Origin: Synechococcus sp. A18-25c
GTDB taxonomy: Bacteria; Cyanobacteriota; Cyanobacteriia; PCC-6307; Cyanobiaceae
Assembly: GCF_014280035.1 (NCBI RefSeq)
Contig: NZ_CP047957.1
Coordinates: forward strand, 806,001 to 870,000
Reading direction: 5' to 3'
DNA length: 64,000 bases
The position numbers and the translations under genes are program-made. Shown piece by piece: positions 1-64,000 of the stretch (the first letter of the stretch is position 1; the number at the start of each line of letters is the position of its first letter). The notes under the pieces were generated by a model, which was not told the origin of the DNA, searched no databases, and saw only the letters and a list, made by a program, of their open reading frames with translations.

Positions 1-1817
1 ATGGTGACGATGCCACTGTCCTCGATGTCGATCTTGGTGTTGGTGCGCTCGGTGATGCCCTTGATGGTGCGTCCGCCAGGACCGATCACTGTGCCGATCA
101 GTTCCGGATCGATGCGGAAGCTCAACAGACGTGGAGCATGGGGTGACATGCCTTCACGCGGGGTGTCGATGGCCTCCATCATCTTTTCAAGGATGTGAAG
201 ACGGGCAGGACGCGCCTGATTGATGGCTTCAGCCACTGTGTTGATGGCCAAACCGGTGATCTTCATGTCCATCTGCAGGGCGGTGATCCCCTTGTCGGTG
301 CCGGCCACCTTGAAGTCCATATCGCCGAGGAAATCTTCGATTCCCTGGATGTCGGTGAGGATGCGCACCTCCTTGCCTTCCTTGATCAGGCCCATGGCGG
401 CGCCGCTCACCGGTGCCTTGAGCGGAACACCAGCGTCCATCAGCGCGAGGGTGCTCCCGCAGACCGAACCCATGGAGGTGGAGCCGTTGGAGCTGAGCAC
501 TTCGCTCACCACACGCACCACGTACGGGAAGGTGTCTTTGGCCGGAAGCACGGGAAGAATCGCCCGCTCGGCCAGGGCTCCATGACCGATCTCGCGCCGT
601 CCCGGAGAGCGCATTGGTTTGGTCTCGCCGACGGAGTAGGGCGGGAAGTTGTAGTGGTGGAGGTAGGTCTTCTCGGTGTTTGGGTTGAGATCATCCATCT
701 CCTGGGCATCACTGGGAGTGCCGAGGGTGGCGGTGGACAACACCTGGGTGAGTCCACGTTGGAACAGGCCCGAGCCATGAACGCGCTTGGGCAGCACGCC
801 AGCCAGAGCGCTGATTGGACGAACCTGATCCAGGGCGCGTCCATCAACGCGCTTGCCGTCCTTAACAATTTGCTGGCGCATCAACTTCTTGGTCAGAGCC
901 TTGAAGCTGGTGGGCAGGGCCTTGCCGTTGGCAGACACCAGCTGACGCACTGGGTCGTTGTCCTTCAGCCCGTCAATGCTCTCTGCGGTCTTGCTACGGA
1001 TCGCGTCCAGTTTTTCGTCCCGTTCGGCCTTGCTTTGGTCGAACTGGCTCAGCACCTCACCGATCGCCTTGCTGCACGCCTTCTCGAGGTAAACCGGCAG
1101 GGTGGTGTCTTCGCTGGGAGCCTCAGGTTTCACCTGCTTGATGCCCGCGTCTTTGAGGATGGTCTCCTGGGCCTTGATCAGCTCGCAGACAGCCTCGTAA
1201 CCGAAGTCAATCGCTTCGATCACGTCCTGCTCGGGTAGCTGGTTGGCGCCTGCCTCCACCATCACCACACCTTCCGGTGTTCCGGCTACCACCAGGTCCA
1301 GATCACCGCGTTCGATTTCTCGGTAGCTGGGGTTTAACACGAAGTCGTCTCCGAGGAGACCGACTCGCACCGCCGCCATAGGGCCGTGGAAGGGAATGCC
1401 TGCAAGCAGCGTGGCCAGGGAAGCACCAGTCACCGACAGCACATCAGCGGGGACCCGCTCATCCAAAGACATGCAGGTGGCCACGATCTGCAGGTCATCC
1501 CTGAGCCAGCTGGGGAATAGCGGCCGCATCGGGCGGTCGATCAGGCGGCTGATCAGCGTGGCCCGTTCTGGCGGACGTCCTTCCCGGCGCATGAAACTGC
1601 CAGGGATGCGACCTGCGGCATACAGACGCTCCTCGTAATCGCAAATGAGGGGCAGGAAATCAATGCCCTCGCGTCCTGCTGAACGGGTGGCGGTCACGAG
1701 CACGGACGTGTCACCGCACTCAATCATCACGGAACCACCGGCCTGGGGGGCATACCGCCCTGTGGTCAGTCGAATCTCCCGACCGTCAAAGGAGATCGAC
1801 TGTGTCTGACCTTGCAC
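1..1817 (-). CDS. pnp: Polynucleotide phosphorylase, 3' end cut by window
   Basis: Phosphorolytic 3'-5' exoribonuclease and polyadenylating enzyme of RNA turnover, cytoplasmic. The minus strand reads open from a GTG at 1815-1817 ([14 protein letters not shown]...) through two RNase PH-like domains into a KH domain with the motif [14 protein letters not shown] near 130-60. About 605 codons are present. The family is usually a little over 700 residues, so the end of KH and the S1 domain lie outside the window. GTG is chosen because no in-frame ATG precedes the conserved N-terminal strand. It lies downstream of rpsN but behind that gene's terminator, so it is probably transcribed separately. Confidence 0.95.
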
Positions 1818-1916
1818 TGTTGTTTATGTCTTTCTGTCAAGTCTGATTCTGGCACTTCACCGGATTCAACCGCCAATCCCTCGGAATCCACTCAGTTTGC
1901 TGACGACGATTGCATC

Positions 1917-1947
1917 AAAAAAGGAGGTGATTGCTCACCTCCTTTTT
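1917..1947 (-). terminator. Intrinsic terminator after rpsN
   Basis: A perfect stem AAGGAGGTGA / TCACCTCCTT with loop TTGC, followed on the minus strand by a T-run, lies 28 bp after the rpsN stop. It separates the serS-rseP-rpsN unit from pnp. Because A and T tracts flank both sides, it could act in either direction. Confidence 0.85.
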
Positions 1948-1975
1948 CGTTTAGAAGCGTTTTGACCTCAGCGGA

Positions 1976-2278
1976 TCACCAGCTGGACTTGACCACGCCG
2001 GGCAGTTCGCCTTTATGGGCACGTTCGCGCAGCTGGTTGCGGCAGAGGCCGAAATCCCGATACACACCGCGGGGTTTGCCGGTAGCCCAGCAGCGATTGC
2101 GCATGCGAGTGGGTGCACTGTTGCGGGGAAGGGCCTGAATCTTGCGATGAATTTCAAGACGCTCCATTGGATCCTTCGCTGCATCGAAGGCGGCCATCAG
2201 GGCTGACCGCTTGGCAGCGAAGCGCTCCACAATTTTTTTCCGCTTCGCATCGCGGGCAATCATCGACTTCTTGGCCAT
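1976..2278 (-). CDS. rpsN: 30S ribosomal protein S14
   Basis: Small-subunit head protein contacting 16S rRNA. The 100-residue product starts [10 protein letters not shown] and ends [12 protein letters not shown], the classic long, zinc-free S14 form. The upstream in-frame ATG at 2311 would add 11 residues unlike S14, so the MAKK start is preferred. It follows rseP by 43 bp on the same strand and is followed by a strong terminator. Confidence 0.96.
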
Positions 2279-2321
2279 GCAGCGGTTGAAAAGGAGCGGT
2301 TCGATCAACAACGATACCGTC

Positions 2322-3404
2322 TCACTGTCCCAGTAACTGACGCACCACCGGCAGCTGGCTGGTGTCGCGCACGATTAGCAGAACACTGAGGCCGAGCACG
2401 AACAGCAGGCTCGATTGCATCACCGCCAGTTGGAAGCGCTCGGGCAGCGGTCGACCGCGTAGGCCCTCCAGGAGTAACAACACCGCCTGGCCTCCATCGA
2501 GCAGGGGCAGGGGCAGGGCATTGAGCACGGCCAAGTTGATGGAAATCAAGGCCACGAACAGGGCCAAGCCGGAGCCTCCCTGACTGGAGAGTTGAGCGCC
2601 CATCTCCACGATTTTGACCGGGCCCGACACCTGCTGCGCTGTGGCACCGAAATTGGTGAACAGTCCGGCATATCCGGCCGCTGTGCGAGTGACCAGTCCG
2701 CTGAACTGATGGCTGGACACCGTGATTGCTTCCCAGGGCGATCCCACGGGTCGGCTTTCGCCGGTGAGAACCTCTTGCAACTGAGCGCCGATGCGACCGG
2801 TGCCCTGTTGATCTGAGGGGGTGAGCGTCAGCGGGAGTTGCTCCCCGTTGCGTTCAATGCGCAGGCTCAGGGATTGCCCGGGGTGTTGACGGATCGGGTC
2901 CACGGCTGCTTTGACCGCCGGCTCGCCGCTTCCTAGAAGAACATTATCGATGCTGAGGATGCGGTCGCCCGCCCTCAACCCCGATGTGGCGGCTGCTTCG
3001 CCGCCCTGCACGCTCATCACCATCACCCCAGGGGCTGGTTCTCCAGGCACCCCGGTCACGGCCGTGTGGCTGACGAGCACCAACCAGGCCAGCAGCAGGT
3101 TGGCCAGCACTCCAGCACTGATGACGAGCAACCGCTGAGGAATCGGACGGTTGCGTAGCAGATCTGGGTCGTCATCCGGAATCTCGCTGGCCTCGTCATC
3201 GTCCGGGAAGGAGACGAAACCGCCGAGGGGTAACAGGCGCAGCGCGTAGGTGACACCATCGCGCTCGGTTTTGAGCAATGCAGGTCCGAATCCCACCGAG
3301 AAGCCATTTACACGGATGCCCTGCAGTCGAGCAGCCAGGAAGTGCCCGGCTTCATGGATCACGATCAGCAGCCCCAGAGCCAGCAGTGAGGCCAGAACGT
3401 TCAT
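2322..3404 (-). CDS. rseP: RseP/S2P-type M50 site-2 metalloprotease with PDZ domain
   Basis: Intramembrane zinc protease that cuts transmembrane anchors such as anti-sigma factors. The 360-residue protein has the zinc motif HEAGH in the first membrane helix (about residues 18-22), a central PDZ domain (about 115-200), and the second M50 motif LLDGGQ near residue 305. Start [10 protein letters not shown] is used. An ATG 45 bp earlier would overlap serS and add a polar leader before the helix. The gene follows serS by 19 bp, so they are probably co-transcribed. Substrate is unknown from sequence. Confidence 0.9.
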
Positions 3405-3423
3405 GAGATCCGATTGAGTGGAA

Positions 3424-4707
<1,284 letters not shown>

Positions 4708-4712
4708 TCAGA

Positions 4713-4745
4713 TGACAGCGCCGGCAGCCTAAGCGTCCGCTGTCA
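4713..4745. repeat. Inverted repeat between serS and the small membrane gene
   Basis: Arms TGACAGCG (4713-4720) and CGCTGTCA (4738-4745) match perfectly around a 17-nt spacer. No T-run follows on the minus strand, so it is not a standard terminator. It could be an mRNA hairpin upstream of serS or an operator. Confidence 0.4.
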
Positions 4746-4760
4746 GCGCCTTCCTCGCGC

Positions 4761-4922
4761 TCAGAGAACCTGTCCCACCATGACAGCTGCGACGGCGGAG
4801 AACAGGGTGATTCCCAGTGCGGTAATCGGGTTCTGGCCCTGCGCCACAGCCACCGTGGTGATCACACCGGCCCCGAGGCAGGCTGCTGCCAGCTGAGCAG
4901 TGAAATCGGAAGGACGGTTCAC
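4761..4922 (-). CDS. Small hydrophobic membrane protein, 53 aa
   Basis: GTG-initiated reading frame giving MNRPSDFTAQLAAACLGAGV... and ending AAVMVGQVL. Two hydrophobic stretches (about residues 10-28 and 34-53) separated by the polar turn QGQNP suggest a hairpin of two membrane helices. A stop codon lies just upstream in frame and no ATG is available, so GTG at 4920-4922 is the likely start. It sits between ycf46 and serS on the same strand. I recall similar short proteins being conserved in marine Synechococcus, but function is unknown. No clear Shine-Dalgarno is seen. Confidence 0.65.
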   Translation of the reverse strand: MNRPSDFTAQLAAACLGAGVITTVAVAQGQNPITALGITLFSAVAAVMVGQVL

Positions 4923-4994
4923 AGAAAGATCGCGGTCGATGACCGGAACTTACGGAGTGCACAGGGTTTTGACCTGAGTGCCCCACTCAGATTG

Positions 4995-6494
4995 TTACGC
5001 CGTTTGAGAGTTCGTTACGCCCCGCAATGAAGCGGGTCGTGCGCGCCCTGCGCTCGCCCATTGCTTGAGGCTCTCGAGTTGTTCCCGTGCGGTGCGTGAC
5101 AGTGGCACCAGCTGTGCCGCTGCTTGAATCAAATCGCTCTCAGACAGCTCCCGGCTGTCTGCGAAGGCCAGGTGCATGGCTTCAATCACCACCTGCTCGA
5201 GTTCAGCGCCTGAATACCCATCGGTGCGGTCGACCACGGTGGAGAGAGGCAGCTCGAGACCGGGGCGTCGGCGCTGGAGGTGCAAGCTCAGGATGCTGTT
5301 GCGCTCGTCCCGCGAGGGAAGGTCCAGCAGGAAGATCTCATCGAATCGTCCTTTCCGCAGCAGTTCCGCTGGCAGGCGCTCCACGCCGTTGGCGGTGGCC
5401 ACCACAAACACCGCAGAGCGTTTCTCGGCCATCCAGGTGAGCACGGTGGCGAGTACGCGCTGGCTGGTGCCGCCATCGCTGCGGCTGTCATTGCCGAACC
5501 CTTTGTCGATTTCGTCAATCCACAGCACGCATGGGGCCATGGCTTCTGCCCGTTGAATCATGTCGCGGGTGCGCGCTTCACTGGCCCCCACCAGACCGGA
5601 AAACAGTCGGCCCACATCCAGTCGCAGTAGCGGCATGGACCAGCTGTGTGCGATGGCACGGGCCGTGAGTGATTTCCCGGTGCCCTGGGGGCCGACAAGC
5701 AGAACCCCGCGGGGGAGGGGCAGGCCGAATCGACGGGCATCGTCATTGAAGGCACGGTGGCGTTGATCCAGCCAGTGCTTCAACGTCTCCAAGCCGCCGA
5801 TGTCGCCCGGTGTGGCATCGGTCCGGCAGAACTCGAGTACTTCGCTGCGGGCGAGGGAGAGGCGCTTTTCCTCCAGCACATCAGCCAGATCGTCACGGCT
5901 CAGGGATCCCCGTTGAGCGAGAGCCTTAGCGGCCACATGCCGCACGCGTGCCTCGCTGAGGCCACAGCAGGCGTGGGTGAGTTCTTCCAGCACATCCGCT
6001 TCCAGGTCGCGTCCGCTGGCGCGGGCGATATTGGCCAGCAGTGTGCGTAGCTCCTCTTCCTGGGGCAATGGCAGATCCAGCAGTGTGAGCGCTTCATCCA
6101 GGTCTGCGGGTGGAGTCCACTGCCCGCAGGTCACGATCAGGGTGTGAGGCGTCGTGCGCAGCTGGCTGGCAAGGTTGCGCAGCATGCGGGCAATGCCGGG
6201 GTCATCGCAGAAGCGATGCACGTCTTTCAGCAGCAGCAGCGTGGGGTTGCTGCTGGGGCGATCTTGAAGCCACTGGAGGACGGCCATGGGCTGACGCGCA
6301 CCCAGCTGTTCTTGCCCCAGCACGCCACTAAGGCCGCCTACGAAGTCCCAGCTGGCCAGGGTTCGATCCGGAAGGCGCTGACAGGTCTGCCTCAGCAGTC
6401 CCTCAACGCGCTCTTCTTCATGGCTGCGGATCCAGATCAGGGGTGTGCCCGACCGAATGAGCAGATCCAGTTGACCGATCCAGGTGTTAGCCAT
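4995..6494 (-). CDS. ycf46: Ycf46-like AAA+ ATPase
   Basis: AAA+ family ATPase of the cyanobacterial/plastid Ycf46 type, probably cytoplasmic. The N-terminal half (1-230) resembles an inactive AAA-like region. The C-terminal half has Walker A GPQGTGKS (about 268-275), Walker B CVLWIDEID (about 325-333) and a sensor/arginine region KGRFDEIFLLDLP. The start overlaps the DUF177 gene by 8 bp, implying translational coupling. Roles in inorganic carbon use have been proposed for homologues, but the substrate here cannot be read from sequence. Confidence 0.88.
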   Translation of the reverse strand: MANTWIGQLDLLIRSGTPLIWIRSHEEERVEGLLRQTCQRLPDRTLASWDFVGGLSGVLGQEQLGARQPMAVLQWLQDRPSSNPTLLLLKDVHRFCDDPGIARMLRNLASQLRTTPHTLIVTCGQWTPPADLDEALTLLDLPLPQEEELRTLLANIARASGRDLEADVLEELTHACCGLSEARVRHVAAKALAQRGSLSRDDLADVLEEKRLSLARSEVLEFCRTDATPGDIGGLETLKHWLDQRHRAFNDDARRFGLPLPRGVLLVGPQGTGKSLTARAIAHSWSMPLLRLDVGRLFSGLVGASEARTRDMIQRAEAMAPCVLWIDEIDKGFGNDSRSDGGTSQRVLATVLTWMAEKRSAVFVVATANGVERLPAELLRKGRFDEIFLLDLPSRDERNSILSLHLQRRRPGLELPLSTVVDRTDGYSGAELEQVVIEAMHLAFADSRELSESDLIQAAAQLVPLSRTAREQLESLKQWASAGRARPASLRGVTNSQTA

Positions 6495-7035
6495 GGTCTC
6501 CCCTATCCGGTTGCAGGGACGACTGCAGATCCCGCAGTGCCTTCCAGCGAGGATCCACGGCCGCGGCGCTTGATGGTTTGCGAGGCTCGGCCGCGTGAGT
6601 TGGCATGCCTGGGCAGAGATCGCCGCAACGGTTGACCACCGACATCTGAAGACTCAGTTGTTCAAACACCCAGCGTTCCGGTTCGAAATCCCCACGGGGA
6701 TCCAGCACGTCCACCAGACCGTCAGGGGTTTCCGGATCAAGCCCTGCATCGGCCAGTAATTCGTCCGTTGGCTCACCCCCAAGCCAGATCAGTTCTTTGG
6801 ACTCGGCCTTGAGCTCTTGATTGAAGCGACCCAGGCAGCGATCGCAACGAAGGCAGACGATGGTCTGTAGCGACCCCTCCACCTCAAGCAGGTTGCCGCG
6901 GTGCTCAGCCCTGAGGCTGCCACGCACGGGAGTCAGGCTTTGGATCGCCTCGAGTTGCCCCTCCACATTCCAGACCCTGGACGTTCCCAGAGCCTGGAGC
7001 TCCCTCAGCGGTACCGGCTCGAGGCCGGGGATCAT
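6487..7035 (-). CDS. YceD/DUF177 family protein
   Basis: 182-residue acidic protein with the DUF177 signature: a CLRCDRC cysteine pair (about residues 80-86) followed by an acidic '[14 protein letters not shown]' segment and a conserved DPRGDFEPE near 112-120. In other bacteria YceD precedes rpmF and affects 23S rRNA levels; plant homologues are also linked to 23S rRNA processing. Here it is fused tightly into a membrane-insertion operon: 4 bp overlap with yidC upstream and 8 bp with ycf46 downstream. Confidence 0.85.
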
Positions 7036-8177
7036 TTGTTCCCGCCTTTCGGCTCGAAGGGCAGCCGGCTGCCGGCTGCACCGCTGGCGGTGGCGGCTGC
7101 AGGTGTCTGGGCCTGTTTCAACTGCTCATCAAGAATGGCCTGGAGGTTGTCAGGCAGGGCCTCGCGGGTGAGCAGGAAGGTTTGCGCAGCCTGGAAGATG
7201 TTGGCGATCACCATGTAGAGGAGAACGCCCGCGGGCAATGGGAAGAACAGGAACATGCCCGTGATCATGACTGGCGTGATCTTGTTGGCGGTGGCCTGTT
7301 GGGGATTGGCAGGCATTCCCATTCCTGACAGCAGCTGGGAAATGAACAGACTCACGCCAAAGGAACCCACCAAGATGGCGATGTCCCAGTTGATCGAACC
7401 ATCGGTGTAGAAGCCCACCTGACCCAGGGCCTTGATGAAGAGGAAACCACTGCGGGCCGCTAGGCCGGGGATCTTGCCTTCGACGGTGGCGTCGCCGGGA
7501 GCCAAAGCAGTGATGGTGCCGCTGTCCGAGACGGACACGATGGATTCGCCTTTGGTCACCGTCCAGTCGGGGAGAAAAGACTGGCCGTTGTCGACCCCAG
7601 TCAGCACCTCGCTAAAGGGCGTGCCGCTTTTGGTCTGCAATTGGATCTGGACCGATTCCCCTGAGCCGATCTTGGTGCCGCCCGGCAGGCTGGCGATCAC
7701 GGGAACGTGATCGGTTTCGGTGACAAAGATCGAGTGGCTGGCGCTGCTGAAGGGCTTGGGTTCGATGGCAGCGATCTGCTCCGAGGGCAGCACCTTCAGA
7801 TTGAGGGTGTACGGCACATCCGCGAACGGTGATCCGCGCAGCGTGGCGAACAGGGCAAACAGGATCGGCATCTGCACGAGCAGAGGTAGACAACCGGCCA
7901 GCGGGCTGCCGAACTCCTTCATCAGCTTGCTCAGCTCCTCTTGCTGCTTTTGAGGGTTGCTGGCGAAGCGCGCCTTGATCTCGGCTTGCCGCTTCTGCAT
8001 CACCGGTTGGGCGATGCGCATGCGGCGTGCACTGCGGATGGATCCGGCGCTGAGAGGGAACAGTGCGAGGCGGATCACTACCGTGAGCGCCACGATCGCG
8101 AGTCCGTAGCTGGGGACCAATCCGTAGAAGAAATCGAGGATTGGCAGCAGCAGATTGTCGGAGATGTACCCGATCAC
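7032..8177 (-). CDS. yidC: YidC/Oxa1 membrane protein insertase
   Basis: Inserts and folds membrane proteins, alone or with Sec, in cytoplasmic and thylakoid membranes. The first membrane segment is at about residues 8-42, then a basic cytoplasmic loop [20 protein letters not shown], then a second segment at about 95-113. A 150-residue extracytoplasmic insert follows (about 115-255), and the remaining three segments lie between 262 and 345. The insert ends in an Ig-like (BIG2-type) stretch with [18 protein letters not shown]. The C-terminal tail is basic. It lies in the conserved rpmH-rnpA-yidC order with a PH-domain gene between. Confidence 0.93.
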
Positions 8178-8220
8178 GATGGCGTTCCGCGTGGTGATGA
8201 AAGGTGATGCCAGTGTGCAA

Positions 8221-8237
8221 CAACGGCGATGCCGTTG
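8221..8237. repeat. Short perfect hairpin between the PH gene and yidC
   Basis: CAACGGC / GCCGTTG with loop GAT lies in the 75-bp gap between the PH-domain gene and yidC. No T-run follows on the minus strand, so it may pace or process the operon mRNA rather than end it. Confidence 0.4.
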
Positions 8238-8252
8238 CGCTCATGCCAAGGG

Positions 8253-8675
8253 TCAGGCAGCGAATCCCTTGGTGGAAGCGATGTCGCTCTCTGCACCTTT
8301 GGCCGCAGGACGGGACTTAATCCGTTCCTCGATGTAAGTCTCGATCTCTCGGAACTTAGGCATGGAGCGAAGTTCCAAGCGCGAGCCGTCTGTTAGCACC
8401 AGCACCATGTCCCCCCAAGCACCGAAGCCCCGAGGCACACAGCGCACTTCCTTGATCTGGCTGTAAACAACCTGGGTGCGATCGCGGCCCAGCCAGCCGC
8501 CGCTCACGGAGATGCGCCGGCTGGTGACCTTGAAACGCAGCCAGAGGGCACGAACCACCCCGCCAACAGCGAAGGGCAGACCAATCAGGGTGAGGCCCAG
8601 AAGGAGGTTGAAAATCAGATCCCCTTTAGCAGGGCCCCCCTCGTAAAAGGTGTCTTCCTGGATCGAACCGTTCAT
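8253..8675 (-). CDS. Membrane-anchored bacterial PH-domain protein
   Basis: 140-residue protein with a hydrophobic segment (about residues 22-47, IFNLLLGLTLIGLPFAVGGVV) followed by a bacterial pleckstrin-homology fold: VTSRRISVSGGWLGRDRTQVVYSQI and the strand pair MVLVLTDGSRLELRSMP. It starts 4 bp inside rnpA, in the rpmH-rnpA-yidC cluster, so a link to membrane biogenesis is likely by context. Exact role is unknown. Confidence 0.75.
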   Translation of the reverse strand: MNGSIQEDTFYEGGPAKGDLIFNLLLGLTLIGLPFAVGGVVRALWLRFKVTSRRISVSGGWLGRDRTQVVYSQIKEVRCVPRGFGAWGDMVLVLTDGSRLELRSMPKFREIETYIEERIKSRPAAKGAESDIASTKGFAA

Positions 8676-9073
8676 GTCGTCAGCCCTGCCTGTTTAAGCA
8701 ATCTGTCGCATTCTTCCAGCAAGGCGTGGCTCTCGGGGGCAACCCCTGGCTTCAAACTCACCAAAAGCCAGATGGCACCGTGTTCCGGTGCCTGTTCGAA
8801 GCGGCTGCGCAGATGCGCGTGCAAGCGGCGACGCAGGCGATTGCGCACAACGGCACGCTTGCTCACCTTGCTGCTGATTACGACAGCCACGCGGCAACGT
8901 GCGCGATCCGCTGTGGACGATGAGGTCTTCAACGCCGCGTTGCGGTTCAGCAATTCATTTCTGGCTGGGGCAGTGCGCAACACCATCAAGGTGCTGTGAA
9001 ATCGTCTGCCTCGCCGATGAAGGTGGTCGAAACAGCGATGGCCACGCAGGCGCATGGATGCCGGCAAGACCAT
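8672..9073 (-). CDS. rnpA: Ribonuclease P protein component
   Basis: Basic protein subunit that helps the RNase P RNA trim 5' leaders of tRNA precursors. The family RNR signature is seen as SKRAVVRNRLRRRLHAHLR (about residues 74-92). The 133-residue product starts MVLPASMRLRG. An internal ATG six codons later (MRLRG) is an alternative start. It follows rpmH by 18 bp as in most bacteria. Confidence 0.92.
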   Translation of the reverse strand: MVLPASMRLRGHRCFDHLHRRGRRFHSTLMVLRTAPARNELLNRNAALKTSSSTADRARCRVAVVISSKVSKRAVVRNRLRRRLHAHLRSRFEQAPEHGAIWLLVSLKPGVAPESHALLEECDRLLKQAGLTT

Positions 9074-9091
9074 CGCAGATGTCTTGACTGA

Positions 9092-9229
9092 TCAAGCAGC
9101 GAGACGGGCCCGTCCGCGCTTACGGCGACTGCGGATCACGCGCCGGCCAGTATGAGAGCGCATCCGCACTCGGAAGCCTGAGACGCGCTTGCGCTTGCGG
9201 CTGGTGCCTCCGAGAGTTCGTTTGGTCAT
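9092..9229 (-). CDS. rpmH: 50S ribosomal protein L34
   Basis: Short, very basic large-subunit protein. The frame reads [19 protein letters not shown]... and ends KRGRARLAA, 45 residues, matching the L34 family closely (core [19 protein letters not shown]). It heads the rpmH-rnpA-PH-yidC run. Confidence 0.96.
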
Positions 9230-9282
9230 TGGATAGTTACGGCGCCCGGCCTTTCGTCAAGAAGCGAGTTTATCAGCTTGGG

Positions 9283-9870
9283 TCAGTCAATATCGACGGA
9301 CCAGCTGCCCAGATAGCCAGACACCGGCACTTCTCCGGGGGCCTGAGCAAGGGCATTGAACTGGAACATGCCCGACTTGGTGGGGTTGAACACATTCATC
9401 ACCACGGCAACGGTGCCACCGGTCGGGATCGGCGTGTCGGGAAAGACATCAATCGCGGTTTGCTCTTCGTTCACCTCAATCACCGCCGGCAGAACCTCTT
9501 CGCAACGACTGCGCGACAGCATTCCGCCCAGTTTCATCCTGCAAAGAGAGAGGTTTTTGGGACGAATGCGGGCGTTGAAGTGCCTGGGCACGCTGATGCT
9601 CAGTTTGAGAATGGCGGTCTTTCGATCCTTGGGTCGCAACATGAACATGTACTCAGCCCGTTCCCGCTGACGCTGGCTGCTCTGCACGAAATACAGCTTG
9701 CGATAACCGCTGTTGTCATCCCAGCGGAATTCCAAGAGCGACGGAGTGTTTTGTGCCGATGCCGGTGGTGCTGAAAGGGGTTGCAGCAAGGCGGTGGTGC
9801 CGATGGCGCCACAGCTGATCAGGGCTGCGATACCAGCGCTTCGGCTCATGAAGGGAAAATGTCGGGTCAT
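9283..9870 (-). CDS. DUF2808 secreted protein
   Basis: 195-residue exported protein with an N-terminal signal sequence ending near ASAQN (hydrophobic stretch AGIAALISCGAIGTTALL). The rest is the cyanobacterial DUF2808 beta-rich domain: RKLYFVQSS, a motif ISVPRHFNARI, CRMKLGG, and the end PVSGYLGSWSVDID. An ATG seven codons in (MSRSAG) is also possible. Function unknown. It lies downstream of aroH on the same strand. Confidence 0.8.
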   Translation of the reverse strand: MTRHFPFMSRSAGIAALISCGAIGTTALLQPLSAPPASAQNTPSLLEFRWDDNSGYRKLYFVQSSQRQRERAEYMFMLRPKDRKTAILKLSISVPRHFNARIRPKNLSLCRMKLGGMLSRSRCEEVLPAVIEVNEEQTAIDVFPDTPIPTGGTVAVVMNVFNPTKSGMFQFNALAQAPGEVPVSGYLGSWSVDID

Positions 9871-9886
9871 CGCGGCAAGAAAGTGA

Positions 9887-9965
9887 TCGGCCCTTGAGCC
9901 GTGAGTCGTTTGTGAATTGTCGTGAGAATCACTCCCGGTGAACGGCCGTGGGGGTCGGCCCTTGA
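9887..9965. repeat. 11-bp direct repeat in the aroH-DUF2808 gap
   Basis: TCGGCCCTTGA occurs at 9887-9897 and 9955-9965, 68 bp apart start to start, with no gene between. It may be a paired protein-binding site for the DUF2808 promoter or chance. Confidence 0.3.
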
Positions 9966-9969
9966 TCTG

Positions 9970-10350
9970 TCAGTTGTGACGAGATCGGTCCGGGCGCAGC
10001 TTCATCGCCCCGCGCAGATAGGGATGATGCAACGGTTGCGTCGCGGGCAGCCAGGCATGGGCGAGCAGGCGGATGCAGCGGGCCAGATCCCCCTGCACGG
10101 CCATCTGTTGGACATCCAGCAAGGCCACGGCGTCCCAGCCGGGACGGTGCCGTGCCGTGGCGGCAGGGAAACTCGCATCCAGATCAGCGGTCACCGAGAA
10201 GGTGACAGACACCAGCTGTTGGGGGCTCAAGTGGTTTTGATCCATCAGGGCTTCCACCAGTTCATTGACCGCATGACGGATCGCTTGAACCGTGTTCTCA
10301 CTGCTGGTGGTAGCGCCGCGCAGCCCGCGCAGTTGCAGGGACTCCGTCAT
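9970..10350 (-). CDS. aroH: AroH-type chorismate mutase
   Basis: Converts chorismate to prephenate for phenylalanine and tyrosine synthesis; cytoplasmic trimer of the Bacillus AroH class. The 126-residue product has RGLRGATTS (Arg11 equals B. subtilis Arg7), FPAATARHRPGW (Arg67), and DVQQMAVQGDLARCIR (Arg94). The residue matching catalytic Glu78 is Gln82, while the Cys75 position is Asp79. The ATG at 10350 forms an ATGA overlap with the sppA stop and is preferred over an ATG 15 bp earlier. Confidence 0.9.
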   Translation of the reverse strand: MTESLQLRGLRGATTSSENTVQAIRHAVNELVEALMDQNHLSPQQLVSVTFSVTADLDASFPAATARHRPGWDAVALLDVQQMAVQGDLARCIRLLAHAWLPATQPLHHPYLRGAMKLRPDRSRHN

Positions 10351-11159
10351 GGTCGATGCATCCAAAGGGGCTGACCGCTGAGTTCCAGTTCGGTGTTCAG
10401 GACCTGCTCCAGCCTTGTGAGCAGCCGCGAGCCCGGCAGGTTCTGCAACAGTCGCTTGCGGGGTTTGCCGAGGGTCACCGGCTTGCAGCGCTCCTCATCG
10501 AGATCAGCCAGGCGTGCCGCCAGCCTTCGCGCTGCCTCCTCATCGCCCAGCTCATCCACAAGGCCGAGATCCTTGGCCTGGGCGCCACTAAACACGCGGC
10601 CATCGGCGAAGCTGCGGACCTTGGTTTCTTCAAGATTGCGGCCCTCCGCGACAGCGGTCACGAACTGGTCGTAGCTGCTGTCAATCAGGCTCTGCAGCAA
10701 GGCGCGTTCCTCGGTGCTCAGGGCGCGGTCCGGCGAGAGGATGTCTTTGTAAGCGCCGCTTTTCACCGTTTCGAAGCGGACACCGATCTTCTGCAGCAGC
10801 TCAGAGAGATTGTTGCCGCGCAGGATCACGCCGATCGACCCGGTGATGGTGCCTGGGTTGGAAACGATCGCGTCAGCGGCGACGCCCACGTACACCCCGC
10901 CAGAGGCCGAGATGTTTCCGAAGCTGGCCACCACCTTGCAGCCCTGGTTCCGGAGTCTCAGCAGCGCTGCATGGATCTCTTGGCTGTCACCGACTGTGCC
11001 ACCAGGGCTGTCGATGCGCAGCAGCAGTGCCGGGAATTCCCGCTCCTGAACCTCCCGCAGGGCCTTCAGCACTCTCTGTCGCGTCGAGCCGCTAATCGCA
11101 CCTTCGATTTCGATGCGCGCCATGCGGCGTTTGGATTTCCGGCGCCACAGCCAGCCCAT
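10347..11159 (-). CDS. sppA: Signal peptide peptidase SppA (short form)
   Basis: Serine protease of family S49 that degrades cleaved signal peptides. The 270-residue short form has the nucleophile serine in NISASGGVYVGVAAD (about residues 88-102) and the catalytic lysine in KSGAYKDILSPDR (about 138-150). The N terminus is basic (MGWLWRRKSKRRM) with no obvious membrane anchor, so it may be cytosolic or peripheral, unlike E. coli SppA. It is translationally coupled to aroH. Confidence 0.88.
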   Translation of the reverse strand: MGWLWRRKSKRRMARIEIEGAISGSTRQRVLKALREVQEREFPALLLRIDSPGGTVGDSQEIHAALLRLRNQGCKVVASFGNISASGGVYVGVAADAIVSNPGTITGSIGVILRGNNLSELLQKIGVRFETVKSGAYKDILSPDRALSTEERALLQSLIDSSYDQFVTAVAEGRNLEETKVRSFADGRVFSGAQAKDLGLVDELGDEEAARRLAARLADLDEERCKPVTLGKPRKRLLQNLPGSRLLTRLEQVLNTELELSGQPLWMHRP

Positions 11160-11212
11160 GGCCCTCCGTTCAACTCGTCAGATCTTAAAAAGGACCCTGT
11201 CGGCCCAATGTC

Positions 11213-12175
11213 ATGACGTCGCTGCAGCGTGGTCTGCTGATGGTGTTGCCGTTTGCCCTCTGGGGAACGGCGATGGCAGCGATGGCGCCCCTGGTGCAAT
11301 CCGGCGGCGCACTTTTGGTGGCCTGTCTGCGGCTGTTGCCGGCTGGGGTGGTGATCCTGATGGCGGTGCCATGGCTGGGTCGCTCGTTGGCCATCGATCC
11401 AGGAGACCGCATTTGGTTCCTACTGTTCACCCTGGTGGATGCAGTCCTGTTTCAGTTCTGTCTGGCGAAGGGGCTCCAGGGCACCGGTGCGGGTCTTGGT
11501 TCAGTTCTGATCGATTCCCAGCCCTTGATCGTGGCCCTGCTGGCCCGCTGGCTGTTTGCTGAGTCGATTAATCCGATTGGCTGGATCGGTCTGGTGGTGG
11601 GTCTGGCAGGGATCGTCTGCCTCGGAGTGCCGGCCCCACTGCTTCAGCACTGGTGGCTTCAGGCCGATCTCTCGGCTCTGCAGACGGGCTGGCAGCAAGG
11701 CACCGGTTGGATGCTGCTAGCAGCGCTGTCCATGGCCTTCGGCACCGTGCTCAGCCGTTTCGCCTGCAGGCGCAGTGATCCGGTCTCGATCACTGGCTGG
11801 CACATGGTGCTGGGGGGAATCCCGCTCCTGCTCCTCCATAGCGCCGACAGCAGCACGGCGCTGCTACCAGCCTGGACCCTCTGGAACTGGGCCCAGATGG
11901 CCTATGCCTCCCTGCTAGGTAGCGCCCTGGCCTACGCCTTGTTCTTCTGGTTTGCCAACCGTGAGGACCTCACCGGTTTCAGCACACTCGGCTTCTTGAC
12001 ACCCGTTTTTGCCCTCGCAACGGGCGGTGTTCTGTTGGGTGAGCGCCTGCAACCTCTGCAATGGTTCTCCGTGCTGTTGGTGCTGTTGTCTGTTCTGCTG
12101 GTCAGTCAACGCCAACGCCTCTGGGAACCGTGGGTCTCCGCATCGATCAGCAGTCCTGGAGATCTGAAGGCATGA
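11213..12175 (+). CDS. EamA/DMT-family transporter
   Basis: 320-residue inner-membrane protein with about ten hydrophobic segments arranged as two EamA repeats, typical of drug/metabolite transporters. The first repeat has FALWGTAMAAMAPLVQ and the second starts near FGTVLSRFACRR. The stop overlaps the glycosyltransferase start (ATGA at 12172-12175), so the two are coupled. Substrate is unknown; context suggests a cell-surface glycan or lipid precursor, which is inference only. Confidence 0.85.
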   Translation: MTSLQRGLLMVLPFALWGTAMAAMAPLVQSGGALLVACLRLLPAGVVILMAVPWLGRSLAIDPGDRIWFLLFTLVDAVLFQFCLAKGLQGTGAGLGSVLIDSQPLIVALLARWLFAESINPIGWIGLVVGLAGIVCLGVPAPLLQHWWLQADLSALQTGWQQGTGWMLLAALSMAFGTVLSRFACRRSDPVSITGWHMVLGGIPLLLLHSADSSTALLPAWTLWNWAQMAYASLLGSALAYALFFWFANREDLTGFSTLGFLTPVFALATGGVLLGERLQPLQWFSVLLVLLSVLLVSQRQRLWEPWVSASISSPGDLKA

Positions 12176-13269
12176 CGGATCGGCCTCTGACGCTGGTGCT
12201 GGTCAGCACACCCATCGGACAACTCGGCAGTGGCCGCGGCGGTGGCGTTGAACTCACCTTCACCTCGGTGCTGAAAGGTCTGGTCGGCCGCGGACATCAT
12301 CTGCATGTGGTGGCGCCCTCCGGCTCCCATCTCCCTGCGCTGGATGGTGCCGTGACCCTGCACACGGAGCCTGGTGTGGATCAGCCCAGTTGGCAGCATG
12401 CCAATCGAGATGCCGCGATGCAGATTCCGCTGGACGGGGTGCTGCCGCAGCTCTGGGATCGAGCCCTCGCGCTCAGTGCCGATGCGGTGCTCAATTTCGG
12501 CTACGACTGGCTACCGCTCTGGCTTACCCCCCACGTGGTCAGCCCCGTCTTCCACCTGGTGAGCATGGGATCGGTGTCCTCCTTGATGGATCGGGCCATT
12601 CAGGATTTGGCGCATTGGGATCAGCGCCGCATGGCCTTTCATACCCAACGTCAGGCCAAAGATTTCGCTCTTCCCCATCCCCCTGAGGTGGTGGGCAATG
12701 GCTTTGACCTGTCCCGCTACGCACTGCAGCTCACCGGGGATGGTCCGCTCGGATGGGCTGGTCGTGTGGCTCCCGAGAAGGGGCTGGAGGATGCCGCTGC
12801 CGTCGCAGCGGCGCTGGGCGAGCCCCTCAAAGTGTGGGGACTGGTGGAGGATCCCGCCTATGCCAGCCGTGTGGAAGCGCAGGTGCCTGCCGGCACGATC
12901 GAGTGGTGTGGTTTTCAATCCACGGATGAGCTTCAGCGGCAACTGGGGCGTTGTCGTGCCTTTCTCAACACTCCCAAATGGAATGAGGCCTACGGCAATG
13001 TGGTGGTCGAGGCCCTGGCCTGCGGCGTCCCCGTGATCGCTTACGACCGCGGTGGCCCTGGCGAGATCATTGAAAACGGTGTGACCGGATGGCTGGTCAC
13101 TGCCGATGACCGCGAAGCGCTCACCGAAGCAACCCGGCGCGTGGCGGCTATCGACCGGCGTGCCTGTCGACGCTGGACGGAGCAGTGGGCCAGCCAGGAG
13201 GCCCTCGCGGCTCGAATCGAGGCCTGGATCCGTCGTGGTTTGATCCCAACGGATGGCACCATCAGCTGA
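12172..13269 (+). CDS. GT4-family glycosyltransferase
   Basis: 365-residue GT-B fold transferase. The N-terminal half has the G-rich loop GQLGSGRGGGVELTF (about residues 16-30). The C-terminal half has WAGRVAPEKGLEDA and the GT4 motif NEAYGNVVVEALACGVPVIAYDRGGPGEII, whose Glu binds the nucleotide-sugar. An upstream ATG at 12061 lies inside the transporter gene, so the ATGA-overlap start is used. It is sandwiched between a DMT transporter and an ArnT-like enzyme, suggesting surface glycan or lipid decoration. Confidence 0.88.
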   Translation: MTDRPLTLVLVSTPIGQLGSGRGGGVELTFTSVLKGLVGRGHHLHVVAPSGSHLPALDGAVTLHTEPGVDQPSWQHANRDAAMQIPLDGVLPQLWDRALALSADAVLNFGYDWLPLWLTPHVVSPVFHLVSMGSVSSLMDRAIQDLAHWDQRRMAFHTQRQAKDFALPHPPEVVGNGFDLSRYALQLTGDGPLGWAGRVAPEKGLEDAAAVAAALGEPLKVWGLVEDPAYASRVEAQVPAGTIEWCGFQSTDELQRQLGRCRAFLNTPKWNEAYGNVVVEALACGVPVIAYDRGGPGEIIENGVTGWLVTADDREALTEATRRVAAIDRRACRRWTEQWASQEALAARIEAWIRRGLIPTDGTIS

Positions 13270-15113
13270 TGACCGCGGTTTCGTCAGCTCCAATCGTTCC
13301 CACGCCACGGCAGCGCCGACGGGGACTGTTGCTCATCCTTGCCCTGGGGGTAGCGCTCTGCTGTTGGAAGCTCGGCAGCACAGGGTTGGTGGATGAAACA
13401 CCGCCGCTGTTTGCAGCTTCAGGACGAGCCATGGCTGAGACCGGTGATTGGCTGACACCACGGGTGAACGGGCTGCCCCGTTTTGACAAGCCGCCCCTCG
13501 TTTATTGGCTGATGGGGCTTGGGTATGCCCTGCCTGGTCATCAGCTCTGGGATCCCCTTGGGACCTGGGCGGCGCGTTTGCCGTCCGCGCTGGCTTCGGT
13601 GGTGACGATGCTGGCCATCGGTGACACCTTGATGCGTCATCCCGGTTCCGAGGATGACCATCCCCGCCGCACGGCAGTGGCAGCAGCGCTGGCTTTCGGG
13701 TTGTCGCCCCTTGTGCTGATCTGGAGCCGCACGGCCGTCAGCGATGCCCTACTGAATGGAACGCTGGCTCTCAGCCTGCTCTGCCAGTGGCGTTGTTACG
13801 TCTCCGAATCCGAACGGCGCTGGTGGTTGGCCTGGATCCTCCTGGCCACAGCTGTGCTCACCAAGGGGCCTGTCGCAGTGGTGCTCACGGGCATGACTCT
13901 GTTGCTGTTCGCGATCACCCGACGAGACTTGGCTGGTCTCTGGCGTCGCCTCAGACCGTTGCCAGGACTTCTAATCACCGCGGCGATCAGTCTTCCCTGG
14001 TATGTGGCTGAGTTGCTGGTGGAGGGTCAGCCGTTCTGGGACAGCTTCTTTGGGTACCACAACCTTCAGCGACTCACGAGCGTGGTCAATGATCACCTCC
14101 AGCCCTGGTGGTTCTTCGGACCTGTGCTGGTGGTGGCATCTCTGCCGTTCACGCCCCTCCTGCTGCTTGGATTGGGACGGGTGTTGACCGGCTTCTTCGG
14201 CAGTGCCTCCACCGCTCGAAAGCCTTCTCACGACAGCCTGATTGATTTCGCTGGTTGTTGGTTGCTGGCTGTTCTGTTGTTGTTCACCGCAGCGGCCACC
14301 AAGTTGCCCAGCTACTGGTTGCCTGCCACGCCGGCTGCGGCGCTGATTATGGCGATCACAGCGCGCCCAGCGGCGCTTCAGCGCCGTTGGGCGCTCCTCA
14401 CTGCCTGGTCCTGCATAGCGGGTCTCGTCTTGATCCTGACAGTGGGTTTTTGGCTGTCTTCGCTTTGGATCCCTTTGATCCAGGATCCTGAAATGCCCAC
14501 CCTGCCCGCCGAGCTGCTGGCCAGTGGTCTTGTGCTGAGGTCAGCGGTCTGCTTTTCAGTCGCTCTCTTTCTGGGCCTGTGGTGTCTGGGTTCGCCGGTG
14601 TCGGGGCGACTGCTTGCCTGGCAGGGGCCACTAGTGGCCTTCCAGTTGTTTGCGCTCGTGCCGATGATCCAGCTGGGTGATCGGGTGCGCCAGCTGCCGG
14701 TGCGCCTTGTGGCCGAGCAGGTCGTGGCGCAGCGCCGGACTGGCGAACCGCTCGCCATGATCGGCGTCCTTAAGCCATCGCTGCACTTCTACACCGGTCA
14801 GGTGGTGATTTACGAAGGCGAATCGCGGGCTGCACTCATGAACCTGGCCGATCGCCTCAACCATGAACGTCGGCAGGGATTTGAGGGCCGCCCCCGCGAC
14901 GCTGCTGATGGATCTCCCTCGGTGCTCGTGGTGATCAACACGGGCACCGCAGCCAAGGAGCATTGGCAGGATCTGCAACCTCAGATCCTGGCCCGTGAGG
15001 GAATTTATGAGCTCTGGCGCCTCGACCGTGAACGCCTGGAGGAGCGCGCCGATGCATTGCAGGCCAGTGGCGTGGTGCTCACCTGGCGCAAGCCAAGACC
15101 AGAGCGCTACTGA
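13269..15113 (+). CDS. ArnT/PMT-like polyprenyl-phosphate glycosyltransferase
   Basis: 614-residue GT-C membrane glycosyltransferase. The N-terminal extracytoplasmic loop has the typical acidic and aromatic motif DETPPLFAASGRAMAETGDW followed by RFDKPPLVYWLMG. About eleven to twelve hydrophobic helices follow, then a soluble C-terminal domain (about 490-614). Members move a sugar from undecaprenyl-phosphate to lipid A or protein. Start uses the TGATG overlap with the preceding gene. The tail overlaps the DUF721 gene on the other strand by 7 bp. Confidence 0.85.
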   Translation: MTAVSSAPIVPTPRQRRRGLLLILALGVALCCWKLGSTGLVDETPPLFAASGRAMAETGDWLTPRVNGLPRFDKPPLVYWLMGLGYALPGHQLWDPLGTWAARLPSALASVVTMLAIGDTLMRHPGSEDDHPRRTAVAAALAFGLSPLVLIWSRTAVSDALLNGTLALSLLCQWRCYVSESERRWWLAWILLATAVLTKGPVAVVLTGMTLLLFAITRRDLAGLWRRLRPLPGLLITAAISLPWYVAELLVEGQPFWDSFFGYHNLQRLTSVVNDHLQPWWFFGPVLVVASLPFTPLLLLGLGRVLTGFFGSASTARKPSHDSLIDFAGCWLLAVLLLFTAAATKLPSYWLPATPAAALIMAITARPAALQRRWALLTAWSCIAGLVLILTVGFWLSSLWIPLIQDPEMPTLPAELLASGLVLRSAVCFSVALFLGLWCLGSPVSGRLLAWQGPLVAFQLFALVPMIQLGDRVRQLPVRLVAEQVVAQRRTGEPLAMIGVLKPSLHFYTGQVVIYEGESRAALMNLADRLNHERRQGFEGRPRDAADGSPSVLVVINTGTAAKEHWQDLQPQILAREGIYELWRLDRERLEERADALQASGVVLTWRKPRPERY

Positions 15114-15643
15114 TCGCCCCCGTTTGCCTTGCTCAGCTCCATGCGACGGCAGAAACTGCAATGGCCCCACTGGGCCATCTCGCCCAGGGGGGATGGCGTG
15201 CCGCAACGGGGACAGGGCGCGATGCCATGCACATCGATTCGGCTGGGATGGCGCTTCCAGTCCTCAAGAGGGTCATCCGCAGCTGGGCGCGCGACTGCGT
15301 GGTGCTGCTGGATGCGCAAATCCTTCACCGGATGGCCTGCGGCACGAATCGCCGCCAGCAGTTGCAATTTGCTGTAAAGCAACGCCTGGCGCCACTGGGG
15401 GTGGCTGGCCCCCACGGTGAGGACGCCATTGCGCAGGCCCAGGGGTCTGCAGTGGCCAGCGAGCTGGTCGCCGGCCAAGGTCCGCCAGTCCTGCCAGAGA
15501 GCCGCTAGGGACCCTTCCTGACGCCAGGTCTTCTGGAGGGCTTCGAGACATCCGCTCAACGGTTGGGCGGGCGCAGGCATGGGTGGCAGAAGCACTTCAC
15601 CCTTGCCAAAGCGACGTCGCTGCGATTGCGGGGCCCGTCCCAT
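15107..15643 (-). CDS. DUF721 (DciA-like) protein with C-terminal zinc ribbon
   Basis: 178 residues. Residues about 30-120 match DUF721/DciA: LAALWQDWRTLAGDQLAGHCRP followed by LTVGASHPQWRQALLYSKLQLLAAI. DciA is the replicative-helicase loader in many bacteria without DnaC. The C-terminal part carries two CxxC pairs (CPRC and CSFC, about residues 144-166) that could hold a zinc. Start MGRAPQSQRRRFGKGE is chosen because the longer frame runs into vipp1. Confidence 0.78.
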   Translation of the reverse strand: MGRAPQSQRRRFGKGEVLLPPMPAPAQPLSGCLEALQKTWRQEGSLAALWQDWRTLAGDQLAGHCRPLGLRNGVLTVGASHPQWRQALLYSKLQLLAAIRAAGHPVKDLRIQQHHAVARPAADDPLEDWKRHPSRIDVHGIAPCPRCGTPSPLGEMAQWGHCSFCRRMELSKANGGDQ

Positions 15644-15724
15644 GGCCGTCTGCCGATTTCTGCCAAACCCTAGGCAGGTCCGGTTGATTCGCTCGCTACC
15701 CTCAGGCAACGCTCTCCGCGATTC

Positions 15725-16504
15725 ATGGGTTTCTTCAATCGGGTCAGCCGTCTGCTGCGCGCCAATGTCAATGATCTGGTGAGCAAGGCCGAGGATCCGG
15801 TCAAGATTCTCGATCAGTCCGTCGCGGACATGCAGGAGGACCTGGTGAAGCTTCGCCAGGCCGTGGCGTTGGCGATCGCCAGCCAGAAGCGTCTGCGCAA
15901 TCAGGCAGATCAAGCCGAAGCGCAAGCTCGCACCTGGTACGAACGGGCTGAGTTGGCACTGAAGAAAAACGAGGAGGATCTGGCCCGTGAGGCGCTAACC
16001 CGCCGCAAGACCTTCCAGGAGACCGCTACGTCCCTCGCCAAGCAGGTGCAGGGTCAGGACGCCCAGGTCGAGACCCTGAAGAAGAGCCTGGTGGCGCTCG
16101 AAGGCAAGATCGCTGAAGCCAAAACCAAGAAAGACATGCTGAAGGCCAGGGCTCAGGCGGCCAAGGCCCAGCAGCAATTGCAGAGTGCTGTGGGCAATCT
16201 GGGCAGCAACTCCGCCATGGCGGCTTTCGAGCGCATGGAGGATAAGGTCGAGGCCATGGAAGCCAGTAGTCAGGCTGCGGCCGAGCTCGCGGGAGCTGAT
16301 CTCGAAAGCCAGTTTGCTGCTCTGGAGGGTGGTGACGATGTCGACGATGAACTGGCTGCGCTGCGCCAGCAACTCTCGGCGGGTCCCGAGGCTGCCGCTC
16401 TGCCCTCTGCAGACCAAGCAGCAGATGCCACCGTCGAACCGGTGAAAGTTACGGAGGTCGATACCGACCTTGAAGAGTTGCGCCGCTCCATCGACAAGCT
16501 CTGA
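15725..16504 (+). CDS. vipp1: PspA/IM30 family protein (Vipp1)
   Basis: ESCRT-III-like membrane remodelling protein required for thylakoid upkeep. The 259-residue product starts with the amphipathic helix MGFFNRVSRLLRANVNDLVSKAEDP, then a long coiled coil (about 25-215). An extended C-terminal tail ends DTDLEELRRSIDKL, which is the Vipp1 extension that plain PspA lacks. It forms a plus-strand run with trxA, although 61 bp separate them. Confidence 0.92.
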   Translation: MGFFNRVSRLLRANVNDLVSKAEDPVKILDQSVADMQEDLVKLRQAVALAIASQKRLRNQADQAEAQARTWYERAELALKKNEEDLAREALTRRKTFQETATSLAKQVQGQDAQVETLKKSLVALEGKIAEAKTKKDMLKARAQAAKAQQQLQSAVGNLGSNSAMAAFERMEDKVEAMEASSQAAAELAGADLESQFAALEGGDDVDDELAALRQQLSAGPEAAALPSADQAADATVEPVKVTEVDTDLEELRRSIDKL

Positions 16505-16565
16505 GCCTGCAGGCCCTCCGGCAGTCACACCGATTCATAGGATCGAAGCACTTCGCAGCTCCGAT

Positions 16566-16892
16566 GTGTCCGCCTCTGTTTCCGATTTCACCGACGCAGG
16601 GTTTGCTCAAGAGGTGCTCAAGGCAGACAGCACCGTTCTGGTGGACTTCTGGGCTCCCTGGTGTGGTCCCTGCCGGTTGATGGCGCCGCTGATGGACTGG
16701 GCCGCGGAGGCTTATGCAGGTCGTCTGAACGTCGGAAAAATGGAAGTGGATGGCAATCCCACCACCCGCGATGCTTACAAGGTGCAAGGCATTCCTTGCT
16801 TAATTCTGTTCCGGGATGGTGTGGAACTTGCCCGGCATGAAGGAGCGGTCGCCCGCCCACAGCTGCAGGCCTTCCTGGATGCTCACCTCTGA
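16566..16892 (+). CDS. trxA: Thioredoxin
   Basis: Cytoplasmic disulfide reductase. GTG start gives 108 residues (VSASVSDFTDAGF...), the usual thioredoxin size, with active site WCGPC (about residues 29-33) and cis-proline in GIPCLILF. Longer frames would add a leader with no thioredoxin similarity. The m-type length suggests a light-linked regulator role; partners are not evident. The tail overlaps the next gene by 14 bp. Confidence 0.92.
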   Translation: MSASVSDFTDAGFAQEVLKADSTVLVDFWAPWCGPCRLMAPLMDWAAEAYAGRLNVGKMEVDGNPTTRDAYKVQGIPCLILFRDGVELARHEGAVARPQLQAFLDAHL

Positions 16893-18072
16893 TCGTCTGG
16901 CCAGGCTGGGCAGCGGTGTTTTTGACCGCAACGATCGCCGTAAAGCCGCTTATGGACGCAGCGCCGCTTGCGCTGAACAGCCGCTGATCGATCTTTCGCT
17001 TGGCTCAACTGATCTTTTGCCTCCGCCGGCTGCTGTGCAGGCCATGGCATCTGTCCTGACGGAACCGGCCAGTGCCTCCTACTGCCTGCACGCCAGTACG
17101 GAACCCTTTCGCCAGGCCGCGGCGGCCTGGTGCCAGCAGCGCTTCGGTGTGTCGGTCGATGTCGACCGTGAGGTGCTGCTGCTGGTTGGCTCCCAGGAGG
17201 GGACGGCCCATCTGCCGCTCGCTGTGCTCAATCCAGGAGATTCAGCGCTGATCCTCGACCCCTCTTACCCCTCCCATCGGGGCGGCCTCGAACTGGCGGA
17301 TGCCGCCATTGAGACCCTGCCCTTGTTTGCTGAGCGGCAATGGGCTCCCGATTTCGACGCGCTCTCTCTGGCTCAGTGGGATCAGCTGCGCCTGATGGTG
17401 CTGGGCTTTCCGCACAATCCCACCGCCTGCACCGGCGAGCAGGCCTGGTTGGACGCGGCGATGCGCCGCTGTGATCGTCACGATCTTGTGCTGGCCCACG
17501 ACAATCCCTACGTGGATCTTGCCTTGGAAGGAGAGGCGCCGTCATTGTTGCGTTGTCCCCATTGGCGGGAGCGCGGTATCGAGTTCTTCTCCCTCTCAAA
17601 AGGGTGGTGTCTTGGTGGGTTCCGTTTGGCATTCGCGGTGGGAGCGGCGCCTTTGATTGCGGCCCTACGCGAACTCAAGGGCGTTGTGGATTTCAACCAG
17701 TGCCGGGCGCTGCAGCAAGGCGCGATTGTGGCTCTTGATCAACATCCCGACTGGCCATTGCGCCTGCAGCCGGTGTATCGCGAACGGCGGGATCGCACCC
17801 GTCAGGCCTTGGCAGCTTTCGGATGGTCGATCCCCGAACCGTCGATGGCGCTTTACCTCTGGATGCCTGTGCCGGGTTGGGCTCGTGCCCGGGGTTGGAG
17901 TGATGAACAGTTGTCGGCTGACCTCTTGGAGCATTGCGGGGTGGCCCTGACACCTGGCTCCGGGTTCGGTGATGCCGGCGCCGGTTGGCTGCGCCTGGCC
18001 TTGGTGCGGCCCACCGATGTGTTGGAGCAGGGGGCAGCCCGTCTGGCTCGATGGTGGACGCAACAGCATTGA
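16879..18072 (+). CDS. PLP-dependent class I/II aminotransferase
   Basis: 397-residue fold-type I aminotransferase. The PLP lysine is in FFSLSKGWCLGGFRLAF (about residues 243-259), with NPTACTG and an AHDNPYVDL segment that carries the Asp/Tyr cofactor contacts. It resembles the LL-diaminopimelate/alanine aminotransferase neighbourhood, but a substrate cannot be fixed. Start MLTSDRLARLGSG is used; a longer ATG frame lies within trxA. It overlaps birA by 22 bp. Confidence 0.85.
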   Translation: MLTSDRLARLGSGVFDRNDRRKAAYGRSAACAEQPLIDLSLGSTDLLPPPAAVQAMASVLTEPASASYCLHASTEPFRQAAAAWCQQRFGVSVDVDREVLLLVGSQEGTAHLPLAVLNPGDSALILDPSYPSHRGGLELADAAIETLPLFAERQWAPDFDALSLAQWDQLRLMVLGFPHNPTACTGEQAWLDAAMRRCDRHDLVLAHDNPYVDLALEGEAPSLLRCPHWRERGIEFFSLSKGWCLGGFRLAFAVGAAPLIAALRELKGVVDFNQCRALQQGAIVALDQHPDWPLRLQPVYRERRDRTRQALAAFGWSIPEPSMALYLWMPVPGWARARGWSDEQLSADLLEHCGVALTPGSGFGDAGAGWLRLALVRPTDVLEQGAARLARWWTQQH

Positions 18073-18839
18073 AAGAGATCCGCATCCCGCAGGGACGGCT
18101 AGTTCACGCGCTTCGCGACAGGGGCTCGTCCGGGTGGCAGCTGCGTCATCTGAGTGTCTGTTCCAGCACTGAAACCGCGTTGACGCAGTGGTTGCGTCAA
18201 CAACCCTGGTTGGCGCGTCAGCCCCGGGCGGTGCTGGCCCAGCATCAACGCTTCGCCCACGGCCAGTACGGTCGCTTCTGGATGGCACCGCCAGGAGGCG
18301 TCTGGTTGAGTGCCGCACTGCCTTGGCCGAACGGTGAACCCTCCACGGGCCTCTTTGGGCTGACTGTGGCGTTGGCGATGGCCGAGCAGCTGGAGAGCCA
18401 TGGGGTGTCGGCAGCCATCAAGTGGCCGAATGATCTGATCGTTGGCTCCCGCAAGCTGGCGGGTGTGTTGCCCAAGCTTGTGTTTCGTGGCCATCACGTG
18501 CGTTTGGCCCGGATCGGGGTGGGCCTGAATGTGTGCAATCCAGTGCCGCAGGGGGGCATTGCCTTGCGGGAGTTGCTCCCTCCCGGACGTTGTCGAGTTC
18601 GCTTGTGGCAACTGCATATGCTGCTGGCACTCGAGCGTGCCAACCAGCTTGCGGCGCATCCTCAACGGGTGGTCGCTGCGGCGGATCAGCGCCTGTGGTG
18701 CAGGTCCGTTGCCGATCCGGCTAGCGGTGAACACTGGGCTGTGTGCGGCATCGGTCTGGATGGTCAGCTGCTCCTGCGTCAGGGAACCCGGACCACCAGC
18801 TGGACGCGTTGGGGCGGTCGCTCAGACGGGAATCTTTAA
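18051..18839 (+). CDS. birA: Biotin-[acetyl-CoA-carboxylase] ligase (BirA-like, no HTH)
   Basis: Activates biotin and attaches it to the biotin carboxyl carrier protein. The 262-residue protein has KWPNDLIV (124-131) and RKLAGVLPKL, and lacks the DNA-binding N terminus of E. coli BirA, so it is a ligase without repressor role. The biotin-binding GRGRxGR loop reads AHGQYGR (69-75), a clear departure. A C-terminal SH3-like piece ends near residue 262. It overlaps the aminotransferase by 22 bp. Confidence 0.85.
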   Translation: MVDATALKEIRIPQGRLVHALRDRGSSGWQLRHLSVCSSTETALTQWLRQQPWLARQPRAVLAQHQRFAHGQYGRFWMAPPGGVWLSAALPWPNGEPSTGLFGLTVALAMAEQLESHGVSAAIKWPNDLIVGSRKLAGVLPKLVFRGHHVRLARIGVGLNVCNPVPQGGIALRELLPPGRCRVRLWQLHMLLALERANQLAAHPQRVVAAADQRLWCRSVADPASGEHWAVCGIGLDGQLLLRQGTRTTSWTRWGGRSDGNL

Positions 18840-18849
18840 AGTCTCACCA

Positions 18850-19836
18850 ATGAGATGGCGTCGTTCATTGGCATTGCGCTTGCTCGCTGCGTCCCTGCTG
18901 CTGTCCCTTCCGTCACTGCAGGCTCCGGTGCAACCTCAGGAGCTGCTTCCACCTCAGGCGCCTCTGACCTTCGACCGGTCGCTGGAATCTCTGGAGCGCA
19001 ATCAGGTGATCACACCGCAGGAGCGTCGACAGCTTGAAACCGGTGATGTCAGCCGACCAATCAACGTGCCGGCATTCCAGCAGGCCTGTCGCAGTGGTGC
19101 CTTGTCACGCCAGGAATGCAACGGTGGCGTCGCCGTGCGTGGTCGTGGGGTTCGCTCGCCCCGAATTGTCTGGAATGGCCGCGATGAGTTGCTCACCGGA
19201 CTGCGTCGTCTTGGACCGGATGGTCAGCCCTTACCCCCGATTTCGGTCCCCGTGGGCGCTCTTCTCGCGGGACCGTCTCCCGGATTCCGGCTGGACTCGG
19301 TCTTTGCGGTGTCACCGCGTCCTGCTTCCGTCGCAGGCAATGGCGATCGCCAGCTGTTGTTCCCGATCATCGGGTCCGCCATCACCACGAGTGAGTTCGG
19401 ATGGCGCCTCCATCCGATCGTGGGCCAATGGCTGATGCATGCCGGCAAGGATTTTGCTGCGCCGGAAGGGACTCCCGTCGTGGCAGCACTCTCGGGCCGT
19501 GTGCTCAGCAGTGGTTTGGCCGGCGGCTACGGCATCGCCATTGAACTGGAACATGAACTGCCCCGCCGCAGAACGCTCTACGGCCATCTCTCCGAGCTGT
19601 ATGTGAAGGCCGGCCAGACGGTGCGCCAAGGAGAGGTGATCGGTCGGGTCGGTAGCACTGGTCTAAGTACGGGACCGCATCTTCACTTTGAGTTGCGCCA
19701 GCCGCAGTCAGGCGGATGGGTGGCCAAGGATCCAGGCGATCTGGACCTTAATCCGCTGACGGCCTCCGGCGCTGATGCAGTGTCGTTGCTGGTGGCCCAG
19801 CTGATGAACAGTCTTGAGCGGCCAGAGGGGTCATGA
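18850..19836 (+). CDS. Secreted M23-family (LytM-type) peptidase
   Basis: 328-residue exported protein. The signal sequence (ALRLLAASLLLSLPS) is followed by a linker and a C-terminal M23 domain with MHAGKDFAAPEGTPV and the zinc-binding GPHLHFELR near residues 275-283. It probably cuts peptidoglycan cross-links or serves as an activator of amidases. Start MRWRRSL at 18850 lies 10 bp after birA. It meets the response regulator tail to tail. Confidence 0.88.
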   Translation: MRWRRSLALRLLAASLLLSLPSLQAPVQPQELLPPQAPLTFDRSLESLERNQVITPQERRQLETGDVSRPINVPAFQQACRSGALSRQECNGGVAVRGRGVRSPRIVWNGRDELLTGLRRLGPDGQPLPPISVPVGALLAGPSPGFRLDSVFAVSPRPASVAGNGDRQLLFPIIGSAITTSEFGWRLHPIVGQWLMHAGKDFAAPEGTPVVAALSGRVLSSGLAGGYGIAIELEHELPRRRTLYGHLSELYVKAGQTVRQGEVIGRVGSTGLSTGPHLHFELRQPQSGGWVAKDPGDLDLNPLTASGADAVSLLVAQLMNSLERPEGS

Positions 19837-19869
19837 CGCCGACGATCGGCTGTCAATGCGCATGATGAA

Positions 19870-20571
19870 TCACACACCGCGAACAGTGTGGATCAAAGGA
19901 GGCAACTCCTTCGATTCAATTTTCTGACGCAGATAGCGGATGTACACATCCAGCAGATTGTCGTCGCCGTAGAAGTTTTCGCCCCAAACACCGCGCATGA
20001 TTTCGGCCCGTTCCAGCACCTTGCCCTGACCACGCATCAGGAAGTTCAGCAGCTCGTATTCCTTGACCGACAGCTGAATCATGCGGCCTGACCTGCAGAC
20101 ATCCCGGGTGTTGGTGTTCATGGTGAGATCCCCCACCTGGAGAGTTTCTGGTTGAGCGGCTTCGCCATCACCGCCAGAGAAGCTGATCGCGCGTCGTTGC
20201 ATGGCCCTGAGCCTGGCCATCAACTCTTCGATCGAGAACGGCTTGATCAGGTAGTCGTCTACGCCTGCATCCAGTGCTGTGACGCGATCCGCGACGTCAT
20301 CGTGTCCCGTCAACATCAGGATCGGTGTGGTGATGCCACTGCTGCGCATGCGTTGACAGATGTCCACGCCACTGAAGTCCGGAAGATTCCAGTCCAGAAC
20401 AATCAAGTCGGGAGCGGGTTCGGTGCGGGCACGGATCAGGCCACTGGCACCATCAGCGGCCACCTCCACGGCGTAGCCCTCCACCTCCAGCTCCATGGAC
20501 AACAGTTCTGTGAGTCTGGCTTCGTCATCCACAAGAAGGAGTCGGGTCTTCGTTGTAGTGGAGGACGCCAT
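19870..20571 (-). CDS. OmpR/PhoB-type response regulator, C-terminus cut short
   Basis: Two-component DNA-binding regulator. The receiver domain has acidic pair DD (15-16), phosphoacceptor Asp60 in LIVLDWNLP, and KPFS. The effector is an OmpR winged helix with SVKEYELLNFLMRGQGKVLERAEIM. The frame stops at TGA after HTVRGV, exactly where relatives read a glycine (GVGF or GVGY) then LR. Continuing past the TGA gives FIMRIDSRSSAS to a second stop at 19831. It follows the ABC ATPase by 29 bp. Sensor partner is not in the window. Confidence 0.88.
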   Translation of the reverse strand: MASSTTTKTRLLLVDDEARLTELLSMELEVEGYAVEVAADGASGLIRARTEPAPDLIVLDWNLPDFSGVDICQRMRSSGITTPILMLTGHDDVADRVTALDAGVDDYLIKPFSIEELMARLRAMQRRAISFSGGDGEAAQPETLQVGDLTMNTNTRDVCRSGRMIQLSVKEYELLNFLMRGQGKVLERAEIMRGVWGENFYGDDNLLDVYIRYLRQKIESKELPPLIHTVRGV

Positions 20572-20600
20572 GTTGGCCAGCTCACTCGCGCCCAGACTAA

Positions 20601-21356
20601 TCAGCTTGTCCCGGGCTTCCCAGCTGATTTGGGGCGCTCGTTCCAGCGCTCGATGCGACCGTCGCGGAAATGGGCCACCCGCTCGGCTCGCGCGGCGACG
20701 TCATCTTCATGGGTCACGAGCACCAACGTGATCCCCTGAGCATGCAGTGCATCAAACAGGTTGAGCACATCGTCGGTGGTGCGGGAATCCAATGCTCCGG
20801 TGGGTTCATCTGCCAGCAGCAGGCTCGGCTGGTTGATGATGGCTCTGGCAATGGCGACACGCTGCTGTTGGCCGCCGGACAGCTGGTTAGGACGGTTCTG
20901 CATGCGATCTGCCAGACCGACGCGATCCAGGGCTTGGCTGGCTTTCTCGCGTCGTTGCTGGGCGGGCACTCCCGCGTAGATCATCGGCAGCATCACGTTT
21001 TCCAGTGCTGTCGCATGGGGCAGCAGGTGGAACTGCTGAAACACGAATCCCAGCTGCTGATTGCGCAGGTCAGCCAGAGCATCATCGTCAAGATCCTCAA
21101 CAGCGTTCCCATTGAGGCAGTAGGACCCTCCGCTGGGTCGATCCAGGCAGCCCAGGATGTTCATGGCCGTGCTTTTGCCTGATCCGCTGGCCCCCATCAC
21201 GGCCACATAATCGCCCTGACGAACGGTGAGATCGAGTTGATCAAGTGCTTTGACCAACCCAGCACCATTCCCGTAGACCTTGTCAACGCCGCGCAGTTCT
21301 GCGACAGGAAGCCTTGCGACTGCCGTTGATTTATCCAAGGGTTGTTCCGGAAACAC
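20601..21356 (-). CDS. ABC transporter ATPase, LolD/MacB-like
   Basis: 251-residue nucleotide-binding subunit. Walker [11 protein letters not shown]-loop FQQFHLLP, signature [14 protein letters not shown] and Walker [10 protein letters not shown] are all intact, and H-loop THEDD is present. This subfamily usually pairs with FtsX-like permeases, but none is adjacent. GTG at 21354-21356 is chosen because AGGAGG stands 9 nt upstream; it overlaps the end of ndhB by 26 bp. Confidence 0.88.
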
Positions 21357-22902
21357 TGGCGATCGCCTCCTGCAGCAGTGGAGTGCCGGCGACAGCATCG
21401 CTAGCCCATTGGAAGAGGGGATTGGACAGGATTCCACCGATCGCGGTGATCACTACGCAGGTAACCAGGGCCACGCGCAGGGGTGGAAGGCCAAGGGTGT
21501 CCCACTGGATGGCGGGGTAAGCCTTCACCACTTCAGAGGCCTCCTGAGGCTCCTTGACCACCATCATCTTGATCACACCGATGTAGTAGTAGATCGAGAT
21601 CACCGAAGTGATCAGGCCCACCACCACCAGTAGGTACTGCTGATCGGCCCAGCCAGCGAAGAACAGGTAGATCTTGCCAAAGAAGCCAAGCATCGGCGGA
21701 ATGCCACCCAGGGAGAGCAGGCAAAGGCTGAGGCCCAGGGTGATCAGCGGATCCTTTTGATAAAGGCCCGCGTAATCGGAAATTCGATCACTGCCGGTGC
21801 GAATGGAGAAGAGGATGATGCAGGCGAAGGCCCCCAGATTCATGAACAGGTAGGCCGCCGTGTAGAGGATCATTGCGGCGAAACCGTCTTCCGTCCCGCA
21901 GACCAGTCCGATCATCACGAAGCCGGCCTGACCAATGGAGCTATAAGCCAGCATTCGCTTCATCGAGGTTTGCGCCAAAGCCACGACGTTGCCAAGCGTC
22001 ATGCTCAACACGGCCAGAACGGTGAAGAGCAGTTTCCACTGGGTGTCGAAGCTGCCGAAGCAGCCCACCAGCAGGCGCAAGGCCAGAGCAAAGCCCGCCG
22101 CTTTGGAACCCACGGAAAGGAAGGCCACCACAGGGGTGGGAGAGCCTTCGTAAACATCGGGGGTCCACTGATGAAAGGGCACGGCCGCAATCTTGAACGC
22201 CACGGTGGCCAGCACGAACACCAGCGCTAGAGCCGCCAGGGGGGTTGGACTGGTCAGCAGCGACTGACCGATTACCTCAAGACTTGTGGAGCCGCTGAGC
22301 CCGTACAGCAGGGAGGAGCCGTAAAGAAATACTGCCGCCGCGGCTGAGCCCACCAGGAGATATTTCAGAGCTGCTTCTGAGCTGCGCGCGTCGCCCTTCA
22401 TGTAGCCGGAGAGCAGATAGCTAGCGACGGATAGCGTCTCTAGAGACACAAAGACACTCACCAGATCGGTGGCTCCGCAGAGCAGCATTGCTCCGAGCGT
22501 GGCCGCTAGCAGGATTGCGGCATATTCCCCGACCGGGGTGCCTCCCTGTTCGGCGTAGCGCCAGCTGATCAGCAGCGACAGCAGGGTGGATGCTGCCACC
22601 ACGGCGCGGAAGGCGATGGCCAGATGATCCGGCAGGAACGCCCCGAGAAAGGAGCTCTCCAGTGGTGCATTCCATTGCAGGGCAAGCAGCACCAGAGCCG
22701 TGCCAAGGCCGGCATAGCAGATGGGTGGAACCCAGCGAACAGAAACCTTTTCACCGGCCAGATCCACCAGCAAGGTGGCGAGCATGGCGAGGAGGACTGC
22801 ACCCTCGGGGGCGACGGCTCCAGCGTTCAACGCCAGGTTCAGCAGGTCACCAGGGGCTGCCAACGCCTGGGTGGAAAGAAACAAAGCACCCAATTCGGGC
22901 AT
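21331..22902 (-). CDS. ndhB: NAD(P)H-quinone oxidoreductase subunit 2
   Basis: Proton-pumping membrane subunit of the cyanobacterial NDH-1 complex used in respiration, cyclic electron flow and CO2 uptake. The 523-residue product has many membrane helices and family motifs such as [20 protein letters not shown] and [26 protein letters not shown] is the start. The longer frame upstream lacks membrane character. It is divergent from topA across 127 bp. Confidence 0.95.
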
Positions 22903-23029
22903 GGCGCGCGCAGGGCAGAGCGGTTCGGGTGACTGTAGCTGCGCTTTCGTTCTGGCTTGTGGCTTCCGATCAATTCGCTGCAGCCGGCGCGACGGTGCGA
23001 TAAAGAGGGTGACGGTTACCTGCCCCCCT

Positions 23030-25747
23030 TTGGCGCACACCCTGGTCATCGTTGAGAGCCCCACCAAGGCCCGCACCATCCGTGGATTCCTCCCCAAGGA
23101 CTTCCGAGTGGAGGCCTCGATGGGACATGTGCGCGACCTTCCCAACAACGCGAGTGAGATTCCTGCTGCTCAAAAGGGGCAAAAGTGGGCCAATCTCGGC
23201 GTCAACACGGAAGCAGACTTCGAGCCCCTATACGTGGTTCCGAAGGACAAAAAAAAGACTGTGAAAGAGCTGAAGGATGCGCTCAAGGGTGCCGATCAGC
23301 TGCTTCTGGCAACGGATGAAGACCGGGAGGGAGAAAGCATCAGCTGGCATCTGCTGCAGCTGTTAGCGCCGAAGGTGCCGGTGAAGCGCATGGTGTTTCA
23401 CGAGATCACCAAAGAGGCCATCGGTCGCGCGCTTGAGCAGACCCGGGAGCTCGACATGGAGCTGGTCCACGCCCAGGAAACGCGCCGCATTCTCGACCGA
23501 CTGGTCGGATACACCCTCTCGCCGCTGTTGTGGAAGAAAGTGGCCTGGGGGCTCTCGGCCGGGCGGGTGCAGTCGGTGGCCGTGCGTTTGCTGGTGCAGC
23601 GCGAACGGGCTCGGCGTGCGTTCCGCAGTGGCAGCTACTGGGACTTGAAGGCGGCTCTTGAGCAGTCCGGCACGCGTTTCGATGCCAAGCTCACCCATCT
23701 CGAAGGGCAACGGATCGCCACCGGCAATGACTTCGACGAGAGCACAGGTGGACTGAAGGAGGGCAGCAAGGTCCGATTGCTGAGTGAGGGCGATGCCCGC
23801 ACGCTGTCAGAAGCTGTGAAAGCCGCCGCCTGGGCTGTCACCACGGTGGAGGAGAAGCCCACGGTGCGCAGGCCCGTGCCGCCGTTCACCACCAGCACCC
23901 TGCAGCAGGAATCCAACAGAAAGCTGCGTCTGTCGGCGCGCGAGACCATGCGGTGTGCACAAGGTCTCTATGAGCGTGGCTTCATCACCTACATGCGCAC
24001 TGATTCGGTGCATCTCTCCGACCAAGCCATCAGTGCGGCCCGTAGCTGCGTGGAGTCCCGCTACGGCAAGGAGTATCTGAGCAAAGCCCCTCGGCAGTTC
24101 AGCACAAAAGCTCGCAATGCGCAGGAGGCTCATGAGGCGATTCGCCCTGCCGGTGAGAGCTTCCGTGCTCCCCAGGAGACCGGACTCGATGGCCGGGATT
24201 TAGCCCTCTACGAATTGATCTGGAAACGCACGGTGGCGAGCCAGATGGCCGAGGCGCGCCTCACCATGCTGTCGGTGGATCTCAGTGCTGCGGAGGCCGT
24301 GTTCCGCGCTAGTGGCAAGCGAATTGATTTTCCCGGATTCTTCCGTGCTTACGTCGAGGGCAGCGACGATCCCGATGCTGCGCTGGAGGGCCAGGAAGTG
24401 CTGCTGCCGGCCTTGAAGGTTGGTGATGCTCCCAACCTTCAAGAGGTGGAAGCGCTCGGTCATCAAACTCAGCCACCGGCCCGTTTTTCCGAAGCTTCCC
24501 TCGTGAAGATGCTCGAGAAGGAAGGCATCGGCCGGCCATCCACCTATGCGTCCATTATCGGCACGATCGTGGATCGCGGGTACGCCTCTCTCCTCAACAA
24601 CTCACTCACTCCGAGCTTCACGGCCTTTGCGGTGACGGCGCTCCTGGAGGAGCATTTCCCCGATCTCGTCGACACCTCCTTCACGGCCCGAATGGAGAAC
24701 ACGCTGGATGAGATCTCCCATGGCAAGGTGCAGTGGCTGCCTTACCTGGAAGGTTTCTACAAAGGCGATGAGGGCCTGGAGTCCCAGGTGCACCAACGGG
24801 AAGGTGACATCGACCCGGGGGCATCACGCACCATCGATCTCGAGGGTCTTCCCTGCGTGGTCCGCATCGGCCGTTTCGGTGCCTACCTGGAGGCGAAACG
24901 TGTCGGTGACGATGGCGAAGAGGAGCTGATCAAGGCCACTCTTCCCCGCGAGATCACTCCTGCCGATCTTGATCAAGAGCAGGCCGAACTCATTTTGAAG
25001 CAGAAGGCCGATGGGCCTGAAGCTCTTGGCGAAGATCCCGAAACCGGTGATCTGGTTTATCTGCTGTTCGGTCAGTACGGCCCCTATGTGCAGCGGGGTC
25101 AGGTCAGCGACGACAACCCCAAGCCCAAGCGCGCTTCGCTGCCGAAGGGCGTCAAACCCGAGGATCTCAGTCTTGACGATGCGCTGGGCTTACTCCGCTT
25201 ACCCCGTCTGCTTGGTGAGCACCCTGATGGCGGCAGGGTGCAGGCCGGTCTCGGCCGTTTCGGGCCCTATGTGGTTTGGGACAAGGGCAAAGGGGAAAAG
25301 GATTACCGCTCCCTCAAGGGTGATGACGACGTGCTTGCCGTTGGACTCACCCGTGCCATTGAGCTGTTGGCCATGCCCAAGCGTGGCCGCGGCGGCCGCA
25401 CGGCGCTCAAGGATCTGGGCAAGCCTGACGGCAGCGATGAGACCGTGCAGGTCTACGACGGTCCCTACGGGCTCTATGTGAAGCAGGGCAAGGTCAATGC
25501 CTCTTTACCTGAAGGCAAGGGGGCTGACGACATCACCCTGAAGGAGGCGGTGGAACTTCTTGCGGCCAAAGCGGCCACCAAAAAGAGCAGTCGCAAGTCG
25601 GCATCGGCGAAGAAGCCAGCCGCCAAGAAATCAACAGCGAAAAAGCCAGCGGCCAAGAAGCCTGCCGCCAAGAAGCCCCCGGCTACCACCAAATCGGGTC
25701 GGCTTCGCGCCAGTGCCGTGCGCGTGATCCGGCCCGCCGATTCCTGA
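23030..25747 (+). CDS. topA: DNA topoisomerase I with lysine/alanine-rich tail
   Basis: Type IA topoisomerase that relaxes negative supercoils. The N terminus [20 protein letters not shown] starts at a TTG; the Toprim acidic motif DEDREGE and the active tyrosine in [14 protein letters not shown] (Tyr321) are present. The C-terminal region has repeated 'GRFGPYV' type domains instead of zinc fingers. The last 60 residues are rich in K and A (KKPAAKK repeats), like a histone H1 tail. A GTG 21 bp earlier is an alternative start. Confidence 0.94.
25605..25680 (+). repeat. Degenerate AAGAAGCC repeat coding the TopA tail
   Basis: Tandem near-copies of a 12-15 bp unit (GCCAAGAAGCC variants) code the KKPAAKK tail of TopA. 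Slippage at such a tract could vary tail length between strains. Confidence 0.6.
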
Positions 25748-26295
25748 TGGACATCCGGCGGTTTTCTTCGGCGCTGCTGCCCCTGGTGGTGCTGCTTCAG
25801 GCGTGCTCCAGCACCCCGTTCGGTCAGCAGCTCTCTGAGAGTTTCGATGGGCAGACTGCTGCGGACGTGCCCACCGCTGCACCCTCCCAACCTGAACCGT
25901 CCCAATCCCAACAGGCCCAGGCCACGGAGTCGAAGGACGATGGGTCCGATCGCGCTGCTGAACAGGAGCCGCCGAAGGATCCAACCATTTCGGAACCTCA
26001 GCAAGTCAGCGCCGATCAGCCGGTACCAACCAAGGATGTTCAGCCAGCAGATGGCCAGCCAGCAGATGGTCAGCCAGCCGAAGCGCGCGCGGTGCCGGAG
26101 CGGACCCGTCCTTATCGGATCATCATTCGCTTGTCAGCTGCTGATCCAGCGGCACCGGCAGAGGGGGTCACGGAAGCTCTGCGGCGCGCGGGAATCGGTT
26201 TCGAGGTGGAAACGATTGAGAAAGTTCCTGCGCGAGAGCTGAATCCGTCCCCCAGCGCTCAGCCGTCCAGCACGCAGCGACAGCCCGCCTCCTGA
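25747..26295 (+). CDS. Proline/glutamine-rich lipoprotein, unknown function
   Basis: 182 residues with a lipobox LLQAC (about residues 16-20), so likely lipid-modified and periplasmic. A low-complexity linker (about 35-120, rich in P, Q, E, D) leads to a small folded region RPYRIIIRLSAADPAAPAEGVTEALRRAGIGFEVE (positions about 119-155). It has a TGATG overlap with topA and another with the DUF2232 gene. I do not recognise a family. Confidence 0.65.
   Translation: MDIRRFSSALLPLVVLLQACSSTPFGQQLSESFDGQTAADVPTAAPSQPEPSQSQQAQATESKDDGSDRAAEQEPPKDPTISEPQQVSADQPVPTKDVQPADGQPADGQPAEARAVPERTRPYRIIIRLSAADPAAPAEGVTEALRRAGIGFEVETIEKVPARELNPSPSAQPSSTQRQPAS
26041..26080 (+). repeat. 15-bp tandem repeat in lipoprotein linker
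   Basis: CAGCCAGCAGATGGC (26041-26055) and CAGCCAGCAGATGGT (26056-26070) are followed by a partial third unit; they encode repeated QPADG. Confidence 0.7.
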
Positions 26296-26939
26296 TGCCT
26301 CCAGCCCTCAGTCGTCGTCAGGCTCTGCGCATGATGGAGTCCTCTTACCTAGCGGCCGCGGCCGCGTTGATCTGGCTGGCTCTCTACTACCTGCCGGTTG
26401 GCGGTGCGTTGTTCCGGCTCGCCCTGCCGCTTCCGTTGGCCTTGCTGACAGTGCGTCGCGGCGGCCGCGCTGGTGTCGAGGGGCTTGCGGTGGCGATTCT
26501 GCTGCTGATCGCCCTAATGGGGCCCGTCCGCGGCCCCCTAATGCTCTTCCCCTACGGCTTGTTGTCGGTCTGGTTGGGCTGGTGCTGGTTGCATCGACGC
26601 AGCTGGTGGCTGAGCTGGGGCATCGGTCTGCTCGTCGGTGCGGCGGGCTTTCTGGTGAGGGTTGTGGCGCTGTCGTTGCTGGTGGGAGAAAACCTGTGGC
26701 TGGTCATCACCCGGGCTGGGGCTGGCCTGCTAGATCGCCTGCTGGATCTTTTGCAACTGCCCGTGGCTCCAGATCTGCTGCTCGTGCAGCTCATGGCTCT
26801 CGCACTCGTGCTGATCCAGCAGCTCGTGTATGTACTGGCGCTGCATGCTCTGGCTTACTGGATCTTCCCTCGGCTGCAGGCTCCTGTGCCTGAGCCGCCT
26901 CCGCTTCTGCATGGACTGGTTGCCCTCGATCCTCTCTGA
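26295..26939 (+). CDS. DUF2232 membrane protein
   Basis: 214-residue integral membrane protein with about seven hydrophobic segments and few charges, matching cyanobacterial DUF2232 proteins. The family is loosely similar to substrate-binding S components of ECF vitamin transporters, but no such motif is certain here. Its end overlaps the CobT-like gene by 29 bp, so co-expression is expected. Confidence 0.75.
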   Translation: MPPALSRRQALRMMESSYLAAAAALIWLALYYLPVGGALFRLALPLPLALLTVRRGGRAGVEGLAVAILLLIALMGPVRGPLMLFPYGLLSVWLGWCWLHRRSWWLSWGIGLLVGAAGFLVRVVALSLLVGENLWLVITRAGAGLLDRLLDLLQLPVAPDLLLVQLMALALVLIQQLVYVLALHALAYWIFPRLQAPVPEPPPLLHGLVALDPL

Positions 26940-28113
26940 ACGGCTTGCGGCCAGCCAGCGGCTGACAGGCACGCCGGTTCCGGCTGCAGCGGCACCGTTC
27001 CTGCAGTCTTGGTGTGATCCATCCAGGCCTCTGCCGGATCTGTTGCTGCTGCTGGCTGGCACCAGAACCGCGGAAACCAATGGGATCTCTGCTGCTGGAT
27101 GTACCCCAGAAGCCCGTCGCACCACGGCCCTCGCCGATGCGGAATTGCTGCTGAACGGACCGTCGGTGGCTCCGCGTTGGCCGCTGCCTCCTCTTCCTGC
27201 TGGTGTTTCACCGGCTCTCATCAGCTGGGTCATGTGTGATCAGCTTGGTCTTCATCCGCAGGTGGCGGCGCTAGGGCTGTCTTTGCCGCCACCGTTCGCC
27301 CATTTGCGCTGTGAGCCGCCTGAGTTCGGCCCGGCGGACTGCGTGTCCACGGGGCACGCCATGGAGCTCAAACGGGTGCGCCAGTTGCTGCAGCGTGGTC
27401 ACCGGCTCGGCAGTCGATTGCGGCATCCGTTGCTTCTGGCGGAATGCGTCCCGGGCGGAACGACCACGGCCCTGGCGGTGCTGACCGGTCTAGGTCTGCC
27501 GGTGGACACCCTGGTGAGCGGCAGCGCCTTGCACCCCCCCATGACGCTCAAGCAGACCCTGGTTCGGCAAGGGCTTGCGTCATGTTCAACGGGCTCCGAC
27601 GTTGACATTGGGGTGTTGCTGGCTGCAGTCGGTGATCCGTTTCAGGCCTTTGCGACGGGGCTGCTCCTCGGTGTAGTGGAGGCGGATCAGCCGGTGTTGC
27701 TCGCCGGGGGCAGCCAGATGGCTGCAGTGCTGGCCTTAGCACTTCAGGCCCTGCCGCCCTCTGCGCGCCAAGGCCTCTCCAACCAGGTGCTGTTGGGCAC
27801 CACGGCTTGGCTGGCCGCTGAGTGTCTCCAGGCTTCAGCCGGCCCCTCATCACTGATGGTGTTGTTGCGCAACTTGGAGCAGCATTTCTCGGTGTCGTTG
27901 CAGGCTTATGCCGCCGGGCTGCGTTTCAGCAACAGCCAGCAGCCACGGTTGCGAGATTTTGAGCAAGGTCACGTGAAGGAGGGCGTCGGTGCGGGGGGGC
28001 TCACCCTTCTGGCCCAGTGGCGTGGTCTTCCGCTCAGTCGCCTGGGGATTGCCTGTGATCGTGCAGTGGATCAATTGCTGGCCCATGGACACCACAACCG
28101 GGCTGCCCCGTAG
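26911..28113 (+). CDS. cobT: CobT-like nicotinate-nucleotide phosphoribosyltransferase (TIGR00303 type)
   Basis: 400-residue protein of the CobT-related family found in cyanobacteria and archaea, expected to activate the lower-ligand base of a cobamide. Seen motifs are ECVPGGTTTALAVLTGLGLP (about 176-195), LVSGSALHPP and a C-terminal LNQLLAHG-like end. ATG at 26911 is used; longer frame lies in the DUF2232 gene. Marine Synechococcus are known to make pseudocobalamin with adenine, so adenine may be the base here (knowledge plus inference). Confidence 0.8.
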   Translation: MDWLPSILSERLAASQRLTGTPVPAAAAPFLQSWCDPSRPLPDLLLLLAGTRTAETNGISAAGCTPEARRTTALADAELLLNGPSVAPRWPLPPLPAGVSPALISWVMCDQLGLHPQVAALGLSLPPPFAHLRCEPPEFGPADCVSTGHAMELKRVRQLLQRGHRLGSRLRHPLLLAECVPGGTTTALAVLTGLGLPVDTLVSGSALHPPMTLKQTLVRQGLASCSTGSDVDIGVLLAAVGDPFQAFATGLLLGVVEADQPVLLAGGSQMAAVLALALQALPPSARQGLSNQVLLGTTAWLAAECLQASAGPSSLMVLLRNLEQHFSVSLQAYAAGLRFSNSQQPRLRDFEQGHVKEGVGAGGLTLLAQWRGLPLSRLGIACDRAVDQLLAHGHHNRAAP

Positions 28114-28122
28114 GTTCAAACC

Positions 28123-29133
28123 ATGAAGGCTGCTGTCCCCCCAGAGTTCCCGCTGAATCGCCGTCGCTTTCTCCAGCTCGCTGCCCTCACCGCCGCAGCC
28201 GGTCTTAGTGGCTGCAGCCGCGGCAATGCTGTGCCCACCCTGAGAGCCTCAGCGGACACCCTGCCTGCACTCTGGCGTCGCCGTCTTCCCTCCCCCTGGG
28301 CGTTCTCTCCCTTCAGCAAGGCTGCTGAGGTTGCTGATGTTTGGCCTCCATCCACCGATCTCCTGGCTCTGACCGATGGTTGGTTAGCAGGTCTTGCGCC
28401 ATCGCGGCTTCAGGCGATCGCCACATCTCCGCTTGAAAGCCAACTGGGTCGACTCGGCCAGCGGTTTCTGGCTGACACCCCCGAGGCCTGGTCGGGTCTG
28501 ATGCTGCCGGTGGGATTCAGTCCCTGGGTGATGTTGATCCGCCGCGAAAGCGGCACTGCGCCGGATCTGGATGCAGGCTGGAACATCCTTTTGGACCCGG
28601 CGTTCGAGGGCAAGCTGCTGCTGCCATCCAGTCCAAGACTGTTGGTCTCTTTGGCGGATCGGATCAGCGGACCTGACCCGCTGCGTCGTCTCCGTGCTGC
28701 TGCACTCAGCTTTGACGACCGCTTTGCGTTGAACTGGTTGTTGCAGGGTGAAGCCCGGCTGGCGGTTCTGCCCTTGCAGCGCTGCATGGGTGCCCTGCAG
28801 CGCGATCCGCGTTTGATGGTCGTGCTGCCGCAGCAAGGGGCTCCTCTGCACTGGACGTTGCTGCTGCGACCGACGGGGACCGCCGAGCCAGTGCCGCAGG
28901 CTTGGGTGGAGGAAGCCTGGACCCCCCCGCTTCTGCCGCGGATGTTGTCTCAGGGTTGGATTCCACCTCTCCCAGCAGCCACGCTTGCTGCCGCCGCCAA
29001 TCGGGTCCCCAGCCGCCTGCTGCCCGCTTTGCTGCCACCCGCGACGGTCTGGGATGCCTGCTGGACCTTGTTCCCCTTGGATCCTTCCCAGACGTTGCCG
29101 CTGCAGGTTCGCTGGAACGCTTCAGCCCCATAG
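28123..29133 (+). CDS. Tat-exported substrate-binding-like protein
   Basis: 336 residues with a twin-arginine type leader NRRRFLQLAALTAAAGLSGC, whose final Cys could be a lipobox. The mature part resembles polyamine/iron-type ABC binding proteins: NILLDPAFEGKLLLPSS and a hinge-like FALNWLLQGEARLAVLPL. No ATPase or permease is adjacent, so the ligand is unknown. It starts 10 bp after cobT and overlaps the aldo/keto reductase by 12 bp tail to tail. Confidence 0.72.
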   Translation: MKAAVPPEFPLNRRRFLQLAALTAAAGLSGCSRGNAVPTLRASADTLPALWRRRLPSPWAFSPFSKAAEVADVWPPSTDLLALTDGWLAGLAPSRLQAIATSPLESQLGRLGQRFLADTPEAWSGLMLPVGFSPWVMLIRRESGTAPDLDAGWNILLDPAFEGKLLLPSSPRLLVSLADRISGPDPLRRLRAAALSFDDRFALNWLLQGEARLAVLPLQRCMGALQRDPRLMVVLPQQGAPLHWTLLLRPTGTAEPVPQAWVEEAWTPPLLPRMLSQGWIPPLPAATLAAAANRVPSRLLPALLPPATVWDACWTLFPLDPSQTLPLQVRWNASAP

Positions 29134-30273
29134 ACGTCGACGTGGTGCTGCGGCCAGTCGCTTGTGGGTGTCGGCCAAAAGCGCTGGAATGGCCAATTGA
29201 TGGGGGCAGCGCGGCAGGCAGTCGCCGCAGGACTGACAGGCCTGGGCATTGATCGTTTCCCACCAGTGGCCAGCCCTGCCGATCAGGTTGTACCGCTCAC
29301 TGGCGAATTCCATCAGCTCGTGACCGAGCGCCAGATTGCGAAGACGCAGCAGATCAGGGATGGGCACCGCATTGGGACAGGGCAAGCAGGCGCGACACTG
29401 CTCGCAGAGCTCGTCACCCAGTCGTTCTCGGCGCTGTTGATCCAAGCGCTCGATGGCCTGGCATTCCTCGGCCTGCAGGGGACCATCGTGTTGGCCGAGC
29501 GCGTGGGCCAACTCCAGGTCTGTGGCGTTTTGTGCTCCCACGGTGAGCGTGCTGATGCCTGCGGCCAGCAGATAGCGATAGGCAAGCTCCAGGGGTTGAA
29601 ACGGGCGGCAGTCCTCAACCAATCGCGTGCTGGGAGCCTGAAGACGGCCGCCCTTGTCTGCGGGCGAAATTGCGAGCACACCCATCGTCTGCTGCAAAGC
29701 CAGCTGCGCCAGAGGCATGCGTGTGGGATCGAGTAGATGCAGATGCAGACAGCAGAAACGGAACCGTTGACTCTCGATCGCCTGATGGATCAGGGCATTC
29801 GAGCCGTGGCTGCTGAACCCCACCTGGCTCACTGTTCCGCTGTTCAGGGCCCAATCGATCAAGCGGGCGCCCTCGCCATGGAGGGCCCAGTTGAGATGGC
29901 TGTCCAGATTCAGCCCGTGAATCGCCAGGTTGTCGAGTCGCTCAATTCCGAGACGCTCAAGGCTTCCCCTCAGAGCGGCTCGACCCTCGTCAAGGCTGAG
30001 ACCAGGCAACAGCTTGCTGGTGACGACCCAGCCATGGCCGGCCGGTTGGATCCCTTCGCTGTGCAGTTGCGTTAGGGCCTCACCCAGAAAGGATTCGGCG
30101 GGTCCATAGGCCGGGGCTGTTTCTAGATGGTTCACCCCCGCTGCATGGGCGGCCCGCAGCACCATGAGCATCTGATCGGGTGCCTGCAGCGCCCGCATCG
30201 TGCCCAGCGTGAACAGGCTCACCGGGGGACCATCACCGAAGGGGCGTTGCTGCATCGCTTTGATGCTGCTCAA
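29122..30273 (-). CDS. Aldo/keto reductase with C-terminal iron-sulfur motifs
   Basis: 383 residues. Residues 10-280 form an AKR barrel: LETAPAYGPAES (Tyr present, with Glu where Asp is common), WVVTSKL (Lys) and NLAIHGLN (His). The C-terminal part has two cysteine sets, CEQCRACLPCP and CQSCGDCLPRCP, suited to 4Fe-4S clusters. Such AKRs may take electrons from ferredoxin. Substrate unknown. It overlaps the DUF151 gene by 4 bp (ATGA). Confidence 0.82.
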   Translation of the reverse strand: MSSIKAMQQRPFGDGPPVSLFTLGTMRALQAPDQMLMVLRAAHAAGVNHLETAPAYGPAESFLGEALTQLHSEGIQPAGHGWVVTSKLLPGLSLDEGRAALRGSLERLGIERLDNLAIHGLNLDSHLNWALHGEGARLIDWALNSGTVSQVGFSSHGSNALIHQAIESQRFRFCCLHLHLLDPTRMPLAQLALQQTMGVLAISPADKGGRLQAPSTRLVEDCRPFQPLELAYRYLLAAGISTLTVGAQNATDLELAHALGQHDGPLQAEECQAIERLDQQRRERLGDELCEQCRACLPCPNAVPIPDLLRLRNLALGHELMEFASERYNLIGRAGHWWETINAQACQSCGDCLPRCPHQLAIPALLADTHKRLAAAPRRRLWG

Positions 30274-30854
30274 GGGGGTGGGGTGTCGCTTTGAGAGTCG
30301 CGGGAATCGCCAGGGGGCCGGGATTCCAGGTGACGCACCAGTGCGGCGGGGCTCAGTTGATCCAGGAAGCGACGGAATTCGTCCCTGTCTTCCGCATCTG
30401 CCTCGGCATCCACGGCGATTGAGGCTTCGGCGACCACTTCCTCCAGCATCCAGATGCTGCTGCCGGTGCGGATGGCTAAGGCAATGGCATCACTGGGGCG
30501 CGCATCAATCTCCAACTGGTTGACGCTCTCTAGATCAACGCCAGTGGCATCGTCGCCGTCTGGCTCGTCGCCGAGCGGTTGCAGCCGCAGCACCGCGCGA
30601 AAGGTGCTGTCTTCAATGGCATGGATGATCACCCGTTCCAGTCGAAGACCGCCTGCTTCGAGCAGAGCGGCCATGAGGTCGTGGCTGAGCGGCCTGGGCT
30701 GTGGTGTGTCGTTGAGGCCGGCCATGATGTTGTGGGCCTGGGCCTGATCAATCCAGATCGGCACCTGACGGGTTCTGGATGGATCTCGCAGCAGCACGAT
30801 CGGGCTGCGACTGCTGGCATCGAGGGCGATTCCCGCCACGCTCATCTCAACCAA
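30270..30854 (-). CDS. DUF151 bifunctional nuclease family protein
   Basis: 194-residue protein with the BFN/DUF151 core: PIVLLRDPSRTRQVPIWIDQAQAHNI and ARPSDAIALAIRTGSSIWMLEEV. The acidic C-terminal extension (about 145-194) has no clear motif. In plants such proteins are reported as dual RNA/DNA nucleases; activity here is inferred. MSVAGIALD at 30845 is an alternative start. Coupled to the AKR downstream and divergent from ribE. Confidence 0.8.
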   Translation of the reverse strand: MVEMSVAGIALDASSRSPIVLLRDPSRTRQVPIWIDQAQAHNIMAGLNDTPQPRPLSHDLMAALLEAGGLRLERVIIHAIEDSTFRAVLRLQPLGDEPDGDDATGVDLESVNQLEIDARPSDAIALAIRTGSSIWMLEEVVAEASIAVDAEADAEDRDEFRRFLDQLSPAALVRHLESRPPGDSRDSQSDTPPP

Positions 30855-30910
30855 GGACGGCTCCGCCGCTATATCGATTATGAACAGATGACAGGGCTGC
30901 AGAGGGGGAG

Positions 30911-31558
30911 ATGTTCACGGGTTTGGTCCAGGCGGTGGGTCGCGTTGAGCGGCGCGGTCGAGCGTTGCTGGTGGAGGGCTGTTCGCCGTTCACCCCTTTA
31001 GCACTAGGTGACAGCGTGGCCGTGGACGGTGTCTGTCTGACGGTGGCGGAGCTGGTTGGAGATGGTTTTCTGGCGGATGTCAGCGAAGAGACCCTGCAGC
31101 GAACGATCCTGGGTGCGAAGGCTTCGCACGGTGCAGCGGTCAATCTCGAGCCAGCCCTGCGCCTCTCCGATCGTCTGGGCGGCCACCTGGTCAGCGGCCA
31201 TGTGGATGGCATTGGTGAGGTGGTGGCTGTGGAGGCCTTGCCGCAGTCGTGGCACTTGGAATTGCGCTGGCGGGACCCGTCTTTCGGTCGCTACATCTGC
31301 GACAAAGCCAGTATCGCCGTGAATGGCATCAGTCTCACTGTGGCGGGCTGCGCCGAGCAGGGAGCCAGGTTCTGGGTTGCCGTGATTCCCCACACGTGGT
31401 CGGTCACAGCCTTGCGGCATCTACAAGTGGGGGATGCGGTGAATCTGGAAATCGACCTGTTGGCTCGGTATACGGAGCGATTGCTCGCGGCCACTTCACC
31501 CAAGCCGGAAGGTGCCGCTGTTACCACCGCCTGGCTGGCGGAGCATGGCTGGGGCTGA
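30911..31558 (+). CDS. ribE: Riboflavin synthase alpha chain
   Basis: Dismutates two 6,7-dimethyl-8-ribityllumazine molecules to riboflavin. The 215-residue product has two lumazine-binding barrels, starting MFTGLVQAVG and repeating at HLVSGHVDGIGEVV (about residue 97). Start ATG has a purine-rich GAGGGGGAG immediately upstream. No FMN riboswitch is visible in the 56-bp leader. Confidence 0.95.
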   Translation: MFTGLVQAVGRVERRGRALLVEGCSPFTPLALGDSVAVDGVCLTVAELVGDGFLADVSEETLQRTILGAKASHGAAVNLEPALRLSDRLGGHLVSGHVDGIGEVVAVEALPQSWHLELRWRDPSFGRYICDKASIAVNGISLTVAGCAEQGARFWVAVIPHTWSVTALRHLQVGDAVNLEIDLLARYTERLLAATSPKPEGAAVTTAWLAEHGWG

Positions 31559-31631
31559 GGAACGATCACAAACGATGGCCGCTTGTGAAGGGTGTCAATA
31601 AGTTGCGGGAGTTGTTCAAGCTGAACCCTCG

Positions 31632-32222
31632 ATGACTGGCGATGAGCGCCCTGACTCTCTGGGCACGTTCAAGGCTTTCACCATTGCCGAAGGCATCCTT
31701 CTAATTGTTCTGGGCATCCTCGCCCTGATCTTCCCCGTGATTGCCTCGTTCTGGACCATCGGAGTGATCGCCGTGTTGTTCCTCGTGGGCGGCGTGGTCG
31801 GCTGGATCAGCAATCTGGCGCGTTCCGGACGCATGGGGCGCTGGGTCTGCTTCTGGCGTCTGGTGGTCTCCACCCTTTTTCTGGTGGCGGGCGGCTCGAT
31901 GATCAGCAACTTCCGGGATCCGGAGGAAGCGGCCGAGCAGGTGGTGACTTTTGCCCTGGCCATCGGCATCGTTTTCCTTGTTGAGGGACTGGTCGCCTTC
32001 TTCAACGGCCTTGCACACACCAACCGACCGGGTTCCGGCTGGGCGATCGCCAACGGTGTGATCACTTTCGTTCTGGGTTTGCTGATCGTGACCTTGAAGT
32101 TCTGGGGTCTGCTGTGGGTGCTCGGAACACTGGTAGGAATCAGTTTCCTGTTCAGCGGCCTCGAACTCATGATCTTCAGCTCAACCCTGCATGACGATCA
32201 GGATCCTCCAGCTGTGGCCTGA
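31632..32222 (+). CDS. HdeD/DUF308 family membrane protein
   Basis: 196-residue protein with six hydrophobic helices in three pairs, the HdeD pattern (ILLIVLGILALIFPVIASFW, later LVEGLVAFFNGL). In E. coli HdeD aids acid resistance; role here is unknown. It is convergent with cyAbrB. Confidence 0.8.
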   Translation: MTGDERPDSLGTFKAFTIAEGILLIVLGILALIFPVIASFWTIGVIAVLFLVGGVVGWISNLARSGRMGRWVCFWRLVVSTLFLVAGGSMISNFRDPEEAAEQVVTFALAIGIVFLVEGLVAFFNGLAHTNRPGSGWAIANGVITFVLGLLIVTLKFWGLLWVLGTLVGISFLFSGLELMIFSSTLHDDQDPPAVA

Positions 32223-32244
32223 TGGACCAACGCTCAGGGGAACT

Positions 32245-32269
32245 CAGGCAAAACCCATATGCCTGGGTT
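32245..32269. repeat. Two competing inverted repeats in convergent gap
   Basis: CAGGCA/TGCCTG (32245-32250, 32260-32265) and AACCCA/TGGGTT (32252-32257, 32264-32269) interlock between HdeD and cyAbrB. They could give alternative RNA hairpins and may serve as a weak terminator; there is no T-run. Confidence 0.35.
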
Positions 32270-32275
32270 GCGAAT

Positions 32276-32641
32276 TCACTCCGACGCCGGGGATTCCTCG
32301 AGGGGCAGGAGTGTGATCGTGCCTGAATCTTTGTTCAATTCAATCTTGAACTCCTGGCCAGGCACGAGGTCAAGTCGTCGCGTGTAAGCATGACCGATCA
32401 GTAGGTTGCCGTTGCCGTGAACGCGCGTGCGGAAATCGGCCTGACGTCCCCTTGGGCCGCCGCTGCCATTGCCGCTGCTGGAGGGCAGCTTGTAGCCCTT
32501 GGCTTCAACGAGCGCGCGGTAAAAGCTTTTGCGCAACAGCCGGCCACTGGGTCCGACGTAGCCGCAGCCACGGGCAATTTCGTCCTCAGGTCGGTTGCTG
32601 AGGGCCCGGGCCTTGTTCAGTAATTCCTCTCCAACCAGCAT
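32276..32641 (-). CDS. cyAbrB-like transcription regulator
   Basis: 121-residue cyanobacterial AbrB-family regulator: LLNKARALSNRPEDEIARGCGYVGPSGRLLRKSFYRALVEAKGY, a basic linker GRQADF, and a C-terminal barrel-like YTRRLDLVPGQEFKIELNKD. cyAbrB proteins tune nitrogen and carbon genes. MLVGEELL matches the usual family start; an ATG at 32701 with AGGGA six nt upstream could add 20 residues. It sits after ctaE on the same strand. Confidence 0.82.
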   Translation of the reverse strand: MLVGEELLNKARALSNRPEDEIARGCGYVGPSGRLLRKSFYRALVEAKGYKLPSSSGNGSGGPRGRQADFRTRVHGNGNLLIGHAYTRRLDLVPGQEFKIELNKDSGTITLLPLEESPASE

Positions 32642-32692
32642 CTTTATCGGAAAAGACACATCAATTCTGGCTTCAGAGTGCAATCTGGGCAA

Positions 32693-32710
32693 GGAATCCA
32701 TGGGGATTCC
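32693..32710. repeat. Perfect 7-bp inverted repeat near cyAbrB start
   Basis: GGAATCC (32693-32699) and GGATTCC (32704-32710) flank ATGG. It lies in the ctaE-cyAbrB gap, over the alternative start, so it may be an operator. Confidence 0.4.
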
Positions 32711-32735
32711 CTGCACAAAGCAAAGACGGTCTGTT

Positions 32736-33335
32736 TCAGATCAGGTAGAGAATCACGAACAGAATCACCCAGATGCCATCCACGAAGTGCCAATAGAGCT
32801 CGGCGGCTTCGAGGGGGAAATGATTGCTGGCGCTGATGCGTCCTGATGGGCTGCGGCATTGCCACCACACAATCAGGATCATCAAGGTCCCAAGGGTGAC
32901 ATGCAACCCATGAAATCCAGTCAGGGCATAAAAAGTGCTGGCGAAGAGATTGTCAGTGAGACCAAACGGCAAGGTGAAGTACTCCACCATCTGACTGGCC
33001 AGGAAGGCCAGGCCAAGGCCCGCTGTGAGCAGGAGCCAGAAACGGCATCGATCGTTTTCCTGTTGGCGCAGATTCGCTCCAGCGCGATGAAATGTGGCAC
33101 TGCTCACCAGCAGGAGGATGGTGTTGAGGGTGGGCAGCGGCAGTTCAAGTTCGTAAATTGCACCTGGCAGGAGTGGATTGACCGCTTTGAAGGTGAGATA
33201 AGCGGCGAAGAATCCGGCGAAGGTCATGGCATCAGCCACCAGAAAGGTGGCCAGTCCGAACATGCGGTGATCGGGATGCTCCGCTGCATGCGGATCGTGA
33301 TTGGTCAGGTCGTGATCCTGGGTGGTGATGGTCAT
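32736..33335 (-). CDS. ctaE: Cytochrome c oxidase subunit III
   Basis: 199-residue membrane subunit of the aa3-type terminal oxidase, with the five-helix short form common in cyanobacteria. Motifs include MFGLATFLVADAMTFAGFF, TFYALTGFHGLHVTLGTLM and the end WHFVDGIWVILFVILYLI. It overlaps ctaD by 4 bp. Confidence 0.94.
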   Translation of the reverse strand: MTITTQDHDLTNHDPHAAEHPDHRMFGLATFLVADAMTFAGFFAAYLTFKAVNPLLPGAIYELELPLPTLNTILLLVSSATFHRAGANLRQQENDRCRFWLLLTAGLGLAFLASQMVEYFTLPFGLTDNLFASTFYALTGFHGLHVTLGTLMILIVWWQCRSPSGRISASNHFPLEAAELYWHFVDGIWVILFVILYLI

Positions 33336-35002
33336 TGGCCGCTGCTCCAGAGATCACTGCCGCTGGCAGAATTGAGGTCAATTTCATCGGCGGGAACCCC
33401 ATAGCCATAGGGATGGGTCACCAGGGGCGGTTCGCCGGTCCAGTTCTCCACTGGTGGCGGTGAGGACGTCAGCCATTCCGGTGTGAGCGCTTTCCAGGGG
33501 TTATCCCCTGCGGGTGCTCCGGAGAACGCGCTGGCCACCACATTCCAGAGGAAAGGAAGCGTGCTGATGGCCATCAATAGGGCTCCCACGCTGCTGATCT
33601 GATTCACCAGAGCAAATTGAGGGTCGTATTCCGCCACGCGTCGGGGCATGCCATTAAGGCCAAGCCAGTGTTGAGGCGCGAAGCAGAGGTTGAAGCCGAT
33701 GAACGTGATCAGGAAGTGAAAACGCCCCAGATGCTCGTTGAGCATGCGGCCAGTCACTTTGGGGTACCAGTGATAGATGGAGGCGAAGATCACAAACACC
33801 GATCCCCCATAGACGATGTAGTGAAAGTGGGCAACCACGAAGTAGGTGTCGTGGACATGCACATCGAAGGGCACTTGCGCCAGGGCGACGCCGGTGATGC
33901 CCCCCAAGACGAAATTCACGATGAATCCGCAGGAGAACAAAACAGCACTGTTCAGGCTGATCCGCCCGCCCCAGAGGGTGGCTAGCCAATTGAAGAATTT
34001 GATGCCCGTCGGTACGGCGATGAAGGCCGTAGCGATCGTGAAGAACAGGCGCATCCAGGGAGGAGTACCGCTGGTGAACATGTGGTGCGCCCAAACCACA
34101 AGGCCCAGCACCACAATCGCCATGATCGAATACACCATCGTCGCGTAACCGAACAAAGGTTTTCGGCAATGCACCGGCAGGATTTCACTGACGAGCCCGA
34201 AAGCCGGCAGCACCATGATGTAGACGGCAGGGTGTGAGTAGAACCAGAAAAGATGCTGATACACCACCACATTGCCCCCCAATCCAGGATTGAAAAATCC
34301 GGTGTGGGCCACGATGTCGAAGCTCAACATGATCAATGTGCCAGCCAGCACGGGCGTGGAGAGCACGACGAGAATGCTGGTGCCGAGCATGGCCCAGCAG
34401 TACATCGGCAACTGCATCAGTTTCAAACCGGGTCGGCGCAGTTTGAGAATGGTGGCGATGAAATTGATGCCTCCGAAAATGGAGCTTCCACCTAGTAGAA
34501 GCACACTCAAGATCCAGATGATTTGCCCAGTGGCCGGTGTGGTGATGCTGAGGGGGGGATAGGCCGTCCAACCCGATTGCGCCGCACCGGTGATGAAATA
34601 GCTGCTGATCAGCATCAGCCCTGCCGGAGGAATCAGCCAGAAGGCGACGGCATTCAGCCTGGGATAAGCCATGTCCCTCGCGCCGACGTAGAAGGGAATC
34701 AGATAGTTACCAAAGGCGCCATTCACCACCGGCACAATCCATAGAAAAATCATCACCGTGCCGTGCAAGGTGAGAATCTGGTTGTAGACATCTCTCGGCA
34801 TGAAGTCCGAGATGGGGCTGAGCAGCTCAGTGCGAATGGCGCCGGCCATCGCCCCGCCGATCAGATAAAAAGCGAAGCCGCACACCAGGTACTGGAGGCC
34901 GATCACCTTGTGATCGACGCTGAAGCTGAAATAGCGCAGCCATCCACTGGGTTGCAGTGACGCTGACGACGGTGTGGATGGTGGGGGTGCGGTGATGGTC
35001 AT
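33332..35002 (-). CDS. ctaD: Cytochrome c oxidase subunit I
   Basis: Catalytic heme a / heme a3-CuB subunit, 556 residues and twelve helices. Seen are the heme a His in LHGTVMIFLW, the CuB motif HPAVYIMVLPAFG, and VVAHFHYIVYGG carrying the heme a3/heme a histidines. The K-channel and D-channel residues are plausible but not checked in detail. It sits centrally in ctaCDE with 4-bp overlaps on both sides. Confidence 0.96.
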   Translation of the reverse strand: MTITAPPPSTPSSASLQPSGWLRYFSFSVDHKVIGLQYLVCGFAFYLIGGAMAGAIRTELLSPISDFMPRDVYNQILTLHGTVMIFLWIVPVVNGAFGNYLIPFYVGARDMAYPRLNAVAFWLIPPAGLMLISSYFITGAAQSGWTAYPPLSITTPATGQIIWILSVLLLGGSSIFGGINFIATILKLRRPGLKLMQLPMYCWAMLGTSILVVLSTPVLAGTLIMLSFDIVAHTGFFNPGLGGNVVVYQHLFWFYSHPAVYIMVLPAFGLVSEILPVHCRKPLFGYATMVYSIMAIVVLGLVVWAHHMFTSGTPPWMRLFFTIATAFIAVPTGIKFFNWLATLWGGRISLNSAVLFSCGFIVNFVLGGITGVALAQVPFDVHVHDTYFVVAHFHYIVYGGSVFVIFASIYHWYPKVTGRMLNEHLGRFHFLITFIGFNLCFAPQHWLGLNGMPRRVAEYDPQFALVNQISSVGALLMAISTLPFLWNVVASAFSGAPAGDNPWKALTPEWLTSSPPPVENWTGEPPLVTHPYGYGVPADEIDLNSASGSDLWSSGQ

Positions 35003-35835
35003 GCTTCAGAAGGGGTGGTCTTGCTGTTGGCCTGCAGCCAGGTCTCGAAGTCATCGGCGCTGTCCACCACGACAGAGGAGCGCATGCCGCCGTGATAAGG
35101 CCCACAGAGCTCTGCGCAAACGATCGAATAAGTGCCAGGTCGGGTGGGTGTGAAGTCGAGAACCGTCGGTTGCCCAGGGATAACGTCCTGTTTCAGCCGG
35201 AACTCAGGGATCCAGAACGCATGGATCACATCCTTCGCTTCCATTGTCAGTGAGACAGGGCGATCGGCTGGGACGTGCAGCTCCCCGGAAATGAAGTCGC
35301 CTTCCGGGTAGTGGAACAGGAAAGCGAACTGCATCGCCGTGACCTCGATGGGAAACGGTGCGATGGCCGACGCCTTGGCCGTTTGGGAATCCTGTGTAGA
35401 GCCAATGCCTCCCCAGATCCGTTGCTCCGTCGCGCTGGCAGTCGCACTGACGGCTCCATGGTTGCCATGGCCAAGGGGAACCATGCCGCCCATGCGTTCG
35501 TAGATGTCGTAGCTGTAGAGCCCGACAAACAGAACAACGATCGCGGGAACTGCCGTCCAGAACACCTCGAGCGGCAGATTGCCTTCCAGGGCGATGCCAT
35601 CACCGAGTTGGCCAGGACGTCTCCGGAAACGCACCAGACTGAACACAATCAACCCAACGATTCCGACGAAGAGAATCGTGCCAATGCTGAACAAAACACG
35701 AAATAACTCGTCGTAGATGGGCGCATTCACGCTTGCATCCACCGGCAAAAGATTCACGTTCTGGCCAATCCAAAGCCCCCCGAGAACGAGGAGCATTCCT
35801 AGGACAAGCGTGAGGATGGCTGAAGGAATAGGCAC
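34999..35835 (-). CDS. ctaC: Cytochrome c oxidase subunit II
   Basis: 278-residue CuA-bearing subunit. Two N-terminal membrane helices (about 5-25 and 48-68) lead to a soluble domain with the CuA site CAELCGPYHGGM near residue 240 and the upstream ligand His in DVIHAFWIPEF. It accepts electrons from cytochrome c6 or plastocyanin. It heads ctaCDE and has a large inverted repeat 22-78 bp upstream of its start. Confidence 0.95.
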   Translation of the reverse strand: MPIPSAILTLVLGMLLVLGGLWIGQNVNLLPVDASVNAPIYDELFRVLFSIGTILFVGIVGLIVFSLVRFRRRPGQLGDGIALEGNLPLEVFWTAVPAIVVLFVGLYSYDIYERMGGMVPLGHGNHGAVSATASATEQRIWGGIGSTQDSQTAKASAIAPFPIEVTAMQFAFLFHYPEGDFISGELHVPADRPVSLTMEAKDVIHAFWIPEFRLKQDVIPGQPTVLDFTPTRPGTYSIVCAELCGPYHGGMRSSVVVDSADDFETWLQANSKTTPSEA

Positions 35836-35856
35836 CCGAACTTTGATGGGGGCAAC

Positions 35857-35913
35857 TTCAGGCTATGGAGGTTGGTTTCAATCACCACCTACTGATTGTT
35901 AAACCAGCCTGAA
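35857..35913 (-). promoter_or_regulatory. Compound inverted repeat upstream of ctaC
   Basis: Three nested arm pairs: TTCAGGCT with AGCCTGAA (35857-35864, 35906-35913), GGTTT with AAACC (35874-35878, 35901-35905) and CAATC with GATTG (35879-35883, 35894-35898). Loop is ACCACCTACT. The ctaC leader RNA could fold into one long interrupted stem. It is a candidate RNA or operator element for the oxidase operon. Confidence 0.5.
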
Positions 35914-36062
35914 AATCTCTCGGCCTGGCTGACTTTCTCGAGGTTTGTGTCAGCAAAGTCGCATCACTCTCCTGATTCTGTTGTTGCAGTCGTGCACACA
36001 TCGTGCCGTTTTGATTGAGATCGCTACGTTCCGTTGATCACCACTCCATGGAGGAGTCGACG

Positions 36063-36992
36063 TTGACTGCATCGTCTCTTGCTCCGATCCGTCGACGTTT
36101 GGCCCAGCTGGCTGCGCATCTGGTGGTGGCCTTGGTGGCCTTAGTGGTGATCGGTGGCGCGACCCGCGTCATGGAGGCTGGTCTGGCGTGTCCGGATTGG
36201 CCGTTGTGTTACGGCACGCTGCTGCCAGGGCGTCAGATGAACCTCCAGGTTTTCTTGGAATGGTTTCACCGACTGGATGCCTTCGTGGTGGGGGTTGCAC
36301 TCATGGTGCAGCTCGGTGCTGTGTGGTGGTGCCGCCGAGATCTGCCGAGATGGTTGCTGCCCATCAGCGCTTCCCTGGTGCTGATGGTCGCCCTGCAAGG
36401 AGGGCTGGGGGCTCTCACGGTTCTGCAGCTTCTTCCTTCCGCGGTGGTGACCGCTCACCTGGCTCTGGCACTAACGCTCGTCGTCACCGTCAGTGCACTC
36501 ACACAGGTGCTTCTCGCCGACGCTTCGACCACGGCCGCTCCGCGCTGGTGGGTGCTGCTCGGATCCTTCAGTGTTTTGGCAGTGTGCGGGCAAAGCCTCC
36601 TCGGCGCCCGCATGGCTACGACCTGGGCGTCCCAGCGTTGCCTGGAGGCCGGAGCCTCCTGTCATTGGTTGCACTGGCATCGGATGGCCGCCACTCCCGC
36701 GGCTCTTTCGGTGCTCGTTTTCGTCCTCGTAGCGCTGTTCAGCGGGCGTTGGGGTCGCAGCCAGTGGCCGCTTCTGTGCACAGCCCTCCTGCTTGTGGGC
36801 ACCCAGATCGCCCTTGGCGTCAGCACGTTGCGGCTGGGTTTGTCCCAGCCCGCTCTCACCGTTGGTCATCAGTTGGTGGCTTGCCTGCTGGTGGCCGTGC
36901 TGGCGGCGCTCACGTTTCGGCGTCAGCCTCCCGCCAGCGATGCGCTGATCGCCCTTCCCGATTCTTCCGCTTTGGAGGCCTGTCATGGCTAG
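36063..36992 (+). CDS. ctaA: Heme A synthase (CtaA/COX15)
   Basis: Oxidises heme O to heme A for the cytochrome oxidase. The 309-residue product has about eight membrane helices, with [21 protein letters not shown] and [11 protein letters not shown], whose histidine binds heme. TTG at 36063 is favoured because GGAGGAG lies 6 nt upstream; the in-frame ATG at 36048 has no such signal and contains that site. It overlaps ctaB by 8 bp. Confidence 0.9.
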
Positions 36993-37992
36993 TGCCACTC
37001 CGACCGCAGCTGCAGCTCCTCTCACCCGGGACCAGGTGGTCCCCTCCCGTCGCCGCATCAAGCTGCCTCCATGGTTGGAGGTGGCCAAACCAAGGCTGAT
37101 TCCTTTGCTTCTGGCCACCACTCTTGGTGGGATGGCGCTGTCGGAAGGCTGGCCTCTGTCGTCGCCACGACTGGCCTGCACCCTTGGAGGTGGAGCCTTG
37201 GCCTCCGCTGCGGCAGGTGTTCTCAACTGCCTCTGGGAACAAGAGCTGGATGGTCGGATGCAGCGAACTAGTGGTCGTGCTCTCCCATCAGGACGGCTCT
37301 CCCCGACCGCCGCTTTCGCAGGTGCCGTGTCCTGCACCCTTGCCGCGGCGACGTTGCTGGTCAGCGGTGTGAACTGCCTGGCGGCCGGGTTGTCCCTGCT
37401 CGGTCTGTGCAGCTACGTACTTCTCTACACGGCGCTTCTCAAGCCCAGAACCACTCAAAACATCGTGATCGGCGGAGTGGCTGGGGCGATTCCGCCGCTG
37501 GTGGGTGCTGCGGCCGCCACCGGTCATGTGGGCCTGAGCGGCTGGTGGCTCTTCGCGTTAGTGATGGTCTGGACCCCTGCCCACTTCTGGGCCCTAGCTC
37601 TGTTGCTTCGCGACGACTATCGCGCCGTTGGAATTCCCATGTTGCCGGTGGTCAAAGGCCCCATTGTGACTGCCCGTGCTATCCGCCGTTACGGCTGGGC
37701 GACGGCTCTGCTCAGTTTGCTCGGTGTTGTCGCGTTGCCAGAAGGTGGTGTGCTCTACGGCTTGCTGGTAATTCCCTTCAACGGGCGCTTGCTTCAGATG
37801 GTGGAGCATCTCGCCCAGGACCCCAGCAGTTCCGAACGCGCCAAAGGGTTGTTCCGCTGGTCGATTCTTTACCTCTTCGGTATTTGTCTGCTGCTGATCC
37901 TCAGCCGTCAATCGGATGCAGCACTTTTGGACGCGCAGGTGAGGGGATGGATGCTGATGCTGACGGGCGGGTTCTCAGGGACATCTGCCTAG
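36985..37992 (+). CDS. ctaB: Heme O synthase (protoheme IX farnesyltransferase)
   Basis: UbiA-family enzyme adding a farnesyl group to heme B. 335 residues with nine predicted helices, and the prenyl-binding motif [15 protein letters not shown] (about 75-89) with a second [12 protein letters not shown]. It is translationally linked to ctaA, matching the adjacent aa3 oxidase genes. Confidence 0.93.
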
Positions 37993-38019
37993 ATTTTGCG
38001 AGTTCGTTTCTGTCGGTAG

Positions 38020-39033
38020 ATGTCTCTGCTGGAGCTGGACCAACTGGAAAAGTCCTACGGGTCCGTTGAGGCTCTGAAGGGACTCAGTTTGTCTGTTCCT
38101 TCCGGTTGCCTGTACGGCTTACTCGGCCCGAATGGTGCCGGAAAGACAACGGCCCTGCGCATCCTGGCCACCTTGCTTGCCCCTGATCGCGGCACCGTGA
38201 CGGTTGGAGGCGTCAATGCCTTGGAGAACCCGCGTGTTGTCCGCCAGCTCATGGGATTCGTGGCTCAGGAGGTGGCGATCGACAAGATTCTGACTGGACG
38301 TGAGCTCCTGGCTTTGCAAGGCGATTTGTACCACCTACGTCGCGCCGAGCGGAACCAAAGGATCGAGACCCTCATCGACCGCCTGTCGATGAACGAATGG
38401 ATTGATCGCCGCTGTGGCACCTACTCAGGCGGGATGCGTCGTCGGCTGGATCTGGCTGCCGGACTCCTGCACGAGCCTCGATTGCTCGTTCTGGATGAAC
38501 CCACGGTGGGGCTCGATATTGAAAGTCGTGCCGTGATCTGGGAAGTGCTTCGTGATCTTCGAGATCAGGGAACGACAGTGTTGCTTAGCAGTCATTACCT
38601 CGAGGAGGTGGAGGCCCTGGCCGACCGCATGGCGATCATCGATGCCGGTCGCGTGATCGCCGAAGGCTCACCCGACGGCCTCAAGCAAGACCTGGGCGGC
38701 GACAGGGTGACCTTGCGAGTGCGTGAATTCAGCGATCAACCGGAGGCCGAGAAGGTGCGCCATCTACTGGAGGGCTTGGACGGCGTCAGGCGGATTGTGG
38801 TCAACCGCGCCCAGGGCTACTCGCTCAACCTCGTGGTGGATGGCGAGCACGTGCTGTCAGTACTCAAAACGCAGCTCGCCAGTGCTGATCTCGAGGTGTT
38901 CTCCCTGTCCCAGAGCCGTCCAAGCCTCGATGATGTCTACCTGCAAGCGACGGGTCGCACCCTGATGGATGCTGAGCTGGCCGTTGCGGGTCAACGCGAT
39001 CCCAAGCTCGAGCGTCGTCAGTCGATGCGTTGA
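38020..39033 (+). CDS. ABC-2 type transporter ATPase (DrrA-like)
   Basis: 337-residue ATPase with Walker A GPNGAGKTT (about 38-46), signature YSGGMRRRLDLAAG and Walker B LLVLDEPTVGLD, plus the DrrA-like C-terminal domain after residue 230. It pairs with the permease gene 37 bp downstream. This ATPase/permease pair commonly follows ctaB in cyanobacteria, hinting at lipid or heme-pathway linked export, unproven. Confidence 0.88.
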   Translation: MSLLELDQLEKSYGSVEALKGLSLSVPSGCLYGLLGPNGAGKTTALRILATLLAPDRGTVTVGGVNALENPRVVRQLMGFVAQEVAIDKILTGRELLALQGDLYHLRRAERNQRIETLIDRLSMNEWIDRRCGTYSGGMRRRLDLAAGLLHEPRLLVLDEPTVGLDIESRAVIWEVLRDLRDQGTTVLLSSHYLEEVEALADRMAIIDAGRVIAEGSPDGLKQDLGGDRVTLRVREFSDQPEAEKVRHLLEGLDGVRRIVVNRAQGYSLNLVVDGEHVLSVLKTQLASADLEVFSLSQSRPSLDDVYLQATGRTLMDAELAVAGQRDPKLERRQSMR

Positions 39034-39070
39034 AGCACAACCCTCTGTTGTTCCCGTTTTTGTCTTCTTC

Positions 39071-39928
39071 ATGACCAGTCCAGTCATCGGTGCTCCATCC
39101 GCCCAACCCGTCGACCGCTCAGCTTTGTCCGAGTTGGCGCAGGAGACGTCTGCACTGACGCGCCGGTTGTTCCTTCAGTTGCAGCGTCGCCCGTCAACGC
39201 TGGTGGCGGGAGTTCTCCAACCGTTGATCTGGTTGGTGTTGTTCGGTGCACTGTTTTCGCGCGCTCCAGAGGGATTGCTTCCCGGTGGCATGAGCTATGG
39301 GCGCTTCCTTGGGGCTGGCGTGATTGTGTTTACGGCCTTCAGCGGGGCTCTCAATGCAGGGTTGCCGGTGATGTTCGACCGGGAGTTCGGCTTCCTGAAC
39401 CGACTGCTGGTGGCTCCTCTGCGCAGTCGAAGCTCGATTGTGCTGGCGTCGGTCATTTTCATCACCACCCTCAGCCTGGTTCAGAGCCTGGCGATCATGC
39501 TGATGGCCGCGCTGCTGGGTTACGGCTGGCCTGGAGCTGCGGGTCTGCTGCTGGTGATCATCACCTTGCTGTTGCTGGTATTCGCGGTGACGGCACTCAG
39601 CCTCGGCCTTGCGTTTGCGTTGCCTGGTCACATTGAATTGCTTGCGGTGATCTTCGTGGCCAATCTGCCGCTGCTGTTCGCCAGCACTGCGTTGGCACCC
39701 CTCAGCTTCATGCCCCCCTGGCTGGGCTGGCTTGCAGCGCTGAATCCCCTTACCTTCGCGATTGAACCCATCCGCGCCGCCTATGCAGGTCCATTGGATC
39801 TGTCGTCGGTTCTTTTGGAAGCCCCTTACGGTCCGGTCACCGGAACCACCTGTCTGCTGGTCCTGACGCTGTTAACTGCTGCGTTGTTCCTGCTGATTCG
39901 CCCTCTGCTCAATCGCAAACTCGCCTGA
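39071..39928 (+). CDS. ABC-2 type transporter permease
   Basis: 285-residue membrane subunit with six hydrophobic helices and the ABC-2 layout: LQRRPSTLVAGVLQPLIWLVLFGALF first, then VFTAFSGALNAGLPVMFDREFGFLNRLLVAPL as the coupling loop. Start ATG 39071 gives MTSPVIGAPS. Forms an exporter with the preceding ATPase; cargo unknown. Confidence 0.88.
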   Translation: MTSPVIGAPSAQPVDRSALSELAQETSALTRRLFLQLQRRPSTLVAGVLQPLIWLVLFGALFSRAPEGLLPGGMSYGRFLGAGVIVFTAFSGALNAGLPVMFDREFGFLNRLLVAPLRSRSSIVLASVIFITTLSLVQSLAIMLMAALLGYGWPGAAGLLLVIITLLLLVFAVTALSLGLAFALPGHIELLAVIFVANLPLLFASTALAPLSFMPPWLGWLAALNPLTFAIEPIRAAYAGPLDLSSVLLEAPYGPVTGTTCLLVLTLLTAALFLLIRPLLNRKLA

Positions 39929-39932
39929 TCCC

Positions 39933-40652
39933 GTGACTCAGTCTCCGTACCAGCATCAGGATCCACGCCGGATCGACCTGCAGCGTCTGATCGATCAGGC
40001 GCAACGGGATGGCGATGCGCAACGTCTGGCGCGTCTCGAGCTGCAGTGGGTCCATCGCTTTGGGGTGGATTCGCTACCGCAGAGCACCACGCTTGAACGC
40101 ATCGATGATGCCGCTGTTCATCCCGACGTGTCTCCAGCCTTGATGAAAGAAAGCTCCGCTGAGGCGATCGCCGCCGTTGAGCTGGCTTCCTCTGAGACAG
40201 CCACCTCAGAGACAGCCACCTCTGAGACAGCCCCGCCCGACCTAGCCACGCAGACCCCAGCCGCTACCACGGATTCGGACACGGCTGATTTAAAGGCAGT
40301 TCCTGCTCCCGAAGAGCAGCGCGTTGACTCGACGGCCAGTCCCTGGTCAGCGCTGGAGCCAGAGCCAGAGCTGGAGACAGAGCCAGAGCCAGCACTGCAG
40401 GCCGATCAAGAGCAGCCGACGACTTCGGACTCAGGGTTCAGTCGTTTCACTGCGCTCTTGAAGGATTGTCTTGATGATGTGGGACGGGTCGTTGATCGTG
40501 AGGACCACACAAGTGGCGCTTCACCAGCTCCTTCCGCAGTCTCTGCTGCTGCACCAGCACCATCCCCCAGGCCCGTTCCAGCCTCAGGCCCCCGTCGTCT
40601 ACGCCGATGGTTGACTCCCGTCGATGCTGACGATCTGCCCAAGGCGTCTTGA
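39933..40652 (+). CDS. Low-complexity Glu/Ala/Pro-rich protein, unknown
   Basis: GTG-started 239-residue soluble protein 4 bp after the permease. A conserved-looking N-terminal helix pair (RRIDLQRLIDQAQRDGDAQRLARLE) leads to a long disordered region with SETAT repeats and EPEPELETEPEP. A short C-terminal helix GFSRFTALLKDCLDDVGRVVD and the end RRLRRWLTPVDADDLP follow. No recognised domain. Confidence 0.65.
   Translation: MTQSPYQHQDPRRIDLQRLIDQAQRDGDAQRLARLELQWVHRFGVDSLPQSTTLERIDDAAVHPDVSPALMKESSAEAIAAVELASSETATSETATSETAPPDLATQTPAATTDSDTADLKAVPAPEEQRVDSTASPWSALEPEPELETEPEPALQADQEQPTTSDSGFSRFTALLKDCLDDVGRVVDREDHTSGASPAPSAVSAAAPAPSPRPVPASGPRRLRRWLTPVDADDLPKAS
40191..40235 (+). repeat. 15-bp tandem repeat, three copies
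   Basis: TCTGAGACAGCCACC, TCAGAGACAGCCACC and TCTGAGACAGCCCCG in tandem code SETAT/SETAP in the disordered region of the preceding protein. Confidence 0.75.
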
Positions 40653-40658
40653 GGCTCC

Positions 40659-41375
40659 ATGGCTGGTTTCCTTGATGCGCCCCTTGATCGTGCCCAGCTC
40701 AAGCGCGGCTTGATTGTGTCGGTGCAGGCTCCCGAGGGATCGCCCATGCGCCATCCGGATGTGATTGCAGCCATGGCGGAAGCGAGCCTGCGCAATGGGG
40801 CCCTGGGTGTTCGTCTGGAGAGTCCTGAACATATCGGTGCCGTTCGGGAACGCTGTCCTGATGCCTTGATCATCGGGCTGTGGAAGCGCACCTGGGCTGG
40901 AAGTTCCGTCTACATCACTCCGCGATGGCATGAGATCCAAGCGGTCTGGGCCGCGGGCGCCGACGTGGTGGCCTTAGATGCCACCGATCGCGCGCGCCCG
41001 GATGGTGAACGATTAGAGGATTTGGTGCGTCGCGCTCGATCAGAGCTTGGAGCCCCGTTGATGGCCGATATCGACACGCTGGCCAATGGGCTGCGCGCGG
41101 CTGCGTTGGGTTGTGACTGGGTTGGAACCACGCTGTTCGGCTACACCGAAGCGACAGCAGCCTCGTCTCCACCGGCCTGGGATCTCATTCAGCCCCTGCG
41201 TGAGCAGTTGCCATTGACCACCCCCTTGATCTGTGAGGGCGGCATCGCATCGGCTTGCGCAGCTGTTGACGCCATTCAGCGCGGTGCAGATGCAGTGGTG
41301 GTGGGAACGGCCATCACCGGCGTGGATCTCCAGGTTGCTGCCTACAGGCAGAGGATGGACGTGCAGACTGGTTGA
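40659..41375 (+). CDS. nanE: N-acetylmannosamine-6-phosphate 2-epimerase
   Basis: TIM-barrel enzyme that interconverts ManNAc-6-P and GlcNAc-6-P. The 238-residue product shows GLIVSVQAPEGSPM, IIGLWKRTW (catalytic Lys region), VVALDATDRARPDG and CEGGIAS near the phosphate site. No other sialic acid catabolic gene is nearby, so it may serve an amino-sugar salvage or cell-wall sugar role. It follows the low-complexity gene by 6 bp. Confidence 0.88.
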   Translation: MAGFLDAPLDRAQLKRGLIVSVQAPEGSPMRHPDVIAAMAEASLRNGALGVRLESPEHIGAVRERCPDALIIGLWKRTWAGSSVYITPRWHEIQAVWAAGADVVALDATDRARPDGERLEDLVRRARSELGAPLMADIDTLANGLRAAALGCDWVGTTLFGYTEATAASSPPAWDLIQPLREQLPLTTPLICEGGIASACAAVDAIQRGADAVVVGTAITGVDLQVAAYRQRMDVQTG

Positions 41376-41393
41376 GTCTCGCGAGACTCAACC
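41370..41393. promoter_or_regulatory. Perfect 24-bp palindrome between nanE and small ORF
   Basis: GGTTGAGTCTCG followed by its exact reverse complement. It covers the nanE stop and ends one base before the ATG of the 60-residue ORF. It may form a 10-bp stem with a CGCG loop in RNA or be a repressor site. No T-run follows. Confidence 0.55.
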
Positions 41394-41394
41394 C

Positions 41395-41577
41395 ATGCTT
41401 CGCCTGATGTCGGCCCCGGCAATGATCGGTGGATTGGTTTTCGCCCTGCCTCTCGCGGTCCTTCCGATGAACGAACTTCAGGCTTTGAATCGGGAGTTGG
41501 GCTACCTCTGCCGCAACCCCCCGCGCGAAGCCTTGACGGTGTGTCGGATTCATGCGCGCCTGGTGAGATCGTTTTGA
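41395..41577 (+). CDS. Small secreted protein, 60 aa
   Basis: 60 residues: N-terminal hydrophobic leader LMSAPAMIGGLVFALPLAVLP, then a short mature part with two cysteines (GYLCRNP and TVCRIHA) that could form a disulfide, ending RLVRSF. The start ATG at 41395 sits right against a perfect palindrome. Function unknown. Convergent with groEL2 across 24 bp. Confidence 0.6.
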   Translation: MLRLMSAPAMIGGLVFALPLAVLPMNELQALNRELGYLCRNPPREALTVCRIHARLVRSF

Positions 41578-41601
41578 TCCGATCAGGCGCGCGTTGTTGA
41601 A

Positions 41602-43263
41602 TCACATCATGCCGGGCATGCCCATGCCTCCCATGCCTCCCATGCCACCCATGCCACCCATCGGGTCGCCGCCGGGTGCAGCTGCTGCAGCGGGTTCGGG
41701 CTTGTCAGCCACCACCACCTCTGTGGTGATCAGCAGCGAAGCGATCGACACCGCGTCCTGTAGGCCCAGGCGAACCACCTTGGCAGCATCCAGGATGCCG
41801 GCCTGAAGCAGGTCTTCGTAGGTTCCGGTGAGGGCATTGAAGCCCTGGCCGGTGCGCTGGACCTGCTCCACCACCACATCCCCGTTGGAGCCAGCATTGA
41901 TGGCAATCTGCTTGAGCGGTGCGCTCAGGGCACGCTTCACGATTTCCACGCCAGTGCGTTGATCACCCTCGAGCTTCGAGGCCACGGCATCGAGAGATCC
42001 GGCGAGCTGTAGCAGGGTGGTGCCACCACCCGCAACAATTCCCTCCTCCACTGCGGCGCGCGTGGCATTGAGAGCGTCTTCGATACGCAGTTTGCGGTTC
42101 TTCAGCTCCGTTTCGGTGGGAGCGCCCACTTTGATCACCGCCACGCCGCCGGCCAGTTTGGCGATCCGTTCGGTCAGCTTCTCGCGGTCGTATTCCGATT
42201 CGGTGTTCTCCAGCTCGCGACGGATGGAGGCCACACGGTCAGCCACGGCGGCCTGACTGTCTTCGCCCGCCACGATCGTGGTGTTTTCTTTGCTGATGGT
42301 GATTCTGCGGGCGCGTCCGAGGTCCTGAAGCGTGACCTTGTCGAGGGTCATGGCCTTGTCTTCGCTGATGACGGTGCCACCAGTCAGGATGGCGATGTCA
42401 GCCAGTGCTGCCTTGCGTCGCTCGCCGAATGACGGAGCACGCACAGCGGCCACTTGCAGCACACCACGGTTCTTGTTGACCACCAGGGTGGCCAGGGCTT
42501 CACCGTCCACCTCTTCGGCCAGGATCACCAGTGGGGAGCCGGACTGTTGAACCGTCTCGAGCACCGGCACCAGATCGGTGACGGAGCTCACCTTCCGATC
42601 GGTCAGCAACAGCAGTGCGTTGTCGAATTCGCACAGCTGACGGTCACCGTCGGTGACGAAATAGGGAGAGCTGTAGCCGCGGTCGAAGGCCATTCCTTCG
42701 GTCACTTCCAGCTCGGTGGCGAGGGACTTTGACTCCTCCACGGTGATCACACCGTCCACGCTTACCCGGTCCATGGCCTCAGCGACCATCCGGCCGACCT
42801 CTTCATCACCACCGGCACTGACCGTGGCGACCTGACGGATGGCATCGCCGCTGACGTCTTGACTGCATTCGGCAAGGCCTGCCACCACATGGGCGACGGC
42901 CGCTTCCATGCCGCGACGCAGTTCGATCGGGCTGGCACCCGCCGCTGTGTTGCGCAGGCCCTCTTCGACCATGGCCTGAGCGAGCACGGTCGCCGTGGTG
43001 GTTCCGTCGCCAGCCTTGTCCTTGGTCTTGGACGCCACCTGCTGGATCAGCTTGGCCCCGATGTTTTCAAAGGGGTCTTCCAGTTCGATTTCCTTGGCGA
43101 TCGTGTCGCCGTCGTTAATGATGTCGGGCGCTCCGAAGGACTTCTCAAGCACCACATTGCGACCGCGGGGGCCGATGGTGACGCGCACGGCATCGGCAAG
43201 GGCATTCATCCCACGCTCGAGCGACGCGCGGGATTGATCTGAAAAGCTGAGAAGTTTGGCCAT
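41602..43263 (-). CDS. groL: Chaperonin GroEL, second-copy type without groES
   Basis: 553-residue 60-kDa chaperonin. GDGTTTATV carries the ATP-site threonines, and the C-terminal tail is [18 protein letters not shown]. The N terminus [22 protein letters not shown] and no adjacent groES fit the cyanobacterial GroEL2 group, usually a stress-responsive single gene. MAKLL is the family start; an ATG 3 codons earlier is unlikely. No CIRCE repeat is seen upstream, only a short inverted repeat. Confidence 0.93.
41621..41660 (-). repeat. 9-bp tandem repeat coding the GGM tail
   Basis: CCCATGCCT / CCCATGCCA units repeat four times (plus strand) and encode GGM repeats of the chaperonin tail, a normal GroEL feature. 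Confidence 0.8.
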
Positions 43264-43280
43264 AAACAACACTTACCCAA

Positions 43281-43300
43281 TTGCTAATTTCCCATAGCAA
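43281..43300. promoter_or_regulatory. Inverted repeat upstream of groEL2
   Basis: TTGCTA (43281-43286) and TAGCAA (43295-43300) around 8 nt, 18-37 bp before the groEL2 start. It replaces the CIRCE element that is absent here and may be an operator. Confidence 0.4.
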
Positions 43301-43392
43301 CAGGTCGCTTGACCCGGTTTTGGAAGTGGGGAAAGCCGAATCAAGCCGCTCTGATCACAGACGGATCGAACTCAGCTCGTTAGCGTTGATCC

Positions 43393-43569
43393 ATGACTGA
43401 TTCAGGGGTGCTCTTTTTCGGTCTGATGGCCGCTTTGGCGGGCTCCCTGGCCCTCGTCTATGTGCCTCTGAGGATTTTTCTGACGGCCACGGAGCGCAGC
43501 CGTCGGTTTCGTCTGCTGCAGCGGATTCGCAAGTTGCGAGATGAGCTGGGACAGCCCCTCGAACGCTGA
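43393..43569 (+). CDS. Small single-pass membrane protein, 58 aa
   Basis: ATG at 43393 gives MTDSGVLFFGLMAALAGSLA... to LGQPLER, 58 residues. A hydrophobic helix (about 6-29) is followed by a strongly basic tail (ERSRRFRLLQRIRKLRDEL). It reads opposite to groEL2 and faces fabG. Layout resembles small thylakoid or photosystem-linked proteins, but I do not recognise it. Confidence 0.6.
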   Translation: MTDSGVLFFGLMAALAGSLALVYVPLRIFLTATERSRRFRLLQRIRKLRDELGQPLER

Positions 43570-43584
43570 TCACAGCCTCATAAT

Positions 43585-44337
43585 TCAACCCATCACCATG
43601 CCTCCATCCACTTGGATCACCTGACCGGTGATGTAAGCGGCGGCGGGATCGGCGGCGAGGAAGCGGACGGTGCCAGCCACCTGTTCGGGTGTGCCGAAGC
43701 TTCCGAGTGGAATGGCCGCAAGGATGCCCTCGGCGTTTAGATCCTTGGTCATGTCTGTGGCGATGAAACCAGGCGCCACAGCATTCACAGTGATCCCCCG
43801 ACTCGCCATTTCCTTGGCTGTACTGCGGGTGAAGCCCACGACCCCTGCTTTGGCGGCGGCGTAGTTCGCCTGACCTGCATTGCCCATGAGACCCACCACA
43901 GAGGTGATGTTGATGATCCTTCCGCTCTTTTGCTTGAGCATCGGACGGGTCACAGCGCGCGTGCAGAGGAAGACACCACTCAGGTTGAGGTTGATGACGG
44001 AGTGCCAGTCAGAGGTTTTCATGCGCATCAGCAGTCCGTCGCGCGTAATTCCGGCGTTGTTCACCAGGACGTCGATGCGGCCACTTCGCTCCAGCACGGC
44101 CTTGATCAGCCCATCGACGGCCTCCTCATCAGCCACGTTCGCCTGGAGGGCATAGGCCTTTCCCCCTGAGGCCTCGATCGCCTGCACCACGGCTTCTGCC
44201 GCATCAGGGGAACTGGCGTAATTCACCACCACCTCGGCACCGGTTTCGGCCAACGCCAGGGCAACGGCCCTGCCGATGCCCCGGCTGGCTCCAGTGACCA
44301 GGGCGATTTGACCTTCAAGGGTGCGAGTGGTGCTCAT
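43585..44337 (-). CDS. fabG: 3-oxoacyl-[acyl-carrier-protein] reductase
   Basis: NADPH-dependent reductase of fatty acid elongation. The 250-residue SDR has GASRGIGRA (about 15-23), NNAG, and the Ser-Tyr-Lys triad with NITSVVG and YAAAK. It ends [15 protein letters not shown]. Start [10 protein letters not shown] at 44337 is used; the longer ATG adds a non-conserved leader. Confidence 0.93.
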
Positions 44338-44384
44338 CCATGGACCTGCGGTCGGTTGATCGTAAGCACCGATCATGTGAGCTC

Positions 44385-45485
44385 TTAATCCGTCGTGCTG
44401 ATGCCACTCATGGTTTCCACGGCATCGACGCCATCGCCCAAGATGCCCCGCAGATCCTCCAGCTGCTGCTGACTTCCCATCACCACCAGCATCTGGCCCG
44501 GTGCGAGGGTCATCGCACCACTGGGATTAGCTGTCAGGGTGTTGTTCTCACGGATGGCCAGGACCATGGCACCCGTGCGTCGTGCCAGGTCGAGATCTGC
44601 AAGGCTGCGATCCGACAGGTGACGCATCATCAGGGGATCTTTGCTGAGGCGGAATTCTTCGATTTCACAATCGGATCCCGCTAGCAGATCAACAAAATCG
44701 ACCGCCAGAGGGCGCAGGGCCGTGGCGGCCATCATCCGTCCACCTGCCACATAGGGACTCACCACCACACTGGCTCCAGCCAGTTCCAGCTTGGCTGCGG
44801 CTTCTTCGCTGTCGGCGCGTGCGATCAGCCGGCAAGTTTTCTCGAGCCCGCGGGCACTGAGGATCACGTAAAGATTGGCGGCGTTGCTGGGGAGAGCAGC
44901 CACCAGACTGCGACAACGGCGAAGGCCAGCCTCCAGCAGCGTTTCATCCAGGGTGGCGTCGGCTTGAAGCACCTGCAAGCCGCATTGCTCGGCGGCGGCT
45001 TTGCGGGCAGGGTCCAGTTCCACCACGAGCACCGGCACCTGGTCTCGACGCAGTTGCTCGCCGATCTCACGGCCAATCCTGCCGTAACCGCAGAGAATCA
45101 CATGGTTGTTCATGCGCCGAAGCATCCGGCGAAACCTCAACTCCCGCACTTGACGGAAGTACCCCGATTCTGACAGTCCCAGCACGCGCTGAATCGACAG
45201 CTGTACCACCAGCAGGCCGCCAGCAATGATCAGCACGGTGACCAAGCGCCCGGCTTGGGAAAGGGGTTCCACTTCTCCGTAGCCGATAGTGCTGATGGTG
45301 ATCAGCACCATCCACAGGCAATCACCCCAGTCCCACCCTTCAGTGATGCGGTAGCCCAGAGCACCTCCCAGCACCAGAACCGTGAGCGCCAGCACTGGCA
45401 GCAACCACGGTTTGGCGATCAAGGCCAGATGGCGCAGCCTGGTGCGATGCCTCGTGGACGCTCCAGGTCGCCTGGGGCTCCGCAT
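44385..45485 (-). CDS. Potassium channel with RCK domains
   Basis: 366-residue two-helix channel: TM1 at about 28-48, pore filter [11 protein letters not shown] (about 63-73), TM2 at about 80-103, then Rossmann RCK-N ([14 protein letters not shown], about 129-142) and RCK-C at 285-350. Binding of a ligand to RCK gates K+ flow. Resembles MthK-type channels. One-bp overlap with the GT9 gene. Confidence 0.88.
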
Positions 45486-46315
45486 CAGAAGCCCAGAGCC
45501 TGCATGACATCCGCATCTGAGAGGGAGGAGAGATCTGGGCTCTCCAGTCGCCGGATCACCTCACGTTGCGGGATCTGATCTGCGTTGGCCCCCAGCGTCA
45601 CCATCGGCAAACCGCAGTAGGTGGCGAGAAGCTGCGTAATCGGGCAACTGCTCAGGACCACATCCGCACAGGCCACGGCGGCCGCTTTCTCCACCACTGG
45701 CATGTCAGGTGCCAACAGCTGACTGCGCAGCTGAGGCAGCTTGATGCGGATGGTGTCAGGCAAAGCAGTCCAGCGCTCCTGGGGCCAATCTCCGGGGAAT
45801 GCGCCGGGGGCCAGCAGCAGGAGGGGCCCGTCGCCGGAGGGTTGACGCTCGCGGGCCGCATCCATGGCTTTCGCGCTCAGACTCAGACGGAAGGCATCTG
45901 CCTGAAGCGTGACCCCCATCGGCGTCAGAAATGCTTGCAGTTCTTGTGGCAGCCAACCGGCGTTGATCTCCGCCTGAGTCGTGCTTGCGAATCCTTCAGT
46001 GGCGATCCGCGTGGGAATGTGGCTCATCGACAGGAGCAGATTCACCTGTCGCCCGGTGGCGAAATTCAGACAGGCCTGAAAGTCGGGCTCACGCACGAGA
46101 CCAAGCAGGTTGGCCCAATCCGCCAGGTTGGGTGCTGCGTTGAAGGGAAAGGGAATCACCTTCTCCACTGCAGGGAGCAGTTTCCAGAGCCCCAGATGGG
46201 ACGGATCGCAGGCCACTTGGAGACTGGCCTGCAGCTGTTCAGCGGTGGCAGCCAGGGCCGGAAGGCGCTCAAGCTGCTGCTGAAGGCTTCCAGGGCTGAG
46301 AGCGAGAACGCGCAT
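45485..46315 (-). CDS. GT9-family heptosyltransferase-like protein
   Basis: 276-residue protein starting [21 protein letters not shown]. It resembles ADP-heptose:LPS heptosyltransferases of family GT9 ([18 protein letters not shown] and a [28 protein letters not shown] segment). Marine Synechococcus lack typical heptose LPS, so the sugar is uncertain. Start chosen at M6 of a longer frame. It faces ispD. Confidence 0.72.
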
Positions 46316-46387
46316 GAAGCGGCAGCACAAGTGGTGCGAGCTGATTGTATGGAGGCCGTTTCAGCCTGCCGGGAGCAGGAGTCGCTT

Positions 46388-47059
46388 GTGCATCTGTTGA
46401 TCGCTGCCGCCGGCAGCGGCCGTCGTATGGGAGCGGAATGCAACAAGCTCCTGTTGCCCCTGCTGGGCAGGCCGGTGCTGGCCTGGACCCTGGACGCTGC
46501 CTTTGCCGCAGCGGACATCCATTGGATTGGTGTGATCGGTCAGTCGCTGGATCAGGTGGCCTTCGCTCCCTTACTCGAGGGAGCGCCGAAGCCTGTGGTC
46601 TGGATTCAAGGGGGAGCCACGCGACAGGAATCGGTTGAACGTGGCTTGGCGGCTCTTCCCGGCGATGCTGAGCATGTGCTCATTCATGACGGTGCCCGCT
46701 GTCTGGTCGAGTCCGCTTTGTTCAATCGCTGTGCTCGGGCTGTACGAGAGGGTGGCGCTGTGATCGCCGCCACGCCGGTTACGGACACGATCAAACGGGT
46801 GAATGCCCAGGACGTGATTGTGGACACGCCGGACCGTGCGGAGCTCTGGGCGGCGCAGACACCCCAGGGGTTTGCCGTGGCGTCCCTGCGACAGGGACAT
46901 GTCGAGGCCAAGGCCCGTGGTTGGAGCGTGACGGATGACGCTTCCCTGTTTGAGCGGTTGGGATGGGATGTGCGGGTTCTCGATGCGGGGCCCGCCAACA
47001 TCAAGGTCACCACGCCGTTTGATCTCACGGTGGCGGAGGCTGTCCTCGGTCAGCGTTGA
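46388..47059 (+). CDS. ispD: 2-C-methyl-D-erythritol 4-phosphate cytidylyltransferase
   Basis: Third step of the MEP isoprenoid route: makes CDP-ME from MEP and CTP. The 223-residue product shows [10 protein letters not shown] near the start, [26 protein letters not shown] and [11 protein letters not shown] at 46388 is used because AGGAG lies 6 nt upstream; an ATG 39 bp earlier lacks that signal. Its 3' end overlaps ldcA by 10 bp. Confidence 0.9.
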
Positions 47060-47967
47060 AATGGCATTGCCACACTCAGGGTTCCCTGATCGGCGTCCAG
47101 CTGTGCCTCCACACCCACCGGCAGGGCTGCATTGCCACCGGTTCCGTGGCCGACTGGCAGATCAGCGATCACCGGGCAGTTCAAATCTGCAATTCGTTCC
47201 CGCAGCACCTGTTCCAACGTGAAGGTGTCGGCGGAGGCCTCCTCACTGTCGTCGTCACAGCCGCTGAAGCGACCGAAGCCGATCCCGGCGAGCTGGTGCA
47301 GCACACCAGCGAGTCGCCAGTGGGTGAGCATCCGATCGATTCGGTAGGGAACTTCGCCCACGTCTTCGATCACGAGGATGGCACCACGCAGATCCGGGAG
47401 GTGAGGCGTGCCCAGAAGGTGCGATGCCACGGTCAGATTGATGGTGACCAGAGGGCCTGATGCATGGCCGCTGCGCCAGCACGTGCCCTGCAGAGAGGGA
47501 ACCGGTTGCCCGAATAGGAGAGACCTCAGCCGTTCCTGGCTCCACGGCGGTTCACTCGCCAGGGTCGTGAGCAGTGGTCCATGAATTCCTCCCCCCAGGC
47601 CGCGGGCCCAGCGGCTGCAGAGCAGTGCTGTGACGTCGGAAAACCCCAGCAACCAGCCGTCCGTCCAGGTGATGGGAGCTTCCAGGAGGCGTGCTGCTCC
47701 CCAGCCGCCACGCGCACAGGCCACCAGTGCTCCTTGAGACGGAAGCAGGAGATCTTTGCGGCGTTCGTCGTCGCGTCCGGCCAGATATCCCCAGCGCCGC
47801 TCCAGAGGCGGTGGAGGGTTGACCTGCAACCCCCAGGAGGTGAGAACGGCGACCCCTTCCAGCAGCGTGTCATGGTCTCGCAGGCAGGAGCTGGCTGCGG
47901 CGATTCCGACCTGATCTCCGGTTCGCAGCGGAGCGGGCCATTGGTGCGAGGAACCGGGCACGCTCAT
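47050..47967 (-). CDS. ldcA: LD-carboxypeptidase (S66 family)
   Basis: Removes the terminal D-Ala from tetrapeptides in murein recycling. The 305-residue protein has the nucleophile serine in GFSDVTALL (about 99-107), [16 protein letters not shown] and a histidine in PVGHGTGGN. Start [10 protein letters not shown] is used; the upstream ATG lies in ubiA. Convergent with ispD. Confidence 0.86.
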
Positions 47968-48863
47968 CCGAGACCCCTGGATAGCACCAAACCGCCCAGC
48001 AGGAGTGCTCCGATCTGGACCTGACGGGCGAAATGACGCGCATAAATCGCTGGCGCCTGTTGCTCTGAGCCCCGAAGTGTCTGGGTGGATTGCCAAAACC
48101 CCACGGTGGCTAGCCCCCAAATAGGCCAGAACACCACGCCCACTTCAGCGGACGCAGCTGCAATCGCCAGTGCCGCTGTGGTGAGGCCGTAGCCCGCCCT
48201 CACTGTTCTGACGGCTCTACGCCCTAAAGACAAGGCACTGCTGCGCAGCCCCAGCCGAGCATCGTCCGGGCGGTCGGCCATGGCGTACACCGTGTCAAAA
48301 CTGAAGGTCCAACAGACCGTGGCAAACCAGCAGCAGATCAGCGGCAGGGTGGGCCAAACATTGCCCTCAATCGCTGCCCAGGGGATCAGCACAGCGAAGC
48401 CCCAGCAGATCGCCAGGACAGCTTGCGGGTAGGGAAACCAGCGCTTGGCAGAGGGATAAAAAAGAATCGGTGGCAGCGCCAGCACTGCCAGCAGCAGGCA
48501 CAGCTGCAACACCTGAGAGGGAAAACTGAGCACCACCCCGAGGGACAGTGCCAGCAGCAGCAACAGGGCTACTACAGCTTGTGATCGGCCTAGTGCGCCG
48601 CTAGCCAGTGGACGTTGACGGGTGCGTTCGACCTCGGAATCGATCCTTTGATCCCAGAGATCATTGGCCACACAACCGGCGCCACTGACGGCAAGTCCAC
48701 CGATCAAGATGCGCAGGATCAGGGCTAGGGAAGGTGGTGCGGCTGGAGCCAGCCAAAGACTCCAGCCGGCCGGAATGAGCAGAATCAGGCGACCTGTGGG
48801 CTTGTTCCACCGCAGCAGGGCCAACCACGGTGTCGTGACGCGCGCAAAGGTCGTTCCGGTCAC
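47964..48863 (-). CDS. ubiA: 4-Hydroxybenzoate polyprenyltransferase-like enzyme
   Basis: 299-residue membrane prenyltransferase, probably acting in plastoquinone synthesis in cyanobacteria. The two Asp-rich motifs are NDLWDQRID (about 66-74) and DTVYAMADRPDD (about 188-199). It overlaps ldcA by 4 bp (ATGA). Divergent from ppx. Confidence 0.9.
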   Translation of the reverse strand: MTGTTFARVTTPWLALLRWNKPTGRLILLIPAGWSLWLAPAAPPSLALILRILIGGLAVSGAGCVANDLWDQRIDSEVERTRQRPLASGALGRSQAVVALLLLLALSLGVVLSFPSQVLQLCLLLAVLALPPILFYPSAKRWFPYPQAVLAICWGFAVLIPWAAIEGNVWPTLPLICCWFATVCWTFSFDTVYAMADRPDDARLGLRSSALSLGRRAVRTVRAGYGLTTAALAIAAASAEVGVVFWPIWGLATVGFWQSTQTLRGSEQQAPAIYARHFARQVQIGALLLGGLVLSRGLG

Positions 48864-48964
48864 GGTGCGAAGCGCTCAAACACGGGAATTTTCGAACCTT
48901 AATCAGCAGGCTCCCCCCCTGGAGAACCGATGGCAGAGTGGGGCCCACTCCTTCACGGTGCGCC

Positions 48965-50626
48965 ATGTCAGGTGCCGACACTTCGCCTGTGACTACCGTG
49001 GACCGAAATGATCAGCGCTTGCGCCAGGCTCTGGACGCGGGCCTGCGCGAGCCGCGGCAGGTTCGGCGCGTGGCTGCGATTGATGTCGGCACAAACTCCA
49101 CCCACATGCTCGTGGCGTCTGTGGAAGTGGCATTGGGCACGTTCACCATCGATCTAGCGGAGAAATCCACCACCCGCCTGGGTGAGCGCGATCCAGAGAC
49201 CGGTGAGCTCACGCCTGAAGCAATCGCCCGAGGATTGGAGAGCCTTCGCCATTTTCAGGAGCTTGCACTCAGTCACCAGGTGGAGCAGATCGTCGTCGCC
49301 GCCACCAGTGCGGTGCGTGAGGCGCCCAACGGCCGGGACTTTCTCCAGATGGTCAAGGATCAGCTGGATCTGGACGTGGATCTCGTCAGTGGTCCTGAGG
49401 AAGCGCGCCTGATTTACCTCGGTGTCTTGTCCGGAATGCCCTTTGGTGATCGACCGCATCTGGTGCTCGACATCGGCGGCGGATCCACCGAGTTGATCCT
49501 GGCGGATGGTCGGGATGCCCGCGCACTCACCAGTACCCGTGTTGGCGCGGTGAGGCTTCAGCGTGATTTCGTCAAAGATGACCCGATCCCACCACAACGT
49601 CGCTCCTTTCTTCAGGCCTTCATTCAGGGATCCCTGGAGCCTGCGGTGGACAAGGTGCATCGCCGGATCAAACCGGGGGAGACCCCGGTGCTGGTGGCAA
49701 CGAGCGGCACCGCCATGGCGATCGGTGCTCTGGCCGCCGCCGAGGATGACCGCCCTCCTTTGAAGCTGCATGGCTACAAGGTCTCTCGGCAGCGCCTGAA
49801 CCGCGTTGTGGAGAGACTCGCGACCATGACGCCTGATCAGCGACGCGGTCTCACAGCGATCAATGATCGCCGGGCCGAAATCATCGTGCCTGGATCACTC
49901 ATTCTCCAGACCACCATGCAGATGCTCGGGGTGGACGAACTGGTCCTGAGTGAACGAGCCCTGCGCGAGGGCCTGATCGTTGACTGGATGTTGCGTCACG
50001 GTCTTTTGGAAGACCGGTTCAGCTTTCAGAGCAGCATTCGGCAGCGCACGGTGCTTCATCAGGTTCAACGGTTTGCCGTGAATCAGACCCGTGCCGAGCG
50101 GGTGGCAAGTCATGCTCTAGGCCTGTACGACAACACGTACGGAACCCTGCATCGTGACGACGGATCTGGACGGGATCTGCTGTGGGCGGCCGCCATGTTG
50201 CATGCCAGCGGTCAGCACATCAATCTGTCCGCTTATCACAAGCACTCCTGGTATCTGATCCGTCACGGAGAGCTGCTGGGATATTCAGAAGCCGAGCATC
50301 TGATGATCGCGGCGATCGCGCGGTATCACCGCCGTAGCTTGCCTAAGAAGCGTCATGAGTCGTGGCAGGCATTGCAAACGAGGGACAACCGTCGAACTGT
50401 GTCCGAGATGTCCCTGTTACTGCGCCTTGCCGCCGCGCTCGACCGCAGGCCCGAGCCAGTGGTGAGAGCTCTGATCGCTGAGGTGGTCGGCCATCATCTC
50501 GTGCTTGAGCTCGTGCCTGAACGTCTCAATCAGAACGTCAGTCTTGAGCAGTGGAGTCTGGAGAGCTGCTCGGAGGTGGTGATGACGGTCACCGGGCTGA
50601 AGCTACAGGTGAAAATCAGGGATTGA
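48965..50626 (+). CDS. ppx: Exopolyphosphatase / GppA family protein
   Basis: 553 residues. The N-terminal ASKHA domain has IDVGTNSTHMLVA and the phosphate loop DIGGGSTELI (about 167-176). The C-terminal HD-like region spans about 345-553 (LLWAAAMLHASGQHINLSAYHKHSWYLI). It hydrolyses polyphosphate, or pppGpp as GppA. The ATG at 48965 gives MSGADTSPV. It overlaps the RodZ-like gene by 11 bp. Confidence 0.88.
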   Translation: MSGADTSPVTTVDRNDQRLRQALDAGLREPRQVRRVAAIDVGTNSTHMLVASVEVALGTFTIDLAEKSTTRLGERDPETGELTPEAIARGLESLRHFQELALSHQVEQIVVAATSAVREAPNGRDFLQMVKDQLDLDVDLVSGPEEARLIYLGVLSGMPFGDRPHLVLDIGGGSTELILADGRDARALTSTRVGAVRLQRDFVKDDPIPPQRRSFLQAFIQGSLEPAVDKVHRRIKPGETPVLVATSGTAMAIGALAAAEDDRPPLKLHGYKVSRQRLNRVVERLATMTPDQRRGLTAINDRRAEIIVPGSLILQTTMQMLGVDELVLSERALREGLIVDWMLRHGLLEDRFSFQSSIRQRTVLHQVQRFAVNQTRAERVASHALGLYDNTYGTLHRDDGSGRDLLWAAAMLHASGQHINLSAYHKHSWYLIRHGELLGYSEAEHLMIAAIARYHRRSLPKKRHESWQALQTRDNRRTVSEMSLLLRLAAALDRRPEPVVRALIAEVVGHHLVLELVPERLNQNVSLEQWSLESCSEVVMTVTGLKLQVKIRD

Positions 50627-51404
50627 GCTTGTACCAACGCACCTCTTCAATCGTGCCCAGGGCCTTGGGCGTTTCTTCGCCACGGCTAATCAGTACAAGA
50701 TCCGGTCGGCCGGCGTAGATCTCAACATCTGCATCCGCGGGCAATGTCTTGCTGTCGGCAAGAGTGCCTTCGAACAGCTCCGATCCATCGCTGTTGCGGA
50801 TCGACAGCCAGCTGGGTTCTGAGCTTGTGATGGTGATAACGGCCGGTGGTGTCGACGTCTCCAGTTCGACAACGCTGTCATCGCTGTCATCGTTGTCATC
50901 GTTGCTCACCACCTCTGAGGGCATGGCCTGTGGCGCTGTAGGGATGGCTGTGGTTTGGAGACTGCGCTGTTGGCTGGACAGCACCATGGCGCCACCGGCG
51001 ACGGCAGCAACGCTGATGGCTGCAGTGATCCAACGACCCCACGAATGTTGGGGACTGACCGTCATCATTTGAGTTGTGGTCTGAGCCTTGGCACTGGGGC
51101 CAGGCTCTGATGTCTTGCGGCTGCTCGGATTGGGAAGCGCTGTCTGCAATCGCTGGATCAGAGAGTCGCTGTCCACATGAAGTTTGGAGGCAACGCGGCG
51201 CGTCATGGCCGTAATGAAGACCGGTTCAGGTAGCCGATCGAGATCACCCGACTCAAGGGCGGCCAGTTGCTCGGTTCCCATGTTCAGAGCGCCAGCTAAT
51301 TGCTCGCAGGTCATCCCATGGGACTCCCGTGCCTGACGGAGCACTGCGCCGATGTCTTGGAGCGTTGAGGTGGATTCAGAATCCTTGTTGCGATCGGAAT
51401 CCAT
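50616..51404 (-). CDS. RodZ-like HTH membrane protein with DUF4115
   Basis: 262-residue protein: cytoplasmic helix-turn-helix (DIGAVLRQARESHGMTCEQLAGALNMG), one transmembrane helix near 125-145 (WITAAISVAAVAGGAMVL), an acidic spacer DDNDDSDDS, and a DUF4115 domain ending GTIEEVRWYKLNP. RodZ links MreB to the envelope. MDSDRNKD at 51404 is used; an ATG three codons earlier is possible. Acts probably in cell shape. Confidence 0.75.
   Translation of the reverse strand: MDSDRNKDSESTSTLQDIGAVLRQARESHGMTCEQLAGALNMGTEQLAALESGDLDRLPEPVFITAMTRRVASKLHVDSDSLIQRLQTALPNPSSRKTSEPGPSAKAQTTTQMMTVSPQHSWGRWITAAISVAAVAGGAMVLSSQQRSLQTTAIPTAPQAMPSEVVSNDDNDDSDDSVVELETSTPPAVITITSSEPSWLSIRNSDGSELFEGTLADSKTLPADADVEIYAGRPDLVLISRGEETPKALGTIEEVRWYKLNP
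50873..50908 (-). repeat. 9-bp tandem repeat coding acidic spacer
   Basis: CGCTGTCAT, CGCTGTCAT, CGTTGTCAT, CGTTGCTCA in a row (plus strand) encode DD/ND repeats of the RodZ-like protein. Confidence 0.7.
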
Positions 51405-51406
51405 CG

Positions 51407-51452
51407 ACCACATTCGCCCTTTTTTACAAAGCTCCTTTGAAATTAATGTGGT
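51407..51452. repeat. 8-bp inverted repeat around the RodZ-like start
   Basis: ACCACATT (51407-51414) and AATGTGGT (51445-51452), 30 nt apart. It frames AAAGGAG and the two ATG codons and could hide the start in an mRNA hairpin. Confidence 0.35.
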
Positions 51453-51587
51453 TTCACAGATCTGTCAGTACCAAGAAGCACACAGTCATTGTTGGTTGAG
51501 GCAGGGCTTCATTGCGGCCTATGACGATGACGGGTGTTCAGGGCTGGCTTCTGACTAACAAAAGGGGGTGTTCGCCTGGGTTTAAGG

Positions 51588-51827
51588 ATGTCGAGTGCGC
51601 GCAATCGTTCGCGTGAGCAGCTGTCTCCGCGGGCTCTGCTTCAGGACCTTCAAGGGGCTCGTGACGCCATGATTGCCTTTGATGGATACGAACCTCCGTC
51701 CACGGCTCTCCATGCCATGGCTCTGGATCGACCCAGTGCACCCACCACCACGGCTTCGAAGGGCTTGGAGCTCTTCGTTCGGCGGATTCAGATTTGGATG
51801 ACGACAGCGTTGAAGTTTGGTAGCTGA
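51588..51827 (+). CDS. Small basic protein, 79 aa, unknown
   Basis: 79-residue frame MSSARNRSREQLSPRALLQDLQ... with an amphipathic first half, a Pro/Thr-rich middle and a C-terminal WMTTALKFGS. Composition looks coding and an inverted repeat with T-run lies 115 bp downstream. No recognised domain. Confidence 0.5.
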   Translation: MSSARNRSREQLSPRALLQDLQGARDAMIAFDGYEPPSTALHAMALDRPSAPTTTASKGLELFVRRIQIWMTTALKFGS

Positions 51828-51941
51828 ATCAGTCCCATTCATCTATCCAGAACGGCGTTATTGTCTTGCGCATTGGAGTGAACCAAGGCTGGTGGTTTGA
51901 CTGAAGATTGTTGCTTTTGTTCCTTGATTAAATATAAAAGA

Positions 51942-51969
51942 GATCCCCTAATCATAAGGGAGTCTTTTT
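51942..51969. terminator. Hairpin with T-runs on both sides
   Basis: GATCCCCT (51942-51949) and AGGGAGTC (51957-51964) pair with one mismatch and one G-T pair; loop AATCATA. TTTTT follows on plus and CTCTTTTA on minus, so it may end both the 79-codon ORF and tRNA-Val. Confidence 0.55.
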
Positions 51970-51971
51970 AA

Positions 51972-52043
<72 letters not shown>

Positions 52044-52053
52044 GCACCCCATG

Positions 52054-52059
52054 ATCCTA
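52054..52059 (-). promoter_or_regulatory. Possible -10 box of tRNA-Val
   Basis: TAGGAT on the minus strand, 10 nt before the tRNA 5' end, fits a sigma70-type -10. No matching -35 was found, so this is tentative. Confidence 0.35.
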
Positions 52060-52082
52060 GACCACGGCCGGCCTCGCAGGCT

Positions 52083-52838
52083 TTAACGGTGAGGTCTGAA
52101 TAGGTGGTCATGATCCGGTGCATAGAGTTTTGAGCGCTGCTGACTGGAGCGAAAGGCAGGGCTGACGACATACAGCGTGGTCCGGATCAGATTGCGTTCA
52201 CGACTGGCCTTGGCCATCTGATCGAGTGGCACCATCATCATCCACTGATCTGGCCAGCTCACCCTGTAGCCAATCGCGACCGGTGTATCTGCTGGGTAGT
52301 GCTCCAACAATGTCGCCGCCACTTCGTCCACATGACGAGCACTCAAATAAAGACATAACGATGCTTGAAGTCGGGCCAAGTTTCCCAAGTCTTCTCGCTG
52401 TGGAACGCCGGTGCGTCCACCTGTTCGACTCAGAACGATGGTCTGAACAACCCCTGGAATGGTCAGTTCCGCATTCAGAGCGGCAGCTGTGGCCTGATAA
52501 GCACTCACGCCAGGGACAACTTCCACTTCAATGCCGGCATCTGCAAGTCCGCAGACCTGCTCATTCAAAGCGCTGTAAAGAGCAGGATCTCCATCGTGTA
52601 GTCGAACCACTCTCAGGCCTTGCTTGGCACGATCGATCATCAGTGGAAGCACGTCTTCCAGCGTGAGCGAGCTGGTGCGAATGCTTTCGCAACCCACGGG
52701 AGCTAAGCCAGCGATCTGAGGAGAGACCAGCGAGTCTGTCCAGATCAGCACGTCGGCCGCACGAATTCTCTCTTCAGCTCGACGGGTGAGCAGGTCAGGC
52801 GCGCCTGGCCCGGCACCCACGATTGAAAGCTTGATCAT
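52083..52838 (-). CDS. cobM: Precorrin-4 C11-methyltransferase
   Basis: SAM-dependent methyltransferase of corrin synthesis. The 251-residue product shows the family start [34 protein letters not shown] and [15 protein letters not shown]. It overlaps lgt by 4 bp. With the cobT-like gene in this window it supports cobamide synthesis. Confidence 0.92.
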
Positions 52839-53698
52839 GATCCATCTGTCTGTCGTAGGCCTGGGTCAGGGAGAGAGGCTTGGCGTCCATACAGCCAGTA
52901 CAGCCCGAGACTCGCCAGGGCCATCAGGCTGAAACTCATCAATTGAGCCGCACGCAATCCGCCATCGCAGAAGGGGGGCTGGCCTCCCAAGCAGAGAGGA
53001 TCAATCCTCAAGCCCTCAATCCAGATGCGACCAAGGCTGTAACTCAGTAAGTAGGTACAGCTGAGGGCCCCAGCAGGAAGTTGGAGCCTTTGACTGCGTC
53101 CTAGCTGGAAGAGCACCATCAGCAGCACAAAGACTCCGAGATTCCAGATTGACTCGTAGAGAAAGGTGGGGTGAAAAAATTCGGAGTCGCTGAAGATCTG
53201 AGGGCGGTTAGCAAAGGGAATGAACAGTTTCCAGGGAAGATTGGTTGGAACGCCGAAAGCCTCTGAATTGAAAAAATTTCCCCATCGGCCGATGGCTTGG
53301 CCCAGAACAACCGAGGGCACCAGAACATCCAACACATCCCAGAAGGCCACGCGCTTCCATCGGCAAAACAGGATCACGGCCAATGTGCCTGCCAGTAAGG
53401 CGCCGTGGATGGCAATGCCTCCCCTCCAAATGGCGAAGGCGTCCCACCAGGAGCGTTGGTAGCTCTGCCATTCGAAAGCGACGTAATACATCCTGGCTCC
53501 CACAACAGCTGCCAGCACCAGGATTGGAAGCAGGTCACTGATCAGATGGGAGTCCAACCCTCGTTGACGTGCCAACCAGCCGGAGAGATTGAGGCCGATC
53601 AGCACGGCCAGAGCAATCAGCAGGCCATACCAGCGGAGAACAAAAGGCCCGAGCTGAACCAGCTCGGGCCCGGGCGATGTGAACACTGCGGAGAACAC
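52835..53698 (-). CDS. lgt: Prolipoprotein diacylglyceryl transferase
   Basis: First enzyme of lipoprotein maturation, in the cytoplasmic membrane. The 287-residue product starts [19 protein letters not shown] and has about seven helices, [23 protein letters not shown] (essential Arg/Asn region) and [16 protein letters not shown]. It lies 5 bp after petA. Its first codons carry a terminator-like hairpin. Confidence 0.94.
53646..53670 (-). promoter_or_regulatory. Terminator-like hairpin inside lgt start
   Basis: Perfect 10-bp stem GGCCCGAGCT / AGCTCGGGCC with loop GGTTC (minus strand), followed by TTTTG. It lies about 33 nt after the petA stop, within codons 10-18 of lgt, and may reduce readthrough from petA into lgt. 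Confidence 0.55.
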
Positions 53699-53703
53699 CG
53701 GGC

Positions 53704-54636
53704 TCAGACACCCTCAGCAGCTTGGACTTTTTCGATCTGCTTTTTCTTCAGAACCAACATGATCTGGGCCAGTGCAACAGCTGCGAAGAAAGCGAGTAAT
53801 CCGTAGATTCTGACTGGGTTCTGAAGCACAACCTCAGCGTCCATCTGTCCGAAACCACCGACGTTGGGATCGTTGGTCAGGGGAGCACCGGCAGTCACGG
53901 AATCACCTGTTGCCACGAGAAGTGCTGGGCCGACAGGGATGGTTTCGCTGACGCTGCTGCCATCGTCAGTGTTGATGGTGACCACCTTGGCGCCGTTGTC
54001 ACCGTCTTCGATGGAGTCGATGGTGCCGGTTGCAGAGGCCGTGAAGACGGTGTTGTTGCTCTTCTCACCAGTGGGATACACCTGGCCACGGCCACGGTTG
54101 CCGCCCACGAACACCTGATACTTGCCGAAGTGGATGTTGCTGTCGGTGGCAGGGTCGGGAGACAGGATCGGGAAGACGATCTCCTGATGTTGGTCACCAG
54201 GGAGGGGACCCACCAGAAGAATGTTGGGTTGATCGTCGCTGTACTGGGTGAAGTAAACACCTTCGGTTTCTTCCTTGATCTCGTCGGTCCAGCGATCCTG
54301 GGGCGCCAGAGTGAAGCCATCGGGCAGCTGAATCACAGCACCCACCTGCAGGCCGACGTCGCTGCCATCGGCTCCAATTTCCTGGAGACCTTCCTCATAG
54401 GGGATTTTGACGGACGCTTTGAACACCGTGTCCGGAAGCACCGACTGAGGCAGCTCAGCCTGGGTCAGTTTTTTCGCCAAGTGACAGTTGGCGCAAACAA
54501 TCTTGCCTGTGGCTTCGCGGGGGGCGTCGTAGTTCTGCTGAGCCCAGAAGGGATAAGCCCAGCTGCTGGACGGTGCTGAGAACACGGCAACGCCGACGAT
54601 TAGAGCGGCGAAAAGAGGTGAAAGAAGGCGGCGCAT
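53704..54636 (-). CDS. petA: Cytochrome f
   Basis: Heme c subunit of cytochrome b6f in the thylakoid lumen. 310 residues: signal sequence ending ASSSWA, mature start YPFWAQQNY (Tyr1 is the sixth heme ligand), heme motif CANCHLA, and a C-terminal membrane anchor (about 275-295). It follows petC by 45 bp, forming the usual petCA unit. Confidence 0.96.
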
Positions 54637-54681
54637 CGGAGACGGTGAGTCAGGGGAGAACGGCGGGAAAGGAATCGTGGA

Positions 54682-55218
54682 TCAGCCCCACCAGGGCTTC
54701 TCGCCCGTGCGGAAGTCGGTTTCGGTCCATTGGCTCACGAACACGTTGTCGTCTTCAACACTGACGTTCGCCAGGGCAAGGGACAGGGGTGCTGGACCGC
54801 GAACCACCTTGCCGGTGGCGTCGTACTGGCTGCCGTGGCAGGGACACATAAATTTGTTGGCACCGCTGTTCCAGGGCACGACACAACCCAAGTGGGTGCA
54901 GATGGCGTTGATGCCGTAGCTGCCAATGGCGTCATCGCCTTCGACAATCAAATAGGTGGGGTCACCTTTGAGGCCCTGGACAAGGCTGCGGTCACCGCTG
55001 GGATGATTACTCAGCCAACCACTGGCAGTGACCGGATTGCCCAGCTCATCCTTGGCCGTGGTGCCACCACCGCCTCCTGCAGCGCGAGGGGGGATGAAGT
55101 AGTTCACCACCGGATACAGAGCGCCGAGGGCCACGCCGGTCACAGACCCGAAGGTCAGCAGATTCATGAATTGCCGACGCCCCATTCCGGGCACATCACC
55201 TGCTGGCGTTTGAGTCAT
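54682..55218 (-). CDS. petC: Rieske iron-sulfur protein of cytochrome b6f
   Basis: 178 residues carrying the 2Fe-2S cluster. Cluster motifs are [10 protein letters not shown] and CPCHGSQYD. The N terminus has a Tat-like leader [16 protein letters not shown] that also acts as membrane anchor. It transfers electrons from plastoquinol to cytochrome f (petA next). tatC lies one gene away on the same strand. Confidence 0.96.
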
Positions 55219-55322
55219 AACTGACTGTTGTTGGGCACTGAATGCGGTTCATTATGGACGCTGTAGGTCGTGTCACGCTCTGCGAAGACTGGACTTTTCA
55301 CCGATGTTTAAGGTCGCCATTT

Positions 55323-55670
55323 GTGCTTGTTGAATCACCCTTGTCGTCTCTGCCAGATCCCCTGACTGTGGATGAGGTGGTTGAACTTCTGCGCTCTCGC
55401 TGGCAAGCCAGCTACGACCTGCAATTGGTGACTCGCCGTCGCCGGATGTATCTGCAGGTGATGTGGGCCTATCTCGAGCAGCAATCGTTCCCTTTGAGCG
55501 AAGAGGCCTACCGATCTCACCTCGCCGAAGTGTTGGAAATCGTCAACCGATTGGGGCAGGCGGGGGTCGTTCGCGATTGGTTAAGCACCACTCGAGACCG
55601 TCCAAGGTTGGGAAAAGCCCTCAGCCTGCAGCTGCAGGGGGAGGAGCGGCTGGAGGAGTTTCTGCTTTGA
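55323..55670 (+). CDS. DUF3067 family protein
   Basis: About 115-residue soluble protein conserved in cyanobacteria and plastids (LTVDEVVELLRSRWQASYDLQL, YLQVMWAYLEQQSFPLSEEAY). Start is unsure: GTG at 55323 has AAGG 9 nt upstream, TTG at 55341 gives MSSLPDPLT, and ATG at 55242 adds a poor leader. Its last 50 bp overlap tatC on the other strand. Confidence 0.72.
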   Translation: MLVESPLSSLPDPLTVDEVVELLRSRWQASYDLQLVTRRRRMYLQVMWAYLEQQSFPLSEEAYRSHLAEVLEIVNRLGQAGVVRDWLSTTRDRPRLGKALSLQLQGEERLEEFLL

Positions 55671-56361
55671 AGCGCTGCACCAGCGCCACCAGAAGAACCC
55701 CGATCAGGTACAGCCCAGTGATCGCACCCCCCAGAAGAATCATCGTCACCGGGTCCGTTGAGGGGGTGAGCACCGCTCCGGCAAGAGCCGAAATCATCAC
55801 AACCCAGCGCCAGGCCGAGAGCATGCGTTTCCAGTTGACCAGTCCGAAGGCTCCCAGCAGTAACTGCAGCACGGGTAATTGGAAGGCCAGCCCAGTGGAC
55901 AGCATCAGAAGCAGAACGAAATCGAGGTAGCGCTCGATCGACCAGATTGGTTCCACCACATCAGCGCCGTAGCTCACCAAAAAACGCAGTGCTGCTGGAA
56001 CAAGGGCCCACCATGCGAACGCCAGGCCGGCCAAAAACAGCACGGCGGAACCCGCCACCGCCGGTGCAATCAGCCGGCGCTCACCACGGGTGAGGCCTGG
56101 AAGCACAAAGGCCAGGCCTTGATAAAGAACATATGGCAAAGCCAGGGTTAGACCGGCGTAACCGGCCACTTTGAAGGACACGAATAGGAATTCCCCCGGT
56201 GCCAACTGCAGGAACCGGATGGAACCTGCAGGCTCTTCGAGCACTCGGACCAGCGGCCGAACGGTCAGCAGGCAGGCCAGAGCGCAGAGGACCACAGCTC
56301 CAAGACTGCGCAGCACCCGTTGACGCAGCTCCTCCAGGTGATCCACCAGAGGCATCTCCAC
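55621..56361 (-). CDS. tatC: Sec-independent translocase subunit TatC
   Basis: Core of the Tat system that moves folded proteins across thylakoid and cytoplasmic membranes. The 246-residue product has six hydrophobic segments, the cytosolic signal-binding start EMPLVDHLEELRQRVLRSL and LAPGEFLFVSFKVAGYAGLTLALP. The C-terminal tail is Ala/Pro-rich. The reading frame continues open upstream for 37 codons without an ATG. Confidence 0.92.
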   Translation of the reverse strand: MEMPLVDHLEELRQRVLRSLGAVVLCALACLLTVRPLVRVLEEPAGSIRFLQLAPGEFLFVSFKVAGYAGLTLALPYVLYQGLAFVLPGLTRGERRLIAPAVAGSAVLFLAGLAFAWWALVPAALRFLVSYGADVVEPIWSIERYLDFVLLLMLSTGLAFQLPVLQLLLGAFGLVNWKRMLSAWRWVVMISALAGAVLTPSTDPVTMILLGGAITGLYLIGVLLVALVQRFKAETPPAAPPPAAAG

Positions 56362-56385
56362 GTCATTGGGAGGGCTGTCAAGACT

Positions 56386-56401
56386 CCCGATACGAATCGG
56401 G
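56386..56401. repeat. Inverted repeat upstream of tatC
   Basis: CCCGAT and ATCGGG around ACGA form a perfect 6-bp hairpin, 25 bp before the tatC ATG, in the gap after the NFACT gene. No T-run, so role unknown. Confidence 0.3.
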
Positions 56402-56472
56402 GGTGGCGGTGACAGTGCGCTTGGCTTGTCGGGCTCGGTCCTGGTCAGGGGGGCTTCACTGTCCGTTCAAGG

Positions 56473-58200
56473 TCAGGCTAGGGGCTCCCGCGCCTCAAGG
56501 GTTCGGCGTGCACGGTCTGGCTCAGCCCAAACCAACTCCGCCTGACGATGTCGCACGGTTCCTGGGGCCGATCCAGGAATTCTCTGGAGATGATCCACCG
56601 AAGCCATCACCACGGGTACCCGTCGGTTGCCCTTCGCGCGACTGAACCAAGCGGCGAGGTCTGCTGCTTCCTGTACATCCTGATCGGATGCCGCTGCGGC
56701 TGATGCCTTCAGCACTACGTGGCTGCCGGGGCATTCTTGTGCGTGAAACCAGAGATCACCGCTGCGGGCCTGTCGAAGGCTGATCCATTCGTTCTGGCGG
56801 TGGTTACGCCCCACCTGAATCAGCAGTCCACCCGTGGTTGCCAAGGCCAGTGGCTGTGGCTGTCCCGGTGGTGGACCCGCGTGACGACGTTGCTGCTTGG
56901 GGGCCAGTAGCTCCTCCAATTCAAGCTTGAGGTCCTCGAGCTGTCGGCTGCGCTCAGCAGGGTCATCCCATTCCGCCTGGATCAAATCCTCGAGAAAGCT
57001 CTCGCTGCCATCCAGCAGGGCCAGGCGTTGATTGTGATGCCGGAGGCGCTCCTGGATCACGGGAATGGCACGCCGCAACCGTCGGGCTCGTTGATACAAC
57101 TTCTGAGCCCGATCAATGCTGTCGCGGTCTGGATTCTGCTGACAGAGAAGGGTGTCGGCCTGGTGCTGCAGGGTTCCCGCGTTGTCGGTGTCTTCCATGC
57201 GGTCTTGTTGCTCCTGTCGTTGGGCCTCTTCCCGTTCACGACTCACTTGCAGCAATTGCCTCAGTTCGTCGGTCCTGCGCTGCAGGCGACGAGCATTGAG
57301 GTGGTGCCGGTAATAGAGACCCAGGCGGAGGCTGAGGCAATCCCCCACGCCAGCATCTTGTTGATTGTCACGTTGATCGACGCGTTCGTCGTCAGGTTTG
57401 TTCCAGACGCAGTACCCACCCTCTTCCTCGAAGTGGAGTTCGAAGATTGTCTGGTCGAGATGCTTGAGCCATTGCAGCCAGCGATGATGCAGTCGCAACC
57501 ACTGGTCAGGGGTGATGGAGTCCACTGGTGTGGAGGGCAGTAGTGCTGGAGAAGGGTCGGCAGCCGTCGGCGGAAGTGCGATCAGTTGTTTGACCAGCGC
57601 GGGGCTGATGCCCTGGTAGGTCTCCCGCAATGCCTTGCCCAAGGCGATCGGCAGCAGTGACAGGCGTCGCTGCCACTGTTCGATGGGTTCGTTCAGCTGT
57701 GGCGGCAGGCTTTGCAGAGCAGGGGGTGGACAATAGGCATCACCACTGCTCAGCGGCCGAATTCTTGATTGATGCTGCCGCACTTGACGGGCGATCGCTG
57801 TGATGCGCTTTTGCTCATCCAGCATCAGGCAGTTGCTATGACGACCCATGAGCTCCAAGACCAGGGTCCTGACGGCTGCTTCTCCGGGTCGCGGAGCGAA
57901 TTGAAACTGCACCACACGCTCGAATCCCTGTTGTTGCAGGCCGACGAGAGCTAGCTGTCGCAGTCCGTGTTGAACCTGTTGTGCCAGCGTGCTGCCGGAA
58001 CCAGTCCTTTTGGGTGGCCGAATCTGCACGAGCCTGGCGGCCTCTGCCTGCCAACTGAGCTCCAGCCAAATCATTCCCTTCAGCGTGCGGAAACCCAGCT
58101 GGAGACTGTGTGGGTCTGGCTGCTGGGCCTTTTCGAAACGGCTTGGAAGAATCTGACCGCTAAGGTCCGCCAGCACGGCCTTGAGGCTGGTGAGATCCAT
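56473..58200 (-). CDS. RqcH/NFACT-family protein
   Basis: 575-residue protein of the ribosome-quality-control NFACT family. Seen are the NFACT-N region ([32 protein letters not shown]), a long coiled coil (about 285-420), and the NFACT-R/DUF814 segment [19 protein letters not shown] with [10 protein letters not shown]. RqcH adds alanine tails to stalled peptides. [10 protein letters not shown] at 58200 is the usual family start; an ATG 24 bp earlier is possible. Divergent from gmk. Confidence 0.86.
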
Positions 58201-58287
58201 CACCTGAAGCGTGCTGCTGGCCATCGCTGTCGGTGGTCTACTGATGTGGGGTGCCTTCCTACCCTGCAGCCTGACTGCGCACAAGCC

Positions 58288-58854
58288 ATGGCCCTGACCG
58301 ACCGCCGAGCCCGGCTCGTCCTCTTGACGGGGCCAAGCGGTGTGGGCAAAGGCACGCTTGTGGCCCGTCTACTGGAGCGTCATCCCGAAGTTTGGCTCTC
58401 GATCTCTGCGACCACACGCTCACCGCGGGATGGTGAGCAGCATGGAGTTCAGTACTTTTTTCATTCCCGTCCATCCTTCGACGAACTCGTAGCTCAAGGA
58501 GGACTGCTGGAGTGGGCAGAATTTGCCGGTAACTGCTACGGGACCCCCCGGCAACCAGTGATGCAGCGACTGGATGCTGGCACCCCTGTGCTGTTGGAAA
58601 TCGAGCTGGAGGGAGCACGTCAGGTGCGCCGCAGCTTTCCTGAGGCTTTTCAGATCTTTCTCGCTCCACCGAGTTTTGAGGAGCTCGAGCGCCGTATTCG
58701 CGGACGTGGAACGGAGTCGCAAGATGCCATTCAGAAACGGTTGGATCGTGCCCGAGCTGAACTGGCAGCTCAGAAGGAATTTGATGCAGTCGTTGTCAAC
58801 GATGATCTGGACATCGCACTGACAGAGCTTGAACGCCTCATGAATCTTGCCTGA
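58288..58854 (+). CDS. gmk: Guanylate kinase
   Basis: Phosphorylates GMP to GDP. The 188-residue product has P-loop GPSGVGKGT (about residues 15-23), [13 protein letters not shown] and the GMP-binding [20 protein letters not shown] is the start. It is followed by a strong terminator 17 bp later. Confidence 0.95.
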
Positions 58855-58870
58855 ATGGTTGGCAATGCGC

Positions 58871-58903
58871 AAAAAAAAAGGGAGGACCTCAGTCCTCCCT
58901 TTT
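58871..58903. terminator. Bidirectional terminator between gmk and psaJ
   Basis: Perfect stem GGGAGGAC / GTCCTCCC with loop CTCA. TTTT follows on plus and nine T on minus, so it ends gmk and psaFJ. Confidence 0.88.
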
Positions 58904-58923
58904 CATGAAAAGTGAATCTATGC

Positions 58924-59043
58924 TCAACCCATGGGGTGGAACAGAAGATCGGGGAAGAACCGATTCCACTCAATCAAGATTCCTGCTGTGGCTGTGAACC
59001 AGATGGCCGCAACTACAGGTGCTGTGCTCAAAAATTTCTTCAT
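58924..59043 (-). CDS. psaJ: Photosystem I subunit IX (PsaJ)
   Basis: 39-residue thylakoid protein [20 protein letters not shown]... ending [11 protein letters not shown], a single helix that sits by PsaF in photosystem I. It lies 33 bp after psaF, the usual psaFJ unit, with a terminator after it. Confidence 0.96.
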
Positions 59044-59076
59044 CGTTTCAGTGGATCAAGGAGGGAATGGGATTAA

Positions 59077-59556
59077 TCAGCGAGGGGAAACAGTGATTTT
59101 GGAATCATCTTCCAGCAGCTTTCCACTGGTGAATTCACGCACTGCTGCCAGAGGCCAGGTGGCTGAAGCAATCAAAGATTTGAGAGCCAACGGGAGATCG
59201 ATCTGGATTTCCTTCATGTATTGCTCTTTGGTGCCGCGAGTGGCCTTGAGGTACTCACGACCCGACCAACCAATGCAACCAGCCACGTAGAGAAACATCA
59301 GGCCGGGATAAACAAAATCACCAGCGTGATCCCAGCGGCCGTCCACAATCAGGTGAGGGAGACCATCTTCACCACACACAGCTTGGCTGTACATGTCGAA
59401 GCGAGCTTTGGCTTGTGGTGTGGAGGCTGCGCTGGCGCGTTGCTGGAAACGGGCACTTTCTGAGCAGGGGGTCAGACCTGCAACATCTGCTTTGGCGACG
59501 GGCGCAAAGCCGAAGACAAGCAGTGCCGAAAGCGCGAGGGCGAAGAGACGACGCAT
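59077..59556 (-). CDS. psaF: Photosystem I subunit III (PsaF)
   Basis: Lumen-exposed PSI subunit, 159 residues. Signal sequence ends near PVAKADVAGLTPC; two cysteines (CSES, CGED) are present, then a membrane helix (YPGLMFLYVAGCIGWSG) and the C-terminal stretch SKITVSPR. MRRLFALAL is the start; a longer frame lies antisense to tsaD. Divergent from tsaD. Confidence 0.95.
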   Translation of the reverse strand: MRRLFALALSALLVFGFAPVAKADVAGLTPCSESARFQQRASAASTPQAKARFDMYSQAVCGEDGLPHLIVDGRWDHAGDFVYPGLMFLYVAGCIGWSGREYLKATRGTKEQYMKEIQIDLPLALKSLIASATWPLAAVREFTSGKLLEDDSKITVSPR

Positions 59557-59632
59557 CGGGACGATTCCTGTTGAGCCTGCGCCGAAGCGGCAGGATGTCA
59601 CAAAACGACAGTAGTGGAGGCGCTCGGTTCGG

Positions 59633-60709
59633 ATGTCAAAGCTGCTCGCCCTCGAAACAAGTTGTGACGAGTCCGCAGCTGCCGTGGTGGAGCTTCGCGA
59701 GGGTCGATTGCACGTGCTGGCGCATCGCATTGCCTCCCAGATCGAGGAGCATGCCCAGTGGGGAGGCGTGGTTCCTGAAATTGCATCCCGTCGGCACGTG
59801 GAAGCACTGCCGCACCTCATTGATCAGGCCCTCGATGACGCTCAGTTATCGATTCCTGATCTGGACGCTGTGGCGTCCACGGTCACGCCAGGACTTGTGG
59901 GCGCTCTGATGGCCGGCTCCATCACCGGACGCACGCTTGCGGCTCTCCACGACCGCCCCTTTGTGGGTGTGCATCACCTTGAGGCCCATTTGGCCTCCGT
60001 GCATCTCGCTGACGAATCCCCAGAACCGCCTTACTTGGTCTTGTTGGTGAGTGGCGGCCACACCGAGCTGATCCGGGTGGATGGTGATTGCTCCATGGAG
60101 CGTCTTGGTCGAAGCCACGATGATGCCGCCGGTGAGGCCTTCGACAAGGTGGCCAGGCTGATGGGGCTGTCCTATCCGGGTGGTCCTGCCATCCAGGACG
60201 TCGCGGTGAATGGCGATTCGACTCGCTTTTCTCTGCCCCAGGGCCGTGTGTCCAAGCCTGGTGGTGGCTTTTATCCCTATGACTTTTCCTTTAGTGGTCT
60301 CAAGACGGCCATGTTGAGGCAGGTCGAGGCCTGCAAACGTGCTGAGGAACCCTTACCGCTTGCAGATCTTGCCGCCAGCTTTGAGCAGGTGGTGGTGGAT
60401 GTGCTCGTGCAGCGCAGTCTCCGATGCTGTGTTGACCAGAGTTTGTCGACTCTGGTGATGGTGGGTGGTGTGGCCGCCAACCAGCGCTTGCGCCGCTGCA
60501 TGCATGCGCAAGGCAGTCAGCAGGGAGTGGCTGTCCATCTCGCTCCATTGGCGTATTGCACCGACAACGCTGCGATGGTTGGTGCGGCAGCGTTCCAGCG
60601 CCTCCACTGGAGCGCGATGTGTGGCTTCAGTTCTTTGCAGCTGGGAGTGTCTGCCCGTTGGCCGCTTGAGAACTGTGCACCTCTGTATCAATCGAATCCC
60701 CCCTTTTGA
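59633..60709 (+). CDS. tsaD: tRNA N6-threonylcarbamoyladenosine transferase TsaD
   Basis: Catalytic unit for t6A37 on ANN-decoding tRNAs. The 358-residue ASKHA-fold product has the metal motif [11 protein letters not shown] (about 109-119), [30 protein letters not shown] and [11 protein letters not shown]. Starts [14 protein letters not shown]. Its stop lies in an inverted repeat before the Hlip gene. Confidence 0.95.
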
Positions 60710-60736
60710 GATGCAACACATAGGGTGATTGCATCT
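60709..60736. promoter_or_regulatory. 8-bp dyad upstream of the Hlip gene
   Basis: AGATGCAA (60709-60716) and TTGCATCT (60729-60736), spaced by 12 bp so the half-site centres are two DNA turns apart, 16 bp before the hli ATG. A good candidate operator or RNA hairpin. Confidence 0.5.
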
Positions 60737-60752
60737 GATTTGGGGTGCGGGG

Positions 60753-60929
60753 ATGACAGTTGACCCCCATCAAGAGTCCAAGGTCGAACCGGTGGATTCT
60801 GTTGAGCTGAATTCCTGGCGCAGGGGTTTCACCCCTCAGGCTGAGATTTGGAACGGTCGCCTGGCCATGCTTGGGTTGTCAGCCGGACTGGCATTTCTGT
60901 TGTTGATCAGACTCTTCGCAGCCGGCTGA
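60753..60929 (+). CDS. hli: High light-inducible protein (Hlip)
   Basis: 58-residue single-helix chlorophyll-binding protein of the CAB/ELIP family. Motif AEIWNGRLAMLGL has the ligand Glu and Asn of ExxNGRxAM, then LSAGLAFLLLIRLF as the helix. ATG at 60753 (MTVDPHQESK) is used; an ATG 24 bp earlier is unlikely. Protects photosystems and aids chlorophyll recycling. Lies 43 bp after tsaD. Confidence 0.92.
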   Translation: MTVDPHQESKVEPVDSVELNSWRRGFTPQAEIWNGRLAMLGLSAGLAFLLLIRLFAAG

Positions 60930-61008
60930 CGCGTTGTTCGGTTGTTCTTCTGAGGGATTGTTTTGCCAATGGCTGGTTTTCAAGGTGGTGGTGTCTGAAT
61001 GGATTTGA

Positions 61009-62181
61009 TCAAGTTCCACCACGACCACGCAGAGCTTGGGCTAGTTCATTGGGTTTGAGACTTACGGCAACCGCTTGATCGGCGTCAACACGACCTTCCT
61101 CCACCAGCCTCTGAAGCGATTGGTTGGTGGTGACCATGCCATCGAACCGGCTGCGCTCCATGATGTTTTCAACCTCATCCAGGGCTCCCCGTTGGATGTA
61201 GTCCTTGCAAGCATCTGTGTTGATCAGGATGTCGTGAAACGCGGCGCGCTTGCCGTCGTTGGTGCGGATGAGTCCCTGAGCAATCACCCCGAGCAGGGCT
61301 TCCGACAGGGATCGTCGAATGCTGTCTTGATCTTCTGGAGGAAACATTCCTAGAACACGCTCCACGGTCTTGACAGCAGAGTTGGTGTGCAGCGTCCCAA
61401 ACACCAGATGTCCGGTTTGGGAGGCTTCCAGTGCCGTGTTGAGTGACTCCTGATCGCGAATTTCACCCACGAGGATCACATCGGGATCCTCACGTAATGC
61501 TGCCCGGAGGGCATTGTGGAATTGGTGCGTGTGCAGACCCACCTCCCGATGGCGGATCAGGGAGCGCTGGCTGGAATGCACGAATTCAACGGGGTCCTCG
61601 ATGGTGAGGATGTGACGACTCTGATGACGGTTGATCCAATCGATCATCGCGGCCAGTGTTGTGCTTTTGCCAGATCCTGTTGGCCCCGTGACCAGCACCA
61701 GCCCCTTGGGTCTGATGGCTAGATCTCTTAAAACATCGGGAAGTTGCAACGCCTCAAGGCTGAGGATGGTCTGGGGAATCAGACGCAGAACCATGGCTGG
61801 CCCCCTCAAGGAATCCAACAGGTTGATGCGCACGCGCACAAACGGGAACGCATGGGCGCCGTCGAACTCCTTCGACCGAAAGAAGTCATCAATCTGTTGA
61901 GGAGAGAGAATCTCCTGGAGCCAGCCCTGAAAGGTTTCCTGCGTGGCAACAGGCCATTCGGTCTGGAGCATTTCGCCTCGGGCTCGGTACCGGGGTGATT
62001 CCCCGACGCCAAGGTGCACATCGGAATGTCCTCGCTCATTTGCGATCTGGACAATGCGTTCCAGGCTCGGTGCTGACTCCAGATCGGAGGGCATGGCTCT
62101 GATCGGTGCCGGTGTCGGATGACGGTGGGGAACTGGAACCGTGGTGGACGGGAACCCTGGGGGGAAAATCGTTTGACTCAC
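61009..62181 (-). CDS. pilT: PilT-type twitching/retraction ATPase
   Basis: 390-residue secretion ATPase for type IV pilus retraction. Walker A GPTGSGKSTT (about 165-174), Asp box LTIEDPVEF, Walker B DVILVGEIRD and His box GHLVFGTLHTNSA are intact. A proline-rich N-terminal extension of about 35 residues precedes the core. No other pilus gene is near. Could also act in DNA uptake. Confidence 0.92.
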   Translation of the reverse strand: MSQTIFPPGFPSTTVPVPHRHPTPAPIRAMPSDLESAPSLERIVQIANERGHSDVHLGVGESPRYRARGEMLQTEWPVATQETFQGWLQEILSPQQIDDFFRSKEFDGAHAFPFVRVRINLLDSLRGPAMVLRLIPQTILSLEALQLPDVLRDLAIRPKGLVLVTGPTGSGKSTTLAAMIDWINRHQSRHILTIEDPVEFVHSSQRSLIRHREVGLHTHQFHNALRAALREDPDVILVGEIRDQESLNTALEASQTGHLVFGTLHTNSAVKTVERVLGMFPPEDQDSIRRSLSEALLGVIAQGLIRTNDGKRAAFHDILINTDACKDYIQRGALDEVENIMERSRFDGMVTTNQSLQRLVEEGRVDADQAVAVSLKPNELAQALRGRGGT

Positions 62182-62291
62182 GCCGGCTCCGCTGCTGGGT
62201 TCAGCTTCGCTGAGATCACTGACCTGGCGAGTGAAGGCTTGGTGGGAGCTTGGTGAAACGCGATTAAGATTTCGCCATCAGTTTTCTATCT

Positions 62292-63404
62292 ATGGCTGCC
62301 AAGCCCCGCGTCACAATCGTGCTTGGCACTCGTCCAGAAGCCATCAAACTGGCCCCTGTCATTCAGGAATTCCGTGCCTGCGATGCCCTCGACACCCGCG
62401 TGGTGCTGACGGGACAGCACCGTGAAATGGTGTCTCAGGTGATGGATCTGTTCCGTCTGAAACCGGATCAGGATCTCAATCTGATGGCCCCGCGTCAGAC
62501 ACTGACGCATGTCACCTGTGCTGCCCTGCAGGGGCTCCGCGACGATTTCCAGGCGTTCCCACCTGGACTGGTGCTCGTTCAAGGCGATACCACCACCGCT
62601 TTCGCTGCTGCCCTAGCGGCCTTCTATGAGCAAATCCCGGTCGGTCATGTGGAAGCTGGCCTGCGGACCGACAACCTGCTGGATCCCTTCCCAGAGGAAG
62701 CCAACCGCCGGCTGATTTCACAGGTGTCGCAGCTGCATTTCGCCCCAACACACCGCTCCCACGACAACCTTCAGGCCTCTGCTGTGGTCGGTCGGGTAAT
62801 AGTCACGGGAAACACTGTGATCGACGCTCTGCTGCGGATGGCAAAGCAAGCCCCATCGCTCGATGATCTGCCCATCGATTGGGCTCATCAGAAGGTGATC
62901 CTGGCCACGGTGCATCGACGGGAAAACTGGGGTGAGCGTCTGAAAAGCATTGCGGCAGGCATGCGCCTGGTGATTGAGAGTCATCCGGATACTGTGCTGT
63001 TGCTGCCGCTTCACCGCAATCCCACGGTGCGTGAGCCCCTGCAGGCTCTTCTCGGTGACCATCCCAGGGTCGTGCTCACCGAGCCACTCGATTACGACAG
63101 GCTGGTGGCGGCCATGAAGGGATGCACGCTCCTGCTTACCGACTCAGGCGGACTGCAGGAAGAAGCCCCGGCCCTTGGGAAGCCCGTTTTGGTGCTGCGC
63201 AGAACCACCGAACGTCCCGAGGCTGTGGATGCAGGAACCGCTCGCTTGATTGGCACCGACAGTGCGTCGATTGCCCGTGAAGCCTCGCTTCTGCTCGATG
63301 ATCCCGAGGCTTATGACCAGATGGCCCGAGCGGTGAATCCATTCGGCGACGGCCTGGCCAGTGGTCGGATTCTTGAGGCTGCCCGTGGTCTGCTGGAGGT
63401 CTGA
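62292..63404 (+). CDS. wecB: UDP-N-acetylglucosamine 2-epimerase
   Basis: Non-hydrolysing epimerase, makes UDP-ManNAc for surface polysaccharide. The 370-residue product has GTRPEAIKLAPVI, GHVEAGLRTDNLLDPFPEE and TDSGGLQEEAPALGKPVL. A TAAGAT at 62265-62270 may be its -10. It overlaps the DUF1643 gene by 20 bp. Confidence 0.93.
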   Translation: MAAKPRVTIVLGTRPEAIKLAPVIQEFRACDALDTRVVLTGQHREMVSQVMDLFRLKPDQDLNLMAPRQTLTHVTCAALQGLRDDFQAFPPGLVLVQGDTTTAFAAALAAFYEQIPVGHVEAGLRTDNLLDPFPEEANRRLISQVSQLHFAPTHRSHDNLQASAVVGRVIVTGNTVIDALLRMAKQAPSLDDLPIDWAHQKVILATVHRRENWGERLKSIAAGMRLVIESHPDTVLLLPLHRNPTVREPLQALLGDHPRVVLTEPLDYDRLVAAMKGCTLLLTDSGGLQEEAPALGKPVLVLRRTTERPEAVDAGTARLIGTDSASIAREASLLLDDPEAYDQMARAVNPFGDGLASGRILEAARGLLEV

Positions 63405-63930
63405 AGCCTCCTTCAGCACCTGCGGCCAGTACCGATGGGAGCTTCAGCGTGTCGTTTCAACACCCGCACAGGATGAGCGTCGGCGCGTTCTTCTGTTTGT
63501 GGGGTTGAATCCTTCCCGCGCTGATGCAGATCGTGACGACCCAACCCTTCGGCGGCTGAAGGGATTTGCCCAGGCCTGGGGGCATCATCAGCTTGTGGTG
63601 CTCAATCTGTTCGCTCGGATTTCACCGGCTCCTGTGGCCCTACGACGTTGCGCCGATCCGGTCGGCGAGAACACCGACCGGGTCTTGATCCGCTGGTTCC
63701 AAGGTTGGGCATCTCACCCTGGTTGGGATCTCTGGCTCGGTTGGGGTGCCGCCGGTGGTTTGCACCAAAGGGATCAGCAAGTGGTGCAGATGCTGAAACA
63801 GTCCCTGAGGCACCGACGAGCAGGGACGGCCCCGCTGGCCATGGGCACCACCCGAAGCGGGCAACCGCGTCATCCTCTCTATCTTTCGAGTGGGAGCTCA
63901 CCCACACCCTGGACCTGTACGGTTCGCTGA
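63385..63930 (+). CDS. DUF1643 family protein
   Basis: 181-residue protein with the DUF1643 core: LLFVGLNPSRADADRDDPTLRRLKGFAQAWG and LVVLNLFARISPAP. Start is GTG at 63385, which has GAGG six nt upstream; it overlaps wecB. Family function is unknown. Confidence 0.78.
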   Translation: MVCWRSEASFSTCGQYRWELQRVVSTPAQDERRRVLLFVGLNPSRADADRDDPTLRRLKGFAQAWGHHQLVVLNLFARISPAPVALRRCADPVGENTDRVLIRWFQGWASHPGWDLWLGWGAAGGLHQRDQQVVQMLKQSLRHRRAGTAPLAMGTTRSGQPRHPLYLSSGSSPTPWTCTVR

Positions 63931-64000
63931 TGACACGTACCCCCCGTCGCTATCGCATTTCGCTCCACTTATCTGGAGGTCAGACGGAGGTGGTTCATTT
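63930..64000 (+). CDS. Partial CDS at window edge, unknown
   Basis: ATG at 63930 overlaps the previous stop (TGATG) and reads MTRTPRRYRISLHLSGGQTE to the window end, 23 codons. Too short to name. Confidence 0.5.
   Translation, partial: MTRTPRRYRISLHLSGGQTEVVH

Follow-up and report, generated by a model that had tools for sequence, protein, structure and literature searches.

The window, that is, the whole 64-kb stretch of DNA that was analysed, contains nanE, which encodes a putative N-acetylmannosamine-6-phosphate 2-epimerase, followed by a small gene for a protein of 60 amino acids (the 60-aa gene) and then, in convergent orientation, by a gene that we take to be groL from the GMPGMM terminus of its protein. 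The nanE product matches PF04131 (E 4.5e-40) and NF002231 (263 bits, with a cut-off of 189). The junction between nanE and the 60-aa gene carries a perfect palindrome and several shorter elements, whose positions are collected in Table 1. Moreover, a strong hairpin with TTTT in its loop lies at 41554-41592, over the end of the 60-aa gene and between that gene and the convergent groL; the fold of 41550-41596 reaches -29.6 kcal/mol (z -6.3), and the hairpin is likely a two-way terminator.

Table 1. Features at and around the junction of nanE and the 60-aa gene, in window positions unless otherwise stated.
Feature	Position	Strand	Remarks
Window	806001-870000 of the genome		Single-contig genome, 2,511,360 bases
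nanE	40659-41375	+	Putative N-acetylmannosamine-6-phosphate 2-epimerase (PF04131, NF002231)
Box CAGACTG (CARANTG in the clade)	41364-41370	+	Proposed -10 element, within the last nanE codons
Perfect 24-bp palindrome	41370-41393	.	GGTTGAGTCTCG plus its own reverse complement
nanE stop codon TGA	41373-41375	+	Inside the palindrome
Conserved core TGAGTCTCGCGAGACTC	41373-41389	.	Reads as inverted repeat GAGTC-N6-GACTC and equally as a pair of repeats 9 bp apart; the nanE stop lies within it
First GWCYC repeat (GTCTC)	41376-41380	+	Six bases past the box; candidate transcription start near 41376
Second GWCYC repeat (GACTC)	41385-41389	+	From sequence comparison
60-aa gene	41395-41577	+	Conserved; N-terminal hydrophobic helix, two conserved Cys
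ATG of the 60-aa gene	41395-41397	+	One base past the palindrome end

The 60-aa gene is present in 28 of the 31 genomes of the genus (completeness of the three without it: 63, 80, and 93%) and in 63 of the 251 genomes of the family, and the five matches found among 145 class-level genomes all come from that same family. On these comparisons it is a real and conserved gene, restricted to the family in the searches performed. Its protein, in which 16 columns are invariant across 22 sequences (Cys in two of these columns), is modelled as three helices (mean pLDDT 78, pTM 0.46); the single N-terminal hydrophobic helix of the model makes it plausible that the protein is secreted, as the initial annotation of this DNA had assumed. 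Searches against Pfam and PADLOC returned no family match, NCBIfam gave one match below the cut-off, and the PDB only one chain, with an E value of 0.8.

The initial annotation described a perfect 24-bp palindrome that covers the nanE stop codon, ends one base short of the next ATG, and can form a 10-bp stem, and all of this proves exact. Taken alone, the palindrome folds into such a stem around a CGCG loop (-14.3 kcal/mol, z -5.0); the stem is retained within 91 bases of context, yet the fold of that context as a whole is unremarkable (z -1.2, with 23 of 200 shuffles equally good). An Rfam scan of the window yielded no match at the palindrome, a tRNA at 51972-52043 alone reaching the gathering score. 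No other gapless perfect palindrome with a half-length of at least 8 occurs in the window. A 24-bp palindrome would be expected 0.0066 times per window from composition and 0.006 times from 1000 first-order Markov windows. The expectation rises, however, to 0.26 in the 2.51-Mb genome, so that the contention that this symmetry is unlikely by chance holds for the window and fails for the genome. Five further distinct gapless palindromes of 24-28 bp were found in other loci (0.95 Mb, partly redundant), and thus palindrome length alone is no proof of function. The window also has three perfect inverted repeats (1918-1947, 24412-24443, and 58876-58903), their arms being 12-13 bases long and their spacers 4-8, and a perfect 28-bp gapless palindrome, ACCTCCAGCGCCTGCAGGCGCTGGAGGT, lies near the same locus of another genome (L029, L133, and L151).

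Conservation was followed in 22 genomes of the genus, the window's own included, which were chosen by eye as sharing the same layout of nanE stop, element, and small-gene start (form A), with L007 and L008 being nearly identical and L031, whose small gene is frameshifted, being retained. Together with six rows of another form (form B; L013, L019-L022, and L028), they account for every one of the 28 genomes of the genus in which the gene occurs. In form A, the distance from the nanE stop to the small-gene start is nearly constant at 19-20 bases. The non-coding columns 4-17 have a mean pairwise identity of 0.86, 8 of the 14 being invariant, compared with 0.41 and 0 of 74 for the fourfold nanE sites of the same rows, and none of 100,000 resamplings of these fourfold sites reached the identity of columns 4-17. 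Hardly any variation affects the inner arms, GAGTC..GACTC. All 12 pairs of the palindrome are formed in this strain only. With wobble counted, each of pairs 4-9 is intact in 21 or 22 of the 22 rows and pair 1 in 20, whereas pairs 2 and 3 are intact in only 3 and 7 rows and pairs 10, 11, and 12 in 13, 15, and 18, respectively; pairs 7-9 are invariant, pairs 5 and 6 have one break each, and the central pairs are broken in 4-9 rows. Pair 4 is T-A in 11 rows and T-G in the other 11, a one-sided change that never breaks it, no row is altered on both sides at any of pairs 4-9, and both-sided alternatives are confined to pairs 2, 3, and 12, where pairing is often absent. Among relatives, symmetry is therefore lost in the outer arms (pairs 2 and 3) and in some central pairs (10-12), and kept in the inner pairs 4-9. 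As far as these alignments go, the perfect 24-bp symmetry is a strain-specific embellishment and the least conserved aspect of the site.

The initial annotation treated the palindrome as the unit and missed the conserved box CARANTG, which begins upstream of it within the last nanE codons; the conserved unit, as read from the alignments, extends beyond the palindrome, resembles a promoter, and consists of the box CAnAnT(G), six bases, and GWCYC-N4-GWCYC. In the form-A rows, C1, A2, and A4 of the box are invariant, and T6 and G7 are kept in 21 and 20 of 22. Read in the nanE frame, the box encodes Gln followed by Thr (14 rows), Ser (5), Asn (2), or Arg (1), and the codon concerned (ACT, AGT, AAT, or AGG) varies at its second base and has T as its third base in 21 of 22 rows; all 14 Thr codons at the box are ACT, whereas in the rest of these nanE genes ACT makes up 57 of 315 Thr codons. 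Since this T is maintained despite the changing amino acid, selection at this base acts on the nucleic acid. Perfect symmetry in one strain can mislead in this way, the conserved part being smaller within the palindrome and yet reaching outside it. At L031 and L058 (Synechococcus sp. SP2 MAG), a frameshift splits the 60-aa gene and the box T is lost with the inverted repeat intact, which suggests decay or an assembly error.

The strict pattern CAnAnT-N6-GWCnC-N4-GWC is found in 33 of 87 distinct upstream regions (153 loci collapsed, whereby L008 drops out), against 0 in the reversed and 0 in the reverse-complement controls and a mean of 0.02 in the shuffle set; the pattern was derived from the counted rows and these rows are related, so that neither these counts nor the following ones represent independent events. 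A looser pattern is present in 42 of the 87 regions, in 20 of them across the nanE stop and in 22 at 21-99 bases beyond it, and the latter indicate that the box and the repeats stay together regardless of nanE. The remaining 45 regions lack even the looser pattern and include several near-forms scored as misses (L018, L031, L040, L044, and L145 look like such) and more distant groups without the pattern; the 17 listed upstream regions in loci without nanE are also among these 45. In form B (six genomes), nanE ends 21-68 bases ahead of the pattern match, and boxes such as CAGAAT occur with the stretch TGAGACGCGTGAGAC or near variants, without the palindrome, with a box-repeat spacing of 7-8 and with different repeat letters. 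Form C, seen in relatives further removed, has GTCTC-N4-GTCTC six bases past the box, again without the palindrome and at a varying distance from nanE; the 17 form-C rows were selected with a pattern that includes the spacing of six, and the conservation of the pattern columns in them is inflated. GAGTCTC and GAGACTC are mutual reverse complements and, thus, two GAG-W-CTC units placed nine bases apart read both as direct and as inverted repeats. Form A would then retain both halves of the unit, form B mainly the GAG side, and form C the CTC side, and what the three forms appear to have in common is GWC, or something near it, twice and nine bases apart.

A search for the palindrome with up to three mismatches found a single copy in its own genome and showed it to be present in 3 of 60 genomes, its own included. 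The inverted repeat has one exact site in its own genome and 16 sites in six genomes, against 18 in the control, 6 of the 16 being this locus, one per genome. For the composite pattern of box and repeats, the own genome contains, with up to three mismatches, this site as an exact match and one more at three mismatches (control 0), and the 31 genomes contain 25 matches, 20 at this locus and 5 elsewhere, against 6 in the control; a further regulon search gave 7 sites against 13. The box and left arm alone, with up to three mismatches, yield 38 matches in the own genome against 12 in the control, this site alone at one mismatch, three at two, and the remainder at three, and nearly all of the extra matches vanish when the right arm is added to the pattern. 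A dispersed repeat and a shared operator or regulon were both rejected on the single copy within three mismatches and on off-locus matches that stay at control level for the full module. In these genomes, the full module is private to the 60-aa gene, with no sign of a regulon.

Our preferred explanation, to which we give about an even chance of being right, is that the palindrome forms the central part of a compact promoter/operator module that serves the 60-aa gene specifically. The box would be the -10 hexamer, transcription would begin near 41376, at the first repeat, and the repeats, lying over approximately +1 to +14, would be operator-like, with a regulator most likely blocking or gating initiation. 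In the marine clade, the module would have slid onto the end of nanE, where its left part would double as codons and stop codon, so that a regulatory site would have come to share bases with the last codons and the stop of a gene; the neighbouring GAGTCTC and GAGACTC copies would amount to an inverted repeat, lengthened to 24 bp in this strain. The -10 hexamer has A, A, and T at positions 2, 4, and 6. The box CAGACT agrees with TATAAT at three of six positions (A2, A4, and T6), exactly the conserved ones, and has C, not T, at position 1. A sigma-70 scan of the window that requires at least 4 of 6 matches in the -10 element finds no site here; no -35 hexamer lies 16-18 bases upstream in the window, nor is there a conserved block at that distance in the 17 form-C rows, and TTGACA is present in L019 and L020 only, 19 bases off. 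As a general class, sigma-70-type promoters with an operator over the start resemble the module in the A2/A4/T6 box, in the approximately six bases to the presumed start, and in the repeats over that start point; they differ from it in that the module begins its box with C, lacks a conserved -35 element, and has a single site per genome.

The literature searched gave no published transcription start for this locus and, by title or abstract opening, no published account of the site; it would represent a familiar kind of element, unnamed as far as this literature goes, namely a module that is strongly conserved and controls a small, conserved picocyanobacterial gene. To have just one site per genome is unusual for a regulatory protein, and we consider a global regulator less likely than either a local one or an intrinsic initiation signal. 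The interpretation in the initial annotation is partly supported: the site is probably regulatory and adjoins a real, conserved small gene, and the repressor binding that it envisaged may occur at this candidate site.

The stem invites other explanations. A hairpin in the mRNA could hinder initiation at the AUG until the ribosome finishing nanE opens it, thereby coupling the translation of the two genes, a tentative possibility to which we give a lesser weight. The stem is stable here and in 20 of the 22 form-A rows (-6.4 kcal/mol or lower), a retention that the promoter reading does not call for and that counts against that reading, pair 4 changes between T-A and T-G without ever interrupting the pairing, the stop-to-start spacing is nearly constant, and no Shine-Dalgarno sequence is visible in form A. 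However, no row has both-sided changes at pairs 4-9, box and repeats persist in forms B and C where both the stem and contact with nanE are absent, and coupling gives no reason for the fixed T inside nanE. Moreover, according to a review on the subject (PMC12548453), structure just downstream of the stop codon and added distance both go with weaker coupling. Hairpin-based coupling as treated there resembles this site in the stem between stop and start and in the lack of a visible Shine-Dalgarno sequence, but the unit described here also exists away from the nanE stop and without a stem. The initial annotation had the stem mask the start codon; the ATG lies outside the stem and there is no visible Shine-Dalgarno sequence to hide, and of this claim only a crowding of the ribosome survives. 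Crowding would also be at work in a switch between two mRNAs, in which the read-through stem crowds the start codon and a transcript from about 41376, lacking the left arm, leaves it open. The predicted energies agree with such a switch, since the shortened leader falls to -6.7 kcal/mol (z -0.6) from the value of the full stem; it seems improbable overall and, if true, would make the nanE stop codon a stop signal, a promoter discriminator, and half a stem at once.

It is similarly doubtful that the site is a palindromic operator and nothing else, with a dimeric regulator on GAGTC-N6-GACTC and the box having another role or belonging to the same site. The symmetric half-sites are near-invariant and the centre is free to vary in the 22 rows, as would suit such an operator; nevertheless, no second clear genomic site emerged from the inverted-repeat searches, the composite pattern adds a single one at three mismatches, and the repeats have other orientations in forms B and C. 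Chance, by which a constrained nanE end and the start of the small gene would happen to yield a palindrome in this strain, is favoured by the expected number per genome, by the five unrelated palindromes of other loci, and by outer pairs that are specific to this strain. However, the inner element is conserved far above fourfold sites, and outside the nanE context as well, so that chance could account at most for the extension of the core to 24 bp; for the core it is already unlikely, and as an explanation of the whole it is quite unlikely. An intrinsic transcription terminator of nanE, suggested by the stable stem at the end of the gene, is highly improbable: the palindrome is followed by CATGCTTCGC and, in line with the initial annotation, has no T-run, a simple scan for terminators over 40600-43400 reports none at this place, a conserved gene begins one base later, and a stronger hairpin stands at the end of the 60-aa gene.

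The CIRCE operator of HrcA was considered because groL is adjacent. Its consensus is TTAGCACTC-N9-GAGTGCTAA, whereas the arms here are GGTTGAGTCTCG and CGAGACTCAACC with zero spacer, and it was rejected as not fitting; both are inverted repeats near a groEL-family gene, but the present site differs in arms and spacer and lies on the far, 3' side of groL, fronting another gene.

A second conserved block, approximately AAAGCTTTCTGAAG, lies about 25-45 bases upstream of the box at L036, L038, L048, L049, L161, L165, L168, and other form-C loci, a position that would suit an activator, and is absent from the form found in the window. At L170-L172, L174, L176, and L186 (genus g5), where the small gene lies away from nanE, it is preceded by another near-palindrome, TCTTAAGA, mostly CTCTTAAGAG.
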